Below are positions 1 to 64,000 of a DNA stretch of 64,000 nucleotides, piece by piece. The stretch's first letter is position 1, and each line of letters begins with the position of its first letter. Both the position numbers and the translations under genes were made by a program. This DNA is from Thermus amyloliquefaciens (GTDB lineage Bacteria; Deinococcota; Deinococci; Deinococcales; Thermaceae). The notes beneath the pieces are model-generated. The model ran no database searches. It saw nothing but the letters and a program-made list of their open reading frames with translations, and was not told the DNA's origin. Where the stretch lies: positions 1,860,001 through 1,924,000 of the forward strand of contig NZ_JQMV01000003.1 of assembly GCF_000744885.1 (NCBI RefSeq). The letters run 5' to 3'.

Positions 1-108
1 GCACCCCCCCACGCTGTTCTTGTAGAGGAGGCAGCGAGCCTCGGTGTAGCGGGGCCTGGGGTCGGTGGCCTTGAGGAAGGCGTTCAGCAGGTTATCCAAG
101 AAACCCAT
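1..108 (-). CDS. N-terminal part of a probable 4Fe-4S-type protein (cut by window edge)
   Basis: Only the first 36 codons are inside the window. The ATG at 106-108 directly follows the TGA of the DAHP synthase gene (109-111), so the two are probably translated from one mRNA. The visible protein has an amphipathic start, then a TEARCLLYKNSVGGC segment with cysteines at 26 and 36. The second cysteine, after two glycines, would suit the start of a CxxC ferredoxin-type cluster motif, as in small Thermus 4Fe-4S proteins. That is inference, because the cluster motif itself lies outside the window. The product is otherwise unidentified. Confidence 0.5.
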   Translation of the reverse strand, partial: MGFLDNLLNAFLKATDPRPRYTEARCLLYKNSVGGC

Positions 109-1173
109 TCACGCCCCTAGGAGGTCCTCTATGGCCTGCAAGAAGGCCTCAAACTGCCGGAAGTCCATCTGCTGCTGGTTGTCGGAAAGGGCCACCTTGG
201 GGTTGGGGTGGACCTCCACGTGCACCCCGTCGGCCCCCACCGCCAGGGCCGCCCGGGCCAGGGGGGCCAGGAGGTCCGTGCGCCCGGCGGCGTGGGTCAC
301 GTCCACCACCACCGGCAGGTGGGTCTCCTGCTTGGCCAAGGCCACGGCGGAGAGGTCCAGGGTGTTTCGCGTCCAGCGCTCAAAGGTGCGGATCCCCCTT
401 TCCGCCAGGATCACCTGCTCGTTGCCCTGGGAAAGGATGTACTCGGCGGCGTAGAACCATTCCTCCATGGTGGCGGAAAGCCCCCGCTTGAGGAGGACGG
501 GCCTCCCCGAGCGGCCCACCTCCTTGAGGAGGGCGAAGTTCTGCATGTTGCGGGCCCCCACCTGCAGGATGTCCGCGTACTCCGCCACCACCTCCACGTC
601 CCGGGTGTCCATGACCTCGGTGACGAAGACCATGCCGTGGGCGTCCGCCGCCCGGCGGCCGATCCTAAGACCCTCCACCCCCAGGCCCTGGAAGCCGTAG
701 GGGCTCGTCCTGGGCTTGAAGGCCCCACCCCTCAAGACCCTAACCCCTTTGGCGGCCAGGAAGCTTGCGGTTTCCATCATCTGCTCCTCGGACTCGATGG
801 AGCAGGGCCCAGCGATGAGGAGGGGCTTCTCCCCAAAGACCACGTCCCGCACCCGCACCCGGGTGGGCTCGGGCTTGTGTTTCCGGGAGTAGAGGAACTT
901 CTTTTGGTCCTCCTTCTCCTCGAGGTCCAGGCTGGCCTTGAAGATCTCCTTAAAAAGCTTCCGGATGGTTTCCGCAGGAAAGGGGCCGGGGTTTTCCGCG
1001 GTGAGGTAGGAGAGCATCTCCTCCTCCCGCTTGGGGTCGTAGTGGGGCAGGCCCAGTTCCGTCTGGATGCGGCCGATCTCCTGCACCAGCCTCCCCCGTT
1101 CGGAAAGGAGGCGCAGGATTTCCCGGTTCACCCGGTCCACCTCTTTTCTGAGGGCCAGGATGCGCTCGTCCAT
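109..1173 (-). CDS. aroF: Bifunctional chorismate mutase / 3-deoxy-7-phosphoheptulonate synthase
   Basis: The enzyme condenses phosphoenolpyruvate and erythrose 4-phosphate to DAHP, the first step of the shikimate pathway. The N-terminal 85 or so residues look like an AroQ-type chorismate mutase helix domain (repeated LRKEVDRVN and LLSERGRLV helices). In this family (type I-beta DAHP synthase, KDO8P synthase-like) that domain commonly acts as the feedback sensor. The barrel begins near residue 105 and carries GPCSIES at 122-128. At 354 residues the length fits the fusion. A TACAAT box ends 5 nt before the ATG, so the mRNA is probably leaderless. It lies downstream of tatC on the same strand with 33 bp between them. 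Confidence 0.93.
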   Translation of the reverse strand: MDERILALRKEVDRVNREILRLLSERGRLVQEIGRIQTELGLPHYDPKREEEMLSYLTAENPGPFPAETIRKLFKEIFKASLDLEEKEDQKKFLYSRKHKPEPTRVRVRDVVFGEKPLLIAGPCSIESEEQMMETASFLAAKGVRVLRGGAFKPRTSPYGFQGLGVEGLRIGRRAADAHGMVFVTEVMDTRDVEVVAEYADILQVGARNMQNFALLKEVGRSGRPVLLKRGLSATMEEWFYAAEYILSQGNEQVILAERGIRTFERWTRNTLDLSAVALAKQETHLPVVVDVTHAAGRTDLLAPLARAALAVGADGVHVEVHPNPKVALSDNQQQMDFRQFEAFLQAIEDLLGA

Positions 1174-1178
1174 GGGCT

Positions 1179-1210
1179 ATTGTAAAGGGCTAAACCCCGC
1201 CGGCTGTCAA
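1179..1210 (-). promoter_or_regulatory. Probable promoter of the DAHP synthase gene
   Basis: On the minus strand TTGACA (1205-1210) is followed after 20 nt by TACAAT (1179-1184), which ends 5 nt before the ATG. The -35 overlaps the tatC stop codon. The spacer is long, so the -35 assignment is less sure than the -10. Confidence 0.5.
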
Positions 1211-1950
1211 GCGGCCCCCTCCTGGGGACGGGCCCTTTCCGCCAGCCGAGCCACCAAGACGGAAACCCAGTAGAGAAGGAGGAGCGGCCCGGTGACGATG
1301 GAGAGGGAGACCACGTCCACCGTGGGGGTGATGAGCGCCGCCAGGGTGAGGAGGAGGACCACCGCCACCCGCCAGTTGCGGGCCAAGAAGCCGGAGGAGA
1401 GGATCCCCAGCCGGGCCAAAAGGTAGCTCACCACCGGCATCTCAAACACCAAGCCCATGACGCTCATCATCATGAGGACCTGGCCCATGTAGCGGCCGAT
1501 GGAGATCTGGGGGGTGATGACGTCCCCCAGAAAGCCCAAGAGGAAGGGGATGGCGAAGGGCAGAAAGCCGTAGTAGGCGAAAAGGGCCCCCAGGGCGAAG
1601 CTGAAGCCCGCCCCCAGCAGAAAAGGCCCCGCCAGGCGCTTCTCATGCTCATACAGGCCAGGGGCGATGAAGGCCCAGGCTTGGTAGACGATGAAGGGTA
1701 AGGCCAGCACCAGGCCCCCGAAGGCCGCCACCTTCAAGGAGACCAAAAAGGGCTCGGCGATGTCCAAGACGATGAGGTTGACCTGGATGTTGTTCTGCTT
1801 GGCCGCCAGGTCCAAGGGCCGCTTCAGCCACTCCAAAAGCTGGACACGGAAGCTCCAGGCCACCCCCGTGCCCACCACCCAGGCCACCAGGGACCAGAGG
1901 ATGCGGGCTCTAAGTTCCTCGAGGTGCTCTACCAGGGGTGCTTCCTTCAA
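1207..1950 (-). CDS. tatC: Sec-independent protein translocase subunit TatC
   Basis: Polytopic membrane component of the twin-arginine translocase; it recognises the RR signal peptide of folded proteins. It has 247 residues and six hydrophobic segments. The family N-terminal motif is present as VEHLEELRARI near residues 7-17, and a membrane-entry proline/glutamate-rich region follows near residue 95 (APGLYEHEKR). The start is a TTG whose last two bases overlap the tatA stop codon (TTGA, 1947-1950), so translation is coupled to tatA. No tatB-like gene is adjacent, consistent with a minimal TatA-TatC system. Confidence 0.96.
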   Translation of the reverse strand: MKEAPLVEHLEELRARILWSLVAWVVGTGVAWSFRVQLLEWLKRPLDLAAKQNNIQVNLIVLDIAEPFLVSLKVAAFGGLVLALPFIVYQAWAFIAPGLYEHEKRLAGPFLLGAGFSFALGALFAYYGFLPFAIPFLLGFLGDVITPQISIGRYMGQVLMMMSVMGLVFEMPVVSYLLARLGILSSGFLARNWRVAVVLLLTLAALITPTVDVVSLSIVTGPLLLLYWVSVLVARLAERARPQEGAA

Positions 1951-2231
1951 GCCTTACGCTCCTCTTGGGCTTCGGAAACCTCAGGGGTCCTGCTGGGGGA
2001 AGCCTCGGAAACCGCCCCAAACTCCGACCTAGCCAACCTAGCCCCTTCGGGGCCCTTGTCTTCCCGTACCTCCACCGTCTTCTCCAGCTCCTCCCGGATC
2101 TCCTGGGCCCCCCGCTTGAACTCCCGGATGCTCTGGCCCAGGGAACGGCCGAGCTCGGGAAGCTTCTTGGGCCCAAAGATGAGGAGGGCCACCACCAGGA
2201 TCACCAGGATTTCCGGCATGCCCAGGTTCAT
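1947..2231 (-). CDS. tatA: Twin-arginine translocase pore subunit TatA
   Basis: 94 residues: a single membrane helix (residues 7-20), then the hallmark FGPKKLPELG hinge, an amphipathic helix (RSLGQSIREFKRG), and an acidic/polar tail of about 45 residues. It oligomerises to form the passage for folded proteins with TatC, whose TTG start overlaps its stop. The ATG at 2231 lies 7 nt after a TAAACT box, so this start would be leaderless. The methionine four codons later is an alternative start. Confidence 0.94.
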   Translation of the reverse strand: MNLGMPEILVILVVALLIFGPKKLPELGRSLGQSIREFKRGAQEIREELEKTVEVREDKGPEGARLARSEFGAVSEASPSRTPEVSEAQEERKA

Positions 2232-2238
2232 ACTCCGC

Positions 2239-2244
2239 AGTTTA
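2239..2244 (-). promoter_or_regulatory. Leaderless -10 element of tatAC
   Basis: TAAACT on the minus strand ends 7 nt before the tatA ATG. No convincing -35 is seen. Confidence 0.4.
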
Positions 2245-2257
2245 CCACCGGGTCCGC

Positions 2258-2307
2258 AAGGGAGGTGAAACCTCCCTTATCCTTTCCCGCCCCGGCCCCG
2301 GGAAAGG
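2258..2307 (-). terminator. Hairpins between glmU and tatA
   Basis: A perfect 9-bp stem (AAGGGAGGT / ACCTCCCTT, loop 3 nt) spans 2258-2278. A second GC-rich stem (CTTTCCC / GGGAAAG) lies at 2281-2307. There is no U-tract, so factor-independent termination after glmU is only possible, not certain. Confidence 0.45.
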
Positions 2308-2320
2308 GGCCAGGCTGGGG

Positions 2321-3682
2321 TCAGCCCTCCTCCCGTTTCTTACGGGCGTAGCCCAGCAGGTTCCGTTGCCTTTCCCGGGCGATGGCCAGAGCGTCCTCGG
2401 GCACCTCGTGGGTGATGACGCTCCCCGCCCCCACCATGGCCCCATCCCCCACCTTGACCGGGGCCACCAAGACGGCGTTGGAGCCGATGAAGGCCCCCTT
2501 GCCGATATGGGTCTTGTGCTTGCGCTTGCCGTCAAAGTTGGCGGTGATGACCCCGGCCCCGATGTTGGTGCCCTCCCCCACCTCGGCATCCCCCAAATAC
2601 GCCAGATGCCCCGCCTTGACCCCCGGGTGGAGGAGGCTATTCTTCACCTCCACGAAGTTGCCCACGTGGGCCCCCTCCCTGAGGACCGCCCCCGGGCGTA
2701 GCCGGGCGAAGGGGCCCGCATCGGCCCCCCGGCCCACCACCGCCCCCTGGGCCACGGTGTGGGCCAGCACCTTGGCCCCGGGCTCCAAGAGGGTGTCCTC
2801 CAGGATGGCGTAAGGCCCCACCTCGGCCCCTTCCCCGATTTGGGTCTTGCCCTTGAGCACCACCCCCGGCCAGAGGGTCACGTCGGGGGCGAGCTCCACG
2901 CTGGCCTCCAGGTAGATGCTCTCGGGCAGGATCATCCGCACCCCCTTCCGCATCCACTCCCGGCGGAGGGCAGAAAGGAGCACCCCCTCCACCCGGGCCA
3001 GCTCCTCCCGGGTGTTCACCCCAAGGGCCTCCTCCGCCACCCCTGGCACCGCCACCACCCTCCGCCCCTTGGCCCGGTAGATGGCGATGAGGTCGGGAAG
3101 GTAGTACTCCCGGGCGGCGTTTTCGTTGCGCACCTCCTTGAGGGCGGTGAAGAGGAGGTCATCAAAGGCATAGGCCCCGGCGTTCACCTCCCGGATGGCC
3201 CTAATCTCCGGGGAGGCGTCCTTTTCCTCCACGTTGCCCAAAACCTCCTCCCCCTGGCGCAGGATGCGGCCATAGCCGGTGGGATCGGGAAGCTCCACGG
3301 TGAGGAGGGCCATGCCCGCCCCCTCCCGCACCCTTTCCAGAAGGGCCCTGAGGGTTTCCGGGCGGAGAAGGGGGGTGTCCCCTTGGGTGACCAGGGTGGG
3401 GCCGGGGAAGCCCCCGAGGAGGGCCTCCGCCTGCAAAAGGGCGTGGGCGGTGCCCAGCTGTTCCTCCTGCACCGCCACCTCCACCGGGTAGGCCCTTAGG
3501 GCCTCCACCACCTGCTCGGCCCCGTGGCCCACCACCACCACGAGCCTTTTGGGCTCCAGGGCCAAGGCGGTTTCCACCGCGTAGGCCAGCATGGGCTTGC
3601 CCAGGAGGGGATGGAGGACCTTGGGCAGGCGGGATCTCATCCGGGTCCCCTGCCCCGCGGCCAGGATCACGTGCGCGTGCAT
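2321..3682 (-). CDS. glmU: Bifunctional UDP-N-acetylglucosamine pyrophosphorylase / glucosamine-1-phosphate acetyltransferase
   Basis: Makes UDP-GlcNAc for peptidoglycan and other glycans. The N-terminal uridyltransferase domain has LAAGQGTRM at residues 8-16 with the downstream PKVLHPLLGKP. The C-terminal half is a left-handed beta helix of hexapeptide repeats (for example GEGAEVGPYAILEDT and GRGADAGPFARLRPGA), the acetyltransferase domain. At 453 residues it has the usual family length. TAAAAT ends 6 nt before the ATG, and the stop of trmB is 19 bp upstream. It can therefore be transcribed both from the trmB promoter and from its own leaderless promoter. Confidence 0.97.
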   Translation of the reverse strand: MHAHVILAAGQGTRMRSRLPKVLHPLLGKPMLAYAVETALALEPKRLVVVVGHGAEQVVEALRAYPVEVAVQEEQLGTAHALLQAEALLGGFPGPTLVTQGDTPLLRPETLRALLERVREGAGMALLTVELPDPTGYGRILRQGEEVLGNVEEKDASPEIRAIREVNAGAYAFDDLLFTALKEVRNENAAREYYLPDLIAIYRAKGRRVVAVPGVAEEALGVNTREELARVEGVLLSALRREWMRKGVRMILPESIYLEASVELAPDVTLWPGVVLKGKTQIGEGAEVGPYAILEDTLLEPGAKVLAHTVAQGAVVGRGADAGPFARLRPGAVLREGAHVGNFVEVKNSLLHPGVKAGHLAYLGDAEVGEGTNIGAGVITANFDGKRKHKTHIGKGAFIGSNAVLVAPVKVGDGAMVGAGSVITHEVPEDALAIARERQRNLLGYARKKREEG

Positions 3683-3688
3683 AAGGCT

Positions 3689-3694
3689 ATTTTA
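3689..3694 (-). promoter_or_regulatory. Leaderless -10 element of glmU
   Basis: TAAAAT on the minus strand, 6 nt before the glmU ATG, in the 18-nt trmB-glmU gap. Confidence 0.4.
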
Positions 3695-3700
3695 GGGGGG

Positions 3701-4636
3701 CTAGGTGTGGTCCTGGACCACCTCGAGGCCCGCCTTCCCCAACTCCCGCACCAGGGCCCGCACCGCCTCCTTCACCCCCTCGGTGATGAGGGGGCTACCG
3801 AAACGGCTCACCCCCGCATAAACCCCGTGCGCGCTCCTCCGCACCTCCAGAAGCAGGTCCTGGGTGAGGTCCTCCTCCTCCACATGGGTGAGGACATAAA
3901 AACCCTCCTCCCCCCGGGCCACCTCCAAAAAGACCGCCACCCCTCCAGGGAGGGCCAGGGGAGTCCTGGGCAAGACGAGCCTTTCGGGCAGATTCCCCTT
4001 CAGCAAGGCATGGGCCACCTCGTACCTCCTTATGGGCGGCCAAGGATGGGGGTCCTCGGCCACCTTGGTGAAGACCGCATGGAAAAAGCTCCGGCCCGCC
4101 TCCCGCCACTTTAAGGCGTACTTGGTGCGCAGGTGGGCCTCCGGCGGCTCCCTGACCTCCAGGCGGTAAAGCCCGCTTCTTTCCGCCTCCTCCAGGGCAA
4201 AGCGGAAATACTCCTCGTGGTCGGTGGTGAGGAGGAGGTCCCCACCCTCCACAAGCCGGGTGGAAAGCCTGCGGAAAAAACCCTCCTGCAGAAGCCGCTT
4301 CCGCTGGTGGCGCTTTTTGGGCCAGGGATCGGGAAAGTTGACGATGACCCGCCTCAGGCTCCTGGGCGGCACCAGGTTCCTGAGGGCGAAGGGGCCTTGC
4401 CCATGGTAAAGGCGCACGTTGCCTATCCCTTCGCGGCGCAGGCGCCGGTAGGCCCTAAGGACGCTGGCCGCGGAGATCTCAGCCCCCAGGATGAGCCATT
4501 CCGGATGGGCCTTGGCCAGCTCCGCGGTGAAACGGCCATCGCCAAAGCCCACCTCGAGGACCAAGGGCCCTTCCCGGCCAAAGAGATCCGCCACCCCCGG
4601 GGGCCAAGAGGGAAGAAGGGCAGGCCGCACCAACAC
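3701..4636 (-). CDS. trmB: tRNA (guanine-N7-)-methyltransferase
   Basis: Methylates G46 in the tRNA variable loop using SAM. The SAM-binding loop LEVGFGDG is at residues 27-34 and the family signature [11 protein letters not shown] near 99-109. It has 311 residues against roughly 210-240 in many bacteria. The last 90 or so residues form an extra C-terminal region, as known for the Aquifex enzyme, where it helps stability at high temperature. The start is GTG 4634-4636. TATAAT on the minus strand ends 8 nt before it, so the mRNA should be leaderless. Confidence 0.93.
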
Positions 4637-4644
4637 AAGGGGGG

Positions 4645-4650
4645 ATTATA
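4645..4650 (-). promoter_or_regulatory. Leaderless -10 element of trmB
   Basis: Consensus TATAAT on the minus strand, 8 nt before the GTG start of trmB. The region is divergent with the DUF4388 gene. Confidence 0.5.
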
Positions 4651-4708
4651 CGCCCTTTTCAAACCCTTTTCACAGGGGAGCCCTAGGGTGAAGGCAGGAG
4701 GTCCGGTT

Positions 4709-5311
4709 ATGGCCCTGTTTGGGACCCTCGAGGGCTTGCCCCTAGAGGAGCTCCTCCAGCTCCTTGCCCAGAAGGAAGGGGCCCTGGAAATTTGGAACCT
4801 GAAGGATATTCCCCCCACCACCCTCTACCTCAAGCCCGGCCATATTCGTTCCATTGACCAGCACGGCAAACCCCTGGAGGCCCTGGCCGCCAAGGCCACC
4901 CTGCAGGCCTTGCTCCAAGCCCGCCAAGGGAGCTTTGAGTTTATCCCCGGGGCAAAACCCAAGCACCCGCACCGCCTGAACTGGCCCGTGGAGAAGGCCC
5001 TCCTAAGCACCATCACCCTCCAGGACGAGTTGGAGCGCTACCGCCCGTACCTCCCCCCTCCCAAGGCCCTCTTCAAGGTTGCCGATCTGGCCAAGATACC
5101 CCCAGAGGAAGGTTTTCTGGCAAATTCGCTTCCCTACCTGAAAAAAGGGGCGTCAGCAGAAGACCTCTCCAAGGCCCTCGGCCTGCCCCTGGACCTGGTG
5201 CGGTTTCACCTCTTCCGCCTGGAACGAAAAGGGCTGGTAAAACGCACGGGGCAAATGGATAGCGGCCGCTCCAGCTTTCTGGGCCAGCTACTCCGGGGGG
5301 TGAGGCCATGA
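4709..5311 (+). CDS. DUF4388 (PATAN-like) domain protein
   Basis: 200 residues. The N-terminal 90 or so match the DUF4388 pattern: ALFGTLEGLPLEELLQLLAQ, a short beta-rich stretch, then an alanine-rich helix and GSFEF. Such domains accompany two-component and c-di-GMP proteins as protein-interaction modules. The C-terminal part (ASAEDLSKALGLPLDLVRFHL, then RLERKGLVKR) looks like a winged helix. The reading frame is open from 4133, but that part is antisense to trmB. ATG 4709, with AGGAGGT 8 nt upstream, is the credible start. Its TGA overlaps the ATG of the HD-GYP gene (ATGA), so it is probably a partner of that regulator. The partnership is inferred from coupling only. Confidence 0.8.
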   Translation: MALFGTLEGLPLEELLQLLAQKEGALEIWNLKDIPPTTLYLKPGHIRSIDQHGKPLEALAAKATLQALLQARQGSFEFIPGAKPKHPHRLNWPVEKALLSTITLQDELERYRPYLPPPKALFKVADLAKIPPEEGFLANSLPYLKKGASAEDLSKALGLPLDLVRFHLFRLERKGLVKRTGQMDSGRSSFLGQLLRGVRP

Positions 5312-6282
5312 AGCGCCCGCAGTCCCTCCCCGCCAAAAAGGTTTTGCTGGTAGACGATGAACCCATCCAACGCCTCCTCCTCATGCGGGCCCTGGCCCCC
5401 TTGGAGGTGGAGGTCCAAGAGGCCAGGAACGGCCAAGAAGCCCTGGACATCCTCCGGGACGGCCTGCCCCACGTGGTCCTCACGGACCTGCACATGCCCC
5501 TGATGGATGGCCTCGAGCTCACCCGCAGGGTAAAGGCCCTGGACCCCCTCCTCCCCGTCATCCTCCTCACCGCCGATGGGGACAAGGAGGTGCGCCTTAG
5601 GGGCCTAGAGGCCGGGGCCGACGACTTCCTGAACCGGCCTGTGGACCTGACGGAGCTCAGGCTTCGGGTCAAGGGCCACTTGGAGCGCCGGCAACTGCAG
5701 GAAAAGCTGGAGGACCTGGAAAGGGCCCTCCTCGCCCTGGTGCGGGCGGTGGAGGCCAAGGACGCCTACACCGCAGGCCACGGGGAGCGGGTGGCCGAGT
5801 ACGCCTTGTGGACCGCGGAGGAGCTGGGGGCCAAGGAAGCCGAGATGGAGGATCTGCGCCTGGGGGCCCTTCTCCACGACGTGGGCAAGATCGGCATCCC
5901 CGACCACATCCTGCGGGGGGATTACCCCCTCACCGAGCACGAGTGGCGGCTTATCCGCGAGCACCCGGTGAAGGGGGACGAGATCCTCCGCCCCTTGCGG
6001 GCCTACGCCCGGCTCAAGCCCTACGTGCGCTGGCACCACGAGCGCTTGGACGGCTCCGGCTACCCCGATGGGATCACGGACATCCCCCTTTTGGTCCAAA
6101 CGGTAACCGCCGCGGATATCTACGACGCCCTCACCAGCGGGCGCACCTACCGCACCCCCCTCAAGCCGGAGGAGGCCCTGGGGGTGCTGGAGGAGGAGGT
6201 GGGCAAGGGGCGGCTTCACCGGGAGGTGGTGCGGGCCATGAAAAGCGCCCTCCTCCGCAACCGGGCCCTGCGGAGGGCCTAA
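5308..6282 (+). CDS. Response regulator with HD-GYP output domain (c-di-GMP phosphodiesterase)
   Basis: Hydrolyses cyclic di-GMP when its receiver domain is switched. The REC domain (residues 11-125) has the acidic pair D16-D17 and the phospho-acceptor D60 (LTDLHMPLMDG). The conserved switch lysine before proline is replaced by arginine (R110 in FLNRPVD). A coiled linker at 125-145 leads to the HD-GYP domain with HDVGKIGIPD at 190-199 and HHERLDGSGYPDG at 243-255. All metal ligands visible there are intact. It is coupled to the DUF4388 gene. No sensor kinase is adjacent. Its stop overlaps the convergent ubiD stop region by 4 bp. Confidence 0.93.
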   Translation: MKRPQSLPAKKVLLVDDEPIQRLLLMRALAPLEVEVQEARNGQEALDILRDGLPHVVLTDLHMPLMDGLELTRRVKALDPLLPVILLTADGDKEVRLRGLEAGADDFLNRPVDLTELRLRVKGHLERRQLQEKLEDLERALLALVRAVEAKDAYTAGHGERVAEYALWTAEELGAKEAEMEDLRLGALLHDVGKIGIPDHILRGDYPLTEHEWRLIREHPVKGDEILRPLRAYARLKPYVRWHHERLDGSGYPDGITDIPLLVQTVTAADIYDALTSGRTYRTPLKPEEALGVLEEEVGKGRLHREVVRAMKSALLRNRALRRA

Positions 6283-8066
6283 AAGCCGTACTCCTCCCAG
6301 CGGGAATCCACCAGGGCTTGGATGCGGGCATCCATGCGGATGCGCTCCGGCCAGGGGCGATTAAAACCCTCCTCCGGGAGCTTACGGGTACCGTCCAGCA
6401 CCAAAACCGGGCCTTCCACCCCCTCCATCACCCGGGCGTCCCGCTCGGGGTCAATGTTGTTGAGCACCGCCCAAAGGAGTTCCTCGGGGGTGAGGGCGGT
6501 GTCATGGTCCGCCAGCAACAGGAGCCGGATACCCGCGCTGGCCGGTGCCCGCAAAAGCCGCTCCGCCAAGGCCCAGGCCTGGCCGGGCCGCTCCTTGCGC
6601 AAGGCCACCCCCCAGACCCCCGGCCACTGCCGCTGCGCCAAGGCCTCCGGATCCCCGGGGAGGTCTGCGTGGGCCTTGGGGGTGAAGGGCACCTCCCCGC
6701 CCTCCTCCGGGAGCTTGCGGGTGCCGTCAATTAGGAGCTTGCCCCCGAAGGCGAAGGCCCGGGCGCTATGGTCCAGGACGTCCATGGGCCCCCGGAGGAG
6801 CAGGGTGTCCCTCCCGGGAAGGGCGTGCTCCAGGGCCTTCAAGAGGGCGGAAAAGCCCGGTTTCAGGGGAACGTTCTCGTCCACCGCCACGATCACCTTG
6901 GCGAACATCATCTGCCCCAGGCCCAGCATCCCGTAGGCCACCTTGTAGGCCTGCCCCGGGTACTCCTTCCGGAGGGCCACGTTCACCCAGTTGTGGGCCA
7001 CCCCCTCAGGGGGCATGTGGTAGTCGGCCACCTCGGGGAGGATAAGGCGCAAGGGCGGCAGGAAAAGGCGCTCCGAGGCCTCAATGAGGTAGGCGTCCTC
7101 CATGGGGGGCACCCCCACGATGGTGGCGGGGTAGATGGCCCCCTTGCGGTGGGTGATGGCGGTGACGTGGAAGCGGGGGTAGAGGTCTACAGGGGTGTAA
7201 AAGCCCGTGTGGTCCCCAAAAGGGCCCTCCGCCACCAGGGATTCCTGGGGGTCAATGTAACCTTCCAACACGAACTCGGCCTCGGCGGGCACGGGGAGGT
7301 CTACGCTGACCCCCTTGGCCAGTTCCATGGGGGCCCCCCGCAGGAACCCCGCCAGGTGGAACTCGCTCACCCCCGGCAAGGGGGGTAGGGGAGCGGTGGC
7401 GGCGTAGGTGAGGACCGGGTCGCCCCCCAAGGCCACGGCCACCTCCAGCCGCTTGCCCAGCTTCCTGGCCTTCTCCAGGTGGCGGCGGCCCACCTTGTGG
7501 AGCTGCCAGTGCATGGCCGTGCTCCGCCTGTCCAGGACCTGCATGCGGTACATGCCTAGGTTGAGCTCCCCGGTTTCCGGGTCCTTGGTGATGACCAGGG
7601 GCAGGGTGAGGAAGGGCCCGCCGTCCAGGGGCCAGCACTTGAGGATGGGGAGGCGGGAGAGGTCCACCTCCTCCCCCCTTAGCACCACCTCCTGCACCGG
7701 GGCCCTGGCCACCCCCCTGGGGAAAAACCCCCGGAGGAGGGGAAGCTTGGGAAGAAGCCCCAAAAGGGCGGAAAGCCCCCCTTTGCCCGGCTTGAGCTCC
7801 AGGAGGGTTTCCACCTTGCGGGCCAACTCGTCCAGATCCTTTACCCCCAGGGCGAAGGCGGTGCGCTCCCGGGTGCCGAAGAGGCCGATGGCCACGGGGA
7901 AGTCCTTACCCACCACCCTCTCAAAAAGGAGGGCGGGGCCGCCCCCCTTCACCATGCGGTCGGCGATCTCGGTGATCTCCAGCTCGCTGGAAACGGGGAC
8001 CCGTACCCGTTTGAGCTCGCCCCGCCTCTCCAGGGCCTCCAGGTAGGCGCGGAGGTTCCTAAACAC
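6279..8066 (-). CDS. UbiD-family decarboxylase
   Basis: UbiD enzymes use a prenylated flavin to decarboxylate aromatic acids. In organisms with the futalosine menaquinone route, as Thermus has, a UbiD homologue is expected to decarboxylate the 1,4-dihydroxy-6-naphthoate-derived intermediate. That role is inference here. About 595 residues with UbiD-type blocks: an N-terminal RGELKRV segment, GPFGDHTGFYTP near residue 290, and a C-terminal barrel with GTRKLPEEG occurring twice (near 455 and 570). GTG 8066 lies 5 nt after a TAAGCT box. A TTG two codons earlier (8072) is the alternative start. Confidence 0.88.
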   Translation of the reverse strand: MFRNLRAYLEALERRGELKRVRVPVSSELEITEIADRMVKGGGPALLFERVVGKDFPVAIGLFGTRERTAFALGVKDLDELARKVETLLELKPGKGGLSALLGLLPKLPLLRGFFPRGVARAPVQEVVLRGEEVDLSRLPILKCWPLDGGPFLTLPLVITKDPETGELNLGMYRMQVLDRRSTAMHWQLHKVGRRHLEKARKLGKRLEVAVALGGDPVLTYAATAPLPPLPGVSEFHLAGFLRGAPMELAKGVSVDLPVPAEAEFVLEGYIDPQESLVAEGPFGDHTGFYTPVDLYPRFHVTAITHRKGAIYPATIVGVPPMEDAYLIEASERLFLPPLRLILPEVADYHMPPEGVAHNWVNVALRKEYPGQAYKVAYGMLGLGQMMFAKVIVAVDENVPLKPGFSALLKALEHALPGRDTLLLRGPMDVLDHSARAFAFGGKLLIDGTRKLPEEGGEVPFTPKAHADLPGDPEALAQRQWPGVWGVALRKERPGQAWALAERLLRAPASAGIRLLLLADHDTALTPEELLWAVLNNIDPERDARVMEGVEGPVLVLDGTRKLPEEGFNRPWPERIRMDARIQALVDSRWEEYGF

Positions 8067-8071
8067 CCCCA

Positions 8072-8077
8072 AGCTTA
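8072..8077 (-). promoter_or_regulatory. Possible leaderless -10 element of the ubiD-like gene
   Basis: TAAGCT on the minus strand ends 5 nt before GTG 8066. The box would make the TTG at 8072 an unlikely start. Confidence 0.3.
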
Positions 8078-8108
8078 CCGGAAGCCTGGGGAGGGGGCTC
8101 GGAGCGGG

Positions 8109-8438
8109 CTACACTTCCAGAACCAGGTGCTCCAGGCGGTGGGCTTTGGGGGTGCCGTGGACCAGGACGGCCTCGAGGCGCACCGGGAGGTCGTCCCGCT
8201 TAAGGAGGTGGCGGGCACTTTTCAGGAGGCGCTCCACCTTTTTGGGGGTGAGGGCCTCGAGGGGGGTGCCGAAGGCCGGGGTGCTCCTCTGCTTCACCTC
8301 CACCAGGACGTAGACCCCATCCTTTTCCATGAAGAGGTCCACCTCCCCAAAGGGGGTGCGGCGGTTCCGGCCCAGAAGCCGGTAGCCCCGCTCAAGAAGG
8401 TAGGCAAGCGCCCGGTCCTCGGCCCAGCCTCCCTTCAC
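8109..8438 (-). CDS. YraN / UPF0102 family endonuclease-like protein
   Basis: 109 residues. It carries the restriction-endonuclease-like core seen in YraN proteins: an N-terminal [23 protein letters not shown], then [22 protein letters not shown], that is the acidic GEVD and the E-V-K motif. The cellular role of the family is not settled. GTG 8438 has GGAGG 5 nt upstream and gives the N-terminus usual for the family; the frame is open to GTG 8477. It lies between the PASTA gene and ubiD, all on the minus strand. Confidence 0.85.
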
Positions 8439-8464
8439 GCCCTCCTCCCCAAACCCAGGGGTCC

Positions 8465-9816
8465 TCAGGGGACCCACTCCTGGAAGAGCTCCCCATCCAG
8501 GTACAGGCGGAAGCGGCCCTCCCCCACCACCTCATAGGTGCCTGAGACCCCAAGGCCCTCCCGGCCTTCCCCCTCGTAGACCAGGTGCTCCCCCCGGTCA
8601 TCCAGAAGCACCAGGCGCACCTGGCGGCCCTCCGCCTCCTGGGGCAGATTCAGGGCCAGGGTCACGGTGCGGGCCTCGGGAGCCGGAGGCGAGGGGGGGT
8701 TCAAAACCCCCACCCGCACCTCTCCCCTTGCCGCCACCCTTAGGCGCACCCCGCTCCCCGGGGGCATGGGGGTTCCGGGGGCGGGCTCCTGGGCCAAGAC
8801 CGCGCCCGGGGGGCTCCGGAGGGCACCTCCTCCACCTGGACCTGCAGGCCCATGGCGTTCAGGAGGAAAAGCGCCTCCTTTTGGCCCAGACCCGTGAGCT
8901 GGGGCAGGGGGACCGTGGGGCCCATGGAGGCACCACGGGACACCAGAAGCCGCACCGAGGCCCCAGGGGGCAAGGGGGTGCCGGGGGGCGGATCGCTGGC
9001 CAAGACCGTGCCCAGGGGCTCGGGGCTTTCCACCTGGGCCACCCCAGCCAGGCGGTACCCCAGCTCGGAAAGCCTGGCCTCGGCCTCCTCCTGGCGGAGC
9101 CCCGTCAGCTCGGGCAAGGGGTTCAGCCGGGCCTGGTTTAGGGTGAGGCGCACGGTGCGCCCGGCCCTAAGGCGGGTTCCCGGCGGAGGCTCTTGGGCCA
9201 GCACCACCTCCTTGGGCTTGCTGGGGTCGTTCCCCTCCGCCACCTCCAGCCTAAGCCCCGTATCCTTCAAAAGGAGAAACGCCTCCCTGGCGGTCTTGCC
9301 CACCAGGTCTGGCACCCTATACTCCGGGGGGTTAAAGTAGCGGTAAAACCCTTGGGCCAGAAGCCCCACCCCTAGGAGGAAGAGGAGGAGGCCCGGGGCC
9401 ACCCCCAGAAGAAAGCCAGGCCGAGGGCGGGAAGGGGTCCGGGCCAAGGCCCGCCGGGCAGGCCCCAGGGGCCAGGGGGACAGGTAGGCCACCCCTTCCT
9501 CGGCCATGGCCAGGTGCTCCGGGCCGAAGCCCAAGGGGGCCAGAGCCTCGAGGGCCGCCCGGGGCGGCGTTTTCCGGGCCAAGGGACGCTCGGGGAAAAA
9601 GGCGTAGTAACGCCCGGGCTTGGCGGAAACCACCGCCTCCACAAGCCCCAGCTCCTCTAAACGTTTGATGGCCGCCCGGTACCGGTAAAAGCGCTCCCTG
9701 TCCTCGGGGGTGCGCACCTGGAAGAAGAACACCAACCCGCCCTCCACCCGATAAAGGGTGACGCCCTCCCTTTCCTCGAGGGTCTCCAGCACCGGGTAGC
9801 GGTCGTCCAAGATCAT
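8465..9816 (-). pseudogene. PASTA-repeat membrane protein with degenerate kinase-like N-terminus, interrupted by a 1-nt frameshift
   Basis: The 5' frame runs from ATG 9816 to 8740 and the 3' frame continues to the stop at 8465. They join at a run of six C's (minus strand; 8808-8813). One more C would give the sequence PSGAPPGAVLAQEPAPGTP, which matches the end of a PASTA repeat. The whole protein would be about 450 residues: a cytosolic part (1-130), one membrane helix (about 138-160), three PASTA repeats (starting YRVPDLVGK, PLPELTG and VPLPQLTG) and a C-terminal beta-rich domain. The N-terminal part looks like the remnant of a Ser/Thr kinase fold but shows no catalytic HRD or DFG motif. PASTA repeats bind peptidoglycan fragments in known kinases. 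The break may be a true mutation or a homopolymer sequencing error. TATAAT ends 9 nt before the start. Confidence 0.82.
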
Positions 9817-9825
9817 GCGCCGCCG

Positions 9826-9831
9826 ATTATA
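9826..9831 (-). promoter_or_regulatory. -10 element of the PASTA gene
   Basis: TATAAT on the minus strand, 9 nt before ATG 9816, in a 60-bp divergent intergenic region. Confidence 0.5.
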
Positions 9832-9861
9832 CCTTGCCTTCTCCCCTCCCTTCCCGACCCA

Positions 9862-9867
9862 TATACT
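9862..9867 (+). promoter_or_regulatory. -10 element of the small flavoprotein gene
   Basis: TATACT ends 9 nt before ATG 9877. The intervening AAAGG could also act as a weak ribosome-binding site. Confidence 0.5.
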
Positions 9868-9876
9868 CTAAAAGGT

Positions 9877-10419
9877 ATGTGGGATGTTCTCGTGGTAGGC
9901 GGCGGCCCCTCGGGTCTTTCCGCGGCCCTTTTCCTGGCCCGGGCCGGGCTGAAGGTCCTGGTGCTGGATGGAGGCCATTCCAAAATCGCCCAGGTGAGCC
10001 GGGTTCCCAACTACCCAGGCCTCTTGGAAGAGCCCTCGGGCGAGGAACTTCTCCAAAGGCTAAAGGAGCATGCCCAGCGCTACGGGGCGGAGATCCAAAA
10101 GGGCGTGGTCAAGGGGGTCCGGGACCTGGGGGGGGTTTTTGAGGTGGAAACCGAGAAGGGCGTGGTGGAAGCGGAAAGGCTCCTCCTCTGCACCCACAAG
10201 GACCCCACCCTGCCCTCCCTCCTGGGCCTGACCCGAAAGGGCCTCTACATCGACACCGACGAGATGGGGCGCACCAACTACCCCCGGGTTTACGCCGCGG
10301 GGGTGGCCCGGGGCAAGGTGCCCGGGCACGCCATCGTGAGCGCAGGGGATGGGGCCTATGTGGCCGTGCACTTGATCTCCGACCTCCGGGGGGAGCCCTA
10401 CAAGGACCACGCCACTTAA
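9877..10419 (+). CDS. Minimal FAD-binding thioredoxin-reductase-like protein
   Basis: 180 residues, about 60% of a thioredoxin reductase. The N-terminal VVGGGPSGLSAALFLARAG is the dinucleotide-binding GxGxxG fold for FAD. Near the end, the segment Y-A-A-G-V-A-R-G followed by GDGAYVA matches the FAD-contacting end of the family. The NADPH-binding domain and the CxxC redox pair are missing; the only cysteine is in LLLCTHKDP. A protein of this size is known in Thermus (I recall a structure of a T. thermophilus homologue), so the gene is compact rather than truncated. Electron donor and substrate are unknown. It is divergent from the PASTA gene. Confidence 0.85.
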   Translation: MWDVLVVGGGPSGLSAALFLARAGLKVLVLDGGHSKIAQVSRVPNYPGLLEEPSGEELLQRLKEHAQRYGAEIQKGVVKGVRDLGGVFEVETEKGVVEAERLLLCTHKDPTLPSLLGLTRKGLYIDTDEMGRTNYPRVYAAGVARGKVPGHAIVSAGDGAYVAVHLISDLRGEPYKDHAT

Positions 10420-10464
10420 GCGCCAGGGGGTGGGCTCCCCTGCCGAAGCCGCAAGGGGCCTCCT

Positions 10465-11235
10465 TCACACCGGCCTGCCCGCCATCATGAAGCTGGCGGT
10501 CATCCCCCCATCCACGGGCAGGATGGCCCCGGTGACGAAGCTGGCCTTCTCCGAGGCCAGGAAAAGCACCGCCTCCGCCACCTCCTCCGGCTGGCCCAGC
10601 CGCCTCAGGGCGTGGAGGTCCTCCCAGTCCCGGCGGGTCCTCTCCGGGTCCTCGGAAAGGGCGATGGCCTCCAGCACCGCCTCCGTGGCGATGGCCCCCG
10701 GGGCCACGGCGTTCACCCGGATGCCCAGGGGGGCCAGGTCCAGGGCCAGGGAGCGGGTGAGGTTGACCAGACCCCCCTTGGAGGCGTTGTATGCGGCGTT
10801 CTCCTGCTCGGCGAAAAGCCCCTGGACGCTGGCCACGTTCACGATGGCCCCTCCGCCCACCTTGGCCATCTCCCTGGCCGCCAAGGCGGAGAGGTGCATG
10901 GGGGCGGTCAGGTTGACCTCCAGGACCCTCCGCCACTCGGAAAGCTTCACGGTAAGGGCCGAGCCCGGGGTGCTGGTGGCGGCGTTGTTCACCAACACGT
11001 CCACCCGCCCCAAGGCGTGGGCCGCCTCCTCCACGAAGCGCACCCGGTCCCGTTCCTGGGCCAGGTCCGCCTGCACGAAAAAGCCCCCGATCTCCTCCGC
11101 CACCCCCCACCCCTCAGGGAGGAGATCGCAAAGGGCCACCATGGCCCCTTCCCGGGCGAAGGCCCGGGCGATGGCCCGGCCGATGCCCCGGGCCGCCCCC
11201 GTCACCAAGACCCCCTTCCCCTCAAAAAGCCCCAT
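10465..11235 (-). CDS. Short-chain dehydrogenase/reductase
   Basis: 256 residues, classical SDR. Cofactor motif TGAARGIG at 12-19, NNAAT near residue 87, catalytic serine in VASVQG and the YNASK active-site pair (YxxxK) near residues 150-154. The C-terminal DGGMTASFM is the usual end of the fold. The aspartate in ALCDLLPEG after beta-strand 2 points to NAD(H) rather than NADP(H). The substrate cannot be read from sequence; such enzymes are often fabG-like or sugar/alcohol dehydrogenases. It follows the AlaX gene by 4 bp on the same strand, so the two are co-transcribed. Confidence 0.9.
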
Positions 11236-11239
11236 GGCC

Positions 11240-12367
11240 TTAGCTTACGAGGCTCGGGTCCAAGGCCTCGGCCACCCGTTCCCTGGGCAGGCTACCCTGC
11301 ACCACCTCCTTCCCCCCGCCCTTGGCCCCCAGGGCCTTGAGCCTTTGCCAAACCGCCTCCCGGCCAGGGCCTAAGGTGGCGAAGCGGCCCTCGGGGGAAA
11401 GGAGCAAGAAGGTCTTCTCGCTCCAGGAAAGAAGCCTTTTGGCCAGGTGCCCCAAAAGGGGGTAGGGCACCAGGAGCACCCCCTCCGCCAGGGCCCTGGG
11501 CAAGAGGGCCTCCACCAAGGCCTCCTTAAGCTCCTGGTTCTCCCCCTTCAGGGCGTAAAGCTCCTCCTGTAGCTTGCGCACGGGCTTTTCCAGCTCCAGG
11601 GGATGGGCGGAGAAGGAAAGGGCCAGGCGGGAAAGCAGGGCGTGCTTGGCGTGGTAGTCCTCCAAGGCCTCCCACCCCGCCATGAAGTACACCCGGCTTC
11701 CCCCCTTGTACCGCTCCCACTTCAGCACCTTGATGGGCCCGGCCTGGGCGCTGGTCTTAAGGTGGGTGCCCCCGCAGGCCGCCAGGTCAAAGTCCCCGAT
11801 CCGCACCAGCCGAACCTGGCCCTGGACCTTGGGGGGCCGCCTCAAGGGGTACTGGGCAAGCTCCGCCTCCGAGACCCAGAAGGCCTCAATGGGGTAGTCG
11901 GCGTACACGGCGAAGTTGGCCAGGGCCTCGGCCTCCTGGACCTGGGTGTCTTGGGCCTCCTCCTCGAGGTCCACCGTGGAGACCGGGCTATCCAGGCTCA
12001 CGGCCACCGTGTGGTACCCCCCGGCCCTCAGGAGGGCCTGGGAAAGGAGGTGCTGGGCGGTGTGGCGCTGCATGTGGCGGAAGCGCCTATTCCAGTCAAT
12101 CTCCCCCTCCACCTCCGCCCCCTCGGGGATGGGGGCGGAAAGGCGGTGCACCACATCCCCGAAGGCCTTGGCCTCCTCAAACACGTGGAGAACCCGCACC
12201 TGGCCAAACTCCCCCCTCAGCACCCCTGTGTCCGCGGGCTGCCCCCCAGACTCCGGGTAGAAAAGGGTCTGGGAAAGCACGGCATGGTGGCCCTTCTCGT
12301 CGCTCCAGGCCCGCACCACCCGGGCCTGGAAGCGGGTGGCGTAGCTGTCCAGCTGGTAAAGCCTCAT
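11240..12367 (-). CDS. alaX: Alanyl-tRNA editing protein, AlaX-L type
   Basis: Removes serine (or glycine) from mischarged tRNA-Ala. 375 residues: an AlaRS-like beta-barrel domain (1-90), then the editing domain with zinc ligands H102 and H106 (HTAQH) and C198 and H202 (CGGTH). A C-terminal region has coiled coil (around 240-280) and a DHHA1-like tail ending in a GGGK-type stretch, which makes it the long AlaX form. The start is ATG 12367 with AAGGGG just upstream; the open frame reaches 12442 but has no signal there. The downstream neighbour is the SDR gene. Confidence 0.93.
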
Positions 12368-12388
12368 GCCCCTTAAGATAAGGTGAGG

Positions 12389-12520
12389 ATGGCACCCTTG
12401 GACTGGGAGGAGGGGGAGAGGTGGTTTTCCCAGGCCCAGCACACCCTGGCCTCCGGCCAGAGGGACCTGGACATCTGGCGGTGGGCCTTGGAGGCATGGC
12501 GTGGATTCAAAGGCCCTTAG
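12389..12520 (+). CDS. Tiny ORF resembling the start of a HEPN domain
   Basis: 43 residues from ATG 12389 to TAG 12518, preceded by AAGGTGAGG. The sequence WEEGERWFSQAQHTLASGQRD, then DLDIWRWALEAWRGFKG, resembles the first two helices of HEPN proteins (W..QA..TL....R), which normally continue for another 80 residues. It could be a truncated HEPN gene or a genuine micro-protein. It lies between divergent AlaX and the downstream pseudouridine synthase gene. Resemblance is by eye only. Confidence 0.4.
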   Translation: MAPLDWEEGERWFSQAQHTLASGQRDLDIWRWALEAWRGFKGP

Positions 12521-12549
12521 GAAACGGATGGCGGGGCAGGAGGTCCTGT

Positions 12550-13281
12550 ATGAAGGGAGAACGCTTGGACCGGCTTCTGGCCCGCTTGGGCCTGGGTAGC
12601 CGCAAGGAGGTGGCCCGCCTGGTGCGGGCCGGGCGGGTGCGGGTGGCGGGGGAGGTGGTTCGGGACCCGGGCTTCCACGTCCCGGAAGGGGTTCCCTTGG
12701 AACTGGACGGAAAGCCCCTGGCGGTGCGCCGCCACCACCACGTCCTCCTGCACAAGCCCGCAGGGTACGTGACGAGCCGGTCCGAGGGGCCCAGCGTCTA
12801 CGCCCTCCTTCAGGGCTTCCCCACCCGGGACCTCTCCCCGGTGGGCCGCCTGGACAAGGACACCGAGGGGCTCCTCCTCTTCACCACCCATGGGGAACTC
12901 CTCCACCGCCTCACCCACCCCCGGCACAAGGTGGAAAAGCGCTACCTGGTCCACCTGGAGCGCCCGGCCACCGCGGAGGACCAGGAGGCCTTTCGGCAAG
13001 GCCTCTTCTTGGATGGCGCCAGGCTTCTCCCCGCGGAGCTCTCCTGGGACCAGGACCCCACCCGGGTGGAGCTCGTCCTCCGGGAGGGGCGCTTCCACCA
13101 GGTGAAGCGCATGTTCCAGGCCCGGGGGAACCGGGTGCTCTACCTGAAGCGCCTCTCCTTGGGACCCTTGGAGCTGGGGGACCTGCCCCAGGGGGAGGCC
13201 CGCTACCTCACCCCGGAGGAGGAGGCGGCGCTGTACCGGGCGGTGGGCCTTTTCACAGAGCATTCACAGGGTACGTGGTAG
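12550..13281 (+). CDS. rRNA pseudouridine synthase of the RsuA/RluB/RluE/RluF family
   Basis: 243 residues. The N-terminal S4 RNA-binding domain (RLDRLLARLGLGSRKEVARLVRAGRVRV) is followed by the catalytic domain, with HKPAGYVTS and the active-site motif GRLDKDTEGLLLFTTHG (aspartate at the RLD). FHQVKRMF is the family motif near the end. It isomerises specific uridines of rRNA; which rRNA position cannot be told from sequence. ATG 12550 has AGGAGGT 5 nt upstream. The frame opens further upstream but without S4 homology. Confidence 0.92.
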   Translation: MKGERLDRLLARLGLGSRKEVARLVRAGRVRVAGEVVRDPGFHVPEGVPLELDGKPLAVRRHHHVLLHKPAGYVTSRSEGPSVYALLQGFPTRDLSPVGRLDKDTEGLLLFTTHGELLHRLTHPRHKVEKRYLVHLERPATAEDQEAFRQGLFLDGARLLPAELSWDQDPTRVELVLREGRFHQVKRMFQARGNRVLYLKRLSLGPLELGDLPQGEARYLTPEEEAALYRAVGLFTEHSQGTW

Positions 13282-13291
13282 ATTTCCTCCC

Positions 13292-14425
13292 ATGCGGCGC
13301 TGGGGATTTTGGGTATTGCTCCTCGGCCTGGCCCTGGCCCAAGGCGGGGATGGTTTGCCCGCTCTCAGGGCGGTGCTGGTCCTGGAGGAAGACGTTTTGG
13401 AAGAGGGCCTGCTCCGCACCTACGTGGGGAGCCAAACCTTTTCCGTGGCCTCCGAGGCGGAGTTAAAAGCCCTTTTAAAGAAGCTGGCCCGCGACCCCAG
13501 GCCCCCCCGCTTCGTCTTCCAAGGGGGGCGGTGGCGGGGGGTGGAGAAGAAGGGGCTCGCCTTCAGCGAGGCCGAGGCCTTGGCGGCCTACCGCCAGGCA
13601 CGGGATGCGGGCAAGAAGAGCTTCCTCCTGCCCGTGCGCTACACCTACCCCACCCCCAGCTTGAAGGAGCTCTACGTGCTGGGGGTCAGGGAGCACCTGG
13701 CCACGGGGGAGACGAGCTTCCGCGGCTCCAGCCGTGAGCGGACCCATAACCTCCTCCTGGCCTCCAGCAAGCTGGACGGCCTCCTCATCCCCCCGGGGAG
13801 GTTCTCCTTCAATGCGGCCCTGGGGCCCGTGACCGAGGAGGAGGGGTACAAGCAAGCCTTTGTCATCGTGGGGGACCGCACGGAGCAGGGGGTGGGGGGC
13901 GGGGTCTGCCAGGTTTCCACCACCTTGTTCCGGGCCTTTTTCCTGGCGGGGCTTCCCATCCTGGAGCGCCACGCCCACAGCTACCAGGTGGCCTACTACC
14001 GGCCTCCGGGGCTGGATGCGGCGGTCTTCCAGCCCTACAAGGACCTCAGGGTGCTGAACGACACCCCGGGGCACATCCTGGTGCAACGCTCCGTCCAGGG
14101 CACCACCCTCCGCTTCCACCTCTTCGGCACCAAGGACCGGGAGGTACGCTGGGAAGGCCCCTTCGTCTCCGACACCCGGCCCCCCCTTCCCACGCGGGAG
14201 ATCGTGGACCCAAGCCTCCCCCCAGGAGCCCGCAAACAGGTGGACTTCGCCGCCGAGGGGGCCAGGGTGGAGGTGCGCCGCTGGGTGCGCTACCGGGATG
14301 GCCGGGTACGGGAAGACAAGGTGGTGAGCGTCTACAAGCCCTGGGGAGCGGTCTTCCTGGTGGGGCCTACCCCACCTCCAAAATCACCGCCCGCTCCACC
14401 GGCACCAAGCGGTGGGGCTCCGTGA
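13292..14425 (+). CDS. VanW-family protein with C-terminal G5-like domain, probably exported
   Basis: 377 residues. A hydrophobic signal sequence (RRWGFWVLLLGLALAQ, cleavage near residue 17) is followed by a 110-residue variable part. The VanW core comes next (SFRGSSRERTHNLLLASSKLDGLLIPPG, then FSFNAALGPVTEEEGY and GGGVCQVSTTLFRA). A G5-like segment (REIVDPSLPPGARKQVDF ...) and a proline-rich tail end the protein. VanW is named for vancomycin clusters, but chromosomal homologues with G5 domains are linked to the cell envelope; no biochemical role is established. TAGATT ends 7 nt before the ATG. The last 59 bp overlap the 3' end of the opposite cupin gene. Confidence 0.87.
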   Translation: MRRWGFWVLLLGLALAQGGDGLPALRAVLVLEEDVLEEGLLRTYVGSQTFSVASEAELKALLKKLARDPRPPRFVFQGGRWRGVEKKGLAFSEAEALAAYRQARDAGKKSFLLPVRYTYPTPSLKELYVLGVREHLATGETSFRGSSRERTHNLLLASSKLDGLLIPPGRFSFNAALGPVTEEEGYKQAFVIVGDRTEQGVGGGVCQVSTTLFRAFFLAGLPILERHAHSYQVAYYRPPGLDAAVFQPYKDLRVLNDTPGHILVQRSVQGTTLRFHLFGTKDREVRWEGPFVSDTRPPLPTREIVDPSLPPGARKQVDFAAEGARVEVRRWVRYRDGRVREDKVVSVYKPWGAVFLVGPTPPPKSPPAPPAPSGGAP

Positions 14426-14636
14426 CCTGGGCCGCCTCCCCCCTCTTTAAGTGGAGGTAACGGCCCCCAGGCAGGTCAATCACCAGCTCCCCTTCCAGCA
14501 CCAGGTAAAAACCCTGGCCTTGGCGTTCTTCTTGGGAAGCCTCGAGGGCCAAGGAGTACGCCCGCACCGGCAGGCCGGGAACCTCCACCCTCCCTTCCCG
14601 GGCCAGGCGCAGGAGGTGGAGCTTATAGCTTTCCAT
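14367..14636 (-). CDS. Small cupin-fold protein
   Basis: 89 residues. The pattern GQGFYLVLEGELVIDLPGGRYLHLKRGEAAQV is the glycine-turn pattern of a cupin barrel, followed by PHRLVPVERAVILEVG. Only one possible metal histidine (in EPHRL) is present, so metal binding is doubtful and a sensor or binding role is as likely. Its ATG shares one base with the topA stop codon (TGATG), so it is translationally coupled to topA. Confidence 0.8.
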   Translation of the reverse strand: MESYKLHLLRLAREGRVEVPGLPVRAYSLALEASQEERQGQGFYLVLEGELVIDLPGGRYLHLKRGEAAQVTEPHRLVPVERAVILEVG

Positions 14637-17239
14637 CAGGTAACCGCCTCCTTCCTGGCCCGCCCCTTGCGCATGCGCAGCTTAAAGAGGGCCCGCTGGG
14701 CCAGCCTAACCTCCTCTGGGGAAAGGGGTTCACCCCGGGCCAAGGCCTCCGCCGCCCTGCGCTCCTCCGGGGCCAGCTCGCCCAGGAAGGGTTTTAGCTC
14801 CTCCCAGTCCTTGGGCGGTTTGGGCGGGGAGGCCCCTTGGCCTTTGGGCTTCTTCCCCGTGCGCCTCGAGGCCCCCGAGGCGGCCCCGCCCCGGGCGGAT
14901 CCCCTGCCCTTGGCGGCCGAGGGCTCCTGGGCCCTGGGGGGAGGGATCAGCTTGGGATCGTGTGCCGGACAAGCGGGGTTGATGCAGGCCCCTTCCCCTT
15001 TCTTCACCAGCGGCCAGCCGCAGGAAGGGCAGGTCTGCTCCAGAAGGGGATGGAAGGAAAGGAAGTCGCAGGCGCTGTTTTCGCACTTGTAGTAGGGCTT
15101 TCCCCGCTTGCTCCGCTTTTCCAGAACCCGCCCGCCGCACTTGGGGCAGGCCTGGCCCGTGGGGTTACCGTCGTCCCGGGTGTAGTCGCACTGGGGGTAG
15201 CCGGAGCAGGCGATGAAGCTTCCGTAGCGCCCCTCCTTCCGCATCAGGGGCCTGCCGCACTTGGGGCAGGCCTCCCCGATGGGCTCCGCCTCCTTTTTCT
15301 CCAGGGGCTCGGTGTAGGTGCACTCCGGGTAGCCCGTGCACCCCAGGAACTGGCCGAACCGGCTCACCTTCAGCTCCAGGGGCCTGCCGCACCTGGGGCA
15401 GGTCTTCTTGGGCACCTGGCTCAGCTCCTCCAAAAAGGGCTCGTAGAACTCCCACACCACCTTGGGCCAGGGGACCTTGCCCTCCTCCACCTGGTCCAGC
15501 CCTTCCTCCATCTGGGCGGTGAACTCGTAGGCCACCACCCGGGGGAAGCGCTCCTTCAGGTAGCGGACCACCTGCCGCCCCAGGGGGGTGGGGAGGAGGG
15601 TGCGTCCCTTTCGCTCCACGTAACCCCGCTTCTCCAGGGTCTCCAGGGTGGGGGCGTAGGTGGAGGGGCGGCCGATGCCGAGCTCCTCCAGGGTCTTGAC
15701 CAAGGTGGCGTCGGTGTAGCGGGGTGGGGGCTCGGTGAAGTGCTGCTCGGGCCTTACCAGTTGCAACCTGGCCTCCGCCCCCTGGGGCACCGCGGGCACG
15801 GGGGGGGCCTCCTCTTCCTCCTCTGGCTCCCGCCAATGGGTTTGCCCTGCGGGCAAAGCCTCCCCTTCCCGGCCCCAGGCCTTCAGGTAACCCTCAAACC
15901 GGAGCACGGAGCCCGCCGCCCGGAAGGTGAAGCGGGGCTTTCCCCCTTGGCTTTCCAGCAGGACCACCGTCTGCTCGTAGAGGGCGTCCTTCATCTGGCT
16001 GGCCAGGAAGCGGCGCCAGATGAGGTCGTAGAGGCGGTACTCCTCCTCGGAGAGGTGCTTTCGCACCTGCTCTGGGGTGCGCCTCGGGTCCGTGGGCCGG
16101 ATGGCCTCGTGGGCGTCTTGCACACCCTCCCTGCGGTTCCGGTAAGCCCTGGGGGCTTCGGGGAGGTACTCGCTCCCGAAGACCTCGCCGATGACCTCCC
16201 GGGCCTGGGCCACGGCCTCGGGGGAGACGCGCACCGAGTCCGTGCGCATGTAGGTGATGAGGCCCACGGTGCCCTCGGGCAGGTCCACACCCTCGTAAAG
16301 GCGCTGGGCGATGCGCATGGTGCGGCTGGCGGTGTAGCCCAGGCGGGTGCTGGCGGCCTGTTGCAGGGTGGAGGTGGTGAAGGGGGGCGGGGGGGACTTG
16401 CGCCTTTCCTTGACCTCCACCTGGGCCACCCGGTAGGGGAAAAAGCGCACCTTTTCCGCCAGGGCCAGGGCCTGGGCCTCATTTTCCAGGTGAACCTTCC
16501 CCTCCTTCTCCCCTTGCCCGGTCCAAAGGCGCTGGCCGTCCACCTCGTGGAGGAGAGCGGGGAAGGTCTTGCCCTGGACCTCAAAGAGCCCCTCGAGGGT
16601 CCAGTACTCCTCCCGCTGGAAGGCCTCGATGGCCTCCTCCCGCTCCACCACGAGCCTCAGGGCCACGCTCTGCACCCTGCCGGCGGAAAGGGCCCGCTTG
16701 CGGAACTCCAGGGAAAGAAGGGGGGAAAGGTTGTAGCCCACCAGGCGGTCCAGAACGCGCCGGGCCTGCTGGGCGTCCACCAGGTTCTGGTCTATGGGCC
16801 TGGGGCGCTCCACCGCCTGCCGCACCACCTTGGGGGTGATCTCGTGGAACTCCACCCTTAGGGGCTCCTTGGGATCGCGGCCCAGAAGCCGGGCCACGTG
16901 CCAGCCGATGGCCTCCCCCTCCCGGTCGGGGTCGGTGGCGATGAGGAGGCGCTTGCCCTGAGCGGCCCGCTTGAGCTCCTCCACCACCCTCTTCTTCTCC
17001 CGCTTCACCTCGTAGGTGGGGGCGAAATCCCGCGCCACATCCACCCCAAGCTCCCTTTCGGGCAGGTCGGCCACGTGGCCCAGGCTGGCCCGCACCTCGT
17101 AGCCGGGCCCCAGCATCTTTTGGATGCTCTTGGCCTTGGCGGGGGACTCCACCACCACCAAGGTGGCCGCCTGCGCCCCTTGCGGCCTGGCCCCAGAGGG
17201 CTTTGAGGCGGGGGCCTTGCGAAGTCTTTGGGTCGGCAT
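14636..17239 (-). CDS. topA: DNA topoisomerase I
   Basis: Relaxes negative supercoils through a 5'-phosphotyrosine link. 867 residues: TOPRIM domain with VVVESPAKAKSIQKMLG (about 28-45) and DPDREGEAIGWH. The active-site tyrosine is in GLITYMRTDSVRVS near residue 330. The C-terminal third has four zinc-finger units (CPRCG...CTGYPEC, CPKCG...CSGYPQC, CPKCG...CENSAC, CPSCG...CINPAC), then a basic Ala/Gly/Lys-rich tail. The start ATG is preceded by a TTGACA-18-TAAATA promoter that leaves almost no leader. An IS inserted only 10 bp upstream of this -35. Confidence 0.97.
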   Translation of the reverse strand: MPTQRLRKAPASKPSGARPQGAQAATLVVVESPAKAKSIQKMLGPGYEVRASLGHVADLPERELGVDVARDFAPTYEVKREKKRVVEELKRAAQGKRLLIATDPDREGEAIGWHVARLLGRDPKEPLRVEFHEITPKVVRQAVERPRPIDQNLVDAQQARRVLDRLVGYNLSPLLSLEFRKRALSAGRVQSVALRLVVEREEAIEAFQREEYWTLEGLFEVQGKTFPALLHEVDGQRLWTGQGEKEGKVHLENEAQALALAEKVRFFPYRVAQVEVKERRKSPPPPFTTSTLQQAASTRLGYTASRTMRIAQRLYEGVDLPEGTVGLITYMRTDSVRVSPEAVAQAREVIGEVFGSEYLPEAPRAYRNRREGVQDAHEAIRPTDPRRTPEQVRKHLSEEEYRLYDLIWRRFLASQMKDALYEQTVVLLESQGGKPRFTFRAAGSVLRFEGYLKAWGREGEALPAGQTHWREPEEEEEAPPVPAVPQGAEARLQLVRPEQHFTEPPPRYTDATLVKTLEELGIGRPSTYAPTLETLEKRGYVERKGRTLLPTPLGRQVVRYLKERFPRVVAYEFTAQMEEGLDQVEEGKVPWPKVVWEFYEPFLEELSQVPKKTCPRCGRPLELKVSRFGQFLGCTGYPECTYTEPLEKKEAEPIGEACPKCGRPLMRKEGRYGSFIACSGYPQCDYTRDDGNPTGQACPKCGGRVLEKRSKRGKPYYKCENSACDFLSFHPLLEQTCPSCGWPLVKKGEGACINPACPAHDPKLIPPPRAQEPSAAKGRGSARGGAASGASRRTGKKPKGQGASPPKPPKDWEELKPFLGELAPEERRAAEALARGEPLSPEEVRLAQRALFKLRMRKGRARKEAVT

Positions 17240-17246
17240 CGCCCCC

Positions 17247-17276
17247 TATTTAGGGCCCTCGAGGGGAGCTTGTCAA
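17247..17276 (-). promoter_or_regulatory. topA promoter
   Basis: On the minus strand TTGACA (17271-17276), an 18-nt spacer and TAAATA (17247-17252) lie 7 nt before the topA ATG. The IS end is at 17286, so the core promoter is intact but its upstream DNA has been replaced. Confidence 0.6.
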
Positions 17277-17292
17277 GGGCAGCAGGGCTTGC

Positions 17293-17856
17293 CTAGTAAA
17301 TCGCCTTGTACCCCCCCTGAGGGGGAAGCAGGGTGAGCAGGATGCGCAGGCCGTAGGCAAGGAACTCCATAAAGGCCCGCCACATGGCCGTATGCGGTTT
17401 CCGCTCCTGCAAATAACCCCTCCGCAAACGCGTCTTCATCCCCCCAAACACCCCCTCCACCACCCCTCGCCTCCGATACACCTCCCCGTCCCACCTCGCC
17501 GCTACCTCCCGCCGCACCTCATCCCGCACCTCTCCCCCTCCCCGCAGCCGGATCAGGGGCCACACCCCAAGCCCTCGCACCACCTCCCACACCTCCCTCC
17601 CGTCAAAGCCCGCGTCCCCCAAAAGCACCCCGCCCCCCAGCCCAAACCGCAGGAGCACCCCCGCCCCAAGCCTCGGGTCAGGGGCATACGCCCGCCCCAC
17701 CCCGCCCCCCCAAGGGGCCAAAAGCTTCTGCCCCCTCCTCCACCGCACCAGGGCCAAAAGCCGGCTGTGCCCCCGCATCCGCCGCTCCTCCTGCCCCCTG
17801 CGCCAGCGCAGCACCGTGTCTTTGCTACGGTAGGCCAGCCCCGTGCTGTCCATCAA
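17293..17856 (-). CDS. Transposase C-terminal half (ORF B, DDE catalytic part)
   Basis: About 187 residues carrying the catalytic core: first aspartate in MDSTGLA, second in LLGDAGFDG and the glutamate in RRRGVVEGVFGGMKTRL. This is the pattern of IS5-type (DDE_Tnp_1) enzymes. It overlaps ORF A in the -1 frame (TTGATG at 17851-17856). A full transposase therefore needs a -1 frameshift or transcript slippage in the preceding C6T4 run (17858-17867), or ORF B starts at its own TTG or ATG. In frame terms the natural joint reads GTPLFLMDSTG. Confidence 0.83.
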   Translation of the reverse strand: MMDSTGLAYRSKDTVLRWRRGQEERRMRGHSRLLALVRWRRGQKLLAPWGGGVGRAYAPDPRLGAGVLLRFGLGGGVLLGDAGFDGREVWEVVRGLGVWPLIRLRGGGEVRDEVRREVAARWDGEVYRRRGVVEGVFGGMKTRLRRGYLQERKPHTAMWRAFMEFLAYGLRILLTLLPPQGGYKAIY

Positions 17857-18236
17857 GAAAAGGGGGGTTCCCCTTCCTCTTGGGGAAGCCGGGCTTCCAC
17901 TTCCTGTACCAGCCGTTCCAGCAGCGCCTGCAGCACCTCTTCGTTCAGGTGTTTCTGTGCATAGGCGGCCAGGGCCTGGTGGGAGGGGAAGGGGCCCTCT
18001 AGGAGGTCCTGGAGATGGGCCTCTGTGGCTCGGTAGGTGAGACCGTAGAAGGCGCGGAAGAGGAGGAGGGCCAGGTACAGGGCATGGGTGTAGCGCCAGG
18101 GTCTGCCGCGGTGGCCTTTGGGGGTGGGTGGGGCCACCTCTTGGGCCAGGTACAGGCAGAGCTCCAGGACTTCCTTGGGCCTCGGTTCCCTTCGGACGAA
18201 ACCGCGCTTGCCCATCTCGGGAAATGCATAACTCAA
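17853..18236 (-). CDS. Transposase N-terminal half (ORF A)
   Basis: About 127 residues, with PRPKEVLELCLYLAQEV and GRPWRYTHALYLALLLFRAFYGLTYRATEAHL, the N-terminal region found before the DDE core in IS5-type transposases. The frame is open to ATG 18275, which lies outside the right inverted repeat. TTG 18236 or ATG 18215, inside the element, is the likely start. The ORF ends at a TGA that overlaps the start of ORF B. Confidence 0.75.
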   Translation of the reverse strand: MSYAFPEMGKRGFVRREPRPKEVLELCLYLAQEVAPPTPKGHRGRPWRYTHALYLALLLFRAFYGLTYRATEAHLQDLLEGPFPSHQALAAYAQKHLNEEVLQALLERLVQEVEARLPQEEGEPPFS

Positions 18237-18256
18237 GAGGGCTTGCAAGGCAAGCC

Positions 18257-18399
18257 CAGTAGCAAACGAAGGCATTTATGACCCACCCATTCGCAACTGG
18301 TCCTACGACACGCGCTTTTCCCTTGGAGAGCTTCCCCCTCTTTCCCCGCGCTTTGTGTACCTAAAGCAGGAGCGCTTCCTCAGGTACTTTAAGCGCTAG
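18257..18399 (+). pseudogene. Orphan C-terminal gene remnant next to the IS
   Basis: From the IS edge an open frame on the plus strand reads GIYDPPIRNWSYDTRFSLG and then ELPPLSPRFVYLKQERFLRYFKR, ending at TAG 18397-18399. The composition (many Y, F, R, P) is protein-like and unlike the surrounding intergenic DNA. The matching 5' part is not on the other side of the IS, where topA starts on the opposite strand. I do not recognise the family. The W-Y-D-x-R-F...PP...P tail faintly recalls the ends of pilus-associated DUF4900-type proteins in Thermus. It may be a relic of a gene lost before the IS arrived. Confidence 0.5.
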
Positions 18400-18408
18400 G
18401 GCCCAGCC

Positions 18409-19719
18409 CTAAGGGCCCGGGCGGAACCCCGGATAGCTCCTGGGCAAGAGTTTCCGCTCCCAGGCGGCCTTTAAGAGCTCCTCCCGGAAGTCGGGGTAGG
18501 CGATGCCGATGAGGGCCATGGCCCTCTCCCTCAGGGAGCGGCCAAAAAGCTCCGCTACCCCCCACTCCGTGACCACGTAGTGCACGTCCGCCCGGGTGGT
18601 GACCACCCCCGCCCCCGGTTTCAGGTAGGGAACGATGCGGCTATGCCCCTTGGCGGTGGAGGGAAGGGCGATGATGGGCTTCCCCCCCTCGCTCCTCGCC
18701 GCCCCGCGGATGAAGTCCAGCTGGCCCCCGAAGCCGGAGTAGATGCGGGTGCCGATGGAGTCCGCCACCACCTGCCCGGTGAGGTCCACCTCGATGGCGG
18801 AGTTGATGGCCACCATCTTGCGGTTCTGGGCCACCACGAAGGGGTCGTTCACGTAGTCCGCGGGGTGGAGCTCAAAGAGGGGGTTGTCGTGGACGAAGCG
18901 GTAGAGCCTTTCCGAGCCCAGGACGAAGGTGCCGATGACCTTGCCGGGGTGAAGGGTCTTCCTGGCCCCGGTGATGAGGCCCTTCTCAAAGGCCTCCAGC
19001 ACCCCGTCGGAGATCATCTCCGTGTGCACCCCCAGGTCCCGCCTGCCCTCGAGGCTGGCCAAGACGGCGTCGGGGATGGCCCCGATGCCCATCTGCAGGG
19101 TGGCCCCGTCCTCAATCAGGCCCGCCACGTGCTCCCCGATGCGCCTTTCCACCTCGCCAAACCCCTCCCGCTTGAGCTCGGGCAAGGGCCATTCCATCTC
19201 CACGATGGCGGTGAGGCGGGAGACGTGGACGAAGGTGTCCCCTAGGGTTCGCGGCATCCTGGGGTTCACCATGGCGATCACGATAGGGGCGGCCTCGAGG
19301 GCCGCCTTGGTGGCGATCACCTCCACCCCCAAGGAGCAGAAGCCGTGCTCATCGGGCGGGGAAACCTGGACGATGGCGGCATCCAGGAGGAGGATGCGGC
19401 GCTTGAAGAGCCAGGGCACCTGGTGGAGCATGATGGGCACGTAGTCCGCCCGGCCCTGGTTCACCGCCTCCCGGTCCGTGGGCCCCACGAAGAGGGAGCG
19501 GCGCCGGAAGTGCCCCTCCATCTCGGGGGAGGCGAAGGGGTCTTCCCCCATCTGCAGGAGGTGGACGAGCTCCACGCCCTCCAGCTCGTCCTTGCGGGCG
19601 GCAAGGGCCTTGAGGAGGGGCGTGGGGGTGGCGGCGTTGCCGGAGACGAAGACCCGCATGCCGGAGCGGATGAGGGAAACGGCATCCTCAGGAGAGGTCA
19701 GCTTCTTGCGGTAGCTCAT
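18409..19719 (-). CDS. Acetyl-CoA hydrolase/transferase family protein (CoA transferase)
   Basis: 436 residues, the size of class I CoA transferases such as 4-hydroxybutyrate or acetate CoA-transferase. The N-terminal domain contains VFVSGNAATPTPLL and the C-terminal domain SGFGGQLDFIRGAARSEGGKPIIALPS. In this family a conserved glutamate forms the CoA thioester; the AINSAIEVDLTGQV segment is the matching region. The substrate is not readable. Its ATG overlaps the stop of the alanine dehydrogenase gene by 4 bp (ATGA), suggesting joint catabolism of amino or organic acids. Confidence 0.88.
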   Translation of the reverse strand: MSYRKKLTSPEDAVSLIRSGMRVFVSGNAATPTPLLKALAARKDELEGVELVHLLQMGEDPFASPEMEGHFRRRSLFVGPTDREAVNQGRADYVPIMLHQVPWLFKRRILLLDAAIVQVSPPDEHGFCSLGVEVIATKAALEAAPIVIAMVNPRMPRTLGDTFVHVSRLTAIVEMEWPLPELKREGFGEVERRIGEHVAGLIEDGATLQMGIGAIPDAVLASLEGRRDLGVHTEMISDGVLEAFEKGLITGARKTLHPGKVIGTFVLGSERLYRFVHDNPLFELHPADYVNDPFVVAQNRKMVAINSAIEVDLTGQVVADSIGTRIYSGFGGQLDFIRGAARSEGGKPIIALPSTAKGHSRIVPYLKPGAGVVTTRADVHYVVTEWGVAELFGRSLRERAMALIGIAYPDFREELLKAAWERKLLPRSYPGFRPGP

Positions 19720-20774
19720 TCCAGGTGGCCTCCTTTCTGGCCCAGGAGGAGGTAGGCCCCTTGCCGGAGCTCGGGAACCCCCAAGGGGTCCTCCTCCACC
19801 TTCAGGAGAAAGGGCAAAAGGGTGGCGGTGAGGGCATGGCTGCTGGTCCGGGGCACCAGGGCGGGGACGTTGGGGAGGCAGAAGTGGGTGATGCCCATCT
19901 CCTGGTACACCCCCACCCGGCTGGTCTCCGCGATGCCCCCCTGGTCGATGGCGAAGTCCAGGAGGACCGCCCCCGGGCGCATGCGGGCAAGCAGGTCCCG
20001 GTTGAGGAGGAGGGGGGCCCTTTCCCCCGGCACCGCCACCGCCCCCACCAGGACATCGGCAAAGGCCACGTACCGCTCCAAGCGGGTCTGGGTGACCAGG
20101 GCGGTGACCGCCCCCCCGGCCTCCTTGGAGGCCTCCTCCAGGGCGGAAAGCTCCTTGTCCAAGAGGTAGACCGAGGCCCCCACCCCCAGGAAGGCCCGGG
20201 CCGCCGCCCTTCCCAAAACCCCCGCCCCCAGGATGACCACGTCCGCCGGGGGAATCCCAGGCAGCCCCGAGAGCAGCACCCCGGGGCCGAAGGGAGCCTC
20301 CAAAAGCCTTCCCGCCACCTGGGGGGCCAGGCGGCCCGCGATCTCGCTCATGGCCTTGAGCACGGGACGCCTCCCCCCAGCCCCGATGAGCTCGTACCCA
20401 ATGGCCGTCAGGCCCTTCTCCGCCATGGCCTCCACCAACGAGGATTCCGCCACCGCCAGGTGCAGGAAGGCCATGACCGTGGCCCCAGGGCGGAGGAGGG
20501 CGATTTCCTCGAGGGTGGGCCGGCCCACCTTCAAGACCACCTCCCCCCGCCCAAAGGCCTCCTCCCGGCTCACCAACCGGGCCCCGGCCCGCTCATAGGC
20601 CTCGTCGGGAAAGCCCGCCCGCTCCCCCGCCCCCCGTTCCACATAGACCCGGTGACCCCTATCCACCAGCTCCCGCACCCCTTGGGGGGTAAGGGCCACC
20701 CGCCCCTCCCGCACCTCCCCGAAGGGGGGTTGGGTCTTGACCACGCCCTGCTCCTTGGGTAGGCCAAACTCCAT
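19716..20774 (-). CDS. ald: Alanine dehydrogenase
   Basis: Interconverts L-alanine and pyruvate plus ammonia with NAD. 352 residues. The N-terminal GLPKE-type start is followed by GEVREGRVALTPQGVRELVDRGHRVYVERGAG and the catalytic lysine/histidine region (VVLKVGRPTLEE, FLHLAVAES). The Rossmann motif is VVILGAGVLGRAAARAF near residue 180. A Shine-Dalgarno GGAGG precedes the ATG. A transhydrogenase alpha-like protein is the alternative for this superfamily, but there are no neighbouring beta genes. Translation is coupled to the downstream CoA-transferase gene. Confidence 0.88.
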   Translation of the reverse strand: MEFGLPKEQGVVKTQPPFGEVREGRVALTPQGVRELVDRGHRVYVERGAGERAGFPDEAYERAGARLVSREEAFGRGEVVLKVGRPTLEEIALLRPGATVMAFLHLAVAESSLVEAMAEKGLTAIGYELIGAGGRRPVLKAMSEIAGRLAPQVAGRLLEAPFGPGVLLSGLPGIPPADVVILGAGVLGRAAARAFLGVGASVYLLDKELSALEEASKEAGGAVTALVTQTRLERYVAFADVLVGAVAVPGERAPLLLNRDLLARMRPGAVLLDFAIDQGGIAETSRVGVYQEMGITHFCLPNVPALVPRTSSHALTATLLPFLLKVEEDPLGVPELRQGAYLLLGQKGGHLE

Positions 20775-20861
20775 ACCCGCCTCCTCGCCTTGAGCTTAAG
20801 GGGAAAGCCGGGGGCGGATGTCCCTTGCCCTTCTCATGGAATCCCACCCTAGGCTTGTTCT

Positions 20862-21338
20862 GTGAACGCCTTCGCCGATTGGCTCTTCGTGGTCCTTTGG
20901 GGCGCAGGGGTGCTCCTGACCCTGGTGCCCCTCGTCCCCGCCACCCTTCTGATCCTGGCCGCCGCCCTTCTCCACGAGGCCCTGGTGGGCTTCGGGGAAC
21001 TCTCCTTGGGCCTGTGGCTGGCCCTGGGGGTCCTGGCCCTTTTGGCCATGAGCCTGGACAACCTGGCCACCCTTCTGGGGGCCAGAAGGTACGGGGCGGG
21101 GCGGGCGGGGCTTTGGGGGGCCTTTTTGGGAGGGATTCTCGGCCTCTTCCTGGGGGTGGTGGGGGTCCTGGTGCTGCCCTTCCTCCTGGCCTGGCTTTTT
21201 GAGTACCTCTCGGGGCGCAAACCCGAGGAGGCCCTCAAGGCGGCCTGGGGCACCCTGGTGGGCCTCATGGGGGGCGTGGTGGCCAAGGTGATCGTCCACG
21301 TGGCCATGGGAATCCTGGTGATCCGGGCCGTCTTCTGA
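20862..21338 (+). CDS. DUF456 family membrane protein
   Basis: 158 residues with four or five strongly hydrophobic segments. The central GARRYGAGRAGLWGAFLGGILGLFLG and the C-terminal KAAWGTLVGLMGGVVAKVIVHVAMG are the glycine-rich helices typical of DUF456. No function is established for the family. GTG 20862 follows TAGGCT (20850-20855) by 6 nt, so it is likely leaderless. It is transcribed away from ald. Confidence 0.87.
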   Translation: MNAFADWLFVVLWGAGVLLTLVPLVPATLLILAAALLHEALVGFGELSLGLWLALGVLALLAMSLDNLATLLGARRYGAGRAGLWGAFLGGILGLFLGVVGVLVLPFLLAWLFEYLSGRKPEEALKAAWGTLVGLMGGVVAKVIVHVAMGILVIRAVF

Positions 21339-21412
21339 CGCCATCCCCACCTGGCCTTGCCCGGTTGGGGGCCCCGGCCCTCCCCCCCCCAGGCCAAGGT
21401 ATGCTTTTCCCC

Positions 21413-21655
21413 ATGGACCTGGTCTTCGTCACCCGGGAGGGATGCGGCCTGTGCGAGAAGGCGGAAAGGGCCCTTTGGACCTTGGGGATACCCTATGTGC
21501 GCCGGGAGGTGGACCAAGACCCCGAGCTCTTCCGCCTCTACACCTTGCGGGTGCCCGTGCTCCTGCTGGGGGATAGGGTGCTTTTGGAGGGCCTTTTTGA
21601 CGAGCGGTCCCTCCTGGAACTGGCGCAAAGGCTCCCAAGAGGGGGTGAGGCATGA
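21413..21655 (+). CDS. Glutaredoxin-like thiol-disulfide protein
   Basis: 80 residues. Thioredoxin fold with the redox motif C-G-L-C ([12 protein letters not shown], residues 9-18), a cis-proline in RVPVLLL and the end [14 protein letters not shown]. This is the pattern of the glutaredoxin family of small DUF836-type proteins. ATG 21413 lies 8 nt after a TATGCT box (21399-21404), favouring it over the in-frame ATG inside that box. Its TGA overlaps the ATG of lgt, so the two are coupled. Confidence 0.83.
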
Positions 21656-22494
21656 ACCCCACCATGATCCAGATCGGCCCCTTGCGCATCCAGTGGTACG
21701 GCTTCCTCCTCACCTTGGCCATCTTCATCGGCTTTGAGTTGGCCAAGCGCAGGCTTAGGGCCTGGGGGTTGGATGCGGAGAAGTTTGAGACGGTGGCCTT
21801 CTGGGCGGTGGTTTTCGGGGTGGTGGGGGCCAGGCTGGGCTACGTCCTCACCTCCCCCGGCTACTTCCTGCAGAACCCGGTGGAGGTCTTGTACATCTGG
21901 CACGGGGGGCTTTCCTTCCACGGGGCCATCCTGGGCGGGGTACTGGTCTTCCTCTACTACCACCGCCGGAGGGGCTACCCCTTGTGGCCCTACCTGGACG
22001 CCGCCACCCCTGGGGTGGCCCTGGGCATCATCGCCGGGCGCATCGGCAACCTCATGAACGGCTCCGACACCGTAGGCCGCCTCACCTCCTTGCCCATCGG
22101 TTTCACCTGGCCGGAGTGGGCCAAGGGCTTCCCCGGAATCTGCCCAGGCATCGACGACATCTCCCAGGTTTACCGGTGCCAGGAGCTCCTGCGGGGCCCC
22201 GTGCACCTCACCCAGATCTACGGGGCCCTGGTGGGCCTCATCCTCCTCCCCCTGGCCTACCGCTGGCTGAGGAAGCGGCCCTTTTACGGCTACGCCTTCT
22301 GGAACTTCCTCCTTTGGTACAGCATCCTGCGCTCGGTTTTGGAGGAGCCCTTCCGCCTCAACCCCCTTTGGCTTCCCGTGTACCGGAACGACGAGCTGGG
22401 CATCGGCCTCTTCACCGCCACCCAGGTGGTGAGCCTGCCCCTCGTCCTCCTTTCCTGGTATATGCTCCGGCGACTGGGAAGGGGCTCTGGGTAA
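21652..22494 (+). CDS. lgt: Prolipoprotein diacylglyceryl transferase
   Basis: Transfers a diacylglyceryl group to the lipobox cysteine of prolipoproteins, the first step of lipoprotein maturation, in the inner membrane. 280 residues with about seven membrane helices. The signature [15 protein letters not shown] (near residue 85) and GRIGNLMNG (near 127-135) carry the conserved H and R/N residues. It contains an insert after [15 protein letters not shown] with two cysteines ([13 protein letters not shown]). The start overlaps the glutaredoxin gene stop. Confidence 0.95.
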
Positions 22495-22497
22495 GAT
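22492..22497 (+). promoter_or_regulatory. Leaderless -10 element overlapping the lgt stop
   Basis: TAAGAT includes the lgt TAA and ends 6 nt before ATG 22504. Confidence 0.35.
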
Positions 22498-22503
22498 AAC
22501 CCC

Positions 22504-23574
22504 ATGGAGCTTCCCCCCCGCAAGGACTCCCTCAAATGGGGCACCTACCCTGAGGACGTCCTGCCCCTTTGGGTGGCGGACATGGACTTTCCCATCGCCG
22601 AGCCCATCCGCAGGGCCCTACGGGAAAGGGCCGAGGGGTTTTTGGGCTACCCACCCCGGGAGGGGGACCAGGAGCTCAGGGCCCTCATCCTGGAAAAGGT
22701 GGGCCTGGAAGGCGAGCTGGCCTTCATGCCCGGGGTGGTGGTGGGGCTCTACGGGGCGGTGGCCGCCTTCACCGCCCCCGGCCAGGGGGTCCTGACCCAG
22801 GTCCCCGTATACCCTCCGTTCTTATCCGCCATACGCCAGCAGAAACGCACGGTTTTGGCCAATCCTTTGAGGGAAACGGAGGAGGGGTACCAGCTGGACC
22901 TCGAGGGCCTGGAGCGCCTGGCCTACGCCAGCCGCCTCCTCCTCTTCTGCCACCCGCAAAACCCCACGGGAAGGGTCTATGGGGAGGAGGAGCTTTCCGC
23001 CTTGGCCGCCATCGCCCGCAAGCACGACCTCATCGTGGTTTCCGATGAGCTCCACGCCCCTTTGACCTACGGGAAAACCCACGTGCCCCTGGCCCGCTTC
23101 CTCCCGGAGCGCACCCTTACCCTCTTGGGACCGGGAAAGGCCTACAACCTGGCCGGACTGCCCATCGGGGCGGCGGTGGGGCCCAAGCCCCTGGTGGAGG
23201 CCCTGAAGCGCCACCTCCCCCACACCTTCCCCAACGTCCTGGCCATGGCCGCCTGGAAGGCCGCCCTCCTGGAGGCCGATTCCTGGCTCCAGGAGGTCCT
23301 CGGACGGCTCAAGGCCAACCGCGACCGGGTGGCGGCCTGGGCCAAGGAGGTGGGCCTCGGCCACCATCCCCCGGAGGGCACCTACCTGGCCTGGCTCAAA
23401 ACCCCTATTCCCCAGGCGGCCTCCTTCTTCCTCAAGGAGGCCCGGGTGGCCCTGAACCCCGGGGAAAACTTCGGGGAGGGGTACGATCGCTACGTGCGCC
23501 TCAACTTCGCCACCTACCCGGAGGTGCTGGAAGAGGCCCTAAAGCGCCTGGCGGAGGCCCTTAAAAAGGGGTGA
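22504..23574 (+). CDS. patB: MalY/PatB-type PLP aminotransferase, probable cystathionine beta-lyase
   Basis: 356 residues. PLP fold type I: NPTGR at 153-157, DELHAPL at 181-187 and the Schiff-base lysine K212 in [14 protein letters not shown]. The last matches the SxxKxxNxAGL pattern of MalY/PatB C-S lyases better than that of ordinary aspartate aminotransferases. The start [26 protein letters not shown] is also characteristic of that group. Likely cleaves cystathionine or cysteine conjugates; exact substrate inferred. An 8-bp stem hairpin follows the stop. Confidence 0.88.
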
Positions 23575-23575
23575 A

Positions 23576-23597
23576 CCCCCGGGGCGCTTCCCGGGGG
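23576..23597. terminator. Hairpin between convergent patB and hsp20
   Basis: CCCCCGGG / CCCGGGGG form a perfect 8-bp stem with a 6-nt loop. There is no U-tract. It could serve both convergent genes. Confidence 0.45.
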
Positions 23598-23612
23598 CAA
23601 GGGGGCTTGGGC

Positions 23613-24077
23613 TTACTGGACCACCTCAATGGGGATCCGCTTGGCCCGGGCCTCGGCCACCTTGGGCAGGGTGAGGCGCAGGATCCCGTGGCGGAACTCC
23701 GCCTTGGCCTGGGAGGCATCCACCTCCACGGGAAGGGTGAAGGTGCGCACGAAGGAGCCATGGGAGAGCTCCTGGAGGTAGTAACGGCGCACCTTGGCCT
23801 CCTCGGCGGGCTTCACCTGGCCCCGCACCGTGAGCTTGCTGCCCTCGAGGCTCACCTCGAGGTCCTCCGGGGAGAGGCCCGGCACCGCCATCTCCAGGAC
23901 CAAGGCCTCGTCGGTCTCGTAGAGGTCGGCAGGGGCCACAAAGGTAGCCACGGGCCGGGCAAAGTCGCCTAGAACCTCCTCAAAGAGCCGGTTGGCCTCC
24001 TCCAGGAGGGACAAAGGACCCCAGGTGCGGAAGGGGGTAACCTCCACGGGGCGCGCATCCCTACGAACCAGGGCCAT
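23613..24077 (-). CDS. hsp20: Hsp20 family small heat-shock protein
   Basis: ATP-independent holdase. 154 residues with the alpha-crystallin domain from about residue 45 (PADLYETDEALVLEMAVPGLSPEDLEV) to about 145, ending in the G-I-L-R-L-T-L motif and a C-terminal IPIEV (I-x-I tail that mediates oligomer assembly). ATG 24077 has GGGAGGTGAT 6 nt upstream, and a strong TTGACA-17-TATAAG promoter lies just beyond. No CIRCE-type inverted repeat is visible, so heat control would need another route. Confidence 0.95.
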   Translation of the reverse strand: MALVRRDARPVEVTPFRTWGPLSLLEEANRLFEEVLGDFARPVATFVAPADLYETDEALVLEMAVPGLSPEDLEVSLEGSKLTVRGQVKPAEEAKVRRYYLQELSHGSFVRTFTLPVEVDASQAKAEFRHGILRLTLPKVAEARAKRIPIEVVQ

Positions 24078-24097
24078 ACCTATCACCTCCCGCCTCA

Positions 24098-24126
24098 CTT
24101 ATATCACTTGCGCCTTGCTTTGTCAA
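24098..24126 (-). promoter_or_regulatory. hsp20 promoter
   Basis: Consensus TTGACA (24121-24126), 17-nt spacer and TATAAG (24098-24103) on the minus strand, with a leader and a strong Shine-Dalgarno before the gene. It is one of the few promoters here with a real leader. Confidence 0.8.
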
Positions 24127-24162
24127 GTATCCTTATCTCTCAACGCCTACCCATGCGCCCCC

Positions 24163-24168
24163 TATAAT
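24163..24168 (+). promoter_or_regulatory. Leaderless -10 element of the rhodanese gene
   Basis: Consensus TATAAT ends 7 nt before ATG 24176. The -35 is weak. Confidence 0.6.
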
Positions 24169-24175
24169 CAGGGGC

Positions 24176-24868
24176 ATGGAGGTCCCTCCCGAAGCCGTCC
24201 TGGTGGATACCCGCCCCCGGGCCGCCTACGAGGCCGGCCACCTGCCCGGCGCCCGGCACCTGGACCTCTCCGCCCCCAGGCTGCGCCTGCGGGAAGAGGG
24301 GGAGCTTCAAGCCCTGGAAGCCGGCCTCACCGAGCTTTTCCAGGAACTGGGGCTCAAAAGCCCCGTGATCCTCTACGACGAGGGCCTAACCAGCCGCCTT
24401 TGCCGCACCGCCTTCTTCCTGGGGCTTGGGGGGCTGGAGGTGGCCCTTTGGACCGAGGGCTGGGAGGCCCAGGCCACCGAGCGGGAGGAGCCCAAGCCCC
24501 AGCGCTCGGACACCATCGCCCGCCTCCGCCGGGACTGGCTCCTTACCGCGGACGAGGCGGCCAGGCACCCCCTCCTTCTGGACGTGCGTAGCCCCGAGGA
24601 GCACCAGGGCAAGGTCCACCCCCCCTGCTGTCCCAAGGGGGGTCGCATCCCGGGAAGCCGAAACGCCCCCCTGGAGCTTTTTCTGGAGCCGGACAAGGTG
24701 CTCAAGCGGCTCGGCCTGGAACCGGGGCAGGAAGTGGGGGTCTACTGCCACTCCGGGGCCCGGAGCGCCGTGGCCTTCTTCGTGCTGCGGAGCCTGGGGG
24801 TAAAGGCCAGGAACTACCTGGGCTCCATGCACGAGTGGCTCCAGGAGGGGCTTCCCACCGAGCCATGA
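24176..24868 (+). CDS. Tandem-rhodanese sulfurtransferase
   Basis: 230 residues, two rhodanese modules. The N-terminal one (VLVDTRPRAAYEAGHLPGARHLDL, residues 8-31) has no catalytic cysteine: its active-site loop reads ILYDEGLTSR. The C-terminal one (LLLDVRSPEEHQG) has the cysteine in VYCHSGARSAV. This is the usual thiosulfate or 3-mercaptopyruvate sulfurtransferase layout. The protein is somewhat short for the family (about 280). Its TGA overlaps the ATG of an MBL hydrolase, a pairing seen in sulfur (persulfide) metabolism. Confidence 0.88.
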   Translation: MEVPPEAVLVDTRPRAAYEAGHLPGARHLDLSAPRLRLREEGELQALEAGLTELFQELGLKSPVILYDEGLTSRLCRTAFFLGLGGLEVALWTEGWEAQATEREEPKPQRSDTIARLRRDWLLTADEAARHPLLLDVRSPEEHQGKVHPPCCPKGGRIPGSRNAPLELFLEPDKVLKRLGLEPGQEVGVYCHSGARSAVAFFVLRSLGVKARNYLGSMHEWLQEGLPTEP

Positions 24869-25500
24869 GGGTCCACCGCCTGAGCGTGGGCCCCCTCCAG
24901 GAAAACACCTACCTGGTGGAGGGGACGGAGGGGACGGTGCTCATAGACCCCGGGGACGAAGCGGAAAGGATCCTGGCCCTCCTGGAGTCCACGGGGTTAA
25001 GGCCCGAGGCCATCCTGCTCACCCACGCCCACTTTGACCACGTGGGGGCGGTGGCCCCCTTGGTGGAGGCCCTATCCCTGCCGGTCTTCCTCCACCCCTT
25101 GGACCTCCCCCTTTACCGGCACGCGGCGGAGGTGGCCCGCATGTGGGGCCTGGCCATCCCCAACCCCCCCCTGCCGGTGGAGCCCTTGGAGGAGGGGCAG
25201 GTCCTTTTCGGCTTCACCGTCTGGCATCTGCCCGGCCATAGCCCTGGCCATGTGGCCTTCCTTCACCCCGGCGGGGCCCTAGACCCCCTTCGGGTTTTTT
25301 CCGGGGACCTCCTCTTCCGGGGGAGCATCGGCCGCCACGACCTGCCGGGGGCAAGCCGGGAGGACCTCTTCCAATCCCTCAGGCGCCTCCTCACCCTGCC
25401 TCCCAGGACGGAGGTCTACCCGGGGCACGGGCCCAGCACCTCCCTGGCCCTGGAGGCCAAGACCAACCCCTTCCTCCTGGGGTTAGAATGGGAGACGTGA
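24865..25500 (+). CDS. MBL-fold metallo-hydrolase (glyoxalase II-like)
   Basis: 211 residues. The metal motif THAHFDH (HxHxDH) is near residue 55, with a second histidine in HLPGHSPGH near 126-134, the aspartate in FSGDLLF and the last histidine in VYPGHGPST. Such short proteins include hydroxyacylglutathione hydrolase-like and persulfide dioxygenase-like enzymes; the exact one is undecided. The start ATG overlaps the rhodanese stop (ATGA). The coupling hints at a thioester or persulfide substrate. Confidence 0.88.
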   Translation: MRVHRLSVGPLQENTYLVEGTEGTVLIDPGDEAERILALLESTGLRPEAILLTHAHFDHVGAVAPLVEALSLPVFLHPLDLPLYRHAAEVARMWGLAIPNPPLPVEPLEEGQVLFGFTVWHLPGHSPGHVAFLHPGGALDPLRVFSGDLLFRGSIGRHDLPGASREDLFQSLRRLLTLPPRTEVYPGHGPSTSLALEAKTNPFLLGLEWET

Positions 25501-26243
25501 ACGGGGCGGACGCTCCCCACAGGGGACAGCTCGAGGCGCTCAAGGCTCTTTACCACCTGCAGGAAAAGGACCTGGAGATAGACCGGTTGCAAAAGGAGGC
25601 GGAGGCCCTCCCCCAGGATCTGGTTTCGGTGAAGATCCAGGTGGAGGCCCTGGAGAGCCGGCTTGCCGACCTCCTGGAGCGCCAGGCGGAGCTTCGCAAG
25701 GAGTACAACCGCCACAGCCTGGACATCGAGGACCTCACCGCCAAGGAGAAGCAGGCGGAGGCTGAGCAACGCCAGGCGCAAAGCGCCCGCGAGCAGACCC
25801 AGTACGAGAACCGCATCCAACAGATCAAGGACCGGATCAAAGAACTCCTGGAGCTCTCCACCCCCATCATGGAGGCCATGGAGAACTTGGAGGGCGAGAT
25901 CCAGGAGGTGGAAGCCCAGCTCGCCGCCTTAAGGCCCCGCCTGGAAGAGCTCCTGGAGGCCAACCGGGTCAGGGTGGAGGCCCTCAAGGCGGAGATCGCC
26001 GTCAGGCTCGAGGAACGCTCCCTCATGGCCCAGACCATCCCCGCCCCCATCCTTAAGGAGTATGAGGCGGTGCGCCGGGCCCGAAGGGGCACCGGCATCG
26101 CCCGCATGCACCGCCAGGGCCAGGTCTTCCGCTGCGAGGGGTGCAACGTGGTGCTGCCCACCCACGTGGCCCAGAAGGTGGTGCAGGGGCAGCTGGTGCG
26201 CTGCCCCTCCTGCGGCCGGCTTCTTTGGAAGGGGGAAGACTAG
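25488..26243 (+). CDS. Coiled-coil protein with C4 zinc ribbon (CT398/FlgN-like family)
   Basis: 251 residues. A long helical coiled coil (about residues 20-190, heptads of L, A, E, K) is followed by a zinc ribbon: C-E-G-C and, 20 residues later, C-P-S-C-G near the end. Proteins of this design occur next to Nif3 (DUF34) genes in many bacteria; their role is unclear, possibly nucleic acid binding. It overlaps the end of the MBL gene by 13 bp. GTG 25497 is a possible alternative start. Confidence 0.85.
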   Translation: MGDVNGADAPHRGQLEALKALYHLQEKDLEIDRLQKEAEALPQDLVSVKIQVEALESRLADLLERQAELRKEYNRHSLDIEDLTAKEKQAEAEQRQAQSAREQTQYENRIQQIKDRIKELLELSTPIMEAMENLEGEIQEVEAQLAALRPRLEELLEANRVRVEALKAEIAVRLEERSLMAQTIPAPILKEYEAVRRARRGTGIARMHRQGQVFRCEGCNVVLPTHVAQKVVQGQLVRCPSCGRLLWKGED

Positions 26244-26301
26244 GGCGGCCTAGGCCCCAAGGGGGGCCCGGGAAAAGCCTTGGTCTCCCATTGCGGCAAC
26301 C

Positions 26302-26730
26302 TCAGGCCAGGCGGGCCTCGAGGGTGATCTCCCCCACCCCCGCCAAGGCCCGGGAAACCGGGCACCCCTCCTTGGCCGCCTGGGCGATTTCCTTGAACTT
26401 CTCCGGGGTTATCCCCGGCACCTCCGCCTCGGCGATCAGGTCAATCCGGGTAAGGGTGGCCTTCCCCTCCACCATCTCCAGGTGCACCCGGGCCTCCGTG
26501 GCGATTCTCTTTGGGGGAAAGCCCGCCCGCTCCAAGGAGGCGGCCAGGGCCATGGAAAAGCACCCCGCATGGGCAGCGGCGATGAGCTCCTCGGGGTTGG
26601 TCCCCGGCCCCTCCTCAAAGCGGGAGGGGTAGGAATAAGGACCCTCAAAGGCCTGGCTTTGCAGCTTCATCCAACCCTGACCGTTACGCAAACCGCCTTC
26701 CCATATGGCATTGGCCTTTCTTACCGGCAT
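26302..26730 (-). CDS. osmC: OsmC/Ohr family peroxiredoxin
   Basis: Thiol-dependent reduction of organic hydroperoxides. 142 residues with the two redox cysteines: C57 in AHAGCFSMAL and C123 in KEGCPVSRAL. ATG 26730 has GGAGGTAAAG upstream; the frame extends upstream without family sequence. The N-terminus MPVRKANAIWEGGL matches OsmC-type proteins. It is divergent from the phosphatase-superfamily gene, with about 97 bp between starts. Confidence 0.94.
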   Translation of the reverse strand: MPVRKANAIWEGGLRNGQGWMKLQSQAFEGPYSYPSRFEEGPGTNPEELIAAAHAGCFSMALAASLERAGFPPKRIATEARVHLEMVEGKATLTRIDLIAEAEVPGITPEKFKEIAQAAKEGCPVSRALAGVGEITLEARLA

Positions 26731-26792
26731 GGCTTTACCTCCAAGGTCAGGATACCTGGAACCTTGGGAAGCTCCGGTGAGGCAAGGCACGT

Positions 26793-26821
26793 TTGACGCG
26801 GGGAAACGGGTGGCGCACACT
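26793..26821 (+). promoter_or_regulatory. Promoter of the phosphatase-superfamily gene
   Basis: TTGACG (26793-26798), 17-nt spacer and CACACT (26816-26821), ending 6 nt before GTG 26828. Leaderless arrangement. Confidence 0.5.
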
Positions 26822-26827
26822 GGAGGC

Positions 26828-27604
26828 GTGCTCTTCCTCTTCGTGGACGGCCTGGGCCTGGGAGAGGCCTTGGAGGATCTCTTCCCCCTTCTTTTGGAGC
26901 TTTCCCCCAGGGCCCTGGACGCCACCTTGGGGGTGGAGGGCCTGCCCCAGTCGGGCACGGGCCAGACCACCCTCCTCACCGGGGTCAACGCCGCCAGGTT
27001 CCTGGGCCACCACCAAGGGCCTTTCCCTGGCCCCCGGCTCAAGCCCCTGCTCCAGCAAAGCCTCTACGCCTGGGCCAGGGCAACAGGCCTACGCGTCCTC
27101 CACGCCAACGCCTACCGCCCGGAATACCTGGAGCGGGCCACCCGGGGAAGAAGGCTGCTCCTCTCCGCCTTTGCCCAGGCCGCCCTTTTGGCGGACCTGC
27201 CCCTCCTGCCCCTGGGCCATCCCCAGGCCCTCAGCCCCGGGTTCTGGGAGGACCCCTACGGCGCAGGCGCCCAGGCGGCGGCCCTGGCCCGGGGCTTTGA
27301 CCTGGTGGTCCTGGAGTACTGGGCCCTGGACCTCTATGCCCACCGCTTCCCGGAAGCCTTGCCCGAGCGCTTTCGCGAGCTCTCCCTATTCGTGAAGGGC
27401 TTCCTGGAAGCAGGCGGCACCCTCCTCCTCACCTCCGACCACGGCAACGCCGAGGAGCCCTGGCACCCCAAGCACACCCGAAACCCCGTGCCCCTGGTTT
27501 ACACCGGGGAAAGCCCCTCCTGGCCGGAGGACCTGACGGGGGTACTCCCCTGGTTGCAAGTGATTATCGCTTCTAAAGTTGGAAAATCCGACCGGAATAC
27601 TTGA
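26828..27604 (+). CDS. Alkaline-phosphatase-superfamily (phosphoglyceromutase-like) metalloenzyme
   Basis: 258 residues. Metal-site motifs are the first aspartate in FVDGLGLGE near residue 6, the nucleophile region SGTGQTTLLTG near 45-55, and SDHGNAEEPWHPKHT (D, H and H ligands) near residues 203-217. They place it in the superfamily of cofactor-independent phosphoglycerate mutases and phosphatases. It is only half the length of a true Gpm and lacks the inserted mutase domain, so phosphatase or peptidase-like annotations are as likely. The GTG start is supported by the promoter box. Its stop codon lies in the -35 of the iron operon. Confidence 0.8.
   Translation: MLFLFVDGLGLGEALEDLFPLLLELSPRALDATLGVEGLPQSGTGQTTLLTGVNAARFLGHHQGPFPGPRLKPLLQQSLYAWARATGLRVLHANAYRPEYLERATRGRRLLLSAFAQAALLADLPLLPLGHPQALSPGFWEDPYGAGAQAAALARGFDLVVLEYWALDLYAHRFPEALPERFRELSLFVKGFLEAGGTLLLTSDHGNAEEPWHPKHTRNPVPLVYTGESPSWPEDLTGVLPWLQVIIASKVGKSDRNT
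27558..27592 (+). promoter_or_regulatory. Two imperfect palindromes upstream of the iron operon
   Basis: AAGTGATTATCGCTT (27558-27572) pairs at 6 of 7 positions around its centre. GTTGGAAAATCCGAC (27578-27592) has 6-nt arms matching at 5. They sit immediately before the -35 and inside the 3' end of the preceding gene. An iron-responsive repressor site is a reasonable guess, not shown. Confidence 0.35.
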
Positions 27605-27629
27605 CTTTCATCCCCCCTTGGGGTAAAGT
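27601..27629 (+). promoter_or_regulatory. Promoter of the ferric-iron ABC operon
   Basis: TTGACT (27601-27606), 17-nt spacer and TAAAGT (27624-27629), followed by a leader with AAGGAGG before ATG 27689. Confidence 0.65.
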
Positions 27630-27688
27630 CCCCAGGCGGAGGGCGCCCTCGCCCCAGGAAACCCCTGGGGAGGCAGGAAGGAGGCAAG

Positions 27689-28684
27689 ATGCAGCGAAGA
27701 AGGTTCCTTACCCTGATGGGCCTTGCGGCTTTAGGACTGGCTTCTGCCCAGCAACCGACCCTGACCCTCTACTCCGGGCGGGGGCAAAGCCTGGTGGAAC
27801 CCTTGGTGAAGCAGTTCCAGGAGGAGACCGGCATCCGGGTCCAGGTGCGCTACGGCACCGACGCCCAGATCCTGGCGGCCCTGCAGGAGGAAGGAGGGCG
27901 CTCCCCAGCCGACATCTTCTGGGCCAACACCGCGGGCGCCTTGGGCCAGGCGGCCAGCAAGGGGCTCCTAAGGCCTTTGGGGGACACCCTGCTTAGGCAA
28001 CCCCAGGCCTTCGTGCCCGCCTCCAAGGCCTGGGTGCCGGTGACGGTGCGCCTTAGGGTGCTGGCCTATAACCCGCAAAGGCTGAAACCGGAAGAGCTCC
28101 CGGCAAGCCTCCTGGACCTGCCCCGCTTCGCCCAGGAAAAGGGCCTGGCGGGCCGGGTGGGCTGGACCCCCACCTACTCCAGCTTCCAGGACATGGTGGC
28201 GGGGATGATCGCCCTCCACGGGGAAACCAAGACCCGGGAGTGGCTTTCCGCCATGAAGGCTCTTAACCCCAAGGGCTACGCCTCCAACCCGGCCATGCTG
28301 GACGCCATCCGCGCTGGGGAGATCGACCTTGGCTCCACCAACCACTACTACGTGGTGCGCTTCCGCCGGGCCGGGTACAACCTGGGCCTCCACTACTTCA
28401 AGGACGGGGATGCGGGCAACCTGGCCTTGGTCACGGGAGCGGGCATCCTCAAGACCTCCAAGAACCTAGTGGCCGCCAACCGCTTCCTCACCTACCTGCT
28501 TTCCCCCAAGGGGCAGCAGTACTTCGCGGGGACCGTGGGGGAATACCCCCTGGTGAAGGGGGTGGTGGCCGACGCCCACCTCCTCTCTCTGGAAGAGGCG
28601 CTGAGGAAAAGCCCCAAGCTGGACTTTGAAAAACTGCCCCTGGACCAGGCCCTAAAGCTCCTCCGGGAGCTGGGCATCCTCTAG
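27689..28684 (+). CDS. fbpA: Ferric-iron ABC transporter substrate-binding protein
   Basis: 331 residues. The N-terminal RRRFLTLMGLAALGLASA is an exported signal (double R near a hydrophobic stretch, Ala cleavage site; possibly Tat-type). The mature part begins QQPTLTLYSGRGQSLVEPLVKQF, the FbpA/FutA/AfuA pattern, with iron-ligand tyrosines probably in NHYYVVRF (near 215). It binds Fe3+ in the periplasm. It is the first gene of the operon, with permease and ATPase downstream. Confidence 0.93.
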   Translation: MQRRRFLTLMGLAALGLASAQQPTLTLYSGRGQSLVEPLVKQFQEETGIRVQVRYGTDAQILAALQEEGGRSPADIFWANTAGALGQAASKGLLRPLGDTLLRQPQAFVPASKAWVPVTVRLRVLAYNPQRLKPEELPASLLDLPRFAQEKGLAGRVGWTPTYSSFQDMVAGMIALHGETKTREWLSAMKALNPKGYASNPAMLDAIRAGEIDLGSTNHYYVVRFRRAGYNLGLHYFKDGDAGNLALVTGAGILKTSKNLVAANRFLTYLLSPKGQQYFAGTVGEYPLVKGVVADAHLLSLEEALRKSPKLDFEKLPLDQALKLLRELGIL

Positions 28685-28724
28685 GACCGCCCCTTTGGGG
28701 CAGGGGTAGGAGGCAGATCCGAAG

Positions 28725-30278
28725 ATGACCAGGGCAAGAAGGCTCCCCCAACTCCCCGGGCTCCTGCCCTTCCTGGTGCCCGCCCTCCTCACGGGGGGCG
28801 GGGTGGCCCTCCCCCTCCTCTACCTGGTTCTGAGGGCCCTCGAGGGCGATCCGGAAACCCTAAAGGCCATCCTCCTCCGCCCCAAGAACCTGGAGCTGGT
28901 GAGGAACACCCTCTCCCTCCTCCTCGGGGTTCTTCTGACCACCACCCTCCTCGCCCTGCCCCTGGCCTTCCTCACCACCCGCACCGACCTAAAGGGAAAG
29001 CGCCTCTTCTCCGTCCTCCTCACCCTGCCCCTGGCCATCCCCGGGTACGTGGGGGCCTATGTGCTCCTCTCCGCCACGGGGCCCGGGGGGATCCTGCCCC
29101 TGCCGCGCCTCGAGGGGTACTGGGGGGCCCTTTGGGTCCTTTCCCTCATCACCTACCCGTACCTCTTCCTGGGCCTGCGGGCCGCCTTCTTGGGGCTGGA
29201 TCCCAGCCAGGAGGAGGCCGCCCGGACCCTGGGCCTGGGGCCCCTGAGGGCCTTTTTCCAGGTGGTCTTCCCCCAGCTCCTCCCCGCCCTCCTGGCGGGG
29301 TACCTGGTGGTGGGCCTCCACGTTCTGGGGGATTTCGGAACCGTGAGCCTGCTGCGCTATGAGACCTTTTCCTACGCCATCTACCTGCAATATAGCGCCG
29401 CCTTTGACCGGGTCTACGCCGCCTGGCTGGCCCTCTTCCTCCTCCTCTTCACCGGGGGGCTTCTCCTCCTGGAAGGGTTCCTCCTCCGCCGGCTCAGCCT
29501 GGCCCGCACGGGCAAGGGAAGCGGGAAAAAAGCCAGACCCCTAAGCCTGGGGAGGTTTGCCCCTTGGGCTTACCTTCTTCTCCTGCTGCCTGTCTTTCTG
29601 GCCCTGGTTCTACCCCTCTATGCCCTCTTCCACCTGGCCAGCCGCTTTCCCCGGGAACACCTGGAAGGCCTTTGGGAGGCCCTGGCCCACTCGGCCATGG
29701 CCGCCGTGCCCGCTTCCCTTCTGGCCGTGGGCATGGCCCTGCCCATCGCCTACCTGGCGGTGCGCCACCCCTCCCCCGCCTCCCGCTTCCTGGAGAGGCT
29801 GGCCTACATGGGCTACACGGTCCCCCCTCTGGCCTTCGCCCTGGCCTGGATCTTCTTCAGCCTGAAAAGCCTTCCCCTCCTCTACGGCACCCTGCCCCTC
29901 CTCATCCTGGTTTTGGCCTTCCACTTCCTGGCCGAGGGCATGGGGCCGGTGCGGGGGGCGCTTTACCAGGTGCCAAGGCGCCTCGAGGAGGCGGCCAGGA
30001 CCCTGGGGGACACCCCCACCCGGGCCTTCTTCCGCGTCACCTTTCCCCTCCTCTGGCGGGGCGCCGCGGCCGGGGGGGCCTTGGCCTTCATCGGGGCGGT
30101 GAAGGAGCTCCCCATCACCCTCCTCCTCGCCCCCATGGGCTACAGCACCCTTTCCACCCGGGTTTTCAGTTACACTCAGGAAGCCATGTTCGCCGAGGCC
30201 GCCCCCTTCGCCCTGGCCATTGCCCTCCTCTCGGCGGCCTTCGTGGGGGTGTTGCTTTGGAGCGAGCGCCGCTTCTGA
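28725..30278 (+). CDS. fbpB: Ferric-iron ABC transporter permease, double-domain
   Basis: 517 residues with about 12 membrane helices. It has two permease cores, each with the EAA loop: EEAARTLGLGPLRAFFQVVFPQL near 164-186 and EEAARTLGDTPTRAFFRVTFPLL near 420-442. This fused arrangement is normal for FbpB. Located in the inner membrane. A Shine-Dalgarno AGGAGG lies 10 nt before ATG 28725. Its last 22 bp overlap the ATPase gene start. Confidence 0.95.
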   Translation: MTRARRLPQLPGLLPFLVPALLTGGGVALPLLYLVLRALEGDPETLKAILLRPKNLELVRNTLSLLLGVLLTTTLLALPLAFLTTRTDLKGKRLFSVLLTLPLAIPGYVGAYVLLSATGPGGILPLPRLEGYWGALWVLSLITYPYLFLGLRAAFLGLDPSQEEAARTLGLGPLRAFFQVVFPQLLPALLAGYLVVGLHVLGDFGTVSLLRYETFSYAIYLQYSAAFDRVYAAWLALFLLLFTGGLLLLEGFLLRRLSLARTGKGSGKKARPLSLGRFAPWAYLLLLLPVFLALVLPLYALFHLASRFPREHLEGLWEALAHSAMAAVPASLLAVGMALPIAYLAVRHPSPASRFLERLAYMGYTVPPLAFALAWIFFSLKSLPLLYGTLPLLILVLAFHFLAEGMGPVRGALYQVPRRLEEAARTLGDTPTRAFFRVTFPLLWRGAAAGGALAFIGAVKELPITLLLAPMGYSTLSTRVFSYTQEAMFAEAAPFALAIALLSAAFVGVLLWSERRF

Positions 30279-31309
30279 CCCTGGAAGGCATTGTCAAGCG
30301 CTTCGGCGAGCACGAGGTGCTCAAGGGGATTGACCTCGAGGTCTACCCCGGGGAGATCCTGGCCCTGCTGGGACCCTCCGGCTGCGGCAAGACCACCCTC
30401 CTCCGGGTGGTGGCCGGGCTGGAAAGCCCGGAGGCGGGGCGGGTCCTCCTGGAGGGCAAGGACATCACCCTTCTGCCCCCGGAAAAGCGGGGCATCGGCT
30501 TTGTGTTCCAGGACTACGCCCTCTTCCCCCACCTCACCGCCCTGGGCAACGTGGCCTTCGGCCTCAAGGGGAAAGACCGCTACGAGAAGGCCCGCAAGGC
30601 CCTGGAGCGGGTGGGCATGACCCTTTTCCAGGACCGCAAGCCGGGGGAGCTTTCCGGAGGGCAGCAGCAGCGCATCGCCCTGGCCCGGGCCCTGGCCCCG
30701 GGACCCAAGCTGGTCCTCTTGGACGAGCCCTTTTCCAGCCTGGACGCGAGCCTTAAGGCCAGCACCCGGGAGGAGGTGCGCAAGATCCTCAAGGAAACCG
30801 GCACCACCGCCCTCCTGGTCACCCACGACCAGGAGGAGGCCCTCTCCTTCGCCGACCGCTTAGGGGTGATGCGGGGGGGGAGGCTGGAGCAGGTGGGCAC
30901 CCCGGAGGAGGTCTACCTCAGGCCCAAGACCCCCTTCGTGGCCCAGTTTTTAGGGCGCACCAACCTGCTTTCGGGGGAAGGGTTTGGGCGGTATGCGGAG
31001 ACCTGCCTGGGCCCCGTGCCCCTGGCCGAGCCCGCCCACGGGCCCCTGCTCCTCTCCTTGCGCCCCGAGGCCCTAAGGCTTCTTCCCCCGGAGGCCCCGG
31101 AGGGCGTCCTGGGAGAGGTGTTGGCCCGGGAGTTCAAGGGGCACGACCTCACCTACCGGGTGCGCCTCCTTTCCCCGGAAAAGGAGATCCTGGTGCAGGA
31201 GGGGCCGGAAAGCCCCTTCCGCGTGGGGGACCGGGTACGGCTCAAGGTGGTGGGGAAAGGGGTGGCCCTGGAGGGCCACCCCGCCAAGGCCCCGGTGGGG
31301 GCGGATTAA
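30257..31309 (+). CDS. fbpC: Ferric-iron ABC transporter ATP-binding protein
   Basis: 350 residues. Walker [12 protein letters not shown] (near 39-49), signature [15 protein letters not shown], Walker [14 protein letters not shown] and the switch [14 protein letters not shown]. The last 110 residues form the TOBE-type regulatory domain typical of the FbpC/PotA group. The TTG at 30257 lies inside the permease end and gives the start [18 protein letters not shown]. No ATG or GTG fits, so the start is moderately sure. Energises iron uptake with FbpAB. Confidence 0.92.
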
Positions 31310-31318
31310 GCTGGGCGC

Positions 31319-32086
31319 GTGCGCCGCATCCTGATCCTCACCGAGTACGACGGAACCCATTTCGCGGGGCTTCAGCGCCAGCGCCCAGGCTTGCGCACCG
31401 TGCAGGGGGAGCTGGAAAGGGCTTTGCCGGAGATCGGGGCCCTCCCCAAGGCGGTGGCCGCCGGGCGCACGGACGCCGGGGTCCACGCCCTGGCCATGCC
31501 CTTCCACTTTGACCTCCCGGGAAAAATCCCCACGGAAAAGATCCCTGAGGCCTTAAACCGCCTTCTCCCCGAGGACCTCAAGGTGCTCTCCGCAAGGGAG
31601 GTGGCCCAGGACTTCCACGCCCGCAAGGACGCCCTCTGGCGGGCCTACCGCTACCGCCTCCTCCTCCGCCCCCACCCCTCCCCCCTCCTGCGGCACCGGG
31701 CCCTTTGGGTCCGCCGCCCCTTGGACCTGGCCGCCCTGCGGGCGGCCTTGGCCCACCTCCCAGGCCGGCACAACTTCCTGGGGTTCGCCGCAGGGGAGGT
31801 GCGGGAGGGGGTGCGGGAGCTCTACGAGGCCCGGCTGGAGGAGGTGGAGGGGGAGCTCGGCCCTGAGCTCCACCTCCTCTTCCGGGGGCAGAGCTTCCTC
31901 CGGGGCCAGGTGCGGGGGATGGTGGGCACCCTTTTGGAGGTGGGCCTGGGGAAACGCCCCCCGGAAAGCCTGAGGCGCATCCTGGAAACCGCCGACCGCC
32001 GCCTGGCGGGCCCCAGCGCCCCGCCCCAGGGGCTTTACTTCCTCGAGGCGCGCTACCCGGAGGACAAGCTCCTCCCAAAAACCTGA
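31319..32086 (+). CDS. truA: tRNA pseudouridine synthase A
   Basis: Isomerises U38-U40 in the anticodon stem. 255 residues with the catalytic aspartate D52 in [25 protein letters not shown] at the N-terminus, and [19 protein letters not shown] near the end. GTG start 9 bp after the fbpC stop. Probably read through from the iron operon. A GC hairpin follows the gene. Confidence 0.95.
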
Positions 32087-32107
32087 GGACCGGGGATCCC
32101 CCGGTCC
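32087..32107. terminator. Hairpin between convergent truA and dppC
   Basis: GGACCGGGG / CCCCGGTCC form a near-perfect inverted repeat with a short loop. There is no U-tract on either strand. Possible bidirectional terminator. Confidence 0.5.
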
Positions 32108-32122
32108 CCAGCGCCCAGAGGC

Positions 32123-33310
32123 CTAGAGCCTGCTCCTCGGGTCCAAGGCGTCCCGCAAACCGTCCCCCAGGTAGTTGAAGGCCAGCACGGTGATGAAGAT
32201 CATGAAGCCCGGGGGCAAGGCCAACCAGGGTGCGGTGAAGATGTACTCCTGGGCATTGGTGAGCATGTTGCCCCAGGTGGCCACCGGGGGCTGGATGCCG
32301 AAGCCCAGGAAGGAAAGGGCCGCCTCCACCAGGATGGCCCCGCCGATCTGCAGGGTGGCCTGCACGATGAGGGGGGCTATGGTGTTGGGCACCAGGTGCC
32401 GGAACATGATCCGGGCATCGCTGGCCCCCAGGGCCTGGGCGGCGGTGGCGTAGTCCTGCTCCCTCAAGGAAAGGATGTTCCCCCGCACCAGCCTTGCGGT
32501 GCCCAGCCAGCCGAAGAGGACCAGGATGGCGATGATGATGAACACGCTGGCGGCATCGCCAAAAACCCCTTGCGCCCACTGCCCTACCTTCACCCCAGGA
32601 TCCCGCAGGAGGGCGGAGAGCACCAAGAGGAGGGGCAGGGTGGGGATGGTCAGCATGAAGTCGATGAGGCGGCTAATGGCCACGTCCAGGTCCAGGCGGA
32701 TCTGCCCCCTAAGGCCGTACCAGGCAGCCCAAAGCACCAGGACCACGGTTAGGCCAAAGCCCAGGTAGCTCCCCACGCTTCCAGCCCGCAACCCATCCTC
32801 AGCCAAGGCCCAGGCGATGGAAAGGGCCAGGTACAAGACCCCGTAGTAGAGGAACCAGGAGAAGACCCGCCACAGGGCAAAGCTCCAAGGGTAAAACCCC
32901 TCCTTCTCCCGGCGCAGAGGGCCCAGGTAAAACCGCAGGGGGCGACCGGAGAAGTAGCCCGCCAGGGTACCCATGATGGTCCCCAGGATCACGCTGGAAA
33001 GGGCCACGGCAAAACCCACCAAAAGGGAGATGCGGGAACCGTAAATGATGCGGGAAAGCACATCCCGCCCGAGGTCATCGGTGCCCAAAGGGTGCTCCCG
33101 GGAGGGAGGGTTGAAGTAGTACTGGCCCACGTCCTCCCCTGTGGGCTGGGCGGTGGGATCGTAAGGGGCAATCCAGGGGGCAAAGATGGCCATGAGGACC
33201 AGGAGGATGATGACCACCAACCCGGCCATGGCCATCTTGTGCCGCCGCAAACGGCGCCAAAAGAGGCTTGCGAACGTGCGGGGTTTAGCCTTCACAGCTT
33301 GCGTTGCCAT
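32123..33310 (-). CDS. dppC: Peptide/oligosaccharide ABC transporter permease, DppC type
   Basis: 395 residues. N-terminal OppC-like membrane anchor (RHKMAMAGLVVIILLVLMAIF), the DppC motif REHPLGTDDLGRDVLSRIIYGSR and the EAA loop QDYATAAQALGASDARIMFRHLVPN. It is longer than usual (about 290) because of a segment of about 90 residues between the first helices and the core (about 133-220). That insert has two hydrophobic stretches (SWFLYYGVLYLALSIAWAL, LGFGLTVVLVLWAAW). Forms the channel with DppB. Nine bp after dppB. Confidence 0.9.
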   Translation of the reverse strand: MATQAVKAKPRTFASLFWRRLRRHKMAMAGLVVIILLVLMAIFAPWIAPYDPTAQPTGEDVGQYYFNPPSREHPLGTDDLGRDVLSRIIYGSRISLLVGFAVALSSVILGTIMGTLAGYFSGRPLRFYLGPLRREKEGFYPWSFALWRVFSWFLYYGVLYLALSIAWALAEDGLRAGSVGSYLGFGLTVVLVLWAAWYGLRGQIRLDLDVAISRLIDFMLTIPTLPLLLVLSALLRDPGVKVGQWAQGVFGDAASVFIIIAILVLFGWLGTARLVRGNILSLREQDYATAAQALGASDARIMFRHLVPNTIAPLIVQATLQIGGAILVEAALSFLGFGIQPPVATWGNMLTNAQEYIFTAPWLALPPGFMIFITVLAFNYLGDGLRDALDPRSRL

Positions 33311-33319
33311 GGCGCACCT

Positions 33320-34330
33320 CTAGCTGTAGCGAATGCGGGGGTCCACCACCGCGTAGGCCAAGTCCGCCAACAGGTTGAAAAGGGCCGTCATCAGGGCCAA
33401 AAAGGCCAAAGCGGCCATGGCCACGTTGTAGTCCTTCTCCACCAGGGCGTCAAAAATGGCCCGCCCCATGCCGGGGTAGCTGAAGATGGTCTCGGTGATG
33501 GTGGCTCCCCCCAGCACCCCTGGGATGGCCAGACCCACCAGGGTCACGATGGGGATAAGGGCGTTCCTGAGGGCGTGCTTGTAGAGCACCACCCGCTCGG
33601 CCAAGCCCTTGGCCCGGGCGGTGCGGATGTAATCCTGGGAAAGCACCTCCAACAAGGAAGCCCGCATGAACCGGGTCCACTCCGCCATCTGCAAGGAGGA
33701 AAGAGCGATGACCGGAAGGATGAGGTGCCAGGCCCACTGCCCCAGGAAGTAGCCGAAGCTCACGGCCCCTGACCGCACATCCTCCCAAAGCACCCCCGGC
33801 ACCCCTCCCGTGGGGAAGCGGGGGAACCCGGGGATATGGTCGGGCAACCAAATGGCAAAAAGGTAAAGCAGCAGGATGCCCAGGAAAAAGACCGGCATGG
33901 AAAACCCCACGAAGGACAAAAAGGTGATGACGTAATCCGCCAGGGAGTACTGGCGCACGGCGGAGAAGACGCCCACGGGGATGGCCACCAAGAGGGCCAG
34001 GGTGAGGGCCAAGCCCGAGAGAATCAGGGTCTTGGGCAGGCGCTGGACGAAGATGTACTCCGCCGCCGGGATGCCGTAGGTGCGGCTGTAGCCCAAATCC
34101 CCCTGCACCGCTCGGGAAAGCCACTTGAAGTAGCGGATATGCAGGGGCTGGTCCAGGCCGTAGGCCCGCTTCAAGGCCTCAAACTGCTCGGCGGTCATGC
34201 GGGGGTTTTGCCGCTTCAGTTCCTCCAAGGGATCCCCGGGCTGCAAGGCCAGCAGGGCGTAGATCACCACGCTGGCGGCAAGGAGCAAGGGGACCATCTG
34301 CAAAAGCCGTCGCACCGTGTAGGCAAACAC
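33320..34330 (-). CDS. dppB: Peptide/oligosaccharide ABC transporter permease, DppB type
   Basis: 336 residues. An N-terminal helix (YTVRRLLQMVPLLLAASVVIYALL) is followed by PGDPLEEL, a family feature, and the EAA loop SQDYIRTARAKGLAERVVLYKHALRNALIP. Six membrane helices, with PGVLGGATITETIFSYPGMG near the end. It lies downstream of a terminator-like hairpin that separates it from the binding protein gene, so it is likely made in lower amount than that protein. Confidence 0.92.
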   Translation of the reverse strand: MFAYTVRRLLQMVPLLLAASVVIYALLALQPGDPLEELKRQNPRMTAEQFEALKRAYGLDQPLHIRYFKWLSRAVQGDLGYSRTYGIPAAEYIFVQRLPKTLILSGLALTLALLVAIPVGVFSAVRQYSLADYVITFLSFVGFSMPVFFLGILLLYLFAIWLPDHIPGFPRFPTGGVPGVLWEDVRSGAVSFGYFLGQWAWHLILPVIALSSLQMAEWTRFMRASLLEVLSQDYIRTARAKGLAERVVLYKHALRNALIPIVTLVGLAIPGVLGGATITETIFSYPGMGRAIFDALVEKDYNVAMAALAFLALMTALFNLLADLAYAVVDPRIRYS

Positions 34331-34356
34331 CTTTGTACCTCCCGTTTTTGAGCCTC

Positions 34357-34388
34357 AAAAAGCCCGCTGGGCTTTAAGCCCAGCGGGC
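34357..34388 (-). terminator. Intrinsic terminator/attenuator between dppA and dppB
   Basis: On the minus strand GCCCGCTGGGCTT and AAGCCCAGCGGGC form a perfect stem (34362-34388) followed directly by TTTTT. It sits between the binding-protein stop (34404) and the dppB start (34330). Confidence 0.8.
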
Positions 34389-34403
34389 CCCACTATACCA
34401 CGG

Positions 34404-36272
34404 CTATTTGATGGAAAGAGCGTACTTCGCCTGGTCCCACTTCTTCACGGCCCCGCGGCTCTCCCAGCCGATCTCCCAGGCGTTCCAGCCGGGGTAGCCG
34501 TTGCCGCCCGCGTAGGCGCTGGCCACGTAGTTGACCAGGCCCTTGCGCACCACGTAGGGGTTGGCGCGGAAGTAGAGGGGCAGGGCGGGAAGCTCCTCCG
34601 CCCAGATCTCCTGGGCCCTCCAGAAGAGCTGCTTCCGCTTGGCCTCGTCAAACTCCAAGACCCCTTGGCTGGTCAGGCGGTCAAACTCGTCGTTCCGCCA
34701 GCCGCCGATGTTCTGGCCCTGGTAGTTGTTCTCCTTGGTGGGCACCAGGATCGCCCCGGTGTTCAGGTTCTTGTACTGGAAGAGGTCGCCGCCCTCCGCC
34801 AGGCTGGACACCCAGGCGAACTCAAACATCCCGGTCCACTTGCACTCGCTGGCCCGCTGGATGTAGTCGTCGGAGAAGACCACGGCCGAGGGGGCGTTGT
34901 TGATCTTGACGGCGATGCCGATCTTCTTGAGGTCCTCGGCGAAGAACTGCTGGGTGCGCTCGCGGATGGCGTTGCCCGCGGTGGTCACGAACTCGATCTC
35001 AAACCGAACGGTACGCCCGCCCACGGTGCGCTGGAGGATGCCGTCAGGCCCCTTCTTCCAGCCCATCTGCGCCAGGAGGGCCTCCGCCTTCTTCAGGTCA
35101 AACTCGTACTTCTTGACGTTGGGGTTGAAGAGGGGGTTGACGGGGGCGATCCAGGTGTGGGCCACGGGCTGGAGGCCATCAAAGAAGGCCTTCACCAAGC
35201 CCTCGCGGTTCAGGGCGTGGAGGATGGCCTGGCGGGTGCGGACGTCGTCCAAGCCCAGGTCCTTAACCTGCTGGCAGTTGCTGAACTTGTTGATGTCGAT
35301 GTGCTCCCAGATGGCCCCGGGCACGAACCAGATGTCAAAGCGGCCAGGGGCGCGGGAGGTGAGCTGCTTGGAGCGGCCCTGGTCAAAGGTGAGGGCCACG
35401 CTGGAGGTGGCGTCGATGGAGCCGCCGATCACCGCCACCAGGAGGGAGTTGGTGTTCTGGATGAAGCGGTAGACCACCTTCTGCACGTACTTGCTCTCCC
35501 CACCCTCGGGCTTGATGGGGAAGTTGGGGTTCCGCTCCATCTCGATGGAGTTCCCCGGCACCCAGCGCTTCAGCTTGAAGGGGCCGGAGTAAACCATGGC
35601 CCCCCGGTTCAGGGCCTGGGGGGTGGCGAACTTGAGGAAGAAGTTGCGGTAGAGCTCGTTGAGCTTCTCCGCGTCCTTATCGGGGTCCAGGTTGCGGGCC
35701 GCGGCCTTCACCTTTTCCCACTCGGCCCCCATGATGTGCTTGGGGGCGTAGCCGATGGGCGAGCCGTAGGTGTCGTAGTAGTAGGCGGGCTCAAAGATAA
35801 CGGTGAAGTTGCGGGCGTCCTTCACCTTGAGCGCCACCCGCTCCCAGTAGTCCGGGTTCAGGGTGGGCATGCCCTTGGCCTTGCCCACCTCGTAGTAGAA
35901 GGCCACATCCTCGGTAGTGATCGGCTTGCCATCGGACCACTTGGCATCCTGGCGGATGGTGAGGTCCATCTCCAGCCGCTTCTTGCCCCCACCGATGTCC
36001 GTTACCCGCAGGCGCTTGTTCTGCAGGGTGGGCACCTCGGTGGCCAGAACGGGGAAGTTCTGGCTATCCGCGTTAAAGCCGATAAAGGGCGCAAAGAGAT
36101 AGCCTTCGATCTCGCTCTTGATGGCCTGGTTGGAGATGATGCTGAGGAAGTCCCCCGCCAGCACCCTAGGCTCCTGGGAAGCCCCGATGACCAGGCTGTT
36201 GTCCTGAGGCCCTGCCAGGGCCAGGCCCAGGGCGGTTAAACCGAGTACAGCCAGCTTGCCTACTTTTCTCAT
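34404..36272 (-). CDS. dppA: Peptide/oligosaccharide ABC transporter substrate-binding protein
   Basis: 622 residues. The signal sequence MRKVGKLAVLGLTALGLALAG has no lipobox cysteine. The body has the SBP type 5 pattern: LVIGASQEPRVL, then the ADSQNFPVLATEVPT segment, LTIRQDAKWSDGKPITTEDVAFYYE, and a C-terminal LPALPLYFRANPYV. Family 5 proteins bind peptides, or in thermophiles oligosaccharides; the ligand cannot be told. ATG 36272 has AAAGGAGG upstream and a strong promoter further up. The frame runs to 36398 but upstream of the promoter. Confidence 0.93.
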   Translation of the reverse strand: MRKVGKLAVLGLTALGLALAGPQDNSLVIGASQEPRVLAGDFLSIISNQAIKSEIEGYLFAPFIGFNADSQNFPVLATEVPTLQNKRLRVTDIGGGKKRLEMDLTIRQDAKWSDGKPITTEDVAFYYEVGKAKGMPTLNPDYWERVALKVKDARNFTVIFEPAYYYDTYGSPIGYAPKHIMGAEWEKVKAAARNLDPDKDAEKLNELYRNFFLKFATPQALNRGAMVYSGPFKLKRWVPGNSIEMERNPNFPIKPEGGESKYVQKVVYRFIQNTNSLLVAVIGGSIDATSSVALTFDQGRSKQLTSRAPGRFDIWFVPGAIWEHIDINKFSNCQQVKDLGLDDVRTRQAILHALNREGLVKAFFDGLQPVAHTWIAPVNPLFNPNVKKYEFDLKKAEALLAQMGWKKGPDGILQRTVGGRTVRFEIEFVTTAGNAIRERTQQFFAEDLKKIGIAVKINNAPSAVVFSDDYIQRASECKWTGMFEFAWVSSLAEGGDLFQYKNLNTGAILVPTKENNYQGQNIGGWRNDEFDRLTSQGVLEFDEAKRKQLFWRAQEIWAEELPALPLYFRANPYVVRKGLVNYVASAYAGGNGYPGWNAWEIGWESRGAVKKWDQAKYALSIK

Positions 36273-36318
36273 ACGGCCTCCTTTCTCCGTGGTGGCACCA
36301 TCCTTAGTGGCCGAGGCT

Positions 36319-36346
36319 ATTATACGGCGCTTCCCATGAAGGTCAA
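36319..36346 (-). promoter_or_regulatory. Promoter of the dppABC-like operon
   Basis: TTGACC (36341-36346), 16-nt spacer and consensus TATAAT (36319-36324) on the minus strand. It is followed by a leader of about 40 nt with a strong Shine-Dalgarno. Confidence 0.75.
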
Positions 36347-36404
36347 TGGGAAGAAGGTTAAAGGGGCCCAAGACCAGGGCCCCTAAAAGCGCTCCCAATG
36401 GAAA

Positions 36405-36785
36405 TCAGTGGCCGCAGGTGCGGGCTTCGCCTTCCTGGTCCTTGGTGCGGAAGGAGTGGCCGCAGCCGCAGGTGCTGGCGGCGTTGGGGTTGTGCACGGT
36501 GAAGCCCCCGCCCATGAGGCTCTCCACCCAGTCGATCTCCGAGCCCACCAGGTAGGGCAGGGACATGGGGTCCACCACCAGGCGCACCCCGTGCATCTCC
36601 ACGAGGGTATCCCCCTCGAGCTCCCTCTCGTCCACGGCCATGCCGTACTGGAAGCCCGAGCACCCGCCGGACTTGATGTAGACCCGGATGGCCGCATGCT
36701 CCTTGCCATAACGGGCCAGGATCTCCTTGGCCTTCTCCGCCGCCAGGGAAGTGATGCGGATTACGGCTTCCTGGGTTTCCACCAT
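36405..36785 (-). CDS. A-type iron-sulfur carrier protein (IscA/ErpA/HesB)
   Basis: 126 residues. The three canonical cysteines are C42 ([10 protein letters not shown]) and C106/C108 (STCGCGHSF), which bind and deliver Fe-S clusters. An extra C-terminal RTCGH with a fourth cysteine (C124) is unusual. Helix [14 protein letters not shown] and strand [19 protein letters not shown] are as in the family. A GGAGG motif precedes ATG 36785. It is divergent from the M24 peptidase gene. Confidence 0.93.
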
Positions 36786-36865
36786 CTCCCAAACCTCCCT
36801 ACCCCCTACCCTAGCACGTCAGGGGTAAGGAAAGGTGAGTTGGATCGCAAGGGTAGGATAAGGGG

Positions 36866-37996
36866 GTGGATCTCGCCCGTGTCCAGGAAGTCCTCGAGGC
36901 GGAGAGGCTAGACGCCTGGCTCCTCCTCTCCTTCGGCCGGAGCAACCCCTTGGCCCTTGAAGTCCTCGCCCTCACCCCCCTTCACCTCACCCGGCGCTTC
37001 GCCTACCTGATCCCGCGGGAAGGGGAGCCCACCCTCCTCTGCCACGCCATAGAGGAAAGCCTCTTCCCTCCCCTGCCAGGGAAAAGGCACACCTACCACA
37101 CCTGGCGGGGGTACCTGGAAGCCCTCGCGGGGCTTGTGGAGGGGAAAAGGCGCCTCGCCCTGGAGTACGTGCCCGGGGGGCTCATCCCCTACCTTTCCCG
37201 GGTGGATGGGGGCAGCCTGGACCTCCTCAGGGGGATGGGCCTCGAGCTGGTCTCCTCCTGGCCCCTGCTCCTCCTCTTCCAAACCTGGGGGGAGGAAAAG
37301 GTCCAAAGCCACCGCCGGGCGGTGGAGGGCTTGGTGGCCGCCAGGGACCGGGCGCTGGCCTTCTTGCGCCAGAACCCGCGGCCCACGGAACGGGCGGTGC
37401 AGGCCGTCTTGGTCCAGGCCCTGGAGGAACGGGGCCTGGTCTTTGACCACCCTCCCATGGTGGCCTTCGGCCAAAACGCCGCCAACCCCCACCACGCCCC
37501 CACGGACAAGGCCCTCGAGGAGGGGGAGGTGGTGCTTTTAGACCTTTGGGCCAAGGAGAGGGGCGGGGTCTATGCCGACATCACCTGGATGGCGGGCCTA
37601 AGGCCCCCAGAGGCCGCCCACTGGGCCTTCCAGGCGGTGGCCCGGGCCCGGGACGCGGCCATCCGCTTCGTGGCCGAGGCCTACCGGAAGGGGCGCTACC
37701 CTAAGGGCTTTGAGGTGGACCGGGTGGCCAGGGGCCTTTTGGAAGGGGAGGGCTACGGCCCCCACATCCGCCACCGCACGGGGCACAACCTGGGAGAGGA
37801 GGTCCACGGCTCCGGCCCCCACCTGGACGACCTGGAAACCCACGACTTCCGCCCCCTGGTGCCGGGGCTGGCCTTCACCGTGGAACCCGGGGTCTACCTG
37901 CCCGATTTCGGGGTGCGCACCGAGGTGAACGTCTATTTGCACCCCCAAGGCCTCGAGGTCACCACCCCCTTGCAGGAAAGCCTCACCCTGCTCTAA
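36866..37996 (+). CDS. M24 family Xaa-Pro aminopeptidase
   Basis: 376 residues: a creatinase-like N-terminal domain (1-150) and the pita-bread catalytic domain. The five metal ligands are readable: D in VVLLDLWA, D in VYADITWMAG, H in RHRTGHNLGEE, E in TVEPGVYLP and E in VRTEVNVYL. Removes N-terminal residues before proline or acts on Xaa-Pro dipeptides. GTG start with TAGGAT 6 nt upstream (36854-36859), probably leaderless. Confidence 0.92.
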   Translation: MDLARVQEVLEAERLDAWLLLSFGRSNPLALEVLALTPLHLTRRFAYLIPREGEPTLLCHAIEESLFPPLPGKRHTYHTWRGYLEALAGLVEGKRRLALEYVPGGLIPYLSRVDGGSLDLLRGMGLELVSSWPLLLLFQTWGEEKVQSHRRAVEGLVAARDRALAFLRQNPRPTERAVQAVLVQALEERGLVFDHPPMVAFGQNAANPHHAPTDKALEEGEVVLLDLWAKERGGVYADITWMAGLRPPEAAHWAFQAVARARDAAIRFVAEAYRKGRYPKGFEVDRVARGLLEGEGYGPHIRHRTGHNLGEEVHGSGPHLDDLETHDFRPLVPGLAFTVEPGVYLPDFGVRTEVNVYLHPQGLEVTTPLQESLTLL

Positions 37997-37999
37997 GCA

Positions 38000-38027
38000 C
38001 CCCGTCGTGGCTTGCGCCACCACGGGG
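38000..38027. terminator. Hairpin downstream of the M24 peptidase gene
   Basis: CCCCGTCGTGG and CCACCACGGGG pair at 10 of 11 positions across a 6-nt loop. There is no U-tract. The 140-nt gap to prs also holds a TGGGG/CCCCA mini-stem near 38099 and a TATCTT box at 38121-38126. Confidence 0.4.
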
Positions 38028-38136
38028 ACCCCAGAAAGCCTCCTTAGCCCTTCTTCCCTGAGGGCAACCGGCCCTTAACTGACCGGCGGACCTGGCGTGG
38101 GGCATACCCCAGGGGCGTGGTATCTTGGGGAACGGC

Positions 38137-39069
38137 ATGGACCGCCCCCTGCTGATCTTCTCCGGTCAGTCCAATAAGCCCCTAGCCCAAGCCATCGCTG
38201 AGGCCCTGGACCTCCCCTTGGGGAAAAGCGCCACCCAGCGCTTCGCCAACGACAACCTCTTCGTGCGCTTTGAGGAAAGCCTGCGGGAGGGGGATGTCTT
38301 CATCGTCCAGTCCCTGACCCCCCCCGTGCAGGACCACCTCATGGAGCTCCTCATGATGGTGGACGCCGCCAAGGGGGCCAGCGCCGCCCGGGTCACCGCG
38401 GTCATCCCCTACTTTTCCTACGCCCGCAGCGACAAGAAGGACGCCCCCCGCATCTCCATCGCCGCCAGGCTCATCGCCGACCTCCTCCAGACCGCCGGGG
38501 CCGACCGGGTCCTCACCATGACCCTGCACTCCCCCCAGGTCCACGGCTTCTTCAAGGTGCCCGTGGACCACCTTTCCGCAGAACCCGTCATCGCCAACCA
38601 CTTTGCCACCCGGGTGGACCTGGAAAACGCGGTGGTGGTGGCCCCGGACGCCGGTGACCTCAAGAGGGCCAGCTCCCTGGCCCGGCGCCTCCGCCTCCCC
38701 CTGGCCTTCATTGACAAGGAACGGGTTTCCGACACCGAGGTGCGGGTTCGGATGCTGGTGGGCGAGGTGAGGGGGAAGACCGCCCTGATCGTGGACGACG
38801 AGATCTCCACCGCGGGAAGCCTGGTGGAGGCGGTGGAGGCCCTGTTGCAGGCGGGGGCCAAGGAGGTTTACGCCGCCGCCACCCACGGGGTCTATGTGGG
38901 CCCGGCCCTGGAACGCATCGCCAAGAGCCCGGTGAAGGAGGTGGCCACCACCGACACCTGCCTCCCCAAGGAAGGCCCCAAGCTCAAGACCCTTTCCGTG
39001 GCCCCCCTCTTCGCCGAGGCCATCTGGCGCATCCACCGGGGGGAGTCGGTGTCCAGCCTTTTCACCTAA
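38137..39069 (+). CDS. prs: Ribose-phosphate pyrophosphokinase
   Basis: Makes PRPP from ribose 5-phosphate and ATP for nucleotides, histidine and tryptophan. 310 residues. The catalytic motif is [13 protein letters not shown] near 172-184, and the PRPP-binding loop is [14 protein letters not shown] near 215-228. [19 protein letters not shown] opens the protein as in the family. ATG 38137 has GGGGAAC nearby; an in-frame TTG four codons upstream lies at the -10 and is unlikely. Confidence 0.95.
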
Positions 39070-39080
39070 AGGGGAGCGGG

Positions 39081-39797
39081 ATGCGGAAAGAGGCCTTGAA
39101 CCTGGCAGGGCAGAGGGTGCTGGCCCACATCCCCGAGCGCCCCAGGGCCCTCCTCCTGGCCCTCCATGGGCTTCAGGGGTCTAAGGAGCACATCCTTTCC
39201 CTCCTCCCGGGGTATGCGGAAAAGGGCTTTCTCCTCCTGGCGTGGGATGCCCCCCGGCACGGGGACCGGGAAGGCCCACCCCCCTCCTCCAAAAGCCCCC
39301 GCTACGTGGAGGAGGTGTACCAGGTGGCCTTGGCCTTCGCCGAGGAGGCCAAGGCGGTGGCCCGGGAAGCGGGGGAGCGCTTCGGCCTGCCCCTTTTCCT
39401 GGCGGGCGGAAGCCTGGGGGCCTTTGTGGTCCACCTGCTCCTTTCCCAAGGGTTCCGGGCGGAAGGGGCCCTGGCCTTCATCGGGAGCGGTTTTCCCATG
39501 AAGCTCCCCCAAGGGCAGGAGGTGGTGGACGGCAAGGTTTTGGCCCTTTACGAAACCCCTCCTGCCCTGAGGGGAGAGGCCTACGGGGGCGTACCCCTTC
39601 TCCACCTCCACGGCACCAAGGACCTCATCGTGCCCCTTTCCCGCATGGAGAAAACCGTGGAGGCCTTGCGGCCCCATTACCCCGAGGGGCGGCTCGCCCG
39701 TTTCGTGGAGGAGGGGGCTGGGCACACCATCACCCCCTTGATGGCCCGGATGGGGCTGGCCTTTTTGGAGGCTTGGCTTGATCCTGGAAGGCCTTAG
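39081..39797 (+). CDS. Alpha/beta hydrolase (esterase)
   Basis: 238 residues. Nucleophile elbow GGSLGAF (Ser near residue 113), oxyanion loop ALHGLQGSKEH, aspartate in HGTKDLIVP and histidine in GAGHTITP. Resembles small Thermus esterases of unknown substrate; the YVEEVYQVALAFAEEAKAV helix is a lid-like insert. It starts 11 bp after prs with GGGAGCGGG before its ATG, and overlaps the DUF72 gene by 20 bp, so it belongs to a prs-esterase-DUF72-speA run. Confidence 0.88.
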   Translation: MRKEALNLAGQRVLAHIPERPRALLLALHGLQGSKEHILSLLPGYAEKGFLLLAWDAPRHGDREGPPPSSKSPRYVEEVYQVALAFAEEAKAVAREAGERFGLPLFLAGGSLGAFVVHLLLSQGFRAEGALAFIGSGFPMKLPQGQEVVDGKVLALYETPPALRGEAYGGVPLLHLHGTKDLIVPLSRMEKTVEALRPHYPEGRLARFVEEGAGHTITPLMARMGLAFLEAWLDPGRP

Positions 39798-40347
39798 GGG
39801 GTATAGGGGCTACCCCGGGGGTTTTAAGGCCTACGCCAAGGCCTTTCCCACGGTGGAGCTCTCCTGGTGGCACCGGGTGGGGGACAGGAAGACCATAAGC
39901 CGGTTAAGGGCCCTGGCCCCCGAGGGGTTCCGCTTCAGCGTCTATGGCCACCAGCACCTCACCTTTGAGCCCTCAGGGGAGGAAAGGCGCACCCTGAGGC
40001 GTTTTCTGAGGCGCTTCCGGCTTTTCGGCGACAAGCGGGGAGCGGTGCGGCTTCTGGTGCCCCCAGGCGTGGGGCCCGCGCAGCTGGCCCGCTGGCTGGA
40101 CTTTTTGGAGGAAGTCCAGGAGGAGCTGGGGCCCGTGCCCCTCGCCTTCCAGGCGGAAAAGGCCCTGCATCCCCTCTTGCGGACGAGGGGTTATGCCCTG
40201 GTCAACCAAACGGGAGGCCCTTTCCTCTACCTGGTGGACCCGGGGGAAACCCCTAAGGAAGGCGAGGGGTACCTTTACCGGAGCCCCACCCCTTCCCAAG
40301 CCGCCCCTTCCGCCCTACACTCAAGGGCGGAGGTTGAACGGGATTGA
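39778..40347 (+). CDS. Short DUF72 protein
   Basis: 189 residues, shorter than typical DUF72 proteins (about 240-270). TIM-barrel pattern: Y-P-G-G-F-K-A-YAKAFPTVELSWW at the start (equivalent of F-x-T-V-E-L-N in the family), then FRFSVYGHQHLTFEPS, and TRGYALVNQTGGPFLYLVDPG at the end. The usual G-T-S-G-W N-terminal strand is reduced to RGYRGY. Function of DUF72 is unknown. The TTG start lies inside the esterase end. Its stop overlaps the TTG of speA. Confidence 0.72.
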   Translation: MILEGLRGYRGYPGGFKAYAKAFPTVELSWWHRVGDRKTISRLRALAPEGFRFSVYGHQHLTFEPSGEERRTLRRFLRRFRLFGDKRGAVRLLVPPGVGPAQLARWLDFLEEVQEELGPVPLAFQAEKALHPLLRTRGYALVNQTGGPFLYLVDPGETPKEGEGYLYRSPTPSQAAPSALHSRAEVERD

Positions 40348-42236
40348 AGACCGCCAGGCGCTTTTCCCCCAAAGAAGCGGAAGAGATCTACCTGGTGCCC
40401 TACTGGGGAGCGGGGTTCTTCCGGGTGGGGCGGGATGGGGAGCTGGAGGTGACCCCCCTGGGCCCGGAAGGCCCTTCCGCCTCCCTTTTGGAGATCGTGG
40501 AGGCCCTTAGGGACGAGGGGCGGCCCTTGCCCTTGGTGCTCCGCTTCCCCCAGATCCTGGAGGCCCGGGTGCGGGAGCTCAACGAGGCCTTCCGGCGGGC
40601 CATGGAGAAGTACGGCTACCGGGGAGGCTACCGCGGGGTCTACCCCGTGAAGGTGAACCAGCGCCGGCTGGTGCTGGAAACCGTGGCCAAGGCGGGAAGG
40701 CCTTACCACTATGGCCTCGAGGCGGGGAGCAAGGCGGAACTCGCCCTGATCCTGGCCCAGGACCTCTCCCCGGAAGCCCTCATCACCACCAACGGCTTCA
40801 AGGACGACGACTTCATCCGCCTGGCCCTAATGGGCAGGAAGCTCTCCCGGAACGTGGTCATCACCCTGGAGAAGTTCGCCGAGCTTCCCCGGGTGATCCG
40901 CATCTCCAAGGAGCTGGGCGTCCGACCCCAGCTGGGCATCCGTTACAAGCTGAAGGCCAAAGGGGCCGGGCAGTGGGAGGCCAGCGGGGGAGAAAACGCC
41001 AAGTTCGGCCTCACCACCCCGGAGATCATCCGGGCGGTGGAGATCCTGAAGGAGGAGGGGCTCCTGGACACCCTGGTCATGGTCCACGCCCACATCGGCA
41101 GCCAGGTGACGGATATCCGCAAGATCAAGGCCGCGGTGCGGGAAGCGGCCCAGACCTACGTGCAGCTCAGGAAGCTGGGGGCCCCCATCCGGTACCTCAA
41201 CCTGGGCGGGGGGCTGGCGGTGGACTACGACGGCTCCAAGACCAACTTCTACGCCTCCGCCAACTACACCCTTCCCGAGTACGCCGAGGACCTGGTCTAC
41301 GTGACCAAGGAGGTGGTGGAGGCCCAGGGGGAACCCCACCCCACCCTGGTCACGGAGTCCGGCCGGGCGGTGACCGCGTACCACGAGGTTTTGGTCCTCG
41401 AGGTCATCGACGTCATCACCCCCCCGGGGGAGGCCCGGCCCAACCCCCCGCCCCCGGAGGCCCACCCCCTGGTCAAGGAGCTTTGGGAGAGCCTGGAAAC
41501 CCTCTCCCCCAAGAACTTCCGCGAGGTCTACCACGACGCCTTCGCGGACAAGGAGACCCTGCAGACCCTCTACGACCTGGGGCTGGTGTCCCTGCGGGAC
41601 CGCGCCCTAGCGGAGGAGATCTTCTACCACATCGCCCGGCGGGTCTACGCCATCGTGCGGGAACTGCCCTACGCCCCCGATGAGTTTGAGGACCTGGAAA
41701 AGCTGCTGGCGGACAAACTCGTCTGCAATTTTTCCATTTTCCAAAGCCTCCCCGACGCCTGGGCCATTCACCAGCTTTTCCCCATCGTTCCCCTGAGCCG
41801 CCTGCACGAGCCCCCCACCCGCCAGGCCACCCTGGTGGACATCTCCTGCGACTCCGACGGCAAGATCGACCGCTTCATCGACCTGCACGATGTGCGCCAG
41901 AGCCTGCCCGTCCACCCCATCCGCCCGGGGGAGGACTACTACCTGGGGGTTTTCCTGGTGGGGGGCTACCAGGACGTGTTGGGCAGCAACCACAACCTCT
42001 TCGGCCAGGTGGGGGAGGCCCACGTGGTGGTGGACGAGGAGGGGTTTGCCATCGAGCGGTTTGTCCCCGGGGAGACCGCGGAGAAGGTCATCGAGAAGAT
42101 GGGCTTCACCGCCCGGGAGCTTTTCCTGGGCGTGGAACGGCTGGTGCGGCAAAGCCGCCTCTCCCCCGTGGAAAAAGGAGCCTTCCTGGAGCGGTACATG
42201 CGGGAGCTCCAGGGCTACACCTATCTGGAGGACTGA
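40344..42236 (+). CDS. speA: Biosynthetic arginine decarboxylase
   Basis: Decarboxylates arginine to agmatine. In Thermus agmatine is aminopropylated first and then hydrolysed to spermidine, so this is the entry to long and branched polyamines. 630 residues, alanine-racemase-type barrel. PLP lysine K103 in YPVKVNQR, then NGFKDDDFI, HAHIGSQVTDIRKI and LNLGGGLAVDYDG. The active-site cysteine region is LVDISCDSDGKID near residue 508. TTG start overlapping the DUF72 stop (TTGA). Confidence 0.95.
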   Translation: MKTARRFSPKEAEEIYLVPYWGAGFFRVGRDGELEVTPLGPEGPSASLLEIVEALRDEGRPLPLVLRFPQILEARVRELNEAFRRAMEKYGYRGGYRGVYPVKVNQRRLVLETVAKAGRPYHYGLEAGSKAELALILAQDLSPEALITTNGFKDDDFIRLALMGRKLSRNVVITLEKFAELPRVIRISKELGVRPQLGIRYKLKAKGAGQWEASGGENAKFGLTTPEIIRAVEILKEEGLLDTLVMVHAHIGSQVTDIRKIKAAVREAAQTYVQLRKLGAPIRYLNLGGGLAVDYDGSKTNFYASANYTLPEYAEDLVYVTKEVVEAQGEPHPTLVTESGRAVTAYHEVLVLEVIDVITPPGEARPNPPPPEAHPLVKELWESLETLSPKNFREVYHDAFADKETLQTLYDLGLVSLRDRALAEEIFYHIARRVYAIVRELPYAPDEFEDLEKLLADKLVCNFSIFQSLPDAWAIHQLFPIVPLSRLHEPPTRQATLVDISCDSDGKIDRFIDLHDVRQSLPVHPIRPGEDYYLGVFLVGGYQDVLGSNHNLFGQVGEAHVVVDEEGFAIERFVPGETAEKVIEKMGFTARELFLGVERLVRQSRLSPVEKGAFLERYMRELQGYTYLED

Positions 42237-42282
42237 AGGGCCCTTAAGGGTTTGTTAAGGGAGGCTTGGCCATCCTGGGTAT

Positions 42283-43359
42283 ATGGCCCGGGCGGGACCC
42301 CTGTATACTGAAAGTGGCTTTCATCCCACCCTAGAGCTTTTGGACCCCCTAAACCCCCTAAGGCGGCGAACGGCCCTTTGGCTTCTGCCCTTGGGGGCCC
42401 TTTTGGCCCTGGTGGCCTGGGCCACCTCGAGGGCCGCGGGGCTGGACCCGGTGGACCGCCTCTTCCTCCCTCTCCTGGCCTTGGGTTTTTCCCTTTTGGC
42501 CATAGCCCTGTGGCGCTCCCCCCGCACCGGCCCCTGGGTTCTGGTCCTGGCCCATACCCTCGTGGCCACCTACCTCCTGGCCACCCTGGCCTACCAGCTC
42601 CTTTTGGTCCCCAACCCCTTGGGCCTGTCCCCTGCCGCCTACTGGGTGCCCTTCGTGTACTTTAGCAGTTTTCTTTTCTTTCAAGCCCGGCAAGCGGTGC
42701 GCCTGGCCCTCCTCTACCTCCTCGCCCTCTTTCTCCTTTCCGTGGTGGGGGCCTTCCGCGGCCACTTCCACGCGGAGCACCTCAACGCCTTGGCCCAGTT
42801 CTTCGGGGCCAACCTGGCCTATGTGGGCCTTCTCTACATGCTGGTGCGGGTCAAGGAGGGCTACCTGGAAGCCCAGCTGGAAGCCTACACCGACCCCCTC
42901 ACCGGCCTTAGGAACCGGCGCTATCTGGATCTAATCCTGGAAAGGGAGCTCTTCCGCGCCCGAAGGTATAACCGACCCCTCTCCCTCCTGGTCCTGGATC
43001 TGGACGACTTCAAAAAGGTGAACGATACCTATGGCCATCCCGTGGGGGACCGGGTGCTAAGGGCCCTTGCCCGCTGCCTGGAAGAGCACCTCCGGAAAAG
43101 CGACCGGCCCGTGCGCCTGGGGGGGGAGGAGTTCGCCATCCTCCTGGTGGAAACCCCCTTAGCCCAGGCGGTGCGCCTGGCGGGGCGCCTGCGCCAGGCG
43201 GTGGCCGCCCTGAAGGTCATTCCGGTGGCGGGGTTGACCGCCAGCATCGGCGTGGCCGAGGCCCGCCCCGAAGACTCCCCCCTTTCCCTCCTCAAGCGGG
43301 CCGACGACGCCCTCTACCAGGCCAAACGCCGGGGGAAAAACCGGGTGGAGGTGGGTTAA
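42283..43359 (+). CDS. Membrane-bound diguanylate cyclase (GGDEF)
   Basis: 358 residues. Five or six membrane helices fill residues 31-190, with no recognised sensor domain. The GGDEF domain starts at DPLTGLRNRR (204-213). The catalytic motif is GGEEF (280-284) and the substrate segment DLDDFKKVNDTYGH is intact. The inhibitory site RxxD is present as RKSD (271-274), five residues before GGEEF, so product inhibition is expected. The start is uncertain: a TATACT box lies inside the N-terminal codons (42304-42309), which would favour a later TTG if used. Counterpart of the HD-GYP enzyme at 5.3 kb. Confidence 0.9.
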   Translation: MARAGPLYTESGFHPTLELLDPLNPLRRRTALWLLPLGALLALVAWATSRAAGLDPVDRLFLPLLALGFSLLAIALWRSPRTGPWVLVLAHTLVATYLLATLAYQLLLVPNPLGLSPAAYWVPFVYFSSFLFFQARQAVRLALLYLLALFLLSVVGAFRGHFHAEHLNALAQFFGANLAYVGLLYMLVRVKEGYLEAQLEAYTDPLTGLRNRRYLDLILERELFRARRYNRPLSLLVLDLDDFKKVNDTYGHPVGDRVLRALARCLEEHLRKSDRPVRLGGEEFAILLVETPLAQAVRLAGRLRQAVAALKVIPVAGLTASIGVAEARPEDSPLSLLKRADDALYQAKRRGKNRVEVG

Positions 43360-43470
43360 GAGCCCCGGAAAGGGCCTGGGCCCCGCCTTCCTCTTCCTGC
43401 CCTTGGGTCATGTGGGCCCGGCGCCCCTCCTTTGGCATCCAGCGGGCAGGAGGGCTTCGCCAGGGGGGCC

Positions 43471-44658
43471 TCAGAGGCCCGCTTCCCGCCTTAGGGCCTC
43501 CACCCGGTCCGTCTCCTCCCAGGGGAAGCCCGCACGGCCAAAGTGGCCGTAGGCGCTGGTGGGGGTGTAGATGGGCCTTAGGAGGTCCAGCTCCTCAATG
43601 ATGGCCAGGGGCCTGGGGTCAAACACCTTCCCCACGATCTGGGTAATCTTCTCGTCGGGGAGGATGCCAGTGCCGAAGGTCTCCACCCTCAAGGACACAG
43701 GCCGGGCCTTGCCGATGGCGTAGGCCAGCTCCACCAGGGCCCGGCGGGCCAGGCCTGCCGCCACCAGGTTCTTGGCCATGTAGCGGGCGTAGTAGCTGGC
43801 GGAGCGGTCCACCTTGGTGGGGTCCTTGCCGCTGAAGGCCCCGCCCCCGTGGGGCACCGCCCCCCCATAGGTGTCCACGATGATTTTCCGCCCCGTAAGC
43901 CCGGTGTCCGCGTGGGGACCCCCCAGGATGAAGCGGCCCGAGGGGTTGATGAGGTACTCCGTCTCCCCTTCCTTCAGGTACTCGGGGGGGATGGCCTGGC
44001 GGACCACCTCGCGGATGAGGTCCTCGCGGAGCTGGTCCTGCTCCACCTCGGGGGAGTGCTGGGCGGAGACCACCACCGTCTTCACGTAAAGGGGCCGGTC
44101 CCCCTCGTAGACCACGGTGACCTGGGCCTTGCCGTCGGGGCGCAGGTAGGGAAGAAGCCCCGTCTTCCGCACCTCCGCCAGGCGCATGGTGAGGCGGTGG
44201 GCCAGGGTGATGGGCAAAGGCATGAGCTCCGGGGTCTCGTCGGTGGCGTAGCCGAACATGAGGCCCTGGTCCCCCGCGCCCGTGCGGTCCAAGGGGTCGG
44301 TGGACTTGAGGACCCGCCACTCGTAGGAGAGGTTCACCCCGCCGGCGATGTCCGGGGACTGCTCGTCGATGGCGGTGAGCACCGCACAGGTGTCGGCGTC
44401 AAAGCCGTACTTGGCCCGGGTGTAGCCCACCTCCCGCACCGTCTTGCGCACCAGGCCCGGGATATCCACATACCCCTCGGTGGTGATCTCTCCCGCCACA
44501 AACACCAGCCCCGTGGTAACCAGGGTTTCCGCTGCCACCCGCGCCCTTTTATCCTGGGCGATCAGGGCGTCCAGGATGGCGTCGGAGATCCGGTCCGCCA
44601 GCTTATCCGGGTGTCCTTCCGTGACCGACTCGGACGTGACCAGCCTCAACTTGCGCAC
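43471..44658 (-). CDS. metK: S-adenosylmethionine synthetase
   Basis: Makes SAM from methionine and ATP. 395 residues. [23 protein letters not shown] at the N-terminus, the phosphate-binding [16 protein letters not shown] near 121-136, and the P-loop-like [16 protein letters not shown] near 270. GTG 44658 (VRKLRLV) gives the length and N-terminus I recall for Thermus MetK. A TTG three codons later with GGAGG upstream is an alternative. A TATACT box lies about 30 nt upstream. SAM is a polyamine precursor, relevant to nearby speA. Confidence 0.95.
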
Positions 44659-44689
44659 CTCCCTCGCCCCCCACCGGGGCAACCCTGAT

Positions 44690-44695
44690 AGTATA
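44690..44695 (-). promoter_or_regulatory. -10 element of metK
   Basis: TATACT on the minus strand, 31 nt before GTG 44658. The -35 is weak. Confidence 0.5.
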
Positions 44696-44719
44696 GCACC
44701 CCCCTTTTGCCGTCCAGGG

Positions 44720-44725
44720 TATGAT
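44720..44725 (+). promoter_or_regulatory. Leaderless -10 element of murI
   Basis: TATGAT ends 8 nt before GTG 44734. Confidence 0.45.
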
Positions 44726-44733
44726 GGCGGCTC

Positions 44734-45507
44734 GTGAAGGACCCTAGGCGGCCCATCGGCGTCTTCGATTCGGGGGTGGGCGGGCTTACGGTGCTCACCG
44801 CTTTGCGCCGGGCCCTACCCCAGGAGGACTTTCTCTATTTCGGCGACACCGCCCGGGTACCCTATGGGAGCAAACCCCTCCCCATGGTGCGGCGCTTCGC
44901 CTGGGAGATCGCGGGGTTTTTGCTCCGACAAGGGGTTAAGGCCATCGTGGTGGCCTGCAACACCGCAAGCTCCGCCGCCCTTCCGGACCTGGCCGAGGAT
45001 CTTTCCGTGCCGGTCTTCGGGGTGCTGGAGCCCGTGGCCAAGGCCGCCCAAGGCCACGGCAAGGTGGGCCTCATCGGCACCCAGGCCACGGTGGAAAGCC
45101 GGGCCTACGAGCGCTACGTGGAGGTTTCCTGGGCCAAGGCCTGTCCCCTTTTCGTGCCCTTGGTGGAGGAGGGGCTTTGGGATGACCCCGTGGCCCTCTT
45201 GGTGGCCCGGCACTACCTGGAGGAGGCGCCCAAGGACCTCGAGGCCCTGATCCTGGGCTGCACCCACTACCCCTTTTTGAAGAACACCCTGGCCAAGGTG
45301 CTTCCGGGGGTGAGGCTCCTTGACTCCGCCGAGGCCACGGCGGAGGCGGTAGCCGAGACCCTAAGGCGAGAGGGCCTCCTCAATCCCCTGGGCCAAGGCC
45401 GGGTGGTCCACTTCGTGACCGGGGACTTGGAAAGCTACCGGAGCCTGGCGGAGCGCCTGGGGGTGAGGGTGGAGGAGCTAAAGCGGGTCAGCCTGGAGGA
45501 GCTCTGA
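44734..45507 (+). CDS. murI: Glutamate racemase
   Basis: Supplies D-glutamate for peptidoglycan. 257 residues. [11 protein letters not shown] at the N-terminus, catalytic cysteines in [13 protein letters not shown] (near 71) and [12 protein letters not shown] (near 179). GTG start, probably leaderless. Its stop shares a base with the ATG of the LOG-like gene (TGATG). Start of a tight four-gene run: murI, LOG-like, rdgB and the RMD1-like gene. Confidence 0.95.
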
Positions 45508-46151
45508 TGGCCAAGAAACCCCTGATCGACCAGCTCCACCACGAGGACGCCTGGCGGCTTTTCCGCATCCTGGCGGAGTTCGTGGAAGGGTTTGAAACCC
45601 TTTCGGAAATAGAGGTCCCCCTGGTCTCCGTCTTCGGCTCCGCCCGCTTTGGGGAGGGCCACCCCGCCTACGGGCTGGGCTACCGCCTGGGAAAGGCCCT
45701 GGCCCAGGCGGGCTTCGGGGTGGTCACGGGTGGGGGGCCAGGGGTCATGGAGGCGGTGAACCGGGGGGCCTTTGAAGCCGGGGGGATCAGCGTGGGCCTG
45801 AACATCGAGCTGCCCCACGAGCAAAGGCCCAACCCCTACCAGACCCACGCCCTTTCCTTGCGCTATTTCTTCGTGCGCAAAGTGCTCTTCGTGCGCTACG
45901 CCCACGCCTTCGTCTTCCTGCCCGGGGGCCTCGGCACCCTGGACGAGCTTGCCGAGGTCCTGGTCCTCATCCAGACGGAAAAGGTCCACCCCTTCCCCGT
46001 CTTCGCCCTGGACCGGGGGTATTGGCAGGGGCTACTGGGTTGGCTTGGGTTTCTCCGGGAGCACGGGGCGATAGATCCCCAGGACCTCGGCCTCATCACC
46101 CCCCTGGACTCCCCAGAGGAGGTGGTGCGGGCCCTGAAGGGTGTATCCTAG
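45507..46151 (+). CDS. LOG-like / TIGR00730 family Rossmann protein
   Basis: 214 residues. Phosphoribohydrolase motifs GGGPGVMEAVNRGA near 75-88 and PGGLGTLDELAEV near 138-150, with the catalytic R and E present (KVLFVRYA; GTLDE). The family cleaves nucleotide 5'-monophosphates or cytokinin-type nucleotides (LOG), or acts as a pyrimidine nucleosidase (PpnN-like); the substrate here is not determined. Lies between murI and rdgB. Confidence 0.9.
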   Translation: MAKKPLIDQLHHEDAWRLFRILAEFVEGFETLSEIEVPLVSVFGSARFGEGHPAYGLGYRLGKALAQAGFGVVTGGGPGVMEAVNRGAFEAGGISVGLNIELPHEQRPNPYQTHALSLRYFFVRKVLFVRYAHAFVFLPGGLGTLDELAEVLVLIQTEKVHPFPVFALDRGYWQGLLGWLGFLREHGAIDPQDLGLITPLDSPEEVVRALKGVS

Positions 46152-46156
46152 AAGCG

Positions 46157-46768
46157 ATGCGGGTTGTTTTGGCCACGGGCAATCCCGGCAAGGTGAGGGA
46201 GCTTAAGGAGGGGCTGGCTCCCCTGGGCTGGACCCTCCTCTCCCTGGCCGACTTCCCCTTGCGCATGCCCAAGGAGGAGGGCACCACCTTCCTGGAAAAC
46301 GCCCTCCTCAAGGCCGCCTACGTGGCCAAGGCCACGGGGCTTCCCGCCCTGGCGGACGACTCGGGCCTAGAGGTCTACGCCCTAGGGGGGGAGCCCGGGA
46401 TCTACTCCGCCCGCTATGGGGGAAGGGAGACGGACCGCGAACGGAACGTCTACCTCCTGGAGAGGATGCGCCACCTCAAGGGGGAGGAGCGAAGGGCGCG
46501 CTTCGTGGCGGTCCTGGTCCTGGCCTACCCCGACGGGCATGTGGAAACCTATGAGGGACAGGTGGAGGGGTACATCCTGGAGGCGCCTCGAGGGGAGGGG
46601 GGCTTTGGGTATGACCCCCTCTTCTACGTGCCCGAGGCGGGCAAGACCTTTGCGGAGATGACCCTGGAGGAAAAGGCCCGCCACTCCCACCGGGGCCAGG
46701 CCCTAAAGGCCCTCCTTAAGGCCTACGAGCACGGGCCCCCACCCCGGGAGATCTCGCGGTTGGAATGA
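46157..46768 (+). CDS. rdgB: XTP/dITP pyrophosphatase (non-canonical purine NTP hydrolase)
   Basis: Cleanses the nucleotide pool of ITP and XTP. 203 residues. VVLATGNPGKVRELKEGL at the N-terminus, FLENALLKA, ALADDSGLEVYALGGEPGIYSARY (near 65-88) and GGFGYDPLFYVPE near 148-160, then KARHSHRGQAL. ATG 46157 is 5 bp after the LOG-like gene. The frame opens upstream inside that gene but has no homology there. Confidence 0.95.
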   Translation: MRVVLATGNPGKVRELKEGLAPLGWTLLSLADFPLRMPKEEGTTFLENALLKAAYVAKATGLPALADDSGLEVYALGGEPGIYSARYGGRETDRERNVYLLERMRHLKGEERRARFVAVLVLAYPDGHVETYEGQVEGYILEAPRGEGGFGYDPLFYVPEAGKTFAEMTLEEKARHSHRGQALKALLKAYEHGPPPREISRLE

Positions 46769-46777
46769 ATCCGGTCC

Positions 46778-47812
46778 ATGAACCTACTCTCGCCCCACAT
46801 CGCCCTGTACCGCCTTTACGACCTGGCGGATGAGATCGACCTCACCCGTGTGCATACCCCCCGCCTCCGCCTCTCCCGGCCCAGGCTGGGGGCGGTGCGC
46901 TTTGAAAACCCCCCGGCGCAGATCGAGCTCGGGGTGCGGAGCGTGGAGGGCGTCTCGGGCCTGCTGACCGCCCGGCTTTACGAGTTCGGGGTGGCCTCGC
47001 TTTCCTTTCGCGTGCACCTGGGGGAAAAGGTCCCCTGGGAGGCCTTCCTGGCCCAGGCCCTGGCCTTGCCGGAGCTTCCCTTCTGGGAAGGGTTTTTTCT
47101 GGCGGAGCTTTTGGCCCTGGAGCCCTACCTGCAAGGCGCCCTCCTGCACCCCGAGGAAAAGCGCTTGAGCGAGGAGTTCACCGTCTACCACGCCCTGGGT
47201 ATCGAAGGGGAAAAGGCCCACGCCCCCCCGGTGGACCTCACCCCCCTTTGGATGGGGGCCAAGGAGGACTTCGCCCCCGAGGTCCGCCGGGAGATGGAGC
47301 GGTACCGCTACAGCTACTCCACCGAGGACCTGGCCCTTCTGGGGTTTGACCGGGTCTTCATCCTGGACTCGGAGGGGATCTGGGACGTGGCCGACCTGGT
47401 GGAGTTCGTGCACGCCCAGCTCCTGGAGCTTTCCTACTACGATGGGGTCCTCACCCAGGAGCTGGAGGCCGTGCCCCAGGTGCTCAGGCACCGGGGCCTT
47501 TGGGGCTACGGCAACCTCCAGCGCCTCAGGCGGCGCCTCATGGCCCGCCATGCGGAGATCGCGGACGTGCGCGCTCGGATGGAGGGAGCCTTGCGCATCA
47601 CCGAGGACCTCTTTTACGCCAAGATCTACCGGGCCGCCCTCGAGCTTTACGGGGCCCACGAACTGGAACGGAGCCTGGAGGAAAAGCTTCGCGTCTTAGA
47701 GGCCACCTACGAGATGGTCACCGAGGAGGTGGTCCACCTGAGAACCCAGGCGGTGGAGGTGGGCATCCTGGCCCTCATCGCCTTTGAGGTGGTCAGGGCC
47801 CTTTGGCCTTAG
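46778..47812 (+). CDS. RMD1/YagE-like (DUF155) protein
   Basis: 344 residues. The C-terminal half carries the DUF155 hallmark: SLLGFD-like GFDRVFILDSEG, then RRRLMARHAEIADVRARMEGALRITEDLFYAKIYRAALELY, a coiled region (RSLEEKLRVLEATYEMVTEEVVHL), and a last hydrophobic helix EVGILALIAFEVVRALWP that may anchor it. The N-terminus, with RLRLSRPRLGAVRF, is less typical. Eukaryotic RMD1 is mitochondrial; the bacterial role is unknown. Last gene of the murI run, 10 bp after rdgB. Confidence 0.75.
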   Translation: MNLLSPHIALYRLYDLADEIDLTRVHTPRLRLSRPRLGAVRFENPPAQIELGVRSVEGVSGLLTARLYEFGVASLSFRVHLGEKVPWEAFLAQALALPELPFWEGFFLAELLALEPYLQGALLHPEEKRLSEEFTVYHALGIEGEKAHAPPVDLTPLWMGAKEDFAPEVRREMERYRYSYSTEDLALLGFDRVFILDSEGIWDVADLVEFVHAQLLELSYYDGVLTQELEAVPQVLRHRGLWGYGNLQRLRRRLMARHAEIADVRARMEGALRITEDLFYAKIYRAALELYGAHELERSLEEKLRVLEATYEMVTEEVVHLRTQAVEVGILALIAFEVVRALWP

Positions 47813-47816
47813 GGGA

Positions 47817-47845
47817 CTTGTGCCCCGGGGAAGGAGGAGTATACT
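47817..47845 (+). promoter_or_regulatory. Promoter of the maltose-type operon
   Basis: CTTGTG (47817-47822), 17-nt spacer and TATACT (47840-47845). A leader of about 50 nt follows, with GGAGGTG before ATG 47908. Confidence 0.65.
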
Positions 47846-47875
47846 GCAACCTGGAGGGCGCGGAAGAAAGCAAAG

Positions 47876-47889
47876 CGGAAGCGCTACCA
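47876..47889 (+). promoter_or_regulatory. LacI-family-type operator upstream of malE
   Basis: CGGAAGCGCTACCA is an imperfect palindrome with a central CG. Its 12-nt core (47877-47888) differs from perfect symmetry at a single base pair. It lies 31-44 nt after the -10, where a bound repressor would block transcription. Form and place match LacI/GalR-type sugar regulators; no regulator gene is in the window. Confidence 0.55.
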
Positions 47890-47907
47890 CGCGCCCGGAG
47901 GTGGGCT

Positions 47908-49104
47908 ATGAAAAAAGCACTGGCGGTACTGGCCCTCGGGTTCTCCCTGGCCCTTGCCCAGGGGAAGATCACGGTGTGGACCCACTTTGGCGGCCCCGAG
48001 CTGGAGTGGCTCAAGGCGCAAGCCCAAGCCTACGAGAAGACCTCCGGCACCAAGGTGGAGGTGGTGGAGGTCCCCTTTGGGGACATCAAGCAGAAGTTCA
48101 TCCTGGGAGCCCCCCAGGGGCAGGCCGCGGACCTTGTGGTCTCCGTCCCCCACGACTGGTTAGGGGAGATGGCCCAGGCCGGGGTGCTGGAGCCCATGGG
48201 CAAGTACGTGACCCAAAGCTACCTTTCCGACCTGCAAGGCGTGGCGGTGGAGGCCTTCACCTTCGGGGGTAAGCTCCTGGGGCTTCCCGCCTTCGCCGAG
48301 AGCGTGGCCCTCATCTACAACAAGAAGTACGTGAAGGAAGCCCCCAAGACCTGGGAGGAGTTCCTGGCCTTGGCCCGCCAGCACACCACCGGCTCCACCT
48401 TCGGCTTCCTCTACAACATCGGCGACCCCTACTTCAACTTCGGCTTCTTCAAGGCCTTCGGCGCCGAGAACGTCTTCGCCAAGGACGCCAAGGGCAACCT
48501 GGACCCCAGCAAGCTCCTCCTGGGCGGGGAGGTGGGGGAGAAGGCGCTCGCCTTCATCAAGGACCTCCGCTTCCGCTACAACCTGGTGCCTGAGGGGGTG
48601 GACTACGGGGTGGCCGACGGGGCCTTCAAGGACGGGGCCCTGGCCATGATCGTCAACGGCCCCTGGGCCCTGGGGGACTACAAGAAGGCCAAGATCGATT
48701 TCGGCATCGCCCCCTTCCCCACCCCTCCCGGGGCCAAGAACCCCTGGGGTCCCTTCCTGGGGGTGCAGGGGGTGGTGGTGAACGCCTACTCCAAGAACAA
48801 AACCGCCGCGGTCAACTTCGCCAAGACCCTGGTGACCGGCAAGAACCTGGTCAGCTTCAACCGGGCGGGCGGCCGCATCCCCGTGTCCAAGAGCGCCGCC
48901 AAGACCCTGGAGAAGGACCCGGTGGTGGCGGGCTTCGCCAAGGTCTTCGCCCTGGGCACCCCCATGCCCAACATCCCCGAGATGGGCAAGGTCTGGGGGC
49001 CTTGGGGCAACGCCATCAACCTGGCCATCCAGCGGCCTGACTCCAACGTGAAGAAGATCGTGGAGGACATGGTGGCCGAGATCAAAAAGGCCATCGGCAG
49101 GTAA
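47908..49104 (+). CDS. malE: Maltose/maltodextrin-type ABC transporter substrate-binding protein
   Basis: 398 residues. Signal peptide MKKALAVLALGFSLALAQ, then the MalE-like GKITVWTHFGGPELEWLKAQAQAYEKTSGTKVEVVEVPF. FNRAGGRIPVSKSA and a C-terminal NAINLAIQRPDSNVKKIVEDMVAEIKKA also match sugar SBP family 1. Binds maltose-type sugars (trehalose, sucrose or palatinose are possible in Thermus homologues). ATG 47908 has GGAGGTG upstream. Promoter and operator lie ahead, and a hairpin separates it from malF. Confidence 0.93.
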   Translation: MKKALAVLALGFSLALAQGKITVWTHFGGPELEWLKAQAQAYEKTSGTKVEVVEVPFGDIKQKFILGAPQGQAADLVVSVPHDWLGEMAQAGVLEPMGKYVTQSYLSDLQGVAVEAFTFGGKLLGLPAFAESVALIYNKKYVKEAPKTWEEFLALARQHTTGSTFGFLYNIGDPYFNFGFFKAFGAENVFAKDAKGNLDPSKLLLGGEVGEKALAFIKDLRFRYNLVPEGVDYGVADGAFKDGALAMIVNGPWALGDYKKAKIDFGIAPFPTPPGAKNPWGPFLGVQGVVVNAYSKNKTAAVNFAKTLVTGKNLVSFNRAGGRIPVSKSAAKTLEKDPVVAGFAKVFALGTPMPNIPEMGKVWGPWGNAINLAIQRPDSNVKKIVEDMVAEIKKAIGR

Positions 49105-49147
49105 CCCCACCCGGGAACCCACCGGGCGGAAATGCGCCGGCATCTGA

Positions 49148-49187
49148 CCCCCCACGGGACCTTCCTCCCCCGTGGGGGGGTTATCTT
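49148..49187 (+). terminator. Attenuator-like hairpin between malE and malF
   Basis: CCCCCCACGGG (49148-49158) and CCCGTGGGGGG (49169-49179) form a perfect 11-bp stem followed by G, TTATCTTT. Partial termination would make malE exceed malFG. The same T-rich stretch includes TATCTT (49182-49187), 6 nt before the malF ATG, so it could double as a leaderless promoter. Confidence 0.65.
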
Positions 49188-49193
49188 TAAACC

Positions 49194-50522
49194 ATGAAAC
49201 ACCCTCCTGGCCTTAAGGGTTTTCTCCTGGCCCTCTCCTTGCTCTTGGGCCTCCTCCTCCTGTCCACGGGGGTAGGCCTCCTGGGGTACCTGGCCCTCGA
49301 GGCCTACCTGGCCCCTCCGGGCTGGACCATCCTGGTGCTGGCCCTTTTGGTGCTGGTACCGGGGGCCATCCTGGTGGGACGCCTCTTCCCTTGGCTCACC
49401 GACTGGTACTACTTCCTCCCCGCCCTATCCTTTCTTTTGGTTTTCACCCTCTACCCCATCGCCCTCACCGTCTACCTGGCCTTCACCGACTACTCGGGGC
49501 GGAAAAACGGCTTCCCCGACCGCTCCACGGAAACCCGGGTGCTGAAGCGGGAAGGCCCCAGGCTCACCCTGGAGGAGCCCGTTCAGGAAGCCCTTCGCTG
49601 CGACCCCTGCCAAGGGGAGCCCGTGGAGGTCTACAGCGAGGGGCACCGGGCCCGGGCCCGGATCCTGGAGGCCGAAGGCCCCACCCTTCTCCTGGACCGC
49701 AACCCTCCTTTTCCCGTGGAGTACGTGGCCAAGGTGAACGCCTTCGGATTCGTGGGCCTGCGCAACTTCAGCTTCATCCTCTCCCAGGCCAGCAAGGCCC
49801 TCCTTCCCGTCTTCGCCTGGAACGCGGTCTTCGCCTTAAGCACCGTGCTCCTGAACGCCCTCTTGGGCCTGGTGTTGGGGCTTGTCCTCCACAACAAGGC
49901 CTTGAAGCTAAGGAACTTCTACCGCACCGTGCTCATCGTCTCCTGGGCCTTGCCGGGGGTGATCACGGTGCAGGTTTTCGTGGCCCTTCTCAACTACAAC
50001 TTCGGGGCCATCAACCGCCTTTTGGGGGTCCTAGGGATCTACCCCATCCCCTGGCTCAACGACCCCGACTGGGCCAAGGTGGCCATCCTCCTGGTGAACC
50101 TATGGCTGGGCTTTCCCTACATGATGACCGCCACCTTAGGGGCCCTTTCCACCATCCCCGACGAGCTCTACGAGGCGGCCAAGGTGGACGGGGCCACCCC
50201 CTGGCAGGCGCTATGGGGCATCACCCTGCCCCTTTTGGAAAAGCCCATGGTGCCCATCCTCCTCTCCTCCTTCGCCTTCAACTTCAACAACTTTTACATC
50301 ATCTACCTGCTCACCGGCGGGGGGCCCGCCCAGGAGGGCCGCCTGGCCACGGCCCAGGCCACGGACATCCTCATCTCCTGGGCCTACAAGACCGCCTTCA
50401 GCGCCGAGGGGCAGTCCGCCTACGGCCTGGGGGCGGCCATCAGCCTCCTCATCTTCGCCATCACCGTGGCCATCAGCCTGGTGAACTTCCGGGTGACCGG
50501 GGCTTTAAGGGAGGTGAGGTAG
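49194..50522 (+). CDS. malF: Maltose-type ABC transporter permease MalF
   Basis: 442 residues, 7-8 membrane helices. After the third helix a hydrophilic loop of about 80 residues (ETRVLKREGPRL ... EYVAKVNAFGFVGLRNF) contains a C-D-P-C pair, a reduced form of the periplasmic P2 loop of enteric MalF. EAA loop: ELYEAAKVDGATPWQALWGITLPLL. Located in the inner membrane. It ends directly at the malG ATG (no gap). Confidence 0.93.
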   Translation: MKHPPGLKGFLLALSLLLGLLLLSTGVGLLGYLALEAYLAPPGWTILVLALLVLVPGAILVGRLFPWLTDWYYFLPALSFLLVFTLYPIALTVYLAFTDYSGRKNGFPDRSTETRVLKREGPRLTLEEPVQEALRCDPCQGEPVEVYSEGHRARARILEAEGPTLLLDRNPPFPVEYVAKVNAFGFVGLRNFSFILSQASKALLPVFAWNAVFALSTVLLNALLGLVLGLVLHNKALKLRNFYRTVLIVSWALPGVITVQVFVALLNYNFGAINRLLGVLGIYPIPWLNDPDWAKVAILLVNLWLGFPYMMTATLGALSTIPDELYEAAKVDGATPWQALWGITLPLLEKPMVPILLSSFAFNFNNFYIIYLLTGGGPAQEGRLATAQATDILISWAYKTAFSAEGQSAYGLGAAISLLIFAITVAISLVNFRVTGALREVR

Positions 50523-51842
50523 ATGCGGCGGCTTTTCGCCTTCCTCCTCCTCGGGCTCGGCCTCTATGGGGTCTACTGGTTTGCCGTAAACCGGCTCTTT
50601 GACGAGGGTTCCTACCGCAAGCAGGTGGCCTTCGGCAGCGTCTTCGTGCCCTACGGCTGGGCCTACGCCCTGGGCATCCTTTTGGGCCTGGTCCTCCTGG
50701 TCCTCCTCTACAGCCTGGCCTACACCGCCTTGGCCAACCGCCTCCAGGGGCGCAAGGCAAGCCCCTGGCCCCTGTTCTGGCAAGGGGTGACCCACCTCTT
50801 CCTTTGGGTGCTGATCCTCCTCGTCTACTACCCCGTGGTGCAGGTGGTGGCCGCCAGCTTTGACCCCACCAACAACCTCTTCAGCTTCCGCAGGCCGGAC
50901 ACGGGGTTTCTCCTCCTGGACGCCAAGGTCATCCCCTACGTGCCCGAGCCCTCCCTGGAGAACTACGCCAAGCTGGTGGAAGGGGTGGTCCTTTACCCCT
51001 ATCAAGGGGGCCTGCTCCTCCTTGCGGGGCTTGGGCTTTTGGGGGTGGCCGCCATCGGCCTCCTCAGGCGGCTAAGACCCCCGGAGGACTGGATGGACCT
51101 CTGGCAGGGAAGGGCCCTGCTCCTCCTGGCCCTGAGCGTATTCGCCCTGGCCCTTTCCCTTTCCCCCAAGCAGTTCACCGGCCAGGGCACGGAAAGCAAG
51201 TTTCTCCTCTGGGTGCGGAACACCTTCCTCATCTCGGGGCTTACGGGCCTGCTGGCCGTCTTGCTCACCGCCACCGCCGGCTACGCCTTTGCCCGCTTCC
51301 GCCACCTGCCGGGGCGGTACCCGCTCCTCCTTTTCTTCATCTTCGTGCAGATGTTCCCGGGGTTCTTGGCCCTTGTGGCCATCTACTACCTGCTTTCCCG
51401 CCTGGACCTTTTGAACACCTTCACCGGCCTGGTGCTGGCCTACTCCGGGGGGATCATCAGCTTTGGCACCTGGGTCTACAAGGGGTATCTGGAAAGCATC
51501 AGCCCGAGCCTCGAGGAGGCGGCCATGGTGGACGGGGCCACCAAGTGGCAGGTCTTCACAAAGATCCTCCTTCCCCTCTCCGCCCCCATGTTCGTCTTCG
51601 TCTTCCTCCTCCAGTTCGTGGGCACCTACTCGGAGTTCGTCCTGGCCAACCTGGTCCTCACGGGGGTGGAGAGCTGGAACGTGGGGGTGGGCTTGAGGAG
51701 CTTCACCACCGGCCAGTTCCAGACCAAGTGGGGGATCTTCGCCGCCGCCAGCGTCCTGGGCTCCCTGCCCATCCTCTTCCTCTTCTACGGCTTCCAGCAG
51801 TACTTCGTCTCCGGGTACACCGCCGGGGCGGTGAAGGAATAG
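50523..51842 (+). CDS. malG: Maltose-type ABC transporter permease MalG
   Basis: 439 residues, long for MalG (about 280-300). The first 130 residues add two or three helices and a soluble segment (PTNNLFSFRRPDTGF ... LENYAKLVEG). The conserved core holds NTFLISGLTGLLAVLLTATAGYAFARF and the EAA loop SLEEAAMVDGATKWQVFTKILLPL near 322-345. No ATPase gene is in the operon; in such systems a shared MsmK-type ATPase encoded elsewhere serves the permeases. ATG follows the malF stop immediately. Confidence 0.92.
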   Translation: MRRLFAFLLLGLGLYGVYWFAVNRLFDEGSYRKQVAFGSVFVPYGWAYALGILLGLVLLVLLYSLAYTALANRLQGRKASPWPLFWQGVTHLFLWVLILLVYYPVVQVVAASFDPTNNLFSFRRPDTGFLLLDAKVIPYVPEPSLENYAKLVEGVVLYPYQGGLLLLAGLGLLGVAAIGLLRRLRPPEDWMDLWQGRALLLLALSVFALALSLSPKQFTGQGTESKFLLWVRNTFLISGLTGLLAVLLTATAGYAFARFRHLPGRYPLLLFFIFVQMFPGFLALVAIYYLLSRLDLLNTFTGLVLAYSGGIISFGTWVYKGYLESISPSLEEAAMVDGATKWQVFTKILLPLSAPMFVFVFLLQFVGTYSEFVLANLVLTGVESWNVGVGLRSFTTGQFQTKWGIFAAASVLGSLPILFLFYGFQQYFVSGYTAGAVKE

Positions 51843-51846
51843 GGCC

Positions 51847-53556
51847 ATGGCCCACCACGACCTGGAGCACGTGGACCCCCCCTTCCCCGGGCTGGGGGAG
51901 GAGGTGGCCCTCTTCCTGGAAACCGGGGCGGAGGAAGGGCTTCTCCTTTACGAAAGGGATGGGGAGATCCACAGAAAACCCCTAGAACGGGCCCCAGGGG
52001 GCCTAAGGGTGCGGGTCCCCGTGCACACAAGCCCCTTTCGCTACGCCTTCCTCCTGCCCGAGGGCTTCCTGGGAAGCCACGGCCTGGAAAAGACCCTGCC
52101 CCGCTACGACCGCTTCTTCCACCTCCTGGCGGGGCCCCTTCCCCCCAGGTGGGCCCTGGGCACGGTCTACTACCAGATCTTCCCCGACCGCTTCCGCCAG
52201 GGGCGCAAGGAGCTTGCCCCCCGGGATGGGGAATGGCGGCTCATGGGCAAGCCCATCCGCAAGAAGGCTTGGAACGAGCCCCCGGGTCCGGAAGGGGCCT
52301 GGGAGTTCTATGGGGGGGACCTCTTTGGCGTCCTGGAGGCCCTCCCCTACCTGGAGAGCCTGGGGGTGGAAACCCTCTACCTAACGCCCATCTTCCAAAG
52401 CAAGAGCAGCCACCGCTACGACACGGAGGACTACCTGCGGGTGGACCCCCACCTGGGGGGAGAAGAGGCCCTGGAAGCCCTCTACCAGGCCTTGGAAAAG
52501 AGGGGCATGCGCCTGGTGCTGGATGGCGTCTTCAACCACGTGGGGGCCACCCACCCCTGGTTCCAAAAGGCCCTACAGGACCCCGAAGCCCCCGAGCGGG
52601 GCATGTTCACCTTCCACCCCGATGGCGGCTACGCCGCCTTCTGGGGTCTAAGGTCCATGCCCAAGCTGGACTACGCCTCCCCCCTCACCCAGGAGCGCTT
52701 CGTCTTCGGGAAGAAAGCCCCTATCCGTTACTGGATGCCCCTCTGCCACGGGTGGCGGCTGGACGTGGCCCACTCCATAGGGGAAGGGGGCACCAACCGC
52801 AAGAACGCCCACTGGCTAAGGGCCCTGGCCCGGGCGGCCAAGGAGGAAAGACCCGAGGCCCTGGTGATCGGGGAGCTTTCCTACGACGCCACCCCCACCC
52901 TGCGGGCCCACACCCTGGATGGGGCCATGCACTACGCGGGCTTCGCCCATCCCGTGATGGAGTGGCTTTCCGGGCGGGATGTGCACGGGCGGCACGTGCA
53001 CCTGGAGGCCCAGGAGACCTGGGCGGTCCTCTGGGACCACTACCAGGCCCTGCCCCTGCAGCTTCGGCACAGCATGTACACCCTCATCTCCTCCCACGAC
53101 ATCCCCCGGGCCCTGTGGCGGCTTAAGGGGGATGTGGAGCGGTTCAAGCTGGCCTATACCCTCCTCTTCGCCTTCCCGGGAAGCCCCGCCATCTACTACG
53201 GGGACGAGGTGGGCCTTTCCCAGCCCAATCCCTACACCCAGTGGCAAGGGGACCCCTACTGCCGGGCCCCCTTTCCCTGGAACGAAAGCGCATGGAACCG
53301 GGAGGTGCTAACCCTCATCCGCAGGCTGGTGAGGCTCAAGCGCACCCACCCTGCCCTGCGCCTGGGCGGGCTTCTCCCCTTGGAGGCGGGCAAAGGGGTG
53401 CTGGCCTTCAAAAGGCGGTACCGGGGCCAGGAGGTCTGGGCCTTCTTCGCCCCGGAAGGGGCGAGGCTCACCCTGCCTCCAGGGGTGGACCTCATCGCCG
53501 AGAGGGAGGTGGCGGGGGAGGTGGAAACCTCCTTCCTGCTCTTCCAGCCCCTATAA
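51847..53556 (+). CDS. GH13 alpha-glucan hydrolase (neopullulanase/maltogenic amylase type)
   Basis: 569 residues, no signal peptide, so probably cytosolic. The first 120 residues form a beta domain like the N-terminal module of neopullulanases. Catalytic barrel from VYYQIFPDRFRQG. Conserved region I is VLDGVFNHVG, region II GWRLDVAHSIG (nucleophile Asp), region III VIGELSYD (acid/base Glu) and region IV ISSHDIPR. Together with the malEFG genes it should degrade imported maltodextrins. It starts 4 bp after malG. Its TAA overlaps a TATAAT box for the next gene. Confidence 0.93.
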   Translation: MAHHDLEHVDPPFPGLGEEVALFLETGAEEGLLLYERDGEIHRKPLERAPGGLRVRVPVHTSPFRYAFLLPEGFLGSHGLEKTLPRYDRFFHLLAGPLPPRWALGTVYYQIFPDRFRQGRKELAPRDGEWRLMGKPIRKKAWNEPPGPEGAWEFYGGDLFGVLEALPYLESLGVETLYLTPIFQSKSSHRYDTEDYLRVDPHLGGEEALEALYQALEKRGMRLVLDGVFNHVGATHPWFQKALQDPEAPERGMFTFHPDGGYAAFWGLRSMPKLDYASPLTQERFVFGKKAPIRYWMPLCHGWRLDVAHSIGEGGTNRKNAHWLRALARAAKEERPEALVIGELSYDATPTLRAHTLDGAMHYAGFAHPVMEWLSGRDVHGRHVHLEAQETWAVLWDHYQALPLQLRHSMYTLISSHDIPRALWRLKGDVERFKLAYTLLFAFPGSPAIYYGDEVGLSQPNPYTQWQGDPYCRAPFPWNESAWNREVLTLIRRLVRLKRTHPALRLGGLLPLEAGKGVLAFKRRYRGQEVWAFFAPEGARLTLPPGVDLIAEREVAGEVETSFLLFQPL

Positions 53557-53557
53557 T
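53552..53557 (+). promoter_or_regulatory. -10-like TATAAT at the end of the GH13 gene
   Basis: TATAAT contains the GH13 stop codon and is 7 nt before an in-frame ATG at 53565, one possible start of the following small gene. Confidence 0.4.
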
Positions 53558-53654
53558 GGGGCGGATGCGGCTCAAGGCCTTTCCCCGAGGGGGGCACCCT
53601 CTTTGCCGAAACACCCCACCGGCGCACCCCCCTCAGGCCGGGAGATCCCTTCTG

Positions 53655-53873
53655 ATGGACCCTGGCCTCCGCAAACGGGTCCTCGCTTGGCTCCGGGAAG
53701 CCAAGGCCCTTTGGCAAAGCCTCCCCCCCGAGTTACGCCGGCAAATCCTCCTGGGCCTTGTGGCCCTCCTGCCCTGGGGGCGGCTCGGGCGGGCGGGGCC
53801 ACTCCTGAAGAGGATGGCAGGCCCTGGGGGACAACTGGCCCTGGCCCTTTGGCTCCGCCTCCTGAAGCGCTAG
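53655..53873 (+). CDS. Small hypothetical protein
   Basis: 72 residues, MDPGLRKRVLAWLREAKALW followed by QSLPPELRRQILLGLVALLPWG and a basic tail ending LKRMAGPGG...LWLRLLKR. One hydrophobic stretch (QILLGLVALLPWG) among amphipathic basic helices suggests a peripheral membrane protein. No family recognised. The ATG at 53655 has GGGAGATC 9 nt upstream. A leaderless start at 53565 would add 30 residues of unconvincing sequence. It precedes mutS2 by 25 bp. Confidence 0.55.
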   Translation: MDPGLRKRVLAWLREAKALWQSLPPELRRQILLGLVALLPWGRLGRAGPLLKRMAGPGGQLALALWLRLLKR

Positions 53874-53884
53874 GGCCCAGGGGC

Positions 53885-53890
53885 TATACT
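53885..53890 (+). promoter_or_regulatory. Leaderless -10 element of mutS2
   Basis: TATACT ends 8 nt before GTG 53899. Confidence 0.45.
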
Positions 53891-53898
53891 GGGGTTTT

Positions 53899-56139
53899 GT
53901 GCGGGATGTCCTCGAGGTCCTGGAGTTCCCCAAGGTCCGCGCCCTCCTAGCGGAAAGGGCCAAGACCCCTCTGGGGGCGGAGCTGGCCCTGGCCTTAGCC
54001 CCTCTGCCCCAGGAGGAGGCGGAAAGGAGGCTTGCCCTCACCCAGGAGGCCCTGGCCTACCCCTACAGCCTCCCCGAGGCGGGGGCCCTACGGGAGGCCT
54101 ACCGCAAGGCCCAGGCGGGTTCCCGGCTCCCGGGGGGGGAACTCCTCAAGGCGGCCCAGGCCCTCGAGGCGGCCATGGCCCTCAAGGAGGAGCTCCTTCC
54201 CCTGCAAAACCTCCTAAGCCAGGTGGCGGCGGGCATCGGAGACCACGGGGCCTTCCTCGCCAAGGTCAGGAGGGCCCTGGACGAGGAGGGGACCGTGCGG
54301 GACGAGGCGAGCCCTCGGCTTTTGGCCATCCGCCGGGAGCTAAACCCCTTGCGGCAACAAATCCTGGAGCGGCTGTACGCCCTCTTGGACCGCCACCCCG
54401 AGGCGGTCCAGGACCGGTTCGTCACCGTGCGCCGCGAGCGCTACTGCATCCCCGTGCGCGCGGGAATGGCCCAAAGGGTTCCCGGCATCCTCCTGGACGA
54501 ATCCGGGTCCGGGGCCACCCTCTTCATAGAGCCCCTCTCCGTGGTGAAGCTCAACAACCGCCTCCAGGCCCTCCGCCTCCAGGAGGAGGAGGAGGTAAAC
54601 CGCATCCTGAGGGAACTCTCGGAGACCCTGGCCCAAGACCCCGGGCTTCCCAGCACCCTCAAGACCCTGGGCCTTTTGGACCTGATCCAGGCCCAGGCGG
54701 CTTTGGCCCGGGATTTTCACCTCACCCGGCCCCGCTTCGGGGAGGGCTACGAGCTTTTCCAGGCCTTCCACCCCCTCATCCCCAACCCCGTCCCCAACTC
54801 CCTGGCCTTGGACGAGGCCAAGCGCCTCATCCTCATCTCCGGCCCCAACATGGGGGGAAAGACCGCCCTCCTCAAAACCCTGGGCCTGGCGGTGCTCATG
54901 GCCCAGTCGGGGCTTTTTGTGGCGGCCAAGAAGGCCACCTTGGCCTGGCCCGACAGGGTCTTCGCCGACATCGGCGACGAGCAATCCCTTCAGGAAAACC
55001 TCTCCACCTTCGCCGGGCACCTGCAAAGGCTTAAGGAGATGCTGGAAAAGGCCACGGCAAAGAGCCTGGTCCTCATCGACGAGCTGGGAAGCGGCACCGA
55101 TCCCGAGGAGGGGGCGGCCCTTTCCCAGGCCATCCTCGAGGCCCTCCTGGAAAAAGGGGTTAAGGGCCTGGTCACCACCCACCTCTCCCCCCTGAAGGCC
55201 TTCGCCCAGGGGCGCCAGGGCATCCAAAACGCCTCCATGCGCTTTGACCTGGAGGCTTTGCGCCCCACCTACGAGCTGGTCCTGGGGGTGCCTGGGCGGA
55301 GCTACGCCCTGGCCATCGCCAGGAGGCTTTCCCTGCCCGAGGCGGTGCTGAAGCGGGCGGAAGGCCTCCTGCCCCAAGGGGGGCGGCTGGAGGCCCTCCT
55401 GGAGGAGCTGGAAGGGGAAAGGTTGCGCCTGGAGGAGGAAAGAAGCCGGCTCCTTTCCCAAATGGCCCAGGTGGAGGCCTTGAGGAAACGCCTGGAGGAG
55501 CGGGAGGCCCATTTTGAGGAGGAGCGCTCGCAACGGCTTAAGGCCCTGGAGGAGGAGGTCCGCCAGAGGCTCCTCAAGGTGGAGGCCGAGCTCAAAGCCC
55601 TCAAGGAAAAGGCCAAAACCCAGGGGAAAAGGGATGCCCTGCGGGAGCTTTTGGCCCTGAGGGAGCGGTACGCCAGGACCGCCCCCAAGGAGGCCTTGGA
55701 GGTGCCCAGGGGCCTCGAGGCGGGGCAGATGGTGGAGATCGCCTCCCTGAAGCGCCAGGGAAGGCTTCTGGAGCTGAGGGGAGAGGAGGCCTTGGTCCAG
55801 GTGGGCCCGGTGAAGATGACGGTGAAGGCCAAGGAGCTCACCCCCCTCAAGGCCCAGGAAACCCCCAAGGCCATCGGCCTAAAGCCGCGAAGGGAGGTGA
55901 AGGAGGTGGACCTCAGGGGGCTTACCGTGGAGGAGGCCCTCTTGGAGGTGGACGCCGCCCTGGGGGAGGCCCGCTCCCTGGGCCTCACCACCCTGCGCCT
56001 CCTCCACGGCAAGGGCACCGGGGCCCTTAGGCAGGCCATCCGCGAGGCCTTAAGGCGGGATAGGCGGGTGGAAACCTTCGCCGACGCCCCTCCCCACGAG
56101 GGCGGGCACGGGGTCACGGTGGTGGTGCTGAGGGGCTAA
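53899..56139 (+). CDS. mutS2: Endonuclease MutS2
   Basis: 746 residues. MutS-type clamp and lever (1-300), ATPase with Walker A GPNMGGKT (315-322), the LIDELGSGTDPEEGAAL box and the switch VTTHLSPLKAF. A coiled coil rich in E/R/L follows (about 500-590), then a C-terminal Smr nuclease domain (VDLRGLTVEEALLEVD near 672; LLHGKGTGALRQAIREAL). MutS2 of Thermus is known as a branched-DNA endonuclease that limits recombination; it also acts on collided ribosomes in Bacillus. It is not part of mismatch repair. Confidence 0.96.
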   Translation: MRDVLEVLEFPKVRALLAERAKTPLGAELALALAPLPQEEAERRLALTQEALAYPYSLPEAGALREAYRKAQAGSRLPGGELLKAAQALEAAMALKEELLPLQNLLSQVAAGIGDHGAFLAKVRRALDEEGTVRDEASPRLLAIRRELNPLRQQILERLYALLDRHPEAVQDRFVTVRRERYCIPVRAGMAQRVPGILLDESGSGATLFIEPLSVVKLNNRLQALRLQEEEEVNRILRELSETLAQDPGLPSTLKTLGLLDLIQAQAALARDFHLTRPRFGEGYELFQAFHPLIPNPVPNSLALDEAKRLILISGPNMGGKTALLKTLGLAVLMAQSGLFVAAKKATLAWPDRVFADIGDEQSLQENLSTFAGHLQRLKEMLEKATAKSLVLIDELGSGTDPEEGAALSQAILEALLEKGVKGLVTTHLSPLKAFAQGRQGIQNASMRFDLEALRPTYELVLGVPGRSYALAIARRLSLPEAVLKRAEGLLPQGGRLEALLEELEGERLRLEEERSRLLSQMAQVEALRKRLEEREAHFEEERSQRLKALEEEVRQRLLKVEAELKALKEKAKTQGKRDALRELLALRERYARTAPKEALEVPRGLEAGQMVEIASLKRQGRLLELRGEEALVQVGPVKMTVKAKELTPLKAQETPKAIGLKPRREVKEVDLRGLTVEEALLEVDAALGEARSLGLTTLRLLHGKGTGALRQAIREALRRDRRVETFADAPPHEGGHGVTVVVLRG

Positions 56140-56156
56140 GCAAAGGGCATCCCCAA

Positions 56157-56192
56157 GACCCCTCTGGGGTCCCTGGCCGGGGCAAGCCAGGG
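56157..56192. terminator. Tandem hairpins between convergent mutS2 and thioesterase
   Basis: GACCCC/GGGGTC with a 3-nt loop (56157-56171) is followed at once by CCCTGGC/GCCAGGG (56171-56192). There is no U-tract. Likely a two-way transcription boundary. Confidence 0.45.
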
Positions 56193-56200
56193 CGGGGTAC

Positions 56201-56602
56201 CTAAAAGGCGCGGCCTTCCAAGGCCTCTATGCGCTTCCGGATGGCCGGGGGCAAAGGGGCGGGCCTCCCCCCTTCCAGCCAGACCTGGACCGTCTTGCCC
56301 CGGGCGGCCTCCTCCCCCCCTGCCCGAAGGAGGTACTCCATGTCAAAGCTGCTTCGCCCAAGGCGCACCACCCGTACCCCCACCTCCACGGGATCCTCCA
56401 GGAATATGGGTCGCAGGAAATCCACCTCCGCCCGGGCCAGGATGAAGTGCCCCTTTTCCAACCAGTCCCTCTCCAGCCTCTGGAAGTAGGCGGTGCGGGC
56501 CACCTCCAAGTAGGTGAGGTAGACGGCGTTGTTCACATGCCCCAGGGCATCCAGGTCGCGGAAGCGCACCTGTATGGGTACGGATACGGGAAAACCCTCC
56601 AC
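56201..56602 (-). CDS. Acyl-CoA thioesterase, hot-dog fold (YbgC/FadM type)
   Basis: 133 residues. The 4-hydroxybenzoyl-CoA thioesterase-like motif VRFRDLDALGHVNNAVYLTYLEVART (residues 12-37) has the catalytic Asp at D17/D19 and the HVNN signature. The last part is ...VQVWLEGGRPAPLP. Substrate acyl group not determined. The start is GTG 56602 with a TATACT box 8 nt upstream, so leaderless. Its start faces that of the M3 peptidase, with a perfect palindrome between them. Confidence 0.9.
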   Translation of the reverse strand: MEGFPVSVPIQVRFRDLDALGHVNNAVYLTYLEVARTAYFQRLERDWLEKGHFILARAEVDFLRPIFLEDPVEVGVRVVRLGRSSFDMEYLLRAGGEEAARGKTVQVWLEGGRPAPLPPAIRKRIEALEGRAF

Positions 56603-56610
56603 GAAGGGAG

Positions 56611-56616
56611 AGTATA
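56611..56616 (-). promoter_or_regulatory. -10 element of the thioesterase gene
   Basis: TATACT on the minus strand, 8 nt before GTG 56602. Confidence 0.5.
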
Positions 56617-56620
56617 AGGG

Positions 56621-56636
56621 CTGACCCGCGGGTCAG
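56621..56636. promoter_or_regulatory. Perfect 16-bp palindrome between divergent promoters
   Basis: CTGACCCGCGGGTCAG equals its own reverse complement. It lies between the -10 of the thioesterase (minus) and that of the M3 peptidase (plus), so a dimeric repressor bound there could control both. The half-site GACC with central GC symmetry suits a TetR-type protein, but no regulator gene is nearby. The thioesterase partner would fit control by an acyl-CoA-sensing regulator (inference). Confidence 0.55.
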
Positions 56637-56637
56637 G

Positions 56638-56643
56638 TATAGT
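56638..56643 (+). promoter_or_regulatory. -10 element of the M3 peptidase gene
   Basis: TATAGT ends 6 nt before ATG 56650. Confidence 0.45.
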
Positions 56644-56649
56644 GGGGCC

Positions 56650-58335
56650 ATGGAAACCACGTGGGACCTAACCCCCCTTTTCCCCAGCCTGGAAAGCCCC
56701 GAGTTCCAAGCCGCTTGGGAGGAGGTGCGGAGGCGGATCGGCCAGCTGAAGGAGGCGGTGGGCCAACAAGCCCCCCTCGAGGAGGTCCTGGCCTCCTTGG
56801 ACGCCCTTTCGGAGGCCTCCACCCCCCTATGGGCCTACCTCTATGCCCGCTTCACCGCGGACACCACCGACGAGGCCGCCCTGGCCAAGCTCTCGGAGCT
56901 GGAGGTGCTCTTTTTGGATTTCGCCCGCATACGGCCAAGGCTCACCCGCTACCTGGCCCTCCAGGACCCGGAAGAGGCCGGCCCTTACCGGATCCTGGTG
57001 GAGGAGGCCAAGGAGGAGGCCCTGCACATGATGCCCGAGGGGGAGGAGGTCCTGGCGGCGGAGCTCTCCCTTTCCGGGCGCCAGTCCTGGGCCAAGCTCC
57101 ACGAGAACCTCACCAGCCAGATCACGGCGGTGGTGGAGGGGGAGGAGTTGCCCATCACCAAGGTGCGCAACCTCTACTTCCACCCCGAGGAGGAGGTGCG
57201 CAAAAAGGCCTACCAAGCGGAGCTTAGGGCCTGGGAGAGCCACGAGGTACCCCTGGCCTACGCCCTCAACGGGGTCAAGGGGGAAGCCTCTGTGCTCCAC
57301 AGGAGGCGGGGGTACCGGGACGACCTCGAGCCCAGCCTGCACCGAAACCGCATCACCAAGAAGGCCCTTCTGGCCCTCCTGGAGGCGGTGAGGGAAAGCC
57401 TCCCCCTTTTCCACCGCTACTACCTCCTCAAGGCCAAGGCCCTGGGCAAGGAGCGCCTGGACTGGTGGGACCTCTTTGCCCCCATAGGGAAGGGCCGGCG
57501 CTGGACCCTCGAGGAGGCCCGGGACTTCCTCCGGGAAAAACTGGCCACCCTGGTCCCGGGCGCCGCCCAGGTGGCGGAGGAAGCCTTTAAGGAGCGCTGG
57601 ATGGACCTCCTGCCCCGAAAGAACAAGGTGGGCGGGGCCTACTGCATGGGGAGGGGTGGGGGCAAAAGCCTCATCCTGGCCAACTACGAGGAAAGCTTTG
57701 AGTCGGTCTCCACCCTGGCCCACGAGCTGGGCCACGCTTACCACAACTTCGCCCTGGCCCGGGTGCCCGCCAGCCTGCGGGAGGTGCCCATGACCCTGGC
57801 GGAAACCGCCAGCATCATGAACGAAACCCTGGTGGTGGAGGCGGCCCTGAGGGAAGCCTCCCCGGAGGAGGGGCTTTTGATCCTGGACGCCTACCTGCAA
57901 GGGGCGGCCCAGGTGGTGGTGGACATCTACAGCCGTTACCTCTTTGAGTCCTGGGTCTTTGAAGGGAGGAAGGCCCGGGAGCTTTCCCCCAGGGAGTTCA
58001 AGGAGCTCATGCTGAAGGCCCAGAAGGAGGCCTACGGGGAGGTCCTCGCCACCCATCACCCCTACATGTGGGCGGTGAAGGGGCACTACTACGGCTCCGA
58101 CTTCTACAACTACCCCTACACCTTTGGCCTGCTCTTCGGCTTGGCCGTGTACCAAGAGGCCAAGGAGGACCCGGGCTTCGCCGAACGGTACGAGGAGCTT
58201 CTGGCCTCCTCGGGCATGTACCGGGCCAAGGAGCTGGCGGCCCGCTACGGCTTTGACCTGGAAAGCCCAGGCTTTTGGCAGAGGGCCCTTGGGGTCCTGG
58301 CCGAGAAGGTGGCGGAGCTGGAAAGGAGGCTCTGA
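56650..58335 (+). CDS. pepF: Oligoendopeptidase F (M3 metallopeptidase)
   Basis: Cytosolic zinc peptidase that cleaves peptides of roughly 5-20 residues. 561 residues. The HExxH motif is HELGH at 358-362, with the third zinc ligand in LAETASIMNETL about 25 residues later (the E of SIMNE). N-terminal half is alpha-helical (WDLTPLFPSLESPEF). C-terminal GHYYGSDFYNYPYTFGLLFG is a family feature. It may process peptides imported by systems such as the dpp-like one. Confidence 0.94.
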   Translation: METTWDLTPLFPSLESPEFQAAWEEVRRRIGQLKEAVGQQAPLEEVLASLDALSEASTPLWAYLYARFTADTTDEAALAKLSELEVLFLDFARIRPRLTRYLALQDPEEAGPYRILVEEAKEEALHMMPEGEEVLAAELSLSGRQSWAKLHENLTSQITAVVEGEELPITKVRNLYFHPEEEVRKKAYQAELRAWESHEVPLAYALNGVKGEASVLHRRRGYRDDLEPSLHRNRITKKALLALLEAVRESLPLFHRYYLLKAKALGKERLDWWDLFAPIGKGRRWTLEEARDFLREKLATLVPGAAQVAEEAFKERWMDLLPRKNKVGGAYCMGRGGGKSLILANYEESFESVSTLAHELGHAYHNFALARVPASLREVPMTLAETASIMNETLVVEAALREASPEEGLLILDAYLQGAAQVVVDIYSRYLFESWVFEGRKARELSPREFKELMLKAQKEAYGEVLATHHPYMWAVKGHYYGSDFYNYPYTFGLLFGLAVYQEAKEDPGFAERYEELLASSGMYRAKELAARYGFDLESPGFWQRALGVLAEKVAELERRL

Positions 58336-58405
58336 GGCCGCCCGGGCCAGGGGCAGGGGGGCATGCCTGACCTTTTCCTGACCGGGAAGGCCTAGGCTAA
58401 GGAGG

Positions 58406-58855
58406 ATGCGCCTCCTGGTCCTTTGCACCCACAACTCCGCCCGCAGCCAGATGGCGGAGGCCTGGCTCCGGCACCTGGCCCAGGAGATGGGGGTGGACCT
58501 GGAGGTCCACTCCGCCGGCACCCAGAAGACCTGGGTCAAGGAAGAGGCCAAGGCGGTGATGGCCGAGGTGGGGATCCACCTAAAGGGCCACTTCTCCAAG
58601 ACCCTTCTTGAGGTGCCCGATCCTTGGAACTTCCACCTGGTCCTCACCGTGTGCGACGCCGCCCAGGAAGCCTGCCCCGCCTACCCCGCCCAGACGGCAA
58701 AGCGCCATGTCGCCTTTCCCGACCCCTCCGGGAAACCCCTGGAGGAATGGCGCCGGGTAAGGGACGCCCTGGGGCGCATGGCCCGGTACCTGGTGGAAAA
58801 CCTGAAGGCGGGGCGCATCCCCACGGAGGAGGAGCTGAAGGGGGCGGCAGGGTAG
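58406..58855 (+). CDS. arsC: Arsenate reductase, thioredoxin-coupled (low-molecular-weight PTP fold)
   Basis: 149 residues. The P-loop C7-THNSARS (residues 7-14) is the phosphatase/arsenate signature. Two further cysteines, C83 and C90 (TVCDAAQEACP), form the disulfide relay of thioredoxin-linked ArsC. The pattern FPDPSG near residue 113 carries the general acid Asp. A characterised T. thermophilus ArsC shows this pattern. It stands alone, with no arsR or pump gene beside it. Confidence 0.93.
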   Translation: MRLLVLCTHNSARSQMAEAWLRHLAQEMGVDLEVHSAGTQKTWVKEEAKAVMAEVGIHLKGHFSKTLLEVPDPWNFHLVLTVCDAAQEACPAYPAQTAKRHVAFPDPSGKPLEEWRRVRDALGRMARYLVENLKAGRIPTEEELKGAAG

Positions 58856-58869
58856 CCCCCTGGGGCGGA

Positions 58870-59577
58870 TCAGGCCTCGAGGTCCCCCACGTGAATGGCC
58901 GCCACCCCGAAGGTAAGGAGCTCGTAGCGCACCCTGAAGCCCACCTCCTCCATCAGGGCCTTTAGGGCCTCCGGTGGGGGAAAGGCCTCCACGCTCTCCG
59001 GCAGGTAGCGGTAGGCCCCAAAGTTCCCCGAGACCAGGCCTCCCAGGAAGGGGAGGACCCTCCGGAAATAGAGGCGGAAGACCCGGCCAAAAAGTCCTTG
59101 GGGAGGGGGAGGAAACTCCAAAAGGACGAGCCGCCCCCCAGGGGCCAGGACCCGGCGCAGCTCCAGGAGGGCCTTACGGTAATCGGCGAAGTTGCGGAAA
59201 CCGAAGGCGATGGTAACCGCATCAAAACTCCCTCCAGGGAAGGGAAGGGCCAGGGCGTCCGCCTCCACAAACTCCACCGCCAGCCCCAGGGCCCGCGCCT
59301 TCTTGCGGGCGATCCCCAGCATGGGCGGGGCAAAGTCCGCCCCCACCACCCGGGCATGGGGGGCCCTCCGCTTAAGCATCAGGGCCAGGTCGCCGGTGCC
59401 CGTGGCCAGGTCCAGGATGCGCCCGGGGTTTTTCTCAAGGGCGAGGGCCACCGCCCGCCTGCGCCAGCGAAGATCGGTCCCGAAGGAAAGGAGCCGGTTC
59501 AAAAGGTCGTAGCGCGGGGCGATCTCCGAAAACATCCGCCGCACCCGCTTGGCCTTTTCCTCCGGCGGAACCGCCAC
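58870..59577 (-). CDS. ubiE: Demethylmenaquinone methyltransferase
   Basis: Last step of menaquinone synthesis: SAM-dependent C-methylation. 235 residues. VRRMFSEIAPRYDLLNRLLSFGTDLRWRR (near 13-40) is the UbiE/MenG signature. The SAM motif is ILDLATGTGDLALML near 55-69, then VGADFAPPML and a FRNFADYRKALLELRRVLAPGG post-motif. Works with the UbiD-family gene at 6.3-8.1 kb in the same pathway (pathway assignment inferred). The start is on the minus strand, diverging from the permease gene. Confidence 0.94.
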   Translation of the reverse strand: MAVPPEEKAKRVRRMFSEIAPRYDLLNRLLSFGTDLRWRRRAVALALEKNPGRILDLATGTGDLALMLKRRAPHARVVGADFAPPMLGIARKKARALGLAVEFVEADALALPFPGGSFDAVTIAFGFRNFADYRKALLELRRVLAPGGRLVLLEFPPPPQGLFGRVFRLYFRRVLPFLGGLVSGNFGAYRYLPESVEAFPPPEALKALMEEVGFRVRYELLTFGVAAIHVGDLEA

Positions 59578-59624
59578 GGGAGGAGTCTAACACCTTCCGG
59601 GCCTTCAGCCCCACGGGGCTAGGG

Positions 59625-59630
59625 TACAAT
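59625..59630 (+). promoter_or_regulatory. Leaderless -10 element of the nucleoside-type permease genes
   Basis: TACAAT ends 7 nt before GTG 59638. Confidence 0.5.
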
Positions 59631-59637
59631 CTTGGGC

Positions 59638-61455
59638 GTGTTGACGGACGCGAGGCGCCTAGGGGTCCTGGTGGCCTTGGGGGGAGGGGTTCTCCTCCTC
59701 CTCTGGTACCTGGCACCCTGGGCGGTACCCCACCGCCTCTTTGGTGGCGAAGGCGTGCTGCTCAACCCCTTCGGCCACCACCTGCCCCAAGGCACCCTGC
59801 CCCCCGGTTACCGGGACGGCTGGCTCCTTTGGACCTTCTACCCCTCCCTGGCCTGGCTGGCCCTTACCCTGGTCCTGGCCTGGACCCCTAAGCCCGCCCG
59901 GAAGCTCTACCTGATGGGGGCTTTTGGCCTAGGGCTTTTCCTCCTCACCCTCCTCCTCTTCCAAGCCAGCGTGGCCCAGGTGAACGCCGGCGCAGAGCGG
60001 CCCCTCCTCAGGCGCTACAGCCTGGGGCTTGGGAGCTACGCCACCTTGGCCTTTAGCCTTTACCTCCTCCTGCTGGCCCGGCTTTTCTCCCCAGGGGGGC
60101 TTGCCTTTTTGGTGCGGCGCCGCGGGGTGGTGGTGCCCCTCTTCTCCCTTCTTCTGGCCTCCTTGCTGGGCGGGGTCATCGTGGCGGTGATGAAAAGGGC
60201 CCCAGGGGAGGCCCAGGGCCTGAGGGAGGCCCTGATGCTGAAGCTGGACCTCATCACCTACACCTACCAGCTCCTCTATAGCCCCCTGGTCAACCCCTCG
60301 GGTTTCCTGCAAAGCCTCCTCCTGGCCACCCCCTTGATCTTCACCGGGCTGGCCGTGGCCCTGGGCTTCCGCGGGGGGCTTTTCAACATCGGGGCCCCGG
60401 GCCAGCTGATCCTGGGGGCCATCGCCGCCATGCTGGTGGGGGTGTACCTGCCGGGCCCAAGGTGGCTGGTGCTTCCCCTGGCCATCCTGGCCGCCGCCTT
60501 GGCCGGGGGGCTTTGGGGCGCGCTGCCCGGGTGGCTCAAAGCCCGGTTCGGGGCCCACGAGGTGATCAACACCATCATGCTGAACTACATCGCCGCAAGC
60601 CTCTTCCTCTTCCTCATCTCCTCCAACGAGTACAAGTTCTTTGGGCGCACCCTGTACCTGCCCTTCAAATACCCGGGCTACGAGGCCCGGAGCCACGAGA
60701 TCCGCCCTGAGGCCCGCATCCCCCACTGGACCGAGCTGGTGGCCCCGGGGGGGGAGCTCTCCTTCGCCCTCCCCTTGGCCCTCCTTTTGGGCCTCCTGGG
60801 CTACCTTCTCCTCCGGAAGAGCCTGGGACACCGGGTGCTCATGGGCCTCGTGGCAGGGGGGGTGGGGTACGTGGTGGGCGGCCTCCTTCCAGGACCGGAG
60901 GTAAGCTTCGGACCCGACCTGACCTCGGTGCGGCTCAACGGGGCCTTCCTTCTGGCCCTTATGGCCCTTCTCTTCTTCCACTTCTACGTCTTCCGGACCG
61001 TGGGGGGGTACGAGCTTAGGGCCATGGGCCTCGCGCCCAAGGCCGCGGAGTACGGGGGGGTGGCCTCGGGGCGGAAGATGGTGCTCATCATGTTCCTGGC
61101 GGGGGCCTTGGCGGGCCTGGCCGCCACCCATTACGTGCTGGGCGGAGGGATCGACGAGTACCGCCTGAAGCAGGCGCTGCCCTACTCCGTGGGCTTTGAC
61201 GGCATCGCCGTGGCCCTCATGGGGCAGAACACCCCCGTGGGGGTGGGCCTGGCCGCCTGGCTCTTCGGCATCCTCCTCACGGGGGGCTTGCAGGTGAACC
61301 TCCAGCTGGGCATCAGCCGGGAACTGGTGGCGGTGTTGCAGGCCCTGATCGTGCTCTTCATCGCCGCAGGGGGCTTCCTGCCCCGCTACTTCACCGATCC
61401 CCTGAGGGCGGCGGAGGTGGAGCTTAGGGAAGAACGCGAGAGGAAAGGGAGGTAA
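59638..61455 (+). CDS. ABC transporter permease, nucleoside/basic-membrane-protein type, with extended N-terminus
   Basis: 605 residues, about 15 hydrophobic segments. The core (from about residue 215) matches BPD transporter family 2: GLFNIGAPGQLILGAIAA, HEVINTIMLNYIAASL, RAMGLAPKAAEYGGV and GFDGIAVALMGQNTPVGV. Such permeases carry nucleosides or simple sugars. The first 190 or so residues add five or so helices (for example YATLAFSLYLLLLARLF) not seen in typical 350-residue homologues. The GTG start is supported by TACAAT 7 nt upstream; a TTG two codons earlier overlaps the promoter spacing. Binding protein and ATPase genes are not in the window. Confidence 0.88.
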   Translation: MLTDARRLGVLVALGGGVLLLLWYLAPWAVPHRLFGGEGVLLNPFGHHLPQGTLPPGYRDGWLLWTFYPSLAWLALTLVLAWTPKPARKLYLMGAFGLGLFLLTLLLFQASVAQVNAGAERPLLRRYSLGLGSYATLAFSLYLLLLARLFSPGGLAFLVRRRGVVVPLFSLLLASLLGGVIVAVMKRAPGEAQGLREALMLKLDLITYTYQLLYSPLVNPSGFLQSLLLATPLIFTGLAVALGFRGGLFNIGAPGQLILGAIAAMLVGVYLPGPRWLVLPLAILAAALAGGLWGALPGWLKARFGAHEVINTIMLNYIAASLFLFLISSNEYKFFGRTLYLPFKYPGYEARSHEIRPEARIPHWTELVAPGGELSFALPLALLLGLLGYLLLRKSLGHRVLMGLVAGGVGYVVGGLLPGPEVSFGPDLTSVRLNGAFLLALMALLFFHFYVFRTVGGYELRAMGLAPKAAEYGGVASGRKMVLIMFLAGALAGLAATHYVLGGGIDEYRLKQALPYSVGFDGIAVALMGQNTPVGVGLAAWLFGILLTGGLQVNLQLGISRELVAVLQALIVLFIAAGGFLPRYFTDPLRAAEVELREERERKGR

Positions 61456-61459
61456 CCCC

Positions 61460-62383
61460 ATGAACCTGGATGCCGCCTTTTGGATCGCCCTCTTTTTCTC
61501 CACCCTGCGCCAGACCACACCCCTTCTGCTCACCGCCTTGGGGGGCATGTTCTCCGAAAGGAGCGGGGTGGTGAACATCGCCCTCGAGGGCATCATCCTC
61601 TTCGGCGCCCTCACGGCGGCCGTGGTGGTGGAAAGGGGAGAACACCTCCTCGGGCCCGGACCCCACCCCTGGCTTCCCTGGGTGGGGGTCTTGGGGGCCA
61701 TGGCCGTGGGGGGGCTGGTGGCCTGGGTGCACGCGGTGGTCTCCATCAAGTACCGGGCGGATCAGATCATCAGCGCCACCGCCATCAACCTCCTCGCCCT
61801 GGGAGCCCCCAGCCTGGTGCTCGCCTACTTCTACGGCAACGCCACCAACTCCAAGGAGGTGGCGAACCGCCTGCCCCTTTGGGGGCCTGAGGGCTTTGCC
61901 CTTTCCCCTTTGGTCTACCTGGCCTTTCTCCTGGTGCCCCTGTCTTGGTGGGTCCTCTTCAAGACCCCCTTTGGCCTCCGCCTTCGGGCCGTGGGCGAGC
62001 ACCCCGAGGCCGCGGACACCTTGGGGGTGGACGTGTACCGCATGCGCTACATCGGGGTGGTGCTCTCCGGGATCCTGGCGGGCCTGGCGGGGGCCTACCT
62101 GGCCATCGGCTTCCTCAACCAGTTTGTGCGGGGGATGTCCGCGGGGATGGGCTTCATCTCCCTGGCCGCCATGATCTTCGGGAAATGGCACCCCTTGGGC
62201 ATCCTCTTCTCCACCCTGCTCTTCGGCTTCGCCAGCGCCCTGGCCATCCAGCTCCAGGGGACGGAGATCCTGCCCGCGGTCTTGGTGCAGGCCTTCCCCT
62301 ACCTGGTCACCGTCTTGGTGTTGGCGGGCTTCATGGGCAAAAGCCGCCCCCCCGCAGCGGTGGGGAGGCCTTACGAGAAATAG
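61460..62383 (+). CDS. ABC transporter permease, nucleoside type (second subunit)
   Basis: 307 residues, eight or so hydrophobic segments. FSERSGVVNIALEGIILFGAL, SIKYRADQIISATAINLLALG and VDVYRMRYIGVVLSGILAGLAGAYLAIG are family features, and FIGLAAMIFGKWHPLG is present as FISLAAMIFGKWHPLG. It pairs with the preceding permease, 4 bp upstream, as the heterodimeric pore. The downstream gene is on the other strand, 2 bp away. Confidence 0.93.
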   Translation: MNLDAAFWIALFFSTLRQTTPLLLTALGGMFSERSGVVNIALEGIILFGALTAAVVVERGEHLLGPGPHPWLPWVGVLGAMAVGGLVAWVHAVVSIKYRADQIISATAINLLALGAPSLVLAYFYGNATNSKEVANRLPLWGPEGFALSPLVYLAFLLVPLSWWVLFKTPFGLRLRAVGEHPEAADTLGVDVYRMRYIGVVLSGILAGLAGAYLAIGFLNQFVRGMSAGMGFISLAAMIFGKWHPLGILFSTLLFGFASALAIQLQGTEILPAVLVQAFPYLVTVLVLAGFMGKSRPPAAVGRPYEK

Positions 62384-62385
62384 GC

Positions 62386-62658
62386 TCAGGGAGCAAAGGC
62401 CTTGGCCAGCCGCCCAAAGCGGCGGCTAAGGGTGAGGGTGCTGCCGTCTTGGAAGCGAAGGACCACAAACCCCCTGCCCAGGGTGAAGTCCACCACCTCC
62501 TCCCTGGCCAGGCCCTGGGCAAAGCGGGCGAAGCCATCCGCGCGCAGGTAGAGAAAACCCTCCCCCAAGGGGGTTCGCAGGAAGACCTGGGCCTCGGTGC
62601 CCTGGCGGTTCAGGGCGATGCGGCGCACCCACAGGGCAAAGGCCTGGGCTTGGCTCAT
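62386..62658 (-). CDS. Small hypothetical protein in the ricT-holB operon
   Basis: 90 residues. Starts SQAQAFALWVRRIALNRQG; then TEAQVFLRTPLGEGFLYLRA, REEVVDFTLGRGFVVLRFQDGS and LTLSRRFGRLAKAFAP. Beta-rich, with no known motif; family not recognised. ATG 62658 overlaps the stop of the PSP1 gene by 4 bp (ATGA), so it is coupled to it. The open frame continues to 62775 but that part is antisense-like. Confidence 0.75.
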   Translation of the reverse strand: MSQAQAFALWVRRIALNRQGTEAQVFLRTPLGEGFLYLRADGFARFAQGLAREEVVDFTLGRGFVVLRFQDGSTLTLSRRFGRLAKAFAP

Positions 62659-63446
62659 GGGGCCAGCTCCTCCTTGGCCACCTCCACCGCCTTGCCCTCC
62701 TCCAGGAGGAGCTCCACCGTCCCCTTCAGGGGATTCACCTTCTGCACCTTGCCGCAGACCCCCTCCTTGGTGCATACCCGGGCGTTCTTGCGGGGGAGCT
62801 CCTTAAGGAGTTCCTGGTACACAGGATGCTCATAGGCCAGGCAGCAGAGGAGCCGGCCGCAGGGGCCGGAGATCTTCTCGGGGTTCAGGGGAAGCCCCTG
62901 GTCGCGGGCCAGTTTGATGGACACCTGGGCAAAACCCTGAAGCCAGGTGGAGCAGCAGGACTCCATCCCACAGGCCCCCAGGGTTCCCAGGTAGGCGGCC
63001 TCCTCCCGGGGGCCCTCCGCCAGGAACTCCACCCGGGCGCCAAAGCGTTCGGAAAGCTCCCGGGCAAAGCGCCGGAGGTTGACCCTCTCCTCCGCGGCGT
63101 AGTGCACGGCCAGGTGCCGGCCATCCAGGGTGAAATCGCACCCCAGCACCTTGGCACTCACCCCCTCTTCCTGCAGGCGGGCCCGCAGGTAAAAGGCCGC
63201 CTCCTCCGCCTTGGCCCGGAGCCTCGAGGCCAGGTCCAGATCCTCCTTGGTGGCCAGGCGCACCACCTCCCCGGCCTCCTTCTCCCCCCGGGGCGGGGTG
63301 CGCACCTTGCCCACCTCCAGACCCCGGCTGGTGCGCACCACCACATAGGCTTCCAGGGGAGGGGGCTCCCCTTGGAAGCGGAAGTAGCGCAGGACAGGGG
63401 TGCGGGCCTTGCGCAGATCGGCGTGCAGGCGAACGCCCACGGTCAT
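62655..63446 (-). CDS. ricT: PSP1 C-terminal domain protein, RicT (YaaT) homologue
   Basis: 263 residues. Cys-rich stretch GMESCCSTWLQGF and GPCGRLLCCLAYEH are the hallmarks of YaaT/RicT, which in Bacillus forms an Fe-S-linked complex acting on RNase Y. N-terminal VVVRTSRGLEVGKV and DLASRLRAKAEEAAFYLRARL are also typical. In many bacteria this gene follows holB, as it does here: its start overlaps the end of holB by 4 bp. Confidence 0.93.
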   Translation of the reverse strand: MTVGVRLHADLRKARTPVLRYFRFQGEPPPLEAYVVVRTSRGLEVGKVRTPPRGEKEAGEVVRLATKEDLDLASRLRAKAEEAAFYLRARLQEEGVSAKVLGCDFTLDGRHLAVHYAAEERVNLRRFARELSERFGARVEFLAEGPREEAAYLGTLGACGMESCCSTWLQGFAQVSIKLARDQGLPLNPEKISGPCGRLLCCLAYEHPVYQELLKELPRKNARVCTKEGVCGKVQKVNPLKGTVELLLEEGKAVEVAKEELAP

Positions 63447-64000
63447 GTTTCCAAGTCTAAGGCCAACCGGGCCAGGACCAGGTCCGGGCTCACATACCGC
63501 TCCAAGGCCTCCCGGGCGGCCTCCAGGGCCAGAAGCGCCCGGGGGAGGTGGCGGAAGGCGGCGTAAAGGGCAAAAATCCCTTCCTCATCGGCAAAAAGCT
63601 CCTTGAGGAGGGCCAACCGCCGCCAGGAGGAAGCCCCCCTCACCTCCCGGGCCTTCTCCATGCGGGCGCGAAAGGCGCCGGGGTCGGCCAGGGCCCTTAG
63701 GAGCCGGCCTGGAGCCCCAGCGGCGTAGGCCAGCAACTCCGGGTCCTGGGTCAGGGGGTAAAGCCGCTCCTCGGGCACGGGGGCAAAGGCCACCTCCAGG
63801 GCCCGGCTGGCCAGGGTGGGAAGGAGGGTGGCGCGGCTTGGGGCGATGAGGACGATGCGCCCATAGGAGGGGGGTTCTTCCAGAAGCTTCAGCAGGGCGT
63901 TGGCCGCGGCCTCGGTGAGGAGATGGGCGGCGTCCAGGACGGCCACCTTGACCCGCTCCCGGGGATGGGTGGCGAACCAGGCAAAAAGGGGTTCCACCTC
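63443..64000 (-). CDS. holB: DNA polymerase III delta' subunit (partial, 5' end beyond window)
   Basis: The visible C-terminal 185 residues are open to the window edge. VAVLDAAHLLTEAAANALLKLLEEPPSYGRIVLIAPSRATLLPTLASRA contains the DNA clamp-loader Walker B/sensor features: E-E-P and S-R-A (the SRC-like motif with the final cysteine replaced by alanine). YVSPDLVLARLAL ends the collar domain. The 5' part with the Walker A motif is outside, so length and start are unknown. Same strand and coupled to ricT. Confidence 0.87.
   Translation of the reverse strand, partial: EVEPLFAWFATHPRERVKVAVLDAAHLLTEAAANALLKLLEEPPSYGRIVLIAPSRATLLPTLASRALEVAFAPVPEERLYPLTQDPELLAYAAGAPGRLLRALADPGAFRARMEKAREVRGASSWRRLALLKELFADEEGIFALYAAFRHLPRALLALEAAREALERYVSPDLVLARLALDLET

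Follow-up and report, generated by a model that had tools for sequence, protein, structure and literature searches.

A perfect 16-bp palindrome, CTGACCCGCGGGTCAG, separates two divergent genes of Thermus amyloliquefaciens, and we wondered which of them it controls and which protein would bind it. In the 64,000-nucleotide stretch of DNA that we analysed (the window), the palindrome occupies positions 56621–56636, reads alike on both strands and lies between two -10 hexamers, as the preliminary description of this DNA had said: TATAGT of pepF (56638–56643, plus strand) and TATACT of a thioesterase-like gene (56616–56611, minus strand). The same description had it touching both promoters, which is nearly so, as gaps of 1 bp to the pepF -10 and 4 bp to the thioesterase -10 place it within the core-promoter spacer. 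The pepF-type M3 oligoendopeptidase gene (56650–58335, plus strand; Pfam PF01432, E 1.9e-33) begins with an ATG at 56650, 6 nt after its -10, and PDB relatives of its product carry the names oligoendopeptidase F or putative peptidase. On the other side, a 4HBT hot-dog thioesterase-like gene (56201–56602, minus strand; Pfam PF13279 and PF03061) begins with a GTG at 56602, 8 nt from its -10; its product matches PDB 2cye, a putative thioesterase, with an E-value of 4.4e-57. A scan of 56500–56750 for consensus sigma-70 promoters returned none, so both promoters rest on their -10 hexamers and spacing. This spacing suggests that both transcripts are leaderless or nearly so, and the 6 nt between the pepF -10 and ATG point to a putatively leaderless pepF message. 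Because both -10 boxes fall within 33 bp, the two promoters overlap and could hardly be occupied together. Beyond the thioesterase-like gene, a gene of MutS2 type (domains MutS_V and Smr; 53899–56139) stops about 60 bp short of the end of this convergent neighbour, and the DNA on that side appears different in some relatives.

Perfect symmetry turned out to be within chance. The window holds four perfect 16-bp palindromes against a mean of 2.85 in dinucleotide shuffles, 56 of 60 of which contained at least one, and we dropped rarity of the palindrome as evidence. In the 2.16-Mb genome, the perfect 16-mer occurs at the pepF site alone, with three further places at two mismatches, one of them the site of an aldo-keto reductase. 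What gives the palindrome its significance is not symmetry but conservation. The sequence CTGACCNNNNGGTCAG stands directly 5' of the pepF -10 in 27 of 27 same-genus genomes, which are related species and not independent samples. The preliminary description had named missing conservation upstream of the orthologous genes as grounds for giving up its proposal; this comparison was run, and conservation was complete. The 27 alignment rows were chosen by a pattern that requires the motif; all genomes are included, and 26 were also read without that condition and G042 separately. Twelve outer palindrome positions are invariant in all 27 genomes and the inner four are variable, with the full 16-base perfect palindrome in only 10 genomes and symmetry broken in 17 as judged by eye. 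The position of the pepF -10 is kept throughout the genus with minor letter changes, and conservation from there to the ATG is about equal to that of the palindrome. A low mean of 0.32 bits on the left side stems from ungapped anchoring, in which some flanks are not homologous.

Outside the genus, the family contributed 23 genomes, one of which (G010) lacked a pepF match at the threshold. Among the 22 that were read, a single sister-genus genome (G049) carries a close form, TGACCCGCCGGTCA, at the equivalent place at pepF; in the 21 more distant genomes, TGAC-N6-GTCA was absent from the examined stretch upstream of pepF. Within the genus, coordinates place the divergent thioesterase start within about 85 bp of the pepF site in 18 of 27 genomes, and 10 of these 18 have TATACT or TATAGT facing the site, as judged by eye. 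In the other nine, about 130 bp to 6 kb separate the thioesterase gene from it or the gene is carried by a different contig, and the site is found with pepF in every one of them. This indicates that the palindrome would serve pepF first as an operator.

The preliminary description had predicted a TetR-family operator, and the inner 14-mer, TGACCCGCGGGTCA (56622–56635), suggests which one. For SbtR (TTHA0167) of Thermus thermophilus HB8, the available text of PMC4948773 gives a genomic SELEX consensus, TGACCCNNKGGTCA, and a REPSA consensus, TGACYRNNYRGTCA. The window site fits TGACCCNNKGGTCA with no mismatches and is the one such place in the window. Against TGACYRNNYRGTCA, it matches TGACY and RGTCA and misses the inner R and Y, which are printed in lower case (PMC7022988); ten window places are equally good at these two mismatches. 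Its departure from the REPSA consensus includes the C at position 6, and the m6 variant, with G replaced by C there in a single half-site, bound no worse in BLI, at a tabulated KD of 0.16 nM against 0.22 nM (PMC4948773). Moreover, the window 14-mer is identical in every letter to a site upstream of TTHA0787 in HB8, which SbtR genomic SELEX recovered in two clones and from whose template SbtR lowered run-off transcription (Agari et al., via PMC4948773). As TTHA0787 is described there as a 38-aa uncharacterised ORF, only the 14-mer is common to that locus and the window.

The genome encodes an SbtR orthologue. Five TetR-family loci exceed the Pfam cut-off; one of these has PDB 3VUQ, which is SbtR (PMC4948773), as its best match (E 2e-100 to 3.9e-100) and a C-terminal 'SbtR-like' Pfam domain, also over the cut-off. 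Its recognition-helix segment, VGKGTIYLYF, is identical in 3VUQ and in 26 SbtR loci of the genus, a comparison that left out G042, where SbtR is split into two matches. At a threshold of E 1e-15, 47 of the 50 family genomes have an SbtR relative. Of the 21 more distant ones that lack the site at pepF, 18 are among them, which marks the connection between SbtR and pepF as a trait of the lineage. A different TetR-family protein (G000:C3:1198119–1198259) has a best PDB match of E 4.9e-13 that covers residues 2–66 only, with closely matching Thermus TetR structures absent among its PDB matches.

With an exact TGACCCNNKGGTCA fit, an SbtR orthologue in the genome and conservation in 27 of 27 genomes, the prediction of a TetR-family operator is supported, and we put the probability that the palindrome is an SbtR operator repressing pepF at about 85%. 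It resembles the HB8 SbtR operators in being a palindrome of 14 bp that lies within a core promoter and faces a regulator with the same recognition-helix segment. It differs in its proposed target, as the published target table does not name pepF (PMC4948773). A probable trace of it is nonetheless in print: Table 3 of that paper places TGACCGGCGGGTCA 15 bp before TTHA1852, enters 'N' under promoter and classes the gene as a later member of an operon, and the final SbtR target table omits TTHA1852 (PMC4948773). The same 14-mer stands 14 nt from the pepF ATG in G027 and G048, and for this reason TTHA1852 is probably pepF. The printed match may have been set aside since a leaderless promoter with a -10 only went unrecognised. 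A literature search returned no report joining SbtR with pepF and, as judged by titles, none joining Thermus oligoendopeptidase F with a TetR regulator. From sequence comparison, pepF is likely a conserved SbtR target, and a probable regulator, SbtR, can be named for this conserved Thermus peptidase gene.

Would another regulator fit the site as well? The genome encodes a close relative of PDB 3VPR, which we take to be PfmR, and the TTHB023/PfmR consensus covers the pepF site at two mismatches. Both systems use TetR-type palindromes, and some TTHB023 sites, those at TTHA1315/16 and TTHA1605/06, are in print as also bound by SbtR (PMC7022988), so that TTHB023/PfmR, foremost among other Thermus TetR regulators, might bind here alone or share the site with SbtR. 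However, the two mismatches fall on capital core bases of the TTHB023 consensus, G7 and C10, its REPSA consensus is not matched, and five window places fit TTHB023 equally well. The 16-mer carries C at position 7 in 24 of 27 genomes, which shows that conservation does not extend to the TTHB023 core, and we regard this binder as unlikely. The preliminary description had instead pointed to a regulator of acyl-CoA or aromatic-acid metabolism such as FadR or PaaR, given that a thioesterase gene adjoins the site. The genome likewise encodes a protein closely related to PDB 3ANG, which is a TetR repressor from Thermus and presumably FadR. Yet the FadR consensus TTRNACYNRGTNYAA has at least 4 mismatches of 15 at its best match across 56605–56654, with 480 window places as good, and the TTHA0973 (PaaR) consensus AACnAACGTTnGTT has 7 mismatches of 14 at its best (consensuses from the available text of PMC5597230 and PMC6651687). 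Moreover, the site tracks pepF and not the thioesterase, being kept in 9 of 9 genomes in which the latter lies at least about 130 bp off or on a different contig. This part of the preliminary description did not hold up, and a fatty-acid or aromatic-acid regulator at pepF is extremely improbable. On consensus mismatches, FadR, PaaR and PfmR are rejected or weak as binders.

Alternatively, the palindrome could be a promoter part, or a chance palindrome beside a conserved promoter, and no operator at all. Perfect 16-bp palindromes are equally frequent in shuffled windows, conservation continues at a similar level through the -10 up to the ATG, and symmetry is broken at the inner four bases in most genomes (17 of 27, by eye). 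Against this, the invariant twelve outer positions comprise the SbtR contacts of the published consensus and one further base on either side, the same motif recurs at other promoters, and at more distant pepF genes a TATACT-like -10 is retained although the motif is missing, as judged by eye. We consider a non-operator very unlikely; most likely, the palindrome is a conserved operator of the known regulator SbtR and a gene switch of the ordinary kind.

As an SbtR operator, the site suggests a simple model: an SbtR dimer would bind TGACCCGCGGGTCA, and the palindrome would cover roughly positions -29 to -14 at pepF, downstream of the -35 region and upstream of the -10 of its leaderless promoter, with coordinates counted from an inferred start site. 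The bound dimer would keep RNA polymerase off pepF until a ligand released SbtR from the operator. We infer binding and repression at pepF itself; for other HB8 promoters, SbtR binding and in-vitro repression have been published (PMC4948773), and microarrays of wild-type and SbtR-knockout HB8 have been deposited (SuperSeries GSE21875; PMC7022988). In this species, the same dimer would also occupy the divergent thioesterase promoter, within its spacer, and probably block this gene as well. The proposal that a bound dimer shuts off both genes thus keeps its pepF half as a likely prediction, whereas for the thioesterase, a possible second target, it is plausible only in the 18 of 27 genomes whose thioesterase start is no more than about 85 bp away; co-repression is plausible here and not general.

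The motif is not confined to pepF. In this genome, TGACCNNNNGGTCA occurs at nine places and its reversed control at none; per genus genome, there are 5 to 12 places, with 0 to 2 for controls. A broader search with TGACYNNNNRGTCA gave 12 places in the genome. It added three places, one with the TTHA1315/1316 14-mer and two with a 14-mer assigned to rRNA genes in PMC4948773. We clustered the surroundings of 74 sites listed for 8 of the 27 genomes; the other 19 genomes, including one listed site of G030, were left out, and one clustered region (L184) measured 937 bases, not 1201. Clusters present in 8 of 8 genomes were those of pepF, a divergent pair of an MFS transporter and a TTHA1821-like gene, an aldo-keto reductase and an ABC transporter. 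An alanine dehydrogenase/EamA exporter cluster followed in 7 of 8 and a TldD/PmbA-type metallopeptidase cluster in 6 of 8; clusters of a HAD hydrolase, of a branched-chain-type periplasmic binding protein and of a coding-looking site were each found in 5 of 8. The remaining sites formed two clusters in two genomes each and ten singletons. Gene names were assigned with Pfam on loci of this genome and G023, where the TTHA1821-like protein had no Pfam match. Several recurring sites match published HB8 SbtR targets by site sequence, and putative equivalence to TTHA1821/1822, TTHA0027 and TTHA1330 was taken from similarity of the sites or from how PMC4948773 describes the genes. The printed match that was once set aside is hence probably among the most conserved members of the set: pepF is found in all eight clustered genomes, as are three other targets, and by itself in 27 of 27.

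Proposed roles of SbtR are transport and oxidative stress (PMC4948773). The composition of the set tentatively suggests another, namely that SbtR might repress peptide and amino-acid use throughout the genus, with pepF at the core of its targets, in which case a peptide, amino acid or derived metabolite would act as its ligand; we found no report of an SbtR ligand in the available passages on this regulator. The motif stands before the alanine dehydrogenase and EamA exporter genes, the TldD/PmbA-type metallopeptidase gene, the branched-chain-type periplasmic binding protein gene and ABC and MFS transporter genes, which fits this theme, whereas the aldo-keto reductase, the HAD hydrolase, the TTHA1821-like protein and the thioesterase, which have the motif in common, speak against it. 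The conserved set of peptidase, amino-acid and transporter genes provides a testable alternative to the published SbtR roles and offers a shortlist of ligands.

Two of the recurring sites are unusual in their position. A perfect TGACC-N4-GGTCA (G000:C3:1354072–1354085), present in 5 of 8 genomes, lies in apparently coding sequence and perhaps reflects conservation of codons and not regulation. At the ABC transporter gene (G000:C3:426723–426736 and the cluster in seven other genomes), the motif starts inside the ATG itself (ATGACC...), just downstream of a TAAACT or TAGACT -10, so that in 8 of 8 genomes a leaderless message would open with the operator.
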